A stretch of 27,021 nucleotides of DNA from IMG/VR virus record IMGVR_UViG_3300047496_000141, positions 1 through 27,021 of that record; one strand, 5' to 3'. Position numbers and translations under genes: made by a program. This DNA is from a virus. Shown in pieces: positions 1 to 27,021 of the stretch. The notes under the pieces are model-generated. The model did no database searches and was not told the origin of the DNA. It saw only the letters and a program-made list of their open reading frames with translations. Within the stretch, counting starts at the first letter, position 1, and each line of letters begins with the position of its first letter.

Positions 1-1
1 G

Positions 2-94
2 CAACTCTTTCTTCCGTATGCAATGGCAAAAAACGGACAGACATTATTCGAGCAGATAACCGACTCTGGGCTTTTGCTTGGAGAAGAAAAATAA
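2..94 (+). CDS. 3' end of an upstream gene (partial)
   Basis: Frame 2 is open from the window edge to a TAA at 92-94 and gives 30 residues ending ITDSGLLLGEEK. The next gene starts two bases later, matching the tight packing elsewhere. The fragment is too short to identify. It could be a chance open frame, but its composition and its exact abutment to the next ATG favour a real C-terminus. Confidence 0.5.
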   Translation, partial: QLFLPYAMAKNGQTLFEQITDSGLLLGEEK

Positions 95-96
95 CC

Positions 97-348
97 ATGC
101 ACCCAGATCAATTCATTCAGGAGAAGGTAAATGAACTTTTTAGCCGAGAAGACTCTCAAACCTATATTATTACACAAGCTCTTGTGAAAGAACTTCTCGC
201 CTCCGCCATACACTACGGTGAGCAGAGGATGGTGGAGAAGATGAAGGGACATGTCGAAGAAATAGAAAGTTCTTACCATTTTGACGGTACGATTTCACGC
301 TCCGAAGTCCTCGCTTTACTCACATCAAACTTAACTAAGGGGAAATAA
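97..348 (+). CDS. Small hypothetical protein (83 aa)
   Basis: A soluble, mostly helical and charged protein (VNELFSRED, VKELLASAIHYGEQRMVEKM). No domain is recognised. It starts 2 nt after the stop of the preceding partial gene, and its stop lies 4 nt before the next start, so it belongs to a run of co-oriented small genes. The central helical stretch resembles many short phage accessory proteins that carry a run of the type SAIHYGEQRMVEKMKG, but this is not diagnostic. Function unknown. Confidence 0.6.
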   Translation: MHPDQFIQEKVNELFSREDSQTYIITQALVKELLASAIHYGEQRMVEKMKGHVEEIESSYHFDGTISRSEVLALLTSNLTKGK

Positions 349-352
349 TAAA

Positions 353-541
353 ATGAACAAAAAAATAAAAGAACTTGAAATGAGAATTGAGAGACTTGAA
401 GAAGGACAAAAAAATCCTGCTCCAGTGATAATCAATGTTCCTTCATTGCCGCCTTATCCATACCTACAAACTACTCAAAATCCGAATCTTCATTACCACA
501 ATGATATACCTTGTTATATAAATCCCTGCGGGCGGTGCTAA
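353..541 (+). CDS. Small coiled-coil/proline-tyrosine-rich protein (62 aa)
   Basis: Residues 1-20 (KIKELEMRIERLEEGQK) form a short heptad-like amphipathic helix, so a small coiled-coil oligomer is likely. The remainder is low complexity, rich in Pro, Tyr and Asn, and ends CYINPCGRC with three cysteines. A purine-rich GGGGAAATAA stretch precedes the ATG and may be a weak ribosome binding site. No family is recognised. The coiled coil plus disordered tail suggests a binding or adaptor peptide, but that is inference only. Confidence 0.55.
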   Translation: MNKKIKELEMRIERLEEGQKNPAPVIINVPSLPPYPYLQTTQNPNLHYHNDIPCYINPCGRC

Positions 542-555
542 CCCAACCCAATACT

Positions 556-1104
556 ATGAAAACAAAGAAATTAGGTGACACAGAATTTGAAAAGAAATTC
601 ACCGAACTCACTGGGGCGACTTTTGTGGATGTAACACCAAAATCCCCCGAAGAACTCCAATCACAAGCAGATGCTGTTGATGAGGGGAAGAAAAGTGCAT
701 GGGAGCGTCGTTACTGGGATAAATATGCCAATTTAGCGACTCACCCGTTAGCAAATGGTTTAAAAGATTTTATTGAAAAAGAACGCCTCCTAGCCGCAGC
801 AGAAGAGAGGGAGAAGCATCCAGAGATCGTAATCTGCTCCGCTGTAGCCGCAACTGATGGCACGATCGTCCGAGGACACCGCCATCACGATGCCATCCGC
901 ACACTTTCGCAAATCCCAGGTAAGACATATAGCTACGGAAAAGGAGACACACAGGGCTTCGTAACATCAAAGGGGAGGTACGTAACACGAAAAAAAGGAT
1001 ATGAGATACAGCGTGCCGCTGGCGTAAAATCCAGGCTACAAGGAAGCGAGCACGCCTCAGAAGCGTACTTGAATGGAGAGCTTTATTCAGAAGACCTTTA
1101 CTAA
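556..1104 (+). CDS. Conserved phage protein with QGFV/GRYVTR motif (182 aa)
   Basis: I chose the ATG at 556 over an in-frame ATG at 511 because the latter lies inside the preceding gene, which stops at 541. The C-terminal half carries VICSAVAATDGTIVRGHRHHDAI (about residues 92-114) followed by TQGFVTSKGRYVTRKKGYEI (about 132-151). I recognise this two-part pattern from a widespread phage and plasmid family of unknown function in which a 'G.RH.D...' segment precedes 'QGF....G.F..R.EA'. The N-terminal half is charged and appears linker-like. No catalytic role can be assigned. Confidence 0.7.
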   Translation: MKTKKLGDTEFEKKFTELTGATFVDVTPKSPEELQSQADAVDEGKKSAWERRYWDKYANLATHPLANGLKDFIEKERLLAAAEEREKHPEIVICSAVAATDGTIVRGHRHHDAIRTLSQIPGKTYSYGKGDTQGFVTSKGRYVTRKKGYEIQRAAGVKSRLQGSEHASEAYLNGELYSEDLY

Positions 1105-1105
1105 A

Positions 1106-1414
1106 ATGGAAACATCAAAAAACTCTTGGATTCCCAATCAAAGACAAAACGTCATAGACATGGCAACCAAGTACCCCACTCAGGTGACGAATGCGATTGA
1201 CTGTGCGTATCTGGCGGGAGTGGCGGCAGGGAGAAAGAATGAGAGGGAGTTGGTGGTGCGGGAGATTGGGGAGAAGGTTAGAGAATTAAGAGTATTCCGT
1301 GACCCTGCTGATATTGCAAAAGGTTACGAAATGTCAGATACAGCCTCTTGCTACAACCAGGGAGTGAACGATTCCCTCGAAATTATCAACAGCTTCACTA
1401 AGGAAACAAAATGA
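1106..1414 (+). CDS. Small hypothetical protein (102 aa)
   Basis: The start at 1106 follows the previous stop (1104) by one base; an upstream in-frame ATG at 1073 would overlap the preceding gene. The protein contains a Gly/Ala helix (YLAGVAAGRKNERELVV) and charged helices, with no membrane segment. The pattern of a 'GVAAGRKNEREL' helix followed by a late helix is common among small phage proteins of unknown function. It overlaps the next gene by an ATGA junction, implying translational coupling. Confidence 0.6.
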   Translation: METSKNSWIPNQRQNVIDMATKYPTQVTNAIDCAYLAGVAAGRKNERELVVREIGEKVRELRVFRDPADIAKGYEMSDTASCYNQGVNDSLEIINSFTKETK

Positions 1415-1623
1415 CCCCACTACTCAATCTTATCGCAGAGCAGGAAGAGAGATTTCGCAAGAAATTTTTCTGTAAATTACCAGATTGTTGCAATGGAGAA
1501 AAAATGTCTGATTTCTATACCGTAAAACAGATTCAATCCTTCCATCGTTCTTCTCTCATCGCCATACTGGAAGAACAAATCTCCTATTACCAGACGGTCG
1601 TAGATAATTTGAAAAAGAAATGA
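1411..1623 (+). CDS. Small helical protein, copy 1 of a tandem duplicate (70 aa)
   Basis: It starts in an ATGA overlap with the preceding gene; AAGGA lies 5-9 nt upstream and may serve as a ribosome binding site. It begins MTPLLNLIAEQEERF and ends IAILEEQISYYQTVVDNLKKK. The next gene begins MTLLSLIAEQEAYR and has the same last 15 residues, so the two are paralogues from a tandem duplication. The middle parts differ: this copy has KLPDCCNGEKMSDFYTVKQI. Function unknown; likely a small helical bundle. Confidence 0.65.
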   Translation: MTPLLNLIAEQEERFRKKFFCKLPDCCNGEKMSDFYTVKQIQSFHRSSLIAILEEQISYYQTVVDNLKKK

Positions 1624-1847
1624 CCCTCCTTTCCCTCATAGCAGAGCAGGAGGCATACAGAATTTCAAACTATGTTGACGGCCCTAGAGTCAACAGCGTA
1701 GTCCGTGAATCCATCATCGCAATACTGGAAGGGGAGATTGAGCGGATGATGTCGCAAAAAAAGAAGGAGGCATTTTACATAAAATTTCATCTCGACCAAC
1801 AAATCTCCTACTACCAGACGGTGGTGGATAACTTGAAAAAGAAATGA
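1620..1847 (+). CDS. Small helical protein, copy 2 of a tandem duplicate (75 aa)
   Basis: ATGA overlap with copy 1 and another ATGA overlap with the following gene. The N-terminus (LLSLIAEQE), the central SIIAILE and the C-terminal QISYYQTVVDNLKKK match copy 1, but this copy has an inserted charged segment (GEIERMMSQKKKEAFYIKFHLDQ). Sequence identity is concentrated at the two ends, as expected if the pair diverged by insertion or deletion in the middle after duplication. Function unknown. Confidence 0.65.
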   Translation: MTLLSLIAEQEAYRISNYVDGPRVNSVVRESIIAILEGEIERMMSQKKKEAFYIKFHLDQQISYYQTVVDNLKKK

Positions 1848-2320
1848 CAAACAAACTCAAAGAAGTAAGAGAAGCGATCATTGCGGCTGTACCAGGGATT
1901 ATGAAGCTGGAGTTTGGGTGTGAGGTGAAAACGACACAGCGTGGAATGGGAAAAATGTTTTATCTTGGGCACTATGATGGTCCTGGCCATAATTGGCTCG
2001 CTGTTTATCCTGAAAAATGGAGTCCTGTTCTGGAACGGCCGATGTATAGCTTTGGTTGGGAAAAGGGGTGTGTAATGGATTGGGAAATCCTCGGCCGCAA
2101 GATAGGGATTGCGGATGTCATGAGAGCGCTATCCGAAAAGAAGTTTTTAGAACATCCCGATGGAGGTCGTTTTGTGGCCAGAAATTTCTATATGAACGCT
2201 GAAGGTCAATGCACGACTGATACAGGCCTAGTTCTTTGTTCATGGAACCTCTCTACCGACGATCTCTCTGCTCAGAGTGAAGAATGCGTCGCCTTTATTC
2301 ATTCAATTTTGTGCAAATGA
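1844..2320 (+). CDS. Hypothetical protein (158 aa)
   Basis: A soluble alpha/beta-looking protein starting MTNKLKEVREAIIAAVPGIM and translationally coupled by ATGA on both sides. The opening 'REAIIAAVPGIMKLEFGCEV' and the later 'ILGRKIGIADVMRAL' resemble a type of small phage protein often seen in metagenomic phages ('L.ALREAI..AVP.I.eL.fGC.v......IGR.I.L.DVL.AI'). I recognise that style without knowing a function. It is the longest member of the early gene cluster apart from the gene at 556. Enzymatic motifs are not apparent. Confidence 0.65.
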   Translation: MTNKLKEVREAIIAAVPGIMKLEFGCEVKTTQRGMGKMFYLGHYDGPGHNWLAVYPEKWSPVLERPMYSFGWEKGCVMDWEILGRKIGIADVMRALSEKKFLEHPDGGRFVARNFYMNAEGQCTTDTGLVLCSWNLSTDDLSAQSEECVAFIHSILCK

Positions 2321-2445
2321 ACCTCCAACTCGACGAAAAAGAAGTAACGGAACTGTATCAAAAATGGCAAGAGAGCAGTGCTAACTTTTGGATGATAGCG
2401 GAGTATCTAATGACTCAATTACAAGAACAATATTTTAAGAAATGA
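2317..2445 (+). CDS. Small helical protein (42 aa)
   Basis: An ATG within ATGA overlaps the previous stop, and a TGA overlaps the next start. The product (MNLQLDEKEVTELYQKWQES...) is one or two amphipathic helices with no cysteines or membrane segment. It is supported mainly by coupled start/stop junctions on both sides. Function unknown. Confidence 0.55.
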   Translation: MNLQLDEKEVTELYQKWQESSANFWMIAEYLMTQLQEQYFKK

Positions 2446-2612
2446 AACTAGAAATCCACGATATTAGAACTAGAAAAGGAATCAACGATGGTTGGGTAGC
2501 TTGGGTCGATTTCTCTCACAAGCAAGCTTTCGGCAAAACCGAGGGCCAAGCGATTGATAAACTAGTAAAAGAGCTTCACTTAAAAATCTCACAACCTCAT
2601 AGTAAAAATTAA
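2442..2612 (+). CDS. Small HicB-like-fold candidate protein (56 aa)
   Basis: It starts in an ATGA overlap. The segment DGWVAWVDFSHKQAFGKTEG (residues 16-35) followed by QAIDKLVKELHLKI looks like two beta strands, a turn with GxTxxxA, and a helix. This is the pattern of the HicB/partial RNase H-like fold in type II antitoxins ('...F.dlpG..a.GdT.eEAl..l...l'). No HicA partner is visible beside it, so a free-standing HicB-like phage protein is the most that can be said. Resemblance is by eye and weak. Confidence 0.5.
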   Translation: MKLEIHDIRTRKGINDGWVAWVDFSHKQAFGKTEGQAIDKLVKELHLKISQPHSKN

Positions 2613-2613
2613 C

Positions 2614-2748
2614 ATGAAAAATCCCCCAATCTGTGAGTGTGGAGAGGAGATGAAGGAGAAAGGAGGAATCTGGGATTTTCAATTTGAAATAAGGAAATTA
2701 AATCGTATTTACCAATGCCCGAAGTGTAAGGAAATAAAAATTGTATGA
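2614..2748 (+). CDS. Small zinc-ribbon protein (44 aa)
   Basis: The product has two cysteine pairs: CEC at residues 7-9 and CPKC at 35-38. Together they form a plausible Zn ribbon of about 30 residues. It abuts the previous stop (1 nt gap) and overlaps the YopX gene by ATGA. Its last codons lie inside a 20-bp direct repeat (2732-2751) that recurs at 3180-3199. Specific function unknown; such peptides often bind nucleic acid or host proteins. Confidence 0.55.
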   Translation: MKNPPICECGEEMKEKGGIWDFQFEIRKLNRIYQCPKCKEIKIV

Positions 2749-2751
2749 AAA
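2732..2751 (+). repeat. 20-bp direct repeat, left copy
   Basis: AAATAAAAATTGTATGAAAA is present exactly at 2732-2751 and at 3180-3199. Each copy contains the start codon of the gene that follows (2745 and 3193). The two copies bracket the YopX gene. The sequence is AT-rich, so chance contributes, but a 20-of-20 match at equivalent positions relative to two starts is notable. Confidence 0.7.
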
Positions 2752-3185
2752 GAGAAATAAAATTCAGAGCGTGGTGCAAAACTCATTCGATGATGGTGGA
2801 AGTTGGAGCTTGCTTCTTTGAAACTGGAAGTGTTAAGGGGATTTTTGGAAAAGGAAGTGAGATTTTCATGGCGAAGCCAAATGTGATTCTTGTGCAATTC
2901 ACTGGCCTCAAAGACCGAAAAGAAAAAGAAATCTATGAAGGTGATATCGTTCAGTCATACTACGATAAAGTAGATAAGATTCCTACCAAACCAACTGATT
3001 TTCCGATGGGGAAAAGAGGAAGACCTTTCGCTGTTGAGATAGAAGCATTCGGAGACAGCGTGACTATCAAAGGTCGTATAAAGAATGAATGTTCCAGTTT
3101 GATTTCCTATTTGGTTTCTCTACCTACAAATTGTGAAGTAATTGGAAACATTTATGAGAATCCGGAATTACTTGATAACAAATAA
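2745..3185 (+). CDS. YopX-family protein (146 aa)
   Basis: Hallmarks of the YopX family (Pfam YopX, common in phages and prophages of diverse bacteria) are visible. These are an N-terminal MKREIKFRAWCKTHSMM, a central VQFTGLKDRKEKEIYEGDIV (residues about 50-69) and a C-terminal EVIGNIYENPELL. Length is typical for the family, whose molecular function is not established to my knowledge. The gene is bracketed by 20-bp exact direct repeats, so it may be an exchangeable cassette. ATGA coupling to the upstream zinc-ribbon gene suggests it is still co-translated. Confidence 0.9.
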   Translation: MKREIKFRAWCKTHSMMVEVGACFFETGSVKGIFGKGSEIFMAKPNVILVQFTGLKDRKEKEIYEGDIVQSYYDKVDKIPTKPTDFPMGKRGRPFAVEIEAFGDSVTIKGRIKNECSSLISYLVSLPTNCEVIGNIYENPELLDNK

Positions 3186-3199
3186 AAATTGTATGAAAA
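3180..3199 (+). repeat. 20-bp direct repeat, right copy
   Basis: Exact copy of 2732-2751, again containing the start codon of the next gene (3193). Homologous recombination between the copies would remove the YopX gene cleanly and leave a functional start for the downstream zinc-ribbon gene. Confidence 0.7.
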
Positions 3200-3306
3200 A
3201 ATGTCCGAACTGCGGAGAGGAAAGGTATATAGTCAGTATCTTGGGGAGTATATGTGGGAACTGTTTTTATGATGGTATACCTCCTTTACCAGTAGAAAAG
3301 AAATAA
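3193..3306 (+). CDS. Small zinc-ribbon protein (37 aa)
   Basis: Two CxxC knuckles, CPNC (residues 4-7) and CGNC (21-24), 13 residues apart, form a compact zinc ribbon (MKKCPNCGEERYIVS...). The start codon sits inside the right 20-bp repeat. The HNH gene follows after a single base. Function unknown; treble-clef or ribbon peptides like this are frequent in phage accessory regions. Confidence 0.6.
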   Translation: MKKCPNCGEERYIVSILGSICGNCFYDGIPPLPVEKK

Positions 3307-3307
3307 G

Positions 3308-3628
3308 ATGGGGAAAGTTCGTAAAATCGGTTACAAAATTCTCGCTCAGTTGGTCCCTCGTTCTCAAGGAATTTGTCCTCTCTGCGGTGAAGAAATAGAC
3401 CTCGAAGGAATCAAGCAATATGTTCACTGGAGGCAAAACCGTAAAGCAAGAGGCGTAATCAAAAGACGAAGGAAAACGGTTGATGTAAACATAGATCACA
3501 TTCACCCCATAGAACACGGTGGCGGAAATGAAATACAAAACCTACAACTTGTTCATCCTTATTGCAATTCATTAAAAAGCGATAGGCTCGGAATACCGAG
3601 ATATTGGAATCGTTCAAAATTAAAATAA
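3308..3628 (+). CDS. HNH endonuclease (106 aa)
   Basis: A single-domain HNH (beta-beta-alpha-metal) nuclease. CPLC at residues 23-26 supplies the first structural zinc pair. IDHIHPIEHGGGNEIQNLQ (62-80) holds the catalytic DH and the conserved Asn, and LVHPYCNSLK (81-90) gives the last His and the CN..K of the metal site. Single-domain HNH proteins near terminase genes often help DNA packaging in phages such as HK97, but this one is about 1.2 kb upstream of the small terminase. A homing or general nicking role is also possible. It has a basic linker (RRRK, 53-56) between the zinc pair and the core. Confidence 0.9.
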   Translation: MGKVRKIGYKILAQLVPRSQGICPLCGEEIDLEGIKQYVHWRQNRKARGVIKRRRKTVDVNIDHIHPIEHGGGNEIQNLQLVHPYCNSLKSDRLGIPRYWNRSKLK

Positions 3629-3629
3629 G

Positions 3630-3827
3630 ATGAAAGAAATAGATCTCACAAAAATATACGATCGTGCTCTCTATGTCGATACAGGAGCAGTCAGAAGAGG
3701 CAAGAGTGGAATTTGGCACAATGCTCGCGCTGCAAGAGGAAGGTTCCGCTGGCGCATTCGTGATGCTTTCAACGTTCTCATAGGCAGAGCAGACGCACTT
3801 TATTGGACTATTGATCTCGACAAATGA
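3630..3827 (+). CDS. Small basic hypothetical protein (65 aa)
   Basis: Starts two bases after the HNH stop and ends in an ATGA overlap with the next gene. Rich in Arg (AVRRGKSGIWHNARAARGRFRWRIRDA), which suggests nucleic-acid or phosphate contact, followed by a hydrophobic segment (FNVLIGRADALYWTI). No family recognised. Confidence 0.55.
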   Translation: MKEIDLTKIYDRALYVDTGAVRRGKSGIWHNARAARGRFRWRIRDAFNVLIGRADALYWTIDLDK

Positions 3828-4018
3828 AACCAGAAAAAATCAGCCTTCAAGAAGCTATCGCTATTCATCAGCTGCACGCAAGAAAATCTCCCCAACGTGT
3901 CACCATCTGTTACGCTGGCCAATGGTATGACATACGCGGAATGAGCACACAAGAAGTTGAGCTTTTTATTCAAAGTATTATTAATCCCGATACTAAAATC
4001 ATCGAAACAAACATATGA
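3824..4018 (+). CDS. Small hypothetical protein (64 aa)
   Basis: Coupled by ATGA on both sides. It contains a helix (SLQEAIAIHQLHARKS) and a strand pair (RVTICYAGQWYDIRGMSTQEVELFIQSI). No known family, no cysteines arranged as a metal site, no membrane segment. Confidence 0.55.
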   Translation: MKPEKISLQEAIAIHQLHARKSPQRVTICYAGQWYDIRGMSTQEVELFIQSIINPDTKIIETNI

Positions 4019-4173
4019 AAAACTACATCGTAATCACATCAGACGAATTGAAGCATTTGGAAATTGAAGTGAATGAAAAGATGGACAATGGTTATGCTCC
4101 GTTCGGCTCTCTCGTGGTACACACCAACATCCAAGGCATCTTCTTCTATTACCAAGCTATGCTCAAGAGATGA
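4015..4173 (+). CDS. DUF1737-like small protein (52 aa)
   Basis: The layout MKNYIVITSDELKHLEIEV, then NEKMDNGYAPFGSLVVH and a terminal GIFFYYQAMLKR matches the DUF1737 pattern: a strand, a helix with 'L...VN..i..G..P.Gg', then a strand ending 'yyQAM'. These are small phage and bacterial proteins of unknown function. It is coupled by ATGA to both neighbours. Confidence 0.65.
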   Translation: MKNYIVITSDELKHLEIEVNEKMDNGYAPFGSLVVHTNIQGIFFYYQAMLKR

Positions 4174-4349
4174 AAGAATACCCCTACGAAGGCGCGCGCA
4201 GTACGCTCTGCTCTTGTGGGAAGGTCTGCTTCGATAAGAAGACTGCCGAGACAAAAGCCAACTTCCTCCACAAACTCGGCAAGGTAAAGAAGCTCACAAT
4301 TTATCCATGTAAGGAATCAGGGAAATGGCATCTAACAAAAGGAAAGTAG
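4170..4349 (+). CDS. Small zinc-binding WHLT-type protein (59 aa)
   Basis: The cluster CSCGKVC (residues 14-20), a helix (TAETKANFLHKL) and the ending YPCKESGKWHLTKGK resemble a family of tiny phage and bacterial proteins that end 'Y.C..C..WHlT'. Here the second Cys of the final pair is replaced (PCKES), while W53 and H54 are kept, so the metal site would use CxC/C plus Cys and His. The start overlaps the preceding gene by ATGA. Function unknown. Confidence 0.6.
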   Translation: MKEYPYEGARSTLCSCGKVCFDKKTAETKANFLHKLGKVKKLTIYPCKESGKWHLTKGK

Positions 4350-4621
4350 GTTTCGAGATATGCTTCAAGCACGGAAGGAAGAAGTCTTGTTCAGAATGCA
4401 GGGGACAAAAAAAGCGCGAACTCAAGCAGATCGCTGAAATCTTGAAGCGTCAAAAGATACGCGCAGCTATTCAAAATGCCTTGTCCGGTGGTATAGTAAT
4501 CCTATATGGACAACACAACACAAGTCTCAGTAGTGCAAACCAAAACTCCAGCCAAGGAGGAGCGCGTCGCCTATACGATCCGAGACAATTTGTTCCGCCT
4601 GGAGGTGCTGGAATCAGCTAA
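4325..4621 (+). CDS. Small basic Cys/His ORF overlapping terminase small subunit (98 aa)
   Basis: It begins MASNKRKVGFEICFKHGRKKSCSECRGQKKREL, where C13, H16, C22 and C25 look like a metal-binding site. Coding potential seems real for the first about 60 residues. The last about 38 residues (4506-4621) overlap the small terminase gene in another frame and look like a by-product. It also overlaps the preceding gene by 25 nt. Either this is a true gene with a long C-terminal overlap, or only its N-terminal part matters. Nothing else explains 4350-4505. Confidence 0.5.
   Translation: MASNKRKVGFEICFKHGRKKSCSECRGQKKRELKQIAEILKRQKIRAAIQNALSGGIVILYGQHNTSLSSANQNSSQGGARRLYDPRQFVPPGGAGIS
4470..4497 (+). 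promoter_or_regulatory. Weak candidate promoter for the terminase genes
   Basis: TTCAAA (4470-4475) and TATAGT (4492-4497) are 16 bp apart, and the small terminase ATG lies 8 nt after the -10 hexamer. The -10 is identical to the one before the gene at 8214, but the gap is two bases longer than in the four leaderless candidates. It lies inside another ORF. Tentative. Confidence 0.25.
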
Positions 4622-5054
4622 TGCATGGTGGAACAGTAGGATAAAAGTCGAACGCTTAATCATAGCTCTGAAAAGCGGCCTCAGTGTTAGACAATCCTGC
4701 ATCCAGGCTCACATATCAGAGATGCAATACAAGTACTTCGTAGACAGGCATCCGGACTTTTATAATATTAAAGCGATCTGTGAAGAAGTGAGTGCTATGG
4801 CCGTAGAAACTGGCATCAGTCATCATATACGCGCCAAAGACAAAAACGTTCTCATGTGGGCTGCCGAGCGTATCAATCCGGACAAGTGGGCGAAAAAGGA
4901 AGGTTTCGGACTAGCACAGCCAGGGACTACGAATAACATTCAACAGGTCATCAATCAGACCGTTGTATTCACTGGCTCGCTTGCGGAGCGTTTGAGGAAA
5001 AGAGAAGAGGCGAAAGCGGCAGCAGCTAAACCTCAGCCAAATGGAAACAATTGA
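4506..5054 (+). CDS. terS: Terminase small subunit (182 aa)
   Basis: Position directly before the large subunit, length, and an N-terminal DNA-binding helix-turn-helix support this call. The segment VERLIIALKSGLSVRQSCIQ, then AHISEMQYKYFVDRHPDF (about residues 48-86), is the HTH that recognises packaging sites in this family. The middle region (AKDKNVLMWAAERINPDKW) is the usual conserved 'l.wlae......W' element linking to oligomerisation helices. The C-terminal tail is Ala/Lys rich. It overlaps the large subunit start by 14 nt. It would form a ring that binds pac or cos DNA and delivers it to the motor. Confidence 0.88.
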   Translation: MDNTTQVSVVQTKTPAKEERVAYTIRDNLFRLEVLESANAWWNSRIKVERLIIALKSGLSVRQSCIQAHISEMQYKYFVDRHPDFYNIKAICEEVSAMAVETGISHHIRAKDKNVLMWAAERINPDKWAKKEGFGLAQPGTTNNIQQVINQTVVFTGSLAERLRKREEAKAAAAKPQPNGNN

Positions 5055-6780
5055 ACGAAAGAATACGTCGCTGTATGAGTTGGCCTTCGATGACTTCAAG
5101 TCTTTCGTGGAGGGCATTGTCGGCTTGCAGAATCAGTCTTTTCATAATGACATTGACGATGACATTTCCAACCCGATGCACAAGCAGACAGTCATCTCCT
5201 TTCCTCGAGACCACGGCAAGAGCACGCACATTTCCGTAGCGTACCCTCTCTGGGAGATCGCGAAGAACCACAATGTCCGTATCCTTCTCATCTCGGCCAC
5301 TGGTGCAGTGTCGGAGGCTTTCTTGTCTCAGATTGTTGGTCACATCGACCGCAATGAAAACTACCGTGCCTTTGCAACATACATAGACCCACAAGAGCGA
5401 GGAGTCATTCCTCGCATGAAGAACTATGCGAAGAGCCGTGAGAACTGGTCAGGCAAGAGCATCGTCATTGACCGTCCTGAGCTCAACTTGAAAGACTCGA
5501 CCATCGAAGCCGTCGGCGTGCTTGGCTCAATTCTTTCGAAGCGTGCCGACATCATCATCTGTGACGACATCGTGAACCAGGTAAACAGCGCGACCGAGGG
5601 GCAACGTTTGAAAATCATCGACTGGATTTACACCACCATCATGCCGGTGCTTGTGCCTGGAGGAAAGTTTATCTATCTCGGAAACACTTGGCATCAGGAA
5701 GACTTGGTCGCGAAGCTGATGAAAGACCCGCAGTTCCAGTGCAAGAAAAAGATGCCGGCTATTCTTTCGGAGAGCATTCACCCGGAACTCTGGGAGCAGT
5801 GGGCTGGCATCATCATCGATGAATCGCTTTCTGTGGAGGACAGGCATATCAAAGCCGAAGAGTTCTATCAGCTCAATAAGGTTGCGATGGACGAAGGCAC
5901 GAAGGTCTTGTGGCCGACGCGCTATCCGTACAAGAATCTTTATTTGAAACGTCTCTCGAACCCTTATGCTTTCGCTCGCATGTACCAGTGTGATCCAAGT
6001 AATCGACCAGACCAGAAGTTCAAGGACGAATGGCTCGAGCGTGCCATGAAGCGCGGTGCATTGCTCCGGCTCCAAGACGAGAAGCGCACAGGCGTTGAAA
6101 TGGACATCACCACGGAGGGCGTTGACCTTGCTATCTCGGAATCATCAAACTCGGACGACTGCGTCATTCTCTCGCTCGACAAGGTGAGGTACGGCAATGA
6201 ACTCTACAAGACCGGCGACTACATCTTGCGCAACATCAAGCGCGGTAAGTGGACACCGAATCAAGTCAAAGAGAATATCAAGTGGGAATATGAGAATGTG
6301 AAGCCGGACGGCATACGCGTGGAGACTGTCGGCTATCAGGAGGCGATACAGAAAGATCTCGACGATATGGGCGTGCCTGTTCATGGCTACCATACTGGTG
6401 GCGAGAAGAAAGATCCATTCATCGGTATCAACTCTATCGCTATCCTCTTCGAGCTTGGAAAGTTCGTGCTGCCCTACGATCAGAAAGACCCGCGCACTAT
6501 TCAGCTTGTGGCTCAGCTTGTCTCGGAGATGCGCGCATTCCCTGACGGACACACTGGTGACTCCCTCATGGCACTATGGTTTGCCTTTTCTGAGGCTCGC
6601 GATCTTCTCGGAACGAAACCGATGATACCTACGCCGTCGGCTGGTGTCGTGAAGGACTCGCCGGATATGTCCGATGACTTTGTTCTCATGGAGGGAAACA
6701 AGAAAGCAGACCAAGCATTGATACTCGAGCAGCAATACGAACGCTCGAACTTCCAAAACTTAATGCGTATCCGAAGATAG
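5041..6780 (+). CDS. terL: Terminase large subunit, ATPase-nuclease motor (579 aa)
   Basis: Two domains are visible. The ATPase has a Walker A-like loop FPRDHGKS (residues 54-61), a Walker B strand DIIICDD (170-176) and the coupling motif IYLGNTWHQEDL (211-222). The RNase H-like nuclease begins at GVDLAISES (360-368, with the acidic D362) and ends at HTGDSLMALWFAFSEA (504-519, D507). A central acidic candidate lies in VETVGYQEAI (428-437). Length is typical. It cuts concatemeric DNA and pumps it through the portal into the prohead. The start at 5041 overlaps the small subunit stop. Codon usage looks more GC-rich than in the early small genes. Confidence 0.96.
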   Translation: METIERKNTSLYELAFDDFKSFVEGIVGLQNQSFHNDIDDDISNPMHKQTVISFPRDHGKSTHISVAYPLWEIAKNHNVRILLISATGAVSEAFLSQIVGHIDRNENYRAFATYIDPQERGVIPRMKNYAKSRENWSGKSIVIDRPELNLKDSTIEAVGVLGSILSKRADIIICDDIVNQVNSATEGQRLKIIDWIYTTIMPVLVPGGKFIYLGNTWHQEDLVAKLMKDPQFQCKKKMPAILSESIHPELWEQWAGIIIDESLSVEDRHIKAEEFYQLNKVAMDEGTKVLWPTRYPYKNLYLKRLSNPYAFARMYQCDPSNRPDQKFKDEWLERAMKRGALLRLQDEKRTGVEMDITTEGVDLAISESSNSDDCVILSLDKVRYGNELYKTGDYILRNIKRGKWTPNQVKENIKWEYENVKPDGIRVETVGYQEAIQKDLDDMGVPVHGYHTGGEKKDPFIGINSIAILFELGKFVLPYDQKDPRTIQLVAQLVSEMRAFPDGHTGDSLMALWFAFSEARDLLGTKPMIPTPSAGVVKDSPDMSDDFVLMEGNKKADQALILEQQYERSNFQNLMRIRR

Positions 6781-6781
6781 G

Positions 6782-6810
6782 TTGCAAAAGAAAAGTACCC
6801 AAGGCATAAT
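6782..6810 (+). promoter_or_regulatory. Putative sigma70-type promoter downstream of terL
   Basis: TTGCAA (6782-6787), a 17-bp spacer and CATAAT (6805-6810) lie in the 58-bp gap after terL. It is 28 nt from the -10 to the ATG at 6839. The block AAGGCATAATT recurs exactly at 7081-7091 with a TTGCGA at the same 17-bp spacing, so this is one of a pair of matching promoters. Confidence 0.55.
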
Positions 6811-6838
6811 TTAGATATTAAAAAATAATCTCATTCAC

Positions 6839-7093
6839 ATGGACGACAAAGAAAAAATGATCAAAGTTGAGGATGCTCCGATTACCAGCAGTGTGGTAAA
6901 CAAAACATTTAACAATGCAAAGGGTTCAATCACCTTGAACTACACGCTTCGCACGGATATTGATACGGAACTCAAAGACTTTCTCCTTCTCCTCACAGTG
7001 GCTACAAAACAGGTTACAGAGGAGCTTCTCAAGTTTCCGAGAGGAGCTAGGCTTGACATATTTGCGAATATGGACCCTTTAAGGCATAATTGA
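6839..7093 (+). CDS. Small hypothetical protein (84 aa)
   Basis: First gene after terL, preceded by a putative promoter. The product has a beta-like N-terminal half (SSVVNKTFNNAKGSITLNYTLRTD) and a C-terminal helix (ELKDFLLLLTVATKQVTEELLKFP). It is not a membrane protein. Its 3' end encodes the promoter of the next gene: the CATAAT used downstream is read as part of codons for RHN just before the stop. No family recognised. Confidence 0.6.
   Translation: MDDKEKMIKVEDAPITSSVVNKTFNNAKGSITLNYTLRTDIDTELKDFLLLLTVATKQVTEELLKFPRGARLDIFANMDPLRHN
7062..7090 (+). promoter_or_regulatory. Putative leaderless promoter of the immunity-like gene
   Basis: TTGCGA (7062-7067), 17 bp, CATAAT (7085-7090), then exactly 6 nt to the ATG at 7097. 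That geometry puts the transcription start on the A of the start codon. It mirrors the element at 6782-6810 (TTGC.A plus the shared AAGGCATAATT). Confidence 0.6.
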
Positions 7094-7096
7094 CAT

Positions 7097-7273
7097 ATGA
7101 CCACATTAATATTGTTATGCATCGTTTTTGGGGCTTATTTCCTTCCTTCTATCTGGGCTTACTACGTTAACCATAAGAAGAAAGAAACTATTTTAATCAT
7201 TAATCTTTTTCTTGGCTGGACGTTCGTTGGCTGGGTAGTTGCGCTCGCTTGGTCAGGGACACAATCAAAATGA
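7097..7273 (+). CDS. Superinfection-immunity-like membrane protein (58 aa)
   Basis: Two hydrophobic segments are separated by a short basic loop: MTTLILLCIVFGAYFLPSIW, then AYYVNHKKKET, then ILIINLFLGWTFVGWVVALAW. The motifs YFLPSIWAYY and NLFLGWTFVGWVVALAW are the signature of the Imm_superinfect family (named after T4 Imm). In that family the protein sits in the inner membrane and is linked to blocking entry of DNA from related phages; many homologues in bacteria are uncharacterised. The gene has its own putative leaderless promoter and couples by ATGA to the first glycosyltransferase. Immunity function here is inferred from the family. Confidence 0.8.
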   Translation: MTTLILLCIVFGAYFLPSIWAYYVNHKKKETILIINLFLGWTFVGWVVALAWSGTQSK

Positions 7274-8169
7274 AACTCTCAATCGTCGTTCCGGTTTTAA
7301 ACCAACACGAGCTCGCAAAGGTAGCGCTCGAAGAAACACTTCGAAATCTTGATCTGAGTATTCCTACTGAGGTCGTCATCATCGACAATGGATCGGATGA
7401 ACTTTTTCAGTTCAATTATTTTGTTGGCATCACGAGGATGCATAATGATGGGAACCTTTCAATTCGCGTGGTTCGCAATGAAAAGTCAATCGGTGTCTAT
7501 CCAACATTCAAGCAAGGCATGGCAGAAACTACAGGCGATATTGTCGCCTTTTTTCATTCCGACGTTGTTGTGTGGGAGAAAGGATGGAACGCACGCTTGC
7601 TACAACCATTTGAAAGTTCACCAAACCTCGGTCTTGTTGGCTTCATCGGCTCGAATGAGATTGATTCAAACGGTGGACGTGGAGGAGGAACGACATCGAA
7701 CTTTCAAGGCAAGACGCTCTCCGGAGCAATGAGTGAGACCGGCATCCAGAATCACTGGATAGGTTCTCCGGCCGAAGCCCACGGCAAGCGCTCGCATGGC
7801 TTCTCACAGGCTGCAGTCGTTGACGGTTGCGTCATGGTGCTTAATCGCCAAGCCTGGGAGCGTATTGGCTCGCGCGACAACTTCCCTCCTCATCACTTCT
7901 ACGATCGTCTAATCAGCACTCAGATGCTTGAGGCAGGATTTATGGTGGGTGTCCTCGGCATTGCTTTCGATCATATCTCCGGACAGACAGTCAATCGCGA
8001 ACGAGAGTATCAGGTCATGGCGCACAAATGGCTCTCTGGATGTCATGGTCCTTTTTATGGACTTCCTTTCGTTGAGGGTTTCAATTACGACCTCCCTATG
8101 TACGCGACAGCAGAACGTATGTGGCTGGAAGAGTATCGCGGAAAAGGACTTGTCCCCACTCGAGTATAA
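7270..8169 (+). CDS. GT2-family glycosyltransferase (299 aa)
   Basis: A GT-A fold: the N-terminal strand MKLSIVVPVLNQHELAKVAL, the nucleotide-binding VIIDNGSDE (37-44) and FFHSDVVV (94-101), where HSD stands for the DxD metal motif. I chose the ATG at 7270 (ATGA overlap with the preceding gene) over an in-frame ATG at 7249 inside that gene. The acceptor half holds VDGCVMVLNRQAWERIG, a typical GT2 element near the catalytic base. It would transfer a sugar from a nucleotide sugar; donor and acceptor cannot be told. No membrane segments, so cytosolic. Confidence 0.88.
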   Translation: MKLSIVVPVLNQHELAKVALEETLRNLDLSIPTEVVIIDNGSDELFQFNYFVGITRMHNDGNLSIRVVRNEKSIGVYPTFKQGMAETTGDIVAFFHSDVVVWEKGWNARLLQPFESSPNLGLVGFIGSNEIDSNGGRGGGTTSNFQGKTLSGAMSETGIQNHWIGSPAEAHGKRSHGFSQAAVVDGCVMVLNRQAWERIGSRDNFPPHHFYDRLISTQMLEAGFMVGVLGIAFDHISGQTVNREREYQVMAHKWLSGCHGPFYGLPFVEGFNYDLPMYATAERMWLEEYRGKGLVPTRV

Positions 8170-8177
8170 ATAATCCC

Positions 8178-8207
8178 TTGCGTGGTTCATATATTGGGGA
8201 GTATAGT
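8178..8207 (+). promoter_or_regulatory. Putative leaderless promoter before the gene at 8214
   Basis: TTGCGT (8178-8183), 18 bp, TATAGT (8202-8207), then exactly 6 nt to the ATG at 8214. It lies in a 44-bp intergenic gap, one of the few in this cassette. It shares TTGC(A/G) and the 6-nt geometry with the element at 7062-7090. Confidence 0.5.
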
Positions 8208-8213
8208 TAGCGC

Positions 8214-8402
8214 ATGAGATTTGTCATCAAGGAACTCAAAAATGCCGTCATCGTTCTCGACGCAGAGGGAAGACTTACCGGAATAAAAGCAGAGCACATT
8301 GACTACGGCAGTGAAGAGGAGCAGTACCAAGTGATGGAGATCGTCGGGGGTGAAGGTTTCAAAGGAACAACAAAAGATTTTATTTCATATTCAAAAAAAT
8401 AA
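8214..8402 (+). CDS. Small hypothetical protein (62 aa)
   Basis: A compact, probably alpha/beta polypeptide (MRFVIKELKNAVIVLDAEGRLTGIK...) ending ISYSKK, preceded by its own putative promoter and two bases before the GT75-like gene. No family recognised. Its location inside the sugar cassette may mean a regulatory or accessory role, but this is a guess. Confidence 0.55.
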   Translation: MRFVIKELKNAVIVLDAEGRLTGIKAEHIDYGSEEEQYQVMEIVGGEGFKGTTKDFISYSKK

Positions 8403-8404
8403 TA

Positions 8405-9415
8405 ATGAAAAAAGACACCATCGCTATCGTCGCTCCTGTTCACATTCAGCCTTCTCAGAATTGGATTCAATCGCTCGATGCTGTATCGCGCGGAAAGGAC
8501 AACGTGAAAGTTATCATCGTGGATGATAGCGATGGCAAAGTGAAGCTTCCACCGAATTGGGAAGTGTATGACTATGCAAAGCAAAAAGAGGTTCTCGGTG
8601 AAGAAATGTACAAAGAGTTTGAGCAGTTCCATAAGTCATCAGCATGTAAAAACTTCGGTACGTTCCTCGCTTACGCGCAGGAGTTCGACTACGTCATCAT
8701 TCTCGACTCGGACTGTGTCGTTCCTCCGAACCTCATCAGTCAGCACCTTGAAGCTGTATCGCGCAAGACAACGCTTTGGCAGAACCCTATCAATGGTACG
8801 GATTGGTTTCCTCGCGGTTTTCCTAACTCCGGCCGAGCGCTCCCGGTTGCAGCCAACGTCGGCCTTTGGATTAACGAGTTGGACATCAACGGTAAGGATC
8901 GCGTCGATCGCGGCCAACCGCCACGCGATCATCTCAACTACGGCATCAACCGCGCGTATGGCATCATTCCTTTTTCAGGCATGAATGTTTGTGTGCGAGG
9001 CGAGGACATCCCTGCGCTTCTCTTTCTACCGAACGGAGAGTTCGGAGAGCACAAGTTTCGCCGACATGACGACATCTGGGGTGGTTACATCTTCCAGCGC
9101 ATCATGCGAGACATTCTTTCCAAGGGCATCACTTACGGCGATCCGACAGTCTTTCACGAAACGGAAGTGAACGCAGCAGAGGACGCGGCAGCCGAGCTTG
9201 GCATGGGAGCGATGGAGGACGAGTTCTATCTTTTCGTGGAGGATTGTTTCAAGAGTATGCCGGTTGTTGGCTTGGAAGATGCACCGACAGCAATGGAGTT
9301 CTTCGCTCGAGCGTTTGAAAAGAAATGCGACAAGTGGGATGGCTTTGCTTGCTTCATCCCTGCTTTCAAGTTCTGGACAAAATTATTCACGCCGGTTAAA
9401 GAAGAAACAAAATAA
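8405..9415 (+). CDS. Reversibly glycosylated polypeptide / UDP-arabinopyranose mutase-like protein, GT75-like (336 aa)
   Basis: The order of conserved blocks matches plant and bacterial RGP (GT75) proteins. They are VIIVDDSD (37-43), HKSSACKNFGTFLAY (76-90), an acidic DSDCVVPP (101-108) where plants have DDDC, WQNPINGTDWFPRGFPNS (125-142), GMNVCVRGEDI (192-202) and the late HDDIWGGYIF (221-230) equivalent to 'YDDMWAG'. Family members interconvert UDP-arabinopyranose and UDP-arabinofuranose and self-glycosylate on an Arg. Related proteins can have other donors. In this cassette it may prepare a furanose sugar for the neighbouring GT2 enzymes. The exact activity is not proven by motifs. Confidence 0.8.
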   Translation: MKKDTIAIVAPVHIQPSQNWIQSLDAVSRGKDNVKVIIVDDSDGKVKLPPNWEVYDYAKQKEVLGEEMYKEFEQFHKSSACKNFGTFLAYAQEFDYVIILDSDCVVPPNLISQHLEAVSRKTTLWQNPINGTDWFPRGFPNSGRALPVAANVGLWINELDINGKDRVDRGQPPRDHLNYGINRAYGIIPFSGMNVCVRGEDIPALLFLPNGEFGEHKFRRHDDIWGGYIFQRIMRDILSKGITYGDPTVFHETEVNAAEDAAAELGMGAMEDEFYLFVEDCFKSMPVVGLEDAPTAMEFFARAFEKKCDKWDGFACFIPAFKFWTKLFTPVKEETK

Positions 9416-10032
9416 TGACTCCACATCTTTCAATCATAATCACCGTTCATAATCGTCTCGAATACACCAAGCGCACGCTTGAATCTCTCTTTGCCTCTGT
9501 TCCTTGGGCAAGATTTTTTATTATCGACAACGACTCAACCGAGGCCGGAATGTACGAATACTTGAAAAGTGTTGCTGGTAAGAATGTTAAAGTGATCATG
9601 AATGGAAACAATGAGGGCTGGGGAGCTTCGGTCAATGAAGCAATTCGATTGATGGATATTGAGTTTCCGATTAAGACTGAGTTTCTTTTGATTTCAAATA
9701 ATGATGTTGTCTATCAGAAAGATTGGTTTCAAAAACTTTTCGCACTCTACGAGAAGTACCCAAAGGTTGGCATCATGGGAGTTTGGAAACATACCGCGCA
9801 CGGAACGCGCGAGGACTTCGGAGACATGGTCAGCAAGGACAACATGCCTGCAGTCGGTTGGCTTCTCAAGCGTTCGGTCATGTCACGCCTTGGCTTTCTT
9901 CCTGAGCACGGTCCTTGTGAAACAAAAGGAGGCAACGGTGAGGACACCGGATATGCAATGCGCGCATTAGAGCAGGGGTATTTGGTCGCTGCCCCGAAGG
10001 AGGATGTAGCTGTACACATAGATGGATACTAA
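9415..10032 (+). CDS. GT2-family glycosyltransferase, short form (205 aa)
   Basis: Starts MTPHLSIIITVHNRLEYTKR with the GT2 Rossmann-like strand, then FFIIDNDS (34-41) and LLISNNDVVY (91-100), where NND is the DxD equivalent. The C-terminal half has the 'GWLLKRSVMSRLGFLPE' acceptor element and GNGEDTGYAMRALEQGY. Lacks a membrane or C-terminal extension. It shares one base with the upstream stop codon and overlaps the methyltransferase by 11 nt. Donor and acceptor unknown. Confidence 0.87.
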   Translation: MTPHLSIIITVHNRLEYTKRTLESLFASVPWARFFIIDNDSTEAGMYEYLKSVAGKNVKVIMNGNNEGWGASVNEAIRLMDIEFPIKTEFLLISNNDVVYQKDWFQKLFALYEKYPKVGIMGVWKHTAHGTREDFGDMVSKDNMPAVGWLLKRSVMSRLGFLPEHGPCETKGGNGEDTGYAMRALEQGYLVAAPKEDVAVHIDGY

Positions 10033-10552
10033 CGAAATCAAAGGCTGGTTTCCTCCGGAGAGTGCAGCCACTCTGGAAAGGCTCATCAAGGAGCACAACA
10101 TCAAGTCGGTTCTCGAGGTCGGTACGTTCGTAGGTAAATCGGCACTGTTCTTTTCAAAGCTTGTAGATAAAGTTTTTTGTGTCGATACTTTCGAGAAGAA
10201 CAATGAACTGCGCGAGAATGGAGTGGATGTGAAAGAGGATTTCTTTGGAGAGTTCAAAGATAACATGATCAAGTCCGGCGCGTGGCCTAAGCTTCATGTG
10301 ATGAGAATGAACTCGAAAGAAGCTGCAGAGCTTTTTGTTGAAGGCACGCATAAGCCAGCAGAACTTATTTATTTGGATGCCTCGCATGATTTTGGAAATG
10401 TTCTGAGAGATATCATGCTTTGGACTCCGTTAGCAGGGAGCATTATTTGTGGTGACGACTACGATGAAAATTGGCCAGGAGTTAAACAGGCTGTCGATAG
10501 ATATTTTTATAACGCGAAAGTCGAAGGGAGGTTTTGGTTCGTAATTTTATAA
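10022..10552 (+). CDS. Class I SAM-dependent methyltransferase, Methyltransf_24 type (176 aa)
   Basis: SVLEVGTFVGKSALFFSKL (29-47) is motif I of the SAM-binding Rossmann fold. VFCVDTFEKN (51-60) is the acidic end of strand 2 that holds the SAM ribose. IYLDASHDFGNVLRD (116-130) and IICGDDYDENWPGV (141-154) fit the Methyltransf_24/TylF-like group, which methylates sugar or amino-sugar hydroxyls and other small acceptors. The gene sits between two glycosyltransferase genes, so O-methylation of the glycan is the natural guess. The start overlaps the preceding gene, so expression is probably coupled. Confidence 0.82.
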   Translation: MDTNEIKGWFPPESAATLERLIKEHNIKSVLEVGTFVGKSALFFSKLVDKVFCVDTFEKNNELRENGVDVKEDFFGEFKDNMIKSGAWPKLHVMRMNSKEAAELFVEGTHKPAELIYLDASHDFGNVLRDIMLWTPLAGSIICGDDYDENWPGVKQAVDRYFYNAKVEGRFWFVIL

Positions 10553-10556
10553 TCAA

Positions 10557-11417
10557 ATGCCAAAAGTACAAATCATCATACCCGCAATAAACTTGTGGAA
10601 GAAGTACACGAAGCCTTGCATCGACTCTATCAAAACGAAATATGATCACCGGATATTGCTCATCGACAATGCAAGCGAGGACGAAACTATCGTTGAAGCC
10701 GGTAAGCTTGTTTCCTCAAAGTTCTGCCATCAGCGAAACGAAGATCGCTGGGGTTGTTCTCAGAGCTGGAACTTCGGCATTCGAGACGCTTTCCAACGAG
10801 GATACGATTATGTCCTTGTCCTCAACAACGATGTTCTACTTCACCCGAAAGCTATAGACATGCTTGTGGCGCGGTTCGAGCAAGCGAAGATGCGCTCTGT
10901 CGCGGTGAAAGTGGACGCAGCAAAACATGCTGGCTTCCTAGGCGAGGTCACTCCGAAAGATGCAGAGATGACGGAAAGGCGTTTGGAATTTTCGCAGCTC
11001 GCAATGGTCACGATGGTCAACGAGCGCGCACATTGTCCCTATCCCGAGTTCATCTTCACTAAAAGCATCGAAGGACGTGAGGTCAACGAAGAGCAGGAGC
11101 ATCCGGACTTCTCAGCGTACATGCTCTCAAAGGAATCGTACGAAAAGATTGGAGCGTTCGATGAAATGTTTGCACCGGCGTATTTCGAGGACAACGACTA
11201 TCATCGCAGGGTCAATCTCGCCGGAATGAAAGCCATCTCTGTTCCCTCAGCAATCTATTACCACTACGGCTCGCGCACGAGAATGGAGTCTGGGACGCTC
11301 AACCTCACGAACGAAAACTTTGAGAAGAACCGCCAGTACTATATTCAGAAGTGGGGAGGGATACCGGGTCAGGAAAAGTTTGATCAGCCTTTCAACAAAT
11401 TAAAAGATAATAAATAA
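10557..11417 (+). CDS. GT2-family glycosyltransferase (286 aa)
   Basis: Canonical GT2 layout: VQIIIPAINLWKKYTKPCIDSI at the N-terminus, ILLIDNASED (33-42), RWGCSQSWNFGIRDA (64-78), then VLVLNNDVLLHP (86-97) with the NND metal motif. FDEMFAPAYFEDNDYHRRV carries the ED-type catalytic acidic residues, and AIYYHYGSRTR the late His. This is closest in style to rhamnosyl- or galactofuranosyl-type GT2 enzymes (GlfT, RfbF-like), without proof of the donor. Coding runs cleanly between the methyltransferase and the dehydratase. Confidence 0.9.
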   Translation: MPKVQIIIPAINLWKKYTKPCIDSIKTKYDHRILLIDNASEDETIVEAGKLVSSKFCHQRNEDRWGCSQSWNFGIRDAFQRGYDYVLVLNNDVLLHPKAIDMLVARFEQAKMRSVAVKVDAAKHAGFLGEVTPKDAEMTERRLEFSQLAMVTMVNERAHCPYPEFIFTKSIEGREVNEEQEHPDFSAYMLSKESYEKIGAFDEMFAPAYFEDNDYHRRVNLAGMKAISVPSAIYYHYGSRTRMESGTLNLTNENFEKNRQYYIQKWGGIPGQEKFDQPFNKLKDNK

Positions 11418-11423
11418 AAAATC

Positions 11424-12506
11424 ATGACAAAGAAAATCCTCATCACAGGTGGCGCAGGTTTCGTAGGACATCACTTCATCGAACATATCCTCAAGAACAC
11501 GGACTGGCGTATCGTGTGTCTCGACCGGCTTGATTGTTCCGGAAATCTCAATCGCCTCACGGACATGGCTATCTGGGAAACTCAGAAGCATCGCGTGAAG
11601 TTCTTCCACCACGACCTTCGTGCCGAGATTAACGATCAGGTCTGTCGCTTGCTCCTCATGGAAGCAGGAAATGAACTTCCTCAGCCTTTCGACTACGCAG
11701 TTCACTTCGCAGCCGGTTCTCATGTTGATCGAAGTATCAGCGATCCGCTCGGCTTCTTCATGGACAACACCATCGGCTCAGTCAACTTCCTCAACTTTTT
11801 CCGCGTGTTCAAGGAATGGGCGCTCAAGCCGACTTCGAAGATCATCTACTTCTCAACAGACGAAGTCTTTGGTCCGGCTCCAAAGGGCGTGGCGTACAAG
11901 GAATGGGATCGCTACAACTCCGGCAATCCATACTCGGCAGCAAAGGCCGGTGGAGAGGAAGCAGCACTTGCGTTCGCGAACACTTACAAGCTTCCGATCA
12001 TTGTCACGCACACGATGAACATCTTCGGAGAGCGCCAGCACCCGGAGAAATTCATTCCGCTCATCATCAAGAAGATCCTCAAGGGCGAAACGATGACGAT
12101 TCACTCGAATAAGGAGAAGACAGAGAGTGGTACACGTTACTACCTCCACGTTCGAAACGTATCTTCAGCTACGATGTTCCTTTTGGAGAACGGTAAAGTC
12201 CTCGATGGTAGCGGTCATGTCGGTAAGTACAACATCGTAGGCGATCAGGAAGTATCCAACCTGCACATGGCTCAGCTTGTTCACAAATTCGTTAATGAAT
12301 GGGAAGCAGAACAGGGCTTGCCTCTTTCTCCTCTCTCAACTGAAATGGTGGACTTCCACAGTTCGCGCCCAGGTCACGACCTCCGCTATGCACTTGATGG
12401 TGGACTTATCAAGTCAGAAGGTTGGGTAGCGCCGTTGACTTTTGAAGAAAGTTTGAAGAAGACAGTTTATTGGACACTCAACAACAAGAAAAAGTGGTTG
12501 ATGTAA
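11424..12506 (+). CDS. NAD-dependent sugar-nucleotide dehydratase/epimerase, RmlB-like (360 aa)
   Basis: An extended short-chain dehydrogenase. GGAGFVG (residues 9-15) binds NAD. HFAAGSHVDRSISDP (94-108) and IYFSTDEVFG (141-150) follow, where T145, D146 and E147 match the dehydration residues of dTDP-glucose 4,6-dehydratases ('STDEVYG'). Y170 and K174 (YSAAK) form the YxxxK pair. MNIFGERQHPEKFIPLII and RYYLHVRNVSSA match the substrate-binding half. Such enzymes turn NDP-glucose into the 4-keto-6-deoxy intermediate for deoxysugars. No RmlA, RmlC or RmlD appears in the window, so the host may supply them, or the enzyme has another NDP-sugar substrate. Confidence 0.9.
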   Translation: MTKKILITGGAGFVGHHFIEHILKNTDWRIVCLDRLDCSGNLNRLTDMAIWETQKHRVKFFHHDLRAEINDQVCRLLLMEAGNELPQPFDYAVHFAAGSHVDRSISDPLGFFMDNTIGSVNFLNFFRVFKEWALKPTSKIIYFSTDEVFGPAPKGVAYKEWDRYNSGNPYSAAKAGGEEAALAFANTYKLPIIVTHTMNIFGERQHPEKFIPLIIKKILKGETMTIHSNKEKTESGTRYYLHVRNVSSATMFLLENGKVLDGSGHVGKYNIVGDQEVSNLHMAQLVHKFVNEWEAEQGLPLSPLSTEMVDFHSSRPGHDLRYALDGGLIKSEGWVAPLTFEESLKKTVYWTLNNKKKWLM

Positions 12507-12518
12507 TCAGTACCAAAC

Positions 12519-13313
12519 ATGGAAACTGAAAAACAAAAATTAGACGCGAAGCTGAACAACTTCATCGGCCTCACCGCTCGCTCCAAGGTGGCCGTGATTG
12601 TGCCGATGTACGGGTATTGGAAAGACACCGAAAGCCAACAGCTCAACGAAGAAACACTCAAGTATTCTCTTGACCGTATCTACTCGAGCGTGCATGAGCT
12701 GTACCTTATCGTGGTGGCCGAAGACCGCCGTATGTCGCGCGAGGTCATGTCCATCCTTGCCGGTAAGAAGAAAGCAGGAAACTTCATCGGTGTGCCGGCA
12801 GAAGCAGGAACGACCTACGCCGAGTATGTTCGCATGGGTATGGACGTTGCACTCTCAGAGGCAAACAAAGCGGAATACATCGTCATCGTCAATCCTTGGA
12901 TGATCTGTCAGCACAATGGTGTCGATGTGCTTGTCGATCGTGCTAACCGTGCCGACGATGCGCGCATTATAGCCGGCTACGATATCAAAGGCTTGGTTAA
13001 AGGTGAAGAGTTCGATGTCTTCACGACAACGTCCCCGGTGGAGCAGCGCGATCTCAACCTGAACTTTGTAGCTATGAAGCGGTACATGGCCGAGGAATGT
13101 CCTCTCGATACTCGCTATCGCACGCACGCATTCCTCGCGCGCGACCTCGCAGCTTCGGTGTACTCCCGAGGCTACGAAGTCATCACCTCGCAGCGCATTC
13201 CGATTTTTACGTTCGATGTTGATTTCAAGGAACTCGAGTCGGAAGAGAATTTCGAGCATGACAGACAGATATTTATTGAGAAGTGGAAGTATGATCCAGG
13301 AATTTGTTATTAA
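12519..13313 (+). CDS. GT-A-like protein lacking a clear DxD motif (264 aa)
   Basis: The strand KVAVIVPMYGYWKDTESQQL, a later LYLIVVAEDRRMSREV and EYIVIVNPWMICQ follow the GT2 order of strands. Where active enzymes have DxD/NDD, this one has NPW. The C-terminal half (THAFLARDLAASVYSRGYEVITSQRIPIFTFDVDF) resembles the GT2 region containing the late catalytic and acceptor elements. It may be a metal-independent or inactive GT-A protein, or a lectin-like carbohydrate binder. Its place at the end of the cassette supports a glycan role. Confidence 0.65.
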   Translation: METEKQKLDAKLNNFIGLTARSKVAVIVPMYGYWKDTESQQLNEETLKYSLDRIYSSVHELYLIVVAEDRRMSREVMSILAGKKKAGNFIGVPAEAGTTYAEYVRMGMDVALSEANKAEYIVIVNPWMICQHNGVDVLVDRANRADDARIIAGYDIKGLVKGEEFDVFTTTSPVEQRDLNLNFVAMKRYMAEECPLDTRYRTHAFLARDLAASVYSRGYEVITSQRIPIFTFDVDFKELESEENFEHDRQIFIEKWKYDPGICY

Positions 13314-13329
13314 TTAATTATTTTTCACA

Positions 13330-14154
13330 ATGGGAAAGATTGTAAAAAAGTTTGAAGAAGAGAAGCGGTTATCACCAAAACAAGTTCAGAAAATTGCGGA
13401 TGAACGTGATGAAAGTTACAAGCCGGAGAACATCAAAGAAACTCTTGAGAAGAATGGTTTGTCAGCAGAAGAAACGATCCTTGTCACAAACCCTGTCACT
13501 GGCCGATCTGCTCAGGTAAAGATCGAGCGCGACGGCACGCCGGACAGCAAGCTCATTCTCGCGCTCGCGGACAAGACGCTCGACCAGGAACAAAAAGACC
13601 ACGTTCTCAGCATGTACCTTTACGAACGAGGCAGGGAGAGTTCATCGTTCATTGTTGATCTCATGCGCTCGAAAGGTCAGCACACGAAAGAAACTCGAGC
13701 TTTCAAATCACAGATGCGTTTCGATTTTGAAATGTTTGTTTCAAGTTTCGTAGTCTATCTGCAAAATGCCGCTCAGGTGTATGGAGATGCGTGGGGTTTC
13801 AATCCAACCGAACTTCTCGATGTCTATGTGAAATTCATCCAGGAAAACAAGGGGGTTAAAAAGGCATCGTGGAAACTTATTTTCGCAGAAATGAATAAGG
13901 ACAATCCAGATGCGAAGAAGCCTTCGATCGTTGAATGTACCAATCGAGATATGGCTGTGCGAATGATTGATGAAGCAGAGTCATTGATGAGCGCCGTAAA
14001 GAAGCAGTCGGACAAGCGCCAGGCCGAGAAAGGTTATGGCATCTACATTGGTAAGGACGGAAAGGCGTTTGGTATCTTCGATGAAAACTTTGATCACGTC
14101 GTGAAGGAAGATAGAGAAGCTATTATCAAGGAGGAAGAAAATAAAAAATCATGA
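13330..14154 (+). CDS. Hypothetical phage protein (274 aa)
   Basis: A soluble, highly charged, largely helical protein that begins MGKIVKKFEEEKRLSPKQVQ. The middle (SMYLYERGRESSSFIVDLMRSKG, MRFDFEMFVSSFVVYLQNAA) is conserved-looking. A late segment, KGYGIYIGKDGKAFGIFDENFDHV, resembles a small beta-hairpin. It follows an AT-rich gap after the sugar cassette and couples by ATGA to the next gene. With the next three genes it sits just upstream of the portal, where phages often carry head-completion or regulatory genes. No family recognised. Confidence 0.65.
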   Translation: MGKIVKKFEEEKRLSPKQVQKIADERDESYKPENIKETLEKNGLSAEETILVTNPVTGRSAQVKIERDGTPDSKLILALADKTLDQEQKDHVLSMYLYERGRESSSFIVDLMRSKGQHTKETRAFKSQMRFDFEMFVSSFVVYLQNAAQVYGDAWGFNPTELLDVYVKFIQENKGVKKASWKLIFAEMNKDNPDAKKPSIVECTNRDMAVRMIDEAESLMSAVKKQSDKRQAEKGYGIYIGKDGKAFGIFDENFDHVVKEDREAIIKEEENKKS

Positions 14155-14387
14155 CCGAACTTGAAATTTTAGATAAGGTTGTGGGAGGAATGACAATAAG
14201 GGACATGCCGGCTATGACCTTTTTTCAGTGGATTGCCAAGCGCCTTAATGACCTTCCCTCCTACTCCGCAGCAACGGTCGAACTTACCTCACTCGTGACT
14301 CGTCCTCCGATGACTCGGAATTATCCAGACTCCGAGAAAATAAAACTCATACGAAAGATGATGTCACTTAACATTGAAATCAAATGA
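14151..14387 (+). CDS. Small hypothetical protein (78 aa)
   Basis: ATGA-coupled on both sides. MTELEILDKVVGGMTIRDMP, then TFFQWIAKRLNDLPSYSA suggest helices with exposed aromatic residues. No known motif. Confidence 0.55.
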   Translation: MTELEILDKVVGGMTIRDMPAMTFFQWIAKRLNDLPSYSAATVELTSLVTRPPMTRNYPDSEKIKLIRKMMSLNIEIK

Positions 14388-14761
14388 GCAAAGTTGATAA
14401 AGAAATTCGAGGTCTTCAAACAAAGGAAATGATGAAGTGTGAAGGCTGTGGAGAATATCACCCGGTGGAAGATTGTGAGGTGGTTATCATTAAAATGATA
14501 AAGGGAAAGAATTGCTCCATGACCGCTCCAATCCGGCGTGAGGTCGCTCCGTTTAGGGAGATCGCTCCAGTGTCTCCTGCTGCTGCTCCCGTAGCTCCTA
14601 TAGTAGCTCAGGAAAAAGAGTTTGAGTTTCCTGCTCCCAGCCCTAATCAGCCACAAAAGCCACGGCGAAAGATTATTCCTCCGGGCATTGCTTCTATGAT
14701 GATTGGCCCAGAGCATCCAGGGTTTGAGCAGTACGGATCAAAAGAACATAGACGCGCATAA
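14384..14761 (+). CDS. Cys-pair protein with Pro/Ala-rich linker (125 aa)
   Basis: Residues 19-31 (CEGCGEYHPVEDC) carry a CxxC plus a further Cys and a His, so a small metal knuckle is likely. Residues about 48-94 form a low-complexity Pro/Ala linker (APVSPAAAPVAPIVA). The C-terminus holds a basic IIPPGIASMMIGPEHPGFEQYG motif. The design of knuckle, flexible linker and short peptide suggests a tethering protein. No family recognised. ATGA coupling to the upstream gene. Confidence 0.55.
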   Translation: MSKVDKEIRGLQTKEMMKCEGCGEYHPVEDCEVVIIKMIKGKNCSMTAPIRREVAPFREIAPVSPAAAPVAPIVAQEKEFEFPAPSPNQPQKPRRKIIPPGIASMMIGPEHPGFEQYGSKEHRRA

Positions 14762-14762
14762 T

Positions 14763-15350
14763 ATGAAAAACAGACCACCTATTGAACAACTCCGGGAAGC
14801 CGGACGTATAGCAAAGGAGATGCTCAAGCAAAAGGGCATCATAGGCGCTACCTTGGAAGAGATCGTCAAGGATGCGAACGCTCCTATTTTGCCAGGCATA
14901 CCTTCTTATCTTCCGCACAAGTGGACAATTGCGAAAGCTGGTATGGGGATGGGAGAAATCCTTCGAGAGTGGCTCGCGGCGTGCGGGAGGAACAAAAAGC
15001 GTTTCTCAAATTGCACGCTGTTTTTCAAATTCGCAGTGAAGTATTCCGAGAAGAAAGTGAAGTTGAAGAAGATGGAAAAAATCATGATGGGCATGAGCTT
15101 GAAAGAGCTTGATGATGTTCCGGTTCTTTCCCAGATTATGAAGCCAATGCAGGATTTTCAGGTGATGAAAGCTCTCCTGAAATTCTATATTGATTCTTTC
15201 GCAGTGTCAGTGATGGTTCAGCAGAACGCAAGTACTGAGGAGTACTATGAGTGGTTCTACGACTGGCTCGGTGCGCTTTATAAGCTCTGGGAAAAGAAAG
15301 AAAACGCGGATGCTCAAAAAAAAGAAAAAGAAGACTCAACCGAAGTATAA
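14763..15350 (+). CDS. Hypothetical helical protein (195 aa)
   Basis: I chose the ATG at 14763, immediately after the previous stop (14761), rather than an upstream TTG inside that gene. It is mostly alpha helical and basic: LREAGRIAKEMLKQKG, then GMGMGEILREWLAACGRNKKRF and VKLKKMEKIMMGMSLKEL, with a very charged C-terminal tail. The middle is not transmembrane. It overlaps the next gene by 41 nt at an A-rich stretch. Function unknown. Confidence 0.6.
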   Translation: MKNRPPIEQLREAGRIAKEMLKQKGIIGATLEEIVKDANAPILPGIPSYLPHKWTIAKAGMGMGEILREWLAACGRNKKRFSNCTLFFKFAVKYSEKKVKLKKMEKIMMGMSLKELDDVPVLSQIMKPMQDFQVMKALLKFYIDSFAVSVMVQQNASTEEYYEWFYDWLGALYKLWEKKENADAQKKEKEDSTEV

Positions 15351-15660
15351 ATTCTATGTAGTAAAGCCTCCCCAGAATGCCACGATTGAGAATGAGGACT
15401 ACTCTTCGGAAGAAAGATTCAGTGCCGCAATGCCTACTGACTTTTACGTTCCTTTCATCGAAGAAGAATTTTTTAATGGATACGATGTTGAAAAAGCGAT
15501 ATTCAGAATGAGTCAGAAAGAAGTTTTGATTCTTCTTTTTAAAGCTTTAGGTTTTAAGCCGAAAGAAATAAAAGCTCTTTTGCATTTCAAAAAGACACAG
15601 ACCGTTTATAAAATCACCCACGCTATGAGGCAAGCATACCTTGGGGAGAAAAAGGACTAA
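15310..15660 (+). CDS. Basic protein with sigma-region-4-like helix-turn-helix (116 aa)
   Basis: The internal ATG at 15310 gives MLKKKKKKTQPKYKFYVVKP, a very basic N-terminus; an in-frame ATG further upstream (15247) would overlap the preceding gene by more than 100 nt. The C-terminal part MSQKEVLILLFKALGFKPKE, then IKALLHFKKTQTVYKITHAM (67-106) fits the sigma-70 region 4/LuxR-type plan: 'reVl.L....G....EIA..L..s..tV...i..A'. It lies directly before the portal gene and its putative promoter. A late-gene transcription regulator is therefore plausible, but unproven. Confidence 0.6.
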   Translation: MLKKKKKKTQPKYKFYVVKPPQNATIENEDYSSEERFSAAMPTDFYVPFIEEEFFNGYDVEKAIFRMSQKEVLILLFKALGFKPKEIKALLHFKKTQTVYKITHAMRQAYLGEKKD

Positions 15661-15673
15661 CAAGCTATATAAT
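15645..15673 (+). promoter_or_regulatory. Putative leaderless promoter of the portal gene
   Basis: TATAAT (15668-15673) is followed by TACTTT and the ATG at 15680: exactly 6 nt, so the ATG would be +1. At the -35 distance (17 bp) there is GGAGAA (15645-15650) rather than TTGACA. The same GGAGAA-17-TATAATTAC combination precedes the gene at 23112. Confidence 0.55.
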
Positions 15674-15679
15674 TACTTT

Positions 15680-17653
15680 ATGAATGAAACAAAGTCGGAG
15701 ATTGTGGAGAAGTCCACCGCGATACCACGCGGCATCAAGATTGAGTCAGTGACGAAAACTGAGAGGGTGCTTCATCCTGCTCCTTCGCAATCTCGTTCTC
15801 AGGTTTTTCAAACGGAAAAACAGCGCAATACGGCATATATTCAGCGTGGCATCACCAAGCCTGGGCGCATCTCATACGATGTGCTCAGGCGTTCTGCTAT
15901 GTCCGTACACGCCGTGCGTATTTGCGTGAACGTTCTCAAGGAAAAAGTCACAAAGACAAAGTGGGTGATCCAGAATGTTGACCAAGCCAAGCGTCAGAAG
16001 GACGATCCACGCATAAAGGAACTGACTGAATTTTTCCGTCATCCAAACAAAACCGATTCTTTCCGCACCCTGCTCGACAAGATGCTCGAGGATCTTTTGA
16101 TTCTTGATACGGTCTGTTTGGAAAAGACGCGCTACCCGGACGGCACGCTCGCAGAGCTTCACTTCGTTGACGCTGCAACTGTTCGACCTATTTTTGACGA
16201 GCACGGCAATCAAGACGTTCTCATTCCTTTGCATACCGTCAACGGTGTTGCCGAGCTTCCAGTTTCCTACGTTCAGGTCATGGATAATTCCCAGTACGGC
16301 GGTCCGGAAAGCGGAGAGATCGTCGCGGCGTGGCCTTCGGACGACTTCATTGATTTTCATATGCATCCGCAGGGAAGCATCATCGGCATCGGCTACGGAC
16401 TTTCGCCTATCGAATCTGTCCTCTCAGTCGTTTCGAACATTTTGAACGCTGACAATTACAACGGAACTTATTTCGAGGAAGGTTCTTTCCCTCCAATCAT
16501 TCTCCAGCTCATTGGACAGGTCAACCAGCGCGACATCGAAAGCTATCGCGAATATCTCTATCAGGAACTCGACGGCCGATTCCACCGTCCTGCGATCATG
16601 GCCGGACAGACAAAGGCTGAGGTTATCAACCTCAAAGATCTGAACAACCGTGACATGGAGTTCATGGACTATATGAATTTCCTTTGCCGACTTCTTGCTG
16701 CTGCTTACGGGCTTTCTTCGCAAGACATCGGACTCACGGAAGATACCGGCTCGAAGAACGTCGCGGAGAATCAATCAGATCTTTCTCATCAGAAAGGTTA
16801 CAGCTCAATCCTTCACTTGCTGAAGGAAACTTTCTGCATGGACGTTATTTGGAAAGATTTCAAATTCGATGACCTCGAGTTCGAGTGGGTGGCCGATGAC
16901 AACATTGATCCGAAAACTGCTTCCGAGATTGCTGACCAGCGCCTGAAGAACGGGACGATGACGCTTAACGAAGCTCGTCAGAAGTTCGGCGATCTTCCTT
17001 TCGAGGACTTCGGCAACGCTCCGATGATTTTGACGACTGAGGGATACAAACCTTTGATTGCGCAAGACGTGGACGTTGAAACTGGAAAGCTCATTGAAGG
17101 TACGGAAACCGGCACAGAAGAAGACGGTAAGGAGGTTACGACTTCCGAGGAGGGACTCGAGGATGAGGAGCGTCCAGGCGAGGACGGACAGAAGCCGGAC
17201 AAAGAGCGAGCTGTCGAAGCTGACAATCGTGACGACATTATGGTTGAGGGAGAAGACAATGACGATGAGGAGGGAGAAGAAGATCCGAACTCTGAGAAGA
17301 AGAAAAAGTCCATGCTTGAAAAAGCTTTTGAATCAATCCGCAAGGCATTCTCTGGTGTTGAGCCTCGCACAATTGAGCAGGAGTTCTACATAAATCCGGT
17401 CATGTTCGGTACTTTGTACCAAGGAGCTCGACCAGACATCGCGCGACTTTTCCTCGATAAATTCTCGCCGAAGAACATGAAGAAGATTCAGATGAAAGGA
17501 TTTAAAATGCTTTCATATTCTTACCATTACAACACGGCGAAAAAGACGATGCATGAATATGTTACCAAGTATCCAAAGTCGGCTTGCGGTATGACATATA
17601 CCGAGGACGGCCGAGGAGTTAAGTACACGGTGTACGTTAAAAAAATCATATGA
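15680..17653 (+). CDS. Portal protein (657 aa)
   Basis: The ATG at 15680 is preferred; a TTG-started extension would run back into the preceding gene. The core (residues about 60-440) has the portal plan: RISYDVLRRSAMSVHAVRIC, KVTKTKWVIQNV, a long helical stem, DFHMHPQGSIIGIGYGLSPI (225-244) and a helical wing ending GSKNVAENQSDLSHQKGY. An acidic, Glu/Asp-rich linker (about 470-545) joins a C-terminal domain (QEFYINPVMFGTLYQGARPD... VKYTVYVKKII) that I do not recognise. The dodecameric ring forms the DNA entry vertex and docks terminase. The C-terminal domain is an unusual addition. Confidence 0.88.
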   Translation: MNETKSEIVEKSTAIPRGIKIESVTKTERVLHPAPSQSRSQVFQTEKQRNTAYIQRGITKPGRISYDVLRRSAMSVHAVRICVNVLKEKVTKTKWVIQNVDQAKRQKDDPRIKELTEFFRHPNKTDSFRTLLDKMLEDLLILDTVCLEKTRYPDGTLAELHFVDAATVRPIFDEHGNQDVLIPLHTVNGVAELPVSYVQVMDNSQYGGPESGEIVAAWPSDDFIDFHMHPQGSIIGIGYGLSPIESVLSVVSNILNADNYNGTYFEEGSFPPIILQLIGQVNQRDIESYREYLYQELDGRFHRPAIMAGQTKAEVINLKDLNNRDMEFMDYMNFLCRLLAAAYGLSSQDIGLTEDTGSKNVAENQSDLSHQKGYSSILHLLKETFCMDVIWKDFKFDDLEFEWVADDNIDPKTASEIADQRLKNGTMTLNEARQKFGDLPFEDFGNAPMILTTEGYKPLIAQDVDVETGKLIEGTETGTEEDGKEVTTSEEGLEDEERPGEDGQKPDKERAVEADNRDDIMVEGEDNDDEEGEEDPNSEKKKKSMLEKAFESIRKAFSGVEPRTIEQEFYINPVMFGTLYQGARPDIARLFLDKFSPKNMKKIQMKGFKMLSYSYHYNTAKKTMHEYVTKYPKSACGMTYTEDGRGVKYTVYVKKII

Positions 17654-17952
17654 TTACATTTCCAACAAACGGAGGAGGGAGGACAGTTTCAACGACTGGC
17701 GCAAAAAGCATAGTCGCTGCTTCTATTCCATGCACGCGCATTGACATTCAAGCGCTCGCCACGAACACGAAGAACGTCGCTGTTGGTAGCGCCGGAGCGA
17801 ACGCAACGCCAGGCTCGGAAAACGGAATACAGTTGCAGCCTGGCGAAATCTACAACATCGACTTTCCAGTTGATGCATTATCCATTTTCCTAAACCCGTT
17901 GGTCTCGGGTGAGGGTGTGTCTTACACCTACTGGCAAGGCCAGACAGTATAA
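17650..17952 (+). CDS. Small beta-rich virion-type protein (100 aa)
   Basis: ATGA-coupled to the portal. Pattern: AASIPCTRIDIQALATNTKN, VAVGSAGANATP, GIQLQPGEIYNIDFPVD and GVSYTYWQGQTV. This is the layout of a compact beta-sandwich seen in many phages next to head or fibre genes, with conserved 'C..i.iqA...N...v.vG' and 'G..L.pGe...i'. It may be a head-decoration, connector or fibre-attachment protein. The specific role is not decidable from sequence. Confidence 0.65.
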   Translation: MITFPTNGGGRTVSTTGAKSIVAASIPCTRIDIQALATNTKNVAVGSAGANATPGSENGIQLQPGEIYNIDFPVDALSIFLNPLVSGEGVSYTYWQGQTV

Positions 17953-17956
17953 AAAC

Positions 17957-18766
17957 ATGACTGCAAATCGAGTAACGCAATTTGGTGGAGGAAATTCGGG
18001 AGGTTCTTCCGCTCTCCCTCTTAATGCCATTCAGCTCGGTAACGGAGCTGGCGGTTTTAAAACAGTCGCAGGAACTACGCTCGACGTCACAGGAAATGCT
18101 CGAGGAACTGGTGCCCTTGATATTCAAAGTGTCCGCTCCGCAGTTACTCAAGTGGCTTCTGGATTTAATGCTTTTGCTCTTGGACTTCGGGAAGAGGCTT
18201 CTGGTGACAGTAGTCTTGCGCTTGGAACAGACAATGTGGCTGCGGGGACCAGTGCTTACGCTATTGGAGCGGGTAACACAGCCTCCATCGCAGGAGATGT
18301 TGCTATTGGTGGTGGAAATACTGCACAAGGAGGTGCGAGTACCGCGATCGGAGTAGGGAATACGGTGTTTGGAAGTGGCGCTATGGCGTTAGGACGTAGT
18401 TGTATAGCCTTTGCTGCGAACTGCATCGCTATGGGTATTTCCATAGCAAACTTTGTCGCGAACTCCCTTGAGATTGGAGCTTCAAACGCTGAAAAGGTAC
18501 GTATCGACGCAAATGGAGTAAACAGCATCACAGCAGCAGGATACTACCTCAGAAACGGAGTCCCTATCTTTAACGGAATTTTAGCAGCAACAGGCACTGT
18601 CAACGGCAGCAACACAGTCTTCACTTTTGCCTATGCTCCCCAGATCATCGTAGTAGACGGCGGAAAATTTATGCAGCAAACCTCAAGTGACGGAACGGTG
18701 AACTGGACGGGCACGACAACAATAACTTTAACAGTAGCACCTAACTTTGATATTTTTGGAATCTAA
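17957..18766 (+). CDS. YadA-head-like fibre protein (269 aa)
   Basis: The start at 17957 is 4 nt after the preceding stop. Residues about 70-160 consist of roughly 14-residue repeats of the type ASGDSSLALGTDNV, AAGTSAYAIGAGNT, AQGGASTAIGVGNT, VFGSGAMALG. This is the left-handed beta-roll of YadA/Hia-type adhesin heads, also common in phage fibres. The C-terminal domain (ATGTVNGSNTVFTFAYAPQI, VVDGGKFMQ, then TTTITLTVAPNFDIFGI) looks like a receptor-binding or trimerisation tip. No signal peptide. Likely a trimeric tail fibre or head fibre; its position next to the portal is odd for a tail fibre. Confidence 0.75.
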   Translation: MTANRVTQFGGGNSGGSSALPLNAIQLGNGAGGFKTVAGTTLDVTGNARGTGALDIQSVRSAVTQVASGFNAFALGLREEASGDSSLALGTDNVAAGTSAYAIGAGNTASIAGDVAIGGGNTAQGGASTAIGVGNTVFGSGAMALGRSCIAFAANCIAMGISIANFVANSLEIGASNAEKVRIDANGVNSITAAGYYLRNGVPIFNGILAATGTVNGSNTVFTFAYAPQIIVVDGGKFMQQTSSDGTVNWTGTTTITLTVAPNFDIFGI

Positions 18767-18770
18767 ACAT

Positions 18771-18827
18771 ATGAAAAAAATAATTTACATTTTGTTGTTC
18801 GCGCTCATGCCAGTTATTTCACAGGCG
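18771..18827 (+). other. Predicted signal-peptide coding segment
   Basis: It encodes Lys-Lys, a hydrophobic core (IIYILLFALMPVI) and SQA before an AFPASW mature start, matching the small-residue rule at -3 and -1. Read directly from translation; secretion is inferred. Confidence 0.7.
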
Positions 18828-21800
18828 GCCTTTCCAGCATCATGGCAGGCAACTTCTACCACCCAGGGCTCAATCTCTCCGGTGAGAATAAACGGAACAG
18901 ATCAAGCTGTGATGGCAACGTATTTCATGGCCACCTCAACCTCAGCCACTTCTACTTTCGCGAATGGAATCAATCTTACAAAAGGCTGTTTTTCAATAAA
19001 TACACTTTGTCTCACCCAAAACTCAGGCACGGTCACATCGGTAGCGATGACAGTCCCAACAGGATTATCCGTCTCCGGCTCACCAATTACTAATTCGGGT
19101 ACTTTTGGATTAACTTTGACAGCTGGGTACAATATCCCCTTAACAGCTTCGACCACGCAATGGAATAATCTTTACCAAAGTTCAACGACTTTACCATATG
19201 TTACTTCGGTGAATATTACTGTACCGACAGGACTTTCAATTAGCGGTTGTCCCGTAACATCCTCAGGAACTTGCGCGATTTCACTTGGCGCTGGATATGT
19301 CATACCACTTACGGCTTCAACAACGCAATGGAATGCTCTTGTGGCTGCATCAACTTCTCTTCCTTATGTTACTTCCGTGGGACTTACAGTTCCAACCGGA
19401 CTTTCAGTATCTAACTCTCCGATCACATCTTCAGGAAATATCGGACTTTCACTTCAATCCGGCTACAATATTCCGCTTAACGCTTCGACTACGAATTGGA
19501 ATAATTTTTTTAACACGCCTTCAAGTCAAATCACAGCAGGAACGAATCTCTCATGGTCCGGAAATACATTGAACGCATCGGGTGGCGGTGGTGGATCGGG
19601 AATGGTCGGAACTTCCACAGTCCCAACAGTCGGACAGCTTGCTTACTGGACTAGTAATGGAACACCCTCACTTCTGGGTTCAGAAGCCACGAGTGCGCCG
19701 AGCCTCGGTTTGGGTCTTACCTATACCGGAAATCTAGGATATTTTGCCAGCGGTACAAGTGGAACTCTTAATATTGCAACTTCCTCTTTATACACAGGAA
19801 GTACAGGTCAGGTTGCTTATTTTAATGGAACAAATGCAATTTCTGGAAATTCCGCTGTATTCATTTCAGCTTCGAACAATGTTGGAATCAATAACACTTC
19901 TCCAACTCAAGCGCTTGATGTTGGAGGTTTTATAAACACAGACCAGTTCTCAGGATATAAGCAAGCGGGAAGCTTGCTGGGCTACGCTTCTTCTACAAAC
20001 CAAGCTACCATTTGGGGAATTATTGCCGGAGGAAACAACGCGACAACTTCGGCGACAATCGGAGAAACTACGGCCATTGGATATAGTGCGCTCAATGCCC
20101 TTACTACTGGAACCTCAAATACCGCCGTCGGTGATTTTGCAGGTAAGTTTCTCACTACTGGTATTGGAAACGTGGCATTGGGTAGCAATGCTTTGCGTGG
20201 CTTTTCAGCAGGTTCACCACTTACCGGAACTGGAAACATTGCAATCGGAACAAGCTCACTTCTTCAAGTCACTGGCGCAGCTTCAAGCAATATCGGTATC
20301 GGAGGATATGCTCTCGCTTCTATCGGCTCAGGTTCAAACAACATTCAAATTGGAGCGAATCCCGCTATTGGTGGCGGTATTCTTTCGGGTTCAGCAGCAA
20401 GCAACATTCTGATTGGTAACGGAGTCACCGCTCCGACCGCAGCAGGTAGCAACCAGCTCAATATCGGAAATACTATCTTCGGCTCCAACATATACAGTAC
20501 TCAAAGTACGGTTAGCTCTGCTCCTGTTGCAAACAGTTCTATCGGAATCGGGACAAGTACTGCAATCGCAAAGTTCGCAATTCAAGGAAACTCAAGCGAC
20601 ACATACGCAAACCTTTTTCTCATCGCTTCCTCAACTCCAACAGCGACAACAACTCTCTTGAATCTCACGAATGCAGGACAGCTTAATGTAAACGGGTTTA
20701 TAAATACCGACCAGTTCTCAGGATATAAACAAAACGGCACGACGATTTTATACGCTTCTTCCACAAACCGCTCTATGGCAGTAGGAGTTTCGGCAGGTGG
20801 AACTTCATTTCAGAATTTCTCTACACCTGTTGACGATACCTTTGTAGGCAACAACTCAGGTCGAGGTCTTGCAACTACCAACGCAGGAGGAAATACTGGC
20901 TTGGGTTCTGCGGCTTTGAGTGTTTCTTCAAACCTCACCGGAGCAGCAAACACAGCAATCGGAGTTTCTACTTTGGCGGCAAACAATACAGGTCAGTACA
21001 ACACAGCATTGGGAGCAAGTGGTTGTACAATAAACGCAGCAGGTTCAGGAAATCTTTGTCTCGGGGCAAATGCGGGAACTAAAATAAACAGTTCGAGTAA
21101 CTTTGTTCTCAACGCTTCCACTACCGCGTACTCCACCCTTGCACTTGAGAAGACCAACTCCATGATGTTTGGCACGTTTGCCAACAATGGAAACGCTCAG
21201 GCTCTTGCCATCAATGCACTTACTGGAATTGGAACCACAACTTCAATCGCAAAGCTCGCCGTTCAATCAGTCGCAACAGACGCAACGCAGTATCTTTTCG
21301 ACGTAGCTACAACTTCGGGTGCCGCTGTATTTGATGTCACAAGCAATGGAAACGTCGGTATCGGTACATCATCACCGTCACAAGTGCTTTCTCTTGTGGG
21401 CGGTATTTATGCCTCATCGACAGCGACTTCAACATTCCTGGGAGGAGGCATCAATCTCATCACCGCAGCGGGTAACATTCCTTGCTATGCTGTGAACGGT
21501 ACTTGCATTACACAAAATGCAGGAACTGTGACTTCGGTTGCAGCTACAGTGCCTTCTATTTTTTCGATCTCCGGCTCACCTATAACCGGGGCAGGAACGC
21601 TTGCAATGACCTACAGCGGCACTGCTCTGCCTGTTGCGAACGGTGGAACCGGACAGACAACTTTCGGTCAAGGTTGGCTCAGTTCTGACGGAACGACAAT
21701 CACTTCTTCGACTTCGCCAACGGTAAATTACATCACTGCAACCTCCACGACAGCAACTTCAACTTTTGGTTATGGAATCAATCTCCAAGGTGGTTGTTTC

Positions 21801-23072
21801 GCAATCGCAACAGTTTGTATCGGAGGTGGTTCAGGAACAAACTACTTCACAAACACGGGCAATGATACGTTGCTCACTACCGGTACTTTCCTCGATGTCC
21901 CTGCGACTGGCGGATATAATATTGGCGCGTCTTTGCTCGGTTATGCTTCCTCAACTAATCAAGCTACGATCTGGGGACTTGGTGCAGGTGGAAATAACGC
22001 AACAACCTCGGCAACTGTAAAAGGAGCAACTGCGCTCGGCTACCACGCACTCACTTCACTTTCTACTGGCAATGGAAACACCGCAGTCGGTTGGAATAGT
22101 TTGTCACTTGATACCACAGCTCCAAACAACACCGCAGTCGGTTTTGGTGCGCTCTGGGGAACCGGAGCTTTTGGAGCAACCGGAAACAACACTGCTATCG
22201 GTTACGAAGCTGCAGCATCCACCACGAGCGGAAACAACAACACCTTTGTGGGAAGCAATGCCGGAACTTTCGTCAGTTCTGGTTCGCAGAACGTTGCAAT
22301 CGGTGTGACTTCTCTTTACGGTCTTTCTGCTGCAATCACTGGCTCGGATAACGTCGCCATCGGTAACAGTTCTATGCTGCAATTGAATGGAGCTGCTGCA
22401 GCGAACATCGGTCTTGGTTTTAACTCTCTTTCTGCTCTTGGTACTGGTTCAAACAACATTCAAATCGGGGCATATAACTCAAGCGGTGGTATAAACGGAA
22501 GTGCATCTTCCAACATTATGATTGGAAACGGTGTACAAACTCCAAGCGTATCAGGCAGCAACCAACTCAACATAGGCAATGCAATTTACGGTTTGAACAT
22601 GTACGGAAATCTAAACACAATATCTTCCGCTCCGAATGCAAACGCTTCAATCGGTATCGGAACTTCAACCGCAATTTCAAAGTTCGCAATCAGCCTCAAT
22701 AGCAATGACACTCTCGGTAATGCTTTCCTAGTGAGCTCTTCTACTGCCTCAGCGACAACAACTCTTTTCGGAATCACAAATACCGGACACATTTTTGGAA
22801 CTTCTACAAACCCAGTTCTCTCATCATGCGGTACAAGTCCAACAATAGTAGGAAGCGACTCGCACGGAACTATCACTGTTGGCTCTGTTTCGGCCACAGG
22901 CTGTACTATGACTTTCTCAACTCCTTATGCAACCGCACCAAGTTGCGTAATCAGCAACCGAAGTATGTCAGTAGTAAATGCTCTAACGTACACCGTCACG
23001 ACATCTGCACTTACACTCACGCAAACCGGACTTACCGGAGATTTGATTGATTATATCTGTATGCAAAATTAA
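18771..23072 (+). CDS. Giant repeat-rich fibre/adhesin with N-terminal signal peptide (1433 aa)
   Basis: Start at 18771 (an in-frame ATG at 18747 lies in the previous gene). Residues 1-19 are a textbook signal peptide (MKKIIYILLFALMPVISQA). A Ser/Thr-rich module follows (WQATSTTQGSISP, MATSTSATSTFANGINL), of a kind I recall from secreted CPR proteins. Residues about 88-269 are three tandem beta repeats (VTSV..TVPTGLSVS.SPITSSG, with ASTTQWN linkers). YadA-head repeats (AIGYSALNALTTGTSNTAVG type) occur around 435-600, 670-770 and 1087-1270. PVANGGTGQTT near 955-970 is a tail-fibre motif. The C-terminal domain (CGTSPTIVGSDSHGTITVGS) matches phage-fibre tips. The signal peptide conflicts with a cytoplasmically assembled fibre, so export to the host envelope is a real alternative. 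Confidence 0.8.
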   Translation: MKKIIYILLFALMPVISQAAFPASWQATSTTQGSISPVRINGTDQAVMATYFMATSTSATSTFANGINLTKGCFSINTLCLTQNSGTVTSVAMTVPTGLSVSGSPITNSGTFGLTLTAGYNIPLTASTTQWNNLYQSSTTLPYVTSVNITVPTGLSISGCPVTSSGTCAISLGAGYVIPLTASTTQWNALVAASTSLPYVTSVGLTVPTGLSVSNSPITSSGNIGLSLQSGYNIPLNASTTNWNNFFNTPSSQITAGTNLSWSGNTLNASGGGGGSGMVGTSTVPTVGQLAYWTSNGTPSLLGSEATSAPSLGLGLTYTGNLGYFASGTSGTLNIATSSLYTGSTGQVAYFNGTNAISGNSAVFISASNNVGINNTSPTQALDVGGFINTDQFSGYKQAGSLLGYASSTNQATIWGIIAGGNNATTSATIGETTAIGYSALNALTTGTSNTAVGDFAGKFLTTGIGNVALGSNALRGFSAGSPLTGTGNIAIGTSSLLQVTGAASSNIGIGGYALASIGSGSNNIQIGANPAIGGGILSGSAASNILIGNGVTAPTAAGSNQLNIGNTIFGSNIYSTQSTVSSAPVANSSIGIGTSTAIAKFAIQGNSSDTYANLFLIASSTPTATTTLLNLTNAGQLNVNGFINTDQFSGYKQNGTTILYASSTNRSMAVGVSAGGTSFQNFSTPVDDTFVGNNSGRGLATTNAGGNTGLGSAALSVSSNLTGAANTAIGVSTLAANNTGQYNTALGASGCTINAAGSGNLCLGANAGTKINSSSNFVLNASTTAYSTLALEKTNSMMFGTFANNGNAQALAINALTGIGTTTSIAKLAVQSVATDATQYLFDVATTSGAAVFDVTSNGNVGIGTSSPSQVLSLVGGIYASSTATSTFLGGGINLITAAGNIPCYAVNGTCITQNAGTVTSVAATVPSIFSISGSPITGAGTLAMTYSGTALPVANGGTGQTTFGQGWLSSDGTTITSSTSPTVNYITATSTTATSTFGYGINLQGGCFAIATVCIGGGSGTNYFTNTGNDTLLTTGTFLDVPATGGYNIGASLLGYASSTNQATIWGLGAGGNNATTSATVKGATALGYHALTSLSTGNGNTAVGWNSLSLDTTAPNNTAVGFGALWGTGAFGATGNNTAIGYEAAASTTSGNNNTFVGSNAGTFVSSGSQNVAIGVTSLYGLSAAITGSDNVAIGNSSMLQLNGAAAANIGLGFNSLSALGTGSNNIQIGAYNSSGGINGSASSNIMIGNGVQTPSVSGSNQLNIGNAIYGLNMYGNLNTISSAPNANASIGIGTSTAISKFAISLNSNDTLGNAFLVSSSTASATTTLFGITNTGHIFGTSTNPVLSSCGTSPTIVGSDSHGTITVGSVSATGCTMTFSTPYATAPSCVISNRSMSVVNALTYTVTTSALTLTQTGLTGDLIDYICMQN
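19032..19575 (+). repeat. Three tandem protein-coding repeats in the giant fibre
   Basis: Three successive units of about 55-60 codons begin VTSVAMTVPTGLSVSGSPIT, VTSVNITVPTGLSISGCPVT and VTSVGLTVPTGLSVSNSPIT. Each is followed by an L..GY.IPL.ASTT.WN segment. Repeats of this kind form elongated fibre shafts. Confidence 0.75.
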
Positions 23073-23076
23073 TAAG

Positions 23077-23105
23077 GGAGAAAACAAAAGTGTTGTTAGT
23101 ATAAT
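23077..23105 (+). promoter_or_regulatory. Putative leaderless promoter before the head-maturation genes
   Basis: TATAAT (23100-23105), TACACC, then the ATG at 23112, again exactly 6 nt. GGAGAA occupies the -35 place with a 17-bp spacer, matching the portal element (both read GGGAGAAAA ... TATAATTAC). It lies in a 39-bp gap after the fibre stop codon. Confidence 0.55.
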
Positions 23106-23111
23106 TACACC

Positions 23112-23705
23112 ATGAACAAATTCAAAAAACACTGGATTGAAAAAGGACTCGGTGACAACATCGTAAACATTTCCGATGCTGGCGATATTCCAGAATCGCT
23201 CCTCGCACGACAAGATCTCGAGAATGAGAACAACAAGCAAAGCACGAAATCCACTTTCATGGTTGGTGACATTGTTTGTCTCAGTCCTGGGGTTGATGGA
23301 AAGGTCATCGGTATCAATGGTTCAAAGTATGTCGTTATGACCACGATCGGAACGGAAGAAACGATTGACCAAGAATGGATTGATGCCGGAAATGTCACTC
23401 TCAAAGGAGCAGTTGAACAGACCGGAAAAGATCTCGACAAGCTTAAGGAGAAAGCAGCTGACGCGGACACCGAGGGAGAAAAAGACTCGATTGCGGGTAG
23501 AATTAAGTCAGCGCAAGAAAAGCGACAAAAAGCAACGATTGTCGCTCGGGAGAAAGAATCAACCGAAAAGTCCTTTAAAAACTTTTGGAAGAACAGCATC
23601 GAAAAAGGTAAGGGGATGGAGGACTGCGCGGAGTGCAAGGGCAGCGGAAAGATGGAGAAAGCAAAATGCACGCATTGTGATGGCGCCGGAGTAGTCACAA
23701 ACTAA
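23112..23705 (+). CDS. Zinc-finger protein sharing its N-terminus with the capsid protein (197 aa)
   Basis: Three parts. Residues 1-37 end in IPESLLARQDLE and align without gaps to residues 1-36 of the major capsid protein (15 identities in the last 20 positions). Residues about 48-100 (FMVGDIVCLSPGVDGKVIGI...) look like a small SH3-like beta barrel. After a charged helical stretch, the C-terminus has CAECKGSGK (172-180) and CTHCDGAG (186-193), two CxxCxGxG knuckles as in one zinc site of DnaJ. It sits right before the protease and has its own putative promoter. An assembly chaperone or capsid-associated protein is plausible. Not a known family to me. Confidence 0.75.
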   Translation: MNKFKKHWIEKGLGDNIVNISDAGDIPESLLARQDLENENNKQSTKSTFMVGDIVCLSPGVDGKVIGINGSKYVVMTTIGTEETIDQEWIDAGNVTLKGAVEQTGKDLDKLKEKAADADTEGEKDSIAGRIKSAQEKRQKATIVAREKESTEKSFKNFWKNSIEKGKGMEDCAECKGSGKMEKAKCTHCDGAGVVTN

Positions 23706-23707
23706 TC

Positions 23708-25393
23708 ATGGAAAAGAAAATTATTATCCAGGCGCAAGGGGACTTCCCTTTCACCTTCTATATCGAAAAAGCTATACCGACTGAGGAGAACGGTGCGCTC
23801 TTCGTCGAAGGAATCGCCTCCACGATTAATGTAGACCACGACAATGAACGCATGGCAGCTGAAGCTCTTGTTTCGATGGCGAACATCATCAACGAGACCG
23901 GCGTTCCTCTCCGCATCGAACACAGCAAGGCAGACAACGCAATCGTAGGCAAAGTATTCAAGGCTTGGGTTGATGAAAGAAACCAGCTTTGGATTAAGGC
24001 CGCGATCGACCCGGAGCATCCAGCAGGTCCCCTGATGCACGCCTCGCTCAAGCAAGGCACAAAGATGGGACTTTCGGTGGGTGGGAGGGTGAAGAACGCG
24101 GTCAAGGAAATGGTCGAGTCCACCGGAAAGATGATCAAGACGTTCTACGACGTGATGCTCGACGAAGTTTCAGTCACCACACGACCGGCGAACTATGATG
24201 CTTGGCTGGTTGCGAAGAGCATAGCGACAAAAGGGGACGACGTTTCAAGATTTTATAAGTCAAACCTTTACCGAGAATTTCTTTTCGAGAATCCGAAGTT
24301 CGATTACATGCAAAGTTTTGCAAAGTCGGTGCCAGAGGGTTCTTGGAAAAGGACGGAGAAGGATTATCAAATAATTAATAAAGAAGCCATGAACGAAAAA
24401 GATAAAGAAAAGAAGGAGAAGTCAGCAGACGACATGAAGGATGAGAAGAAGGAAAAGTCCGCTGAAGATATGAAAGACGAGAAGAAAGAAAAATCAGCGG
24501 AGGATGAGAAGAAGGAAAAGTCCGCTGACGACAAAAAGGAGGACACGGAGAAGTCCGTTTCCAAGGGTGAGTTCAACGCACTCAAGAGCATGGTTGAAAA
24601 GGGTTTCAATTCGATGTTCGACCTCGTGAAGGCAATGTCTACTGAAGCGAAGCAGACAACCAACCCGGACAAGGACAAAGAGGCTGATGACACGCAGCAA
24701 ACTGCCAAGGCTGAGAATGGTGAAGCGAAAGACACGACCAATCCGGACAAGGACAAGAAAGCGGAAGTTGGTGACGAGGCAAAAAAGGCTCAAGAAGACA
24801 AGGGCGGTGAGAAAAAGGAAAAGGCGCGCGATGGTCAGGAGGATTCGAAAGGCAACGGTGATGATGAGAAGGGTGAGCGTGAGAAGGCTCAGAAAGATGC
24901 AAAGGACGACGGTGAGGCAGACAGCAAGTACGAGATGAAGAGCGTATCCGACGCTATCGGAAAAATGCAATCAATGACTAAAACACTTCGCGGCGAGAAA
25001 GTGACGAAGAGCAAGGAAGTACGAAAGTCTTCCCTGTCCGAAATGGATGTCTTCGCGATCACTGTAGCGGAGAGCATTGACGCCCTCGCAGAACGCTTCG
25101 AAAAAGGCGGAAAGCGAGTACCAGGCTTGTCGCAGGCTTTGGTAGATGAAATCAAGAGCGATCCAGTGCTCCAGAAGAGCATTAAGGAGATGCTTAAGAT
25201 GCCAGGCGAAAAGCGTTCAGTTTCTATGGGAGTACCTTACATGGTTGACAAGACCGGTAAGAAATATGCTCTCACAGCGACTGAAATCAGCGACACCGTC
25301 CAAAAAAGCAAGAAGGAAAACACCGGTAAGTCATTCAGGGACGTATACAAAACTAACTTCTCTTCTTTCGGTCACAACGAAGGAAACGAGTAA
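23708..25393 (+). CDS. Prohead protease fused to a scaffold-like domain (561 aa)
   Basis: Residues about 15-170 form an HK97-type (S78/U35-like) prohead protease. The blocks are VEGIASTINVDHDNERM, LRIEHSKADNAIVGKV with H72, KMGLSVGGRV with S123, and LDEVSVTTRPAN with E153, matching the His-Ser-Glu triad order. The rest (about 225-560) is extremely charged: KEKSA(D/E)D-type repeats, TTNPDKDK repeats, then helical VFAITVAESIDALAERFEKGG, typical of delta/scaffold domains. It should guide capsid assembly and then cut the capsid N-terminus and itself. The in-frame ATG at 24389 could give a free scaffold protein. It starts 2 nt after the preceding stop. Confidence 0.88.
   Translation: MEKKIIIQAQGDFPFTFYIEKAIPTEENGALFVEGIASTINVDHDNERMAAEALVSMANIINETGVPLRIEHSKADNAIVGKVFKAWVDERNQLWIKAAIDPEHPAGPLMHASLKQGTKMGLSVGGRVKNAVKEMVESTGKMIKTFYDVMLDEVSVTTRPANYDAWLVAKSIATKGDDVSRFYKSNLYREFLFENPKFDYMQSFAKSVPEGSWKRTEKDYQIINKEAMNEKDKEKKEKSADDMKDEKKEKSAEDMKDEKKEKSAEDEKKEKSADDKKEDTEKSVSKGEFNALKSMVEKGFNSMFDLVKAMSTEAKQTTNPDKDKEADDTQQTAKAENGEAKDTTNPDKDKKAEVGDEAKKAQEDKGGEKKEKARDGQEDSKGNGDDEKGEREKAQKDAKDDGEADSKYEMKSVSDAIGKMQSMTKTLRGEKVTKSKEVRKSSLSEMDVFAITVAESIDALAERFEKGGKRVPGLSQALVDEIKSDPVLQKSIKEMLKMPGEKRSVSMGVPYMVDKTGKKYALTATEISDTVQKSKKENTGKSFRDVYKTNFSSFGHNEGNE
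24401..24550 (+). repeat. KDEKKEKSAED-type tandem repeats in the scaffold region
   Basis: Within the protease-scaffold gene, four imperfect units encode KEKSADDMKDEK, KEKSAEDMKDEK, KEKSAEDEK and KEKSADDKK. Unit length is 9-12 codons. The repeat is coding and intrinsically disordered; slippage may change copy number between related phages. Confidence 0.7.
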
Positions 25394-25400
25394 GACCCAT

Positions 25401-25421
25401 GTGGCTCCAGTCGTGGAGCAC
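25401..25421 (+). other. Hairpin in the protease-capsid gap
   Basis: GCTCCA (25404-25409) pairs with TGGAGC (25414-25419) around a GTCG loop, with two further outer pairs. No T run follows, so it is not a standard terminator; it may stabilise or process the capsid mRNA. It may also be chance within a coding-like stretch. Confidence 0.3.
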
Positions 25422-25490
25422 TTCGCTGGCTCGGCAGGGAAATCAATCTTGGCCGAAACCAGATCAGCTGATGGGAAAATTATCAAGTAA
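25401..25490 (+). CDS. Possible GTG-started mini-protein before the capsid gene (29 aa)
   Basis: Between the protease and capsid genes there are 109 bp. One frame is open with coding-like composition and reads MAPVVEHFAGSAGKSILAET, then RSADGKIIK, if GTG at 25401 is the start. It is in the capsid frame, but two stops (25488-25490 and 25494-25496) separate it from the capsid ATG. No convincing ribosome binding site is seen. It may be a real peptide, a frameshift extension of the scaffold, or a remnant. Confidence 0.25.
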   Translation: MAPVVEHFAGSAGKSILAETRSADGKIIK

Positions 25491-25502
25491 CTTTAAATCA
25501 CC

Positions 25503-26540
25503 ATGGACAGAGGAAGACTCGAAAAAGCATTGGAGCGATTTGAGAAGTCAGTGAACATTGCATTCGCTGGACCAACCCCAAACTCCCTCCTCGCGCGACA
25601 AGACCTGGAATCAGCGATTGTCGTTTTGTCAGACCGCCTCACTCCTTTCCGAGATCGTGTATCTCGCATCAAGGGAGAAGGCCTCGCACACTTGTGGAAC
25701 CAGCGAACACGCCTCGATAACGTCGCAGACGGACCAGCTGGCCTCGTGCAACTCTTCTACGCAGACGGAAACCTGCCAAGTACGACAGATCCGAACTACG
25801 TGCAGAAGACAGCAGCTTACAAGTACCTCGGTACTACAGCTGTTATCACTGGACCTATGATCGCATCCGGCCGATCATATATCGACATCGAAGCTGAAGT
25901 AGCGGAAGCATCCCTTCGCCGAATCATTCAGGCAGAGGAATGGGCGGACTTCCACGGCGACTCAAGCATCAACACCTTGTCTTACGACGGGTTCGATGTG
26001 GGAATTGTCACGAATGTCGGTAACAACGCAGCAGCAGCGCTCACAGCCACCGGCGTCACGATTCCGGCTGTCGATAAGATCATCAAGCTTATCCGCCTCC
26101 AGGGTGGAAACAAGCTCGACGGAATCTACTGCTCGTTCGGCATTCAGACGGTGATCAACCAGATCATCTCTCCTGCAGCACGTTACGTCATCTCCCTCGA
26201 TAGCCGAGAGAACCTCATCACGGCCGGAGATCACGTTGTTTCCTACCAGTCACCACTCGGACCTATTCCGGTTATTGGTAACTTCTTCTGTAACCCAGCG
26301 CTTCCTTACCCTATCAACCAGGCTGGATCATCCGGACCAACAGGAAACTTGGTCTCCAATCTTTACCTCCTTCGTCACGATGAGCAGGGCGTACAGATGG
26401 CTGATCTCGTTCCATTGGGACGAACGGAGCTCGCGAAGATCGCCGACACGGTGCGATTCTACCTCAATGAGTACCTCGTACTCATGCTCAAGGCTGAGCC
26501 TTGGGTCGGTATGGTCATCAACGTTTCGGACCCTGCTTAA
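25503..26540 (+). CDS. Major capsid protein, HK97-fold type (345 aa)
   Basis: Placed directly after the protease. WNQRTRLDNVADGPAGLVQL, then FYADGNLPSTTDPNYVQ and AYKYLGTTAVITGPMI resemble the N-arm/E-loop region. EAEVAEASLRRIIQAEEWAD is a spine-like helix. QTVINQIISPAARYVISLDS and a C-terminal RFYLNEYLVLMLKAEPWVGM resemble P- and A-domain elements of HK97-like capsids. Residues 1-36 (MDRGRLEKALERF...SLLARQDLE) match the N-terminus of the zinc-finger protein at 23112 and may be a processed or scaffold-binding segment. No good Shine-Dalgarno is visible. Confidence 0.85.
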   Translation: MDRGRLEKALERFEKSVNIAFAGPTPNSLLARQDLESAIVVLSDRLTPFRDRVSRIKGEGLAHLWNQRTRLDNVADGPAGLVQLFYADGNLPSTTDPNYVQKTAAYKYLGTTAVITGPMIASGRSYIDIEAEVAEASLRRIIQAEEWADFHGDSSINTLSYDGFDVGIVTNVGNNAAAALTATGVTIPAVDKIIKLIRLQGGNKLDGIYCSFGIQTVINQIISPAARYVISLDSRENLITAGDHVVSYQSPLGPIPVIGNFFCNPALPYPINQAGSSGPTGNLVSNLYLLRHDEQGVQMADLVPLGRTELAKIADTVRFYLNEYLVLMLKAEPWVGMVINVSDPA

Positions 26541-26550
26541 TAGCTAAGCA

Positions 26551-26632
26551 GACCATTCCGTGGTTGGGGGTTGTTCGGGTTCTTTCCCAGCTCGCGCAAC
26601 CCACAGGAAAGACAGTCACGGATCGGTCTTTT
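26551..26632 (+). terminator. Structured terminator-like element after the capsid gene
   Basis: The outer stem pairs GACC/CCGT (26551-26554, 26558-26561) with ACGG/GGTC (26618-26621, 26625-26628) across a 3x3 internal loop and is followed by TTTT. Inside, TCTTTCC (26581-26587) pairs with GGAAAGA (26606-26612), and GGGTTG (26568-26573) with CAACCC (26597-26602). The two inner helices interleave, which would make a pseudoknot. A leaky terminator after a highly expressed capsid gene is common in phages. The T tract is short, so an mRNA-stabilising structure is an alternative. Confidence 0.45.
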
Positions 26633-26637
26633 ACAAA

Positions 26638-27021
26638 ATGAAAATAAAAATACCGAAGCAAAAATCCTCCTATGTATTTTTTCGCGGGAAAGAATACCTC
26701 ACAGGAGAGTTCATTGACATATCAATCTCAGACGCCATGAAGCTCTCGCGCATGATGCCGGTGGAAATAGGAATGCCGAAGCAGCCGTATGATCCCAAGC
26801 TTTTCCACGAGCAGAAGAAGTTCGGAATCGTGAGTGACGTAGATTCAGTCAGCGGTTGGGGTAACGCAACGACCGGCCTCATCAAGTTCAGCCCTCAATA
26901 CGAAATTTCGCTTCTCGGTGAGCTCAAAGGCACAGTGGACTACTCGGCAAAGAAAGCTTTCAACAGAGATATTGAACCGGCAGGAGCGATGATCTGGCAT
27001 GAACAGCCGAAAGCGAACTGG
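26638..27021 (+). CDS. Probable glycosyltransferase, N-terminal part (partial, 128 aa visible)
   Basis: Runs off the window edge. FGIVSDVDSVSGWGNATTGL (residues 62-81) followed by PAGAMIWHEQPKANW (114-128) resembles the opening of GT4/GT-B-type phage glycosyltransferases, where a 'GyGn...gl...L' loop binds the nucleotide sugar and an 'i.H..P' strand ends the first domain half. The first 55 residues look like a small separate beta-rich appendage (SSYVFFRGKEYLTGEFIDI). The start follows the terminator-like element closely. Family call is tentative because the catalytic half is missing. Confidence 0.5.
   Translation, partial: MKIKIPKQKSSYVFFRGKEYLTGEFIDISISDAMKLSRMMPVEIGMPKQPYDPKLFHEQKKFGIVSDVDSVSGWGNATTGLIKFSPQYEISLLGELKGTVDYSAKKAFNRDIEPAGAMIWHEQPKANW

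Follow-up and report, generated by a model that had tools for sequence, protein, structure and literature searches.

The N-terminal arm of a phage major capsid protein recurs in a second head-cluster protein and may act as a prohead docking unit

Apart from T4 and HK97, little is known of how maturation proteases and internal proteins enter the prohead. In T4, the capsid-targeting sequence (CTS) on the internal proteins IPII and IPIII is linked both to prohead entry and to cutting by the prohead protease (PMC9958956), and in SPN3US and phiKZ, several internal head proteins have a common protease cut motif (PMC10052503). The major capsid protein (MCP) of HK97 is cut at K103/S104 (PMC10275583; here and below, a slash between residues marks the cut). 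A peptide common, almost letter for letter, to a shell protein and to a protein that has to be recruited would be a concrete candidate binding element. We analyzed a 27,021-nucleotide stretch of viral DNA (the window, positions 1 to 27,021 of IMG/VR record IMGVR_UViG_3300047496_000141) in which the MCP and a second protein of the head gene cluster, its partner, share a 20-residue module. The features of the window are as follows.

23112 to 23705, plus strand: partner protein (197 amino acids), a mosaic product of the head gene cluster that carries the second module copy
23121 to 23138, plus strand: FKKHWI, the first FKxxW copy, at the partner N-terminus
23163 to 23222, plus strand: module copy of the partner, residues 18 to 37, VNISDAGDIPESLLARQDLE
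23397 to 23570, plus strand: helical hairpin predicted at partner residues 96 to 153 (pLDDT about 90 over residues 100 to 140), the C-terminal cassette seen most often in the family
23574 to 23591, plus strand: FKNFWK, the second FKxxW copy, with F and W invariant in the partner alignment
23625 to 23678, plus strand: CxxC...CxxC, half of a DnaJ-type zinc motif, below the gathering score; few relatives have one
23708 to 25393, plus strand: prohead protease fused to scaffold (561 amino acids, phrog_9427), without the module
24215 to 24220, plus strand: K170-S171, end of the protease catalytic domain, aligning with the K/S ahead of the module in the proteases of Herelleviridae
25334 to 25351, plus strand: FRDVYK, close to the scaffold C-terminus and related to the FKxxW of the partner
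25503 to 26540, plus strand: MCP (345 amino acids, phrog_752 family)
25545 to 25550, plus strand: K15-S16, where the MCP is predicted to be cut during maturation; K15 is invariant in 16 relatives
25551 to 25610, plus strand: module copy of the MCP, residues 17 to 36, VNIAFAGPTPNSLLARQDLE, the predicted arm of the mature protein

The original prediction had aligned the two module copies without gaps, and this alignment is correct in its coordinates and translations, with 15 of 20 residues identical. Within the nine-codon core encoding SLLARQDLE, four codons are identical and the remaining five all differ synonymously, again as first described, and the genes for the partner and the MCP indeed flank that of the 561-residue protease-scaffold. 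The N-terminal arm of the MCP matches exactly two places in the window (E values of 7e-17 and 2e-5) and no third. The MCP N-terminus scores 71 against the partner, compared to a maximum of 49 among 1,000 shuffles of the partner sequence.

The sharing of the module between the MCP and its partner is real and general. A search of IMG/VR with the MCP returned about 32 records having close MCPs (65 to 86% identical), and no relatives of the MCP were found in GTDB genomes. When a 23-residue arm query was applied to the records with 1.88 kb or more of sequence upstream of the MCP module, all 24 of these records (window included) contained exactly two matches, one in the MCP and the other in a protein encoded upstream of the protease-scaffold. 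The original prediction had proposed this search of related phage genomes as its check, and in none of the 24 did either protein lack the module. No third copy was present in any of them, including contigs of 61 to 67 kb, and the records giving one match or none are those whose sequence ends too early upstream of the MCP. The module persists even in a relative (L082/L113) whose partner is encoded 8 kb upstream, beyond a giant open reading frame.

The two copies are conserved at the level of the peptide rather than the codon. Between both copies of the same genome, across 17 nonredundant genomes, 49 codons of the nine-codon core are identical, 86 differ synonymously, and 18 differ nonsynonymously, supporting the selection on the peptide that had been suggested from the window. 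Where the amino acids are equal, codon identity is 36% within a genome and 34% between the MCP and partner of different genomes (permutation P = 0.24), indicating that the copies are old and have not been homogenized, and excluding a recent duplication or gene conversion. The proximity of the two genes and the shortness of the N-terminal segment might suggest that the similarity is due to chance or convergence, or to a functionless recent duplication between neighbors; however, such origins, whose probability we consider negligible, are refuted by the presence of two copies in 24 of 24 records and by the 86 of 104 codon differences that are synonymous. Nor do they account for the lack of excess codon identity within genomes or for the independent parallel that a different phage family offers in its protease, described below. 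Two genomes have S in place of A at module position 10, and in each of them both copies show the change (P = 0.01), but this involves few events and is weak evidence. At position 11, R is invariant in the MCP and freely variable in partners, which leaves room for the two copies to bind differently.

Partners are patchworks of cassettes, with the module as their sole universal part. Once the module is masked, partners have in common only scattered elements: a C-terminal helical hairpin with FKxxW, an "AYAVCTA" segment, a rubrerythrin-like hairpin, a "FAVWYYD" segment, and occasional zinc motifs. The module itself starts at any point from residue 23 to residue 266 in partners. In an alignment of 14 partner sequences, the invariant columns are M1, the A, G, P, L, Q, D, L, and E of the module, one Q and one R within the hairpin, and both F and W in the C-terminal FKxxW. 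Because only short pieces of the protein are conserved, a search of viral contigs with the whole partner found no relatives, and in its AlphaFold2 model, the helical hairpin is the sole reliable part.

The partner had originally been called a zinc-finger protein, a description that applies only weakly. Its match to DnaJ_CXXCXGXG (Pfam PF00684) scores 19.5 bits against a gathering cutoff of 32.7 and covers 24 of the 65 profile positions, and it has neither the four CxxCxGxG repeats nor the PF00684 match above the gathering score that would define a DnaJ-type zinc-finger protein. Motifs of the CxxC...CxxC type occur in 4 of about 20 distinct partners; with so few carriers, the zinc finger was rejected as the defining feature of these proteins. 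Given that partners are mosaic and carry the module at any position, the zinc finger of the window's partner is incidental. Partners are fast-changing and are probably internal or cargo-like head proteins.

A second motif is shared more widely. F(K/R)xxW (parentheses enclosing alternative residues) occurs at both the N-terminus and the C-terminus of the partner, and in nearly every scaffold examined in this family, only a few residues separate F(K/R)xx(Y/W)K from the C-terminus. A motif of this type also opens the sequence of some SPP1-gp7-like minor head proteins. Because the C-terminus of the scaffold usually binds the MCP in other phages, FKxxW may be a second head-assembly motif.

The position of the module relative to maturation cleavage can be predicted from homologous MCPs. 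Residues 83 to 261 of the window MCP match positions 91 to 269 of phrog_752 (E = 3.9e-16), which also includes SPO1 gp6.1 and the Kayvirus MCP, and the only significant PDB profile matches are to the Kayvirus and SPO1 MCPs. The A511 record annotates mature Cps from residue 24, corresponding to a cut at K23/S24, and the deposited Kayvirus chains of 463 and 439 residues, combined with the alignment offset, place the cut at K24/S25. MCPs of the window's family have an invariant K at the matching place (FEK15/S16V), making K15/S16 the probable maturation cut. Since this K/S position is homologous to the cuts of A511, Kayvirus, and HK97, the module is predicted to form the N-terminal arm of the mature MCP, directly after the cut and outside the removed propeptide. 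The AlphaFold2 model of the MCP, built from 16 rows, has a pLDDT of 34.

Partners show a similar arrangement. A lysine precedes the module in all MCPs and lies 5 to 7 residues before the AG of the module in 19 of 20 distinct partners, the exception being the window's own partner, which has N at this place and thus keeps the module without the preceding K. K-S dipeptides are about twice as frequent as expected in scaffolds (77 versus 36.5) and partners (29 versus 13.6) but not in other open reading frames (328 versus 351), as would be anticipated for substrates of a K/S protease. The original suggestion of a shared protease-cleavage tag therefore holds in its link to a cut, as judged by the K before the MCP copies and 19 of 20 partner copies, but not in the removal of the tag, since the predicted cut lies N-terminal of the module. 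A cleaved-off tag was rejected on these grounds. Cleavage in the manner of T4, after the LE of SLLARQDLE, was likewise rejected because K/S matches the cut position of A511, Kayvirus, and HK97, and it is further disfavored by the dissimilarity of the residues past LE in the two carriers.

The same MCP segment is present in the prohead protease of Herelleviridae, which bears out the original association of the module with head assembly. When a Kayvirus genome is searched with its own MCP arm, there is one further match (58% over 33 residues), located just past the catalytic domain of the prohead protease (ESFMK/SFLTGHGTSPDTQVDAGALRKE versus EDVVK/SFQTGYGITPDTQIDAGALRRE). Kayvirus MCP residues 20 to 58 match the protease profile phrog_1028 (E = 3e-15), residues 153 to 208 of the Kayvirus protease match the MCP profile phrog_752 (E = 4e-6), and, by eye, the Kayvirus stretch GALRREILDDQITMLTWTNEDLIFYRDISR corresponds to NSLLARQDLESAIVVLSDRLTPFRDRVSR in the window. 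Across phage records, there are 1,144 arm matches in 589 records, or about two each. The second place follows the protease domain in those checked, namely Kayvirus, A511, EF24C, Grass, Agatevirus, LpeD, CM1, Lb 3-521, SPO1, and LP65, as well as outside Herelleviridae in Bordetella phage PHB04 and Thermus phage Lalka27a. The weakest case is Lalka27a, whose unannotated carrier has no Pfam or PHROG match and is called a protease by its place in the cluster and by alignment.

In the carrier phages subjected to shuffling, the score of the MCP arm against the protease exceeds that of all 1,000 shuffles. The same test with 1,000 shuffles detected no MCP-arm copy in the proteases of HK97, D3, phiC31, and T4, indicating that an arm copy is not a general property of prohead proteases. 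No description of this sharing between protease and MCP was found in the literature searched, which included few subscription journals, and an earlier report on SPO1-like phages is possible.

Proteases of the window's family are fused to the scaffold, and it is the partner that carries the arm copy. The protease-scaffold of the window scores at the level of shuffled sequences against the MCP arm and has no module, but its protease still has K-S where the catalytic domain ends (PANYDAWLVAK170-S171 versus NPANPEATWESFMK-S).

The occurrence of K before nearly all copies, the location of the Herelleviridae copy directly behind the S78 catalytic domain, and the enrichment of K-S in the partner could be explained if K/x and the following 20 residues were an extended protease-recognition site, read on an exosite as one long substrate. 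The Herelleviridae copy would then be a built-in substrate mimic that silences the protease until it cuts itself, and the partner in the window's family would be a substrate in trans or a regulator. We regard such a site as unlikely: many K-S sites in scaffolds lack the module, the window's partner has the module without the K, and the protease of the window's family has K170-S171 but no module. Moreover, conservation extends 20 residues past the cut, beyond the usual subsites of a protease.

Recruitment to the prohead is most favored because the arm is carried by the protease when the latter is a separate protein, is absent from the protease that is fused to the scaffold, and is then carried by another protein. 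On balance, and with modest confidence, we consider the MCP arm to be a docking unit that serves a second time, bringing another protein into the prohead and exposing this carrier to K/S cleavage. The unit would consist of the N-terminal arm of the mature MCP and the preceding K/x cut, of which a second head-assembly protein has a copy. This copy would dock in the prohead site otherwise taken by the MCP arm, either on a neighboring MCP subunit or on the scaffold, the two being about as likely to serve as the receptor. A docked carrier would become part of the prohead's inner face in substoichiometric amounts and come within reach of the prohead protease, which would cut it at the K/x just before the arm, freeing the upstream part inside the head and leaving the arm-bearing part with the shell. 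In Herelleviridae, the carrier would be the protease, a separate protein needing prohead entry; in the window's family, the scaffold-fused protease would need no tag, and the carrier would be the mosaic protein. We infer the docking, the cutting of the partner, its presence in the head, and the freeing of its upstream part from the comparisons above; counting against docking are the N in place of K in the window's partner and the variability among partners of the position 11 R.

An arm copy might instead mimic the MCP arm at special positions of the lattice, for example, by filling the five arm sites that stay vacant at the vertex where a capsid pentamer gives way to the portal, such that the carrier would be a component of the portal vertex or a minor shell protein. 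In favor of this, the carriers possess the arm copy and adjoin the genes for the portal, protease, and MCP, but the FKxxW motifs that they have in common with the scaffold C-terminus point inward and not to the shell, and we consider this improbable.

The docking reading can be broadened to a general unit for prohead entry and cleavage, in which a copy of the MCP arm moves between carriers and resides, depending on the lineage, on the protease or on a reshuffled cargo protein. This broader form is plausible but somewhat doubtful. If the arm is a docking unit, it offers a simple way to load foreign proteins into such heads and accounts for the lasting place of a hypervariable cargo gene in the virion; if the unit is movable, it would be a natural transferable tag for loading HK97-fold heads. 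Because phages in wide laboratory and therapeutic use (SPO1, relatives of phage K, and A511) carry the module, it is directly testable.

Among described systems, the T4 CTS of IPII and IPIII is likewise a short conserved peptide on variable proteins, but it is N-terminal, is removed, and does not copy the MCP, whereas the module of the window's family follows the predicted cut, occupies any position in its carrier, and equals the MCP arm. The window module, which is neither at the extreme N-terminus nor removed by the protease according to the predicted cut, is thus not a CTS of the T4 type. The resemblance among internal head proteins of SPN3US and phiKZ is restricted to a short motif, with the cut in an N-terminal propeptide and no common MCP arm described. 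HK97 shares with the window a K/S cut of an HK97-fold MCP, as predicted for the latter, but differs in its 103-residue delta domain and in a protease without an MCP-arm copy. The closest parallel is the Herelleviridae protease (phrog_1028, Pfam Peptidase_S78; SPO1 gp3.2, A511 gp015, and Kayvirus), in which the same segment of a homologous MCP, including K/S, is present in a second head-cluster protein; there the carrier is the protease, whereas in the window it is an unrelated mosaic protein.

In three related records (L019, L021 and L023), the copy of the module in the major capsid protein (MCP) gene is split by an intron-like insert, which lies between the SLLAR codons and the QDLE codons. 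The module copy in the partner, the mosaic protein of the head-gene cluster, is not interrupted in any case.

L019:1366-2390, intron-like insert in the MCP gene
L021:3060-4090, intron-like insert in the MCP gene
L023:3380-3725, intron-like insert in the MCP gene, Rfam group I intron

The L023 insert scores 62.8 bits as a group I intron in Rfam, and those of L019 and L021 each contain an ORF of 263 aa resembling a homing endonuclease. The L023 MCP gene is broken again deeper in, after VQKTA (L023:3702-5560), its parts being separated by a further, endonuclease-like ORF.

Several partners (in relatives L061, L069, L064, L074 and L078) possess a rubrerythrin/ferritin-like hairpin of the pattern EEsxGAxKYxxIGDxFxEMAxxEExH, situated before or after the module depending on the partner, with weak matches to Pfam Rubrerythrin. 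Directly 5' of the window partner is a repetitive, fibre-like ORF of 1441 aa (window 18747-23072), and a fibre-like repetitive ORF also occurs upstream of the L113 partner. Between terminase and portal (window 7249-12506), ORFs that by eye resemble glycosyltransferases, along with one methyltransferase-like and one nucleotide-sugar epimerase-like ORF, form a run whose content is unusual for a head-gene cluster.

Besides the module, several proteins have a second linear motif in common, F(K/R)xx(W/Y), which occurs at both ends of the partner and at the scaffold C-terminus.

window 23121-23138, partner
window 23574-23591, partner
window 25334-25351, scaffold C-terminus
L092:16353-16946, locus in a relative
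L094:6507-6944, locus in a relative
L100:12014-13166, locus in a relative

The same motif is present at the N-terminus of minor head proteins resembling SPP1 gp7 and of other small late proteins.
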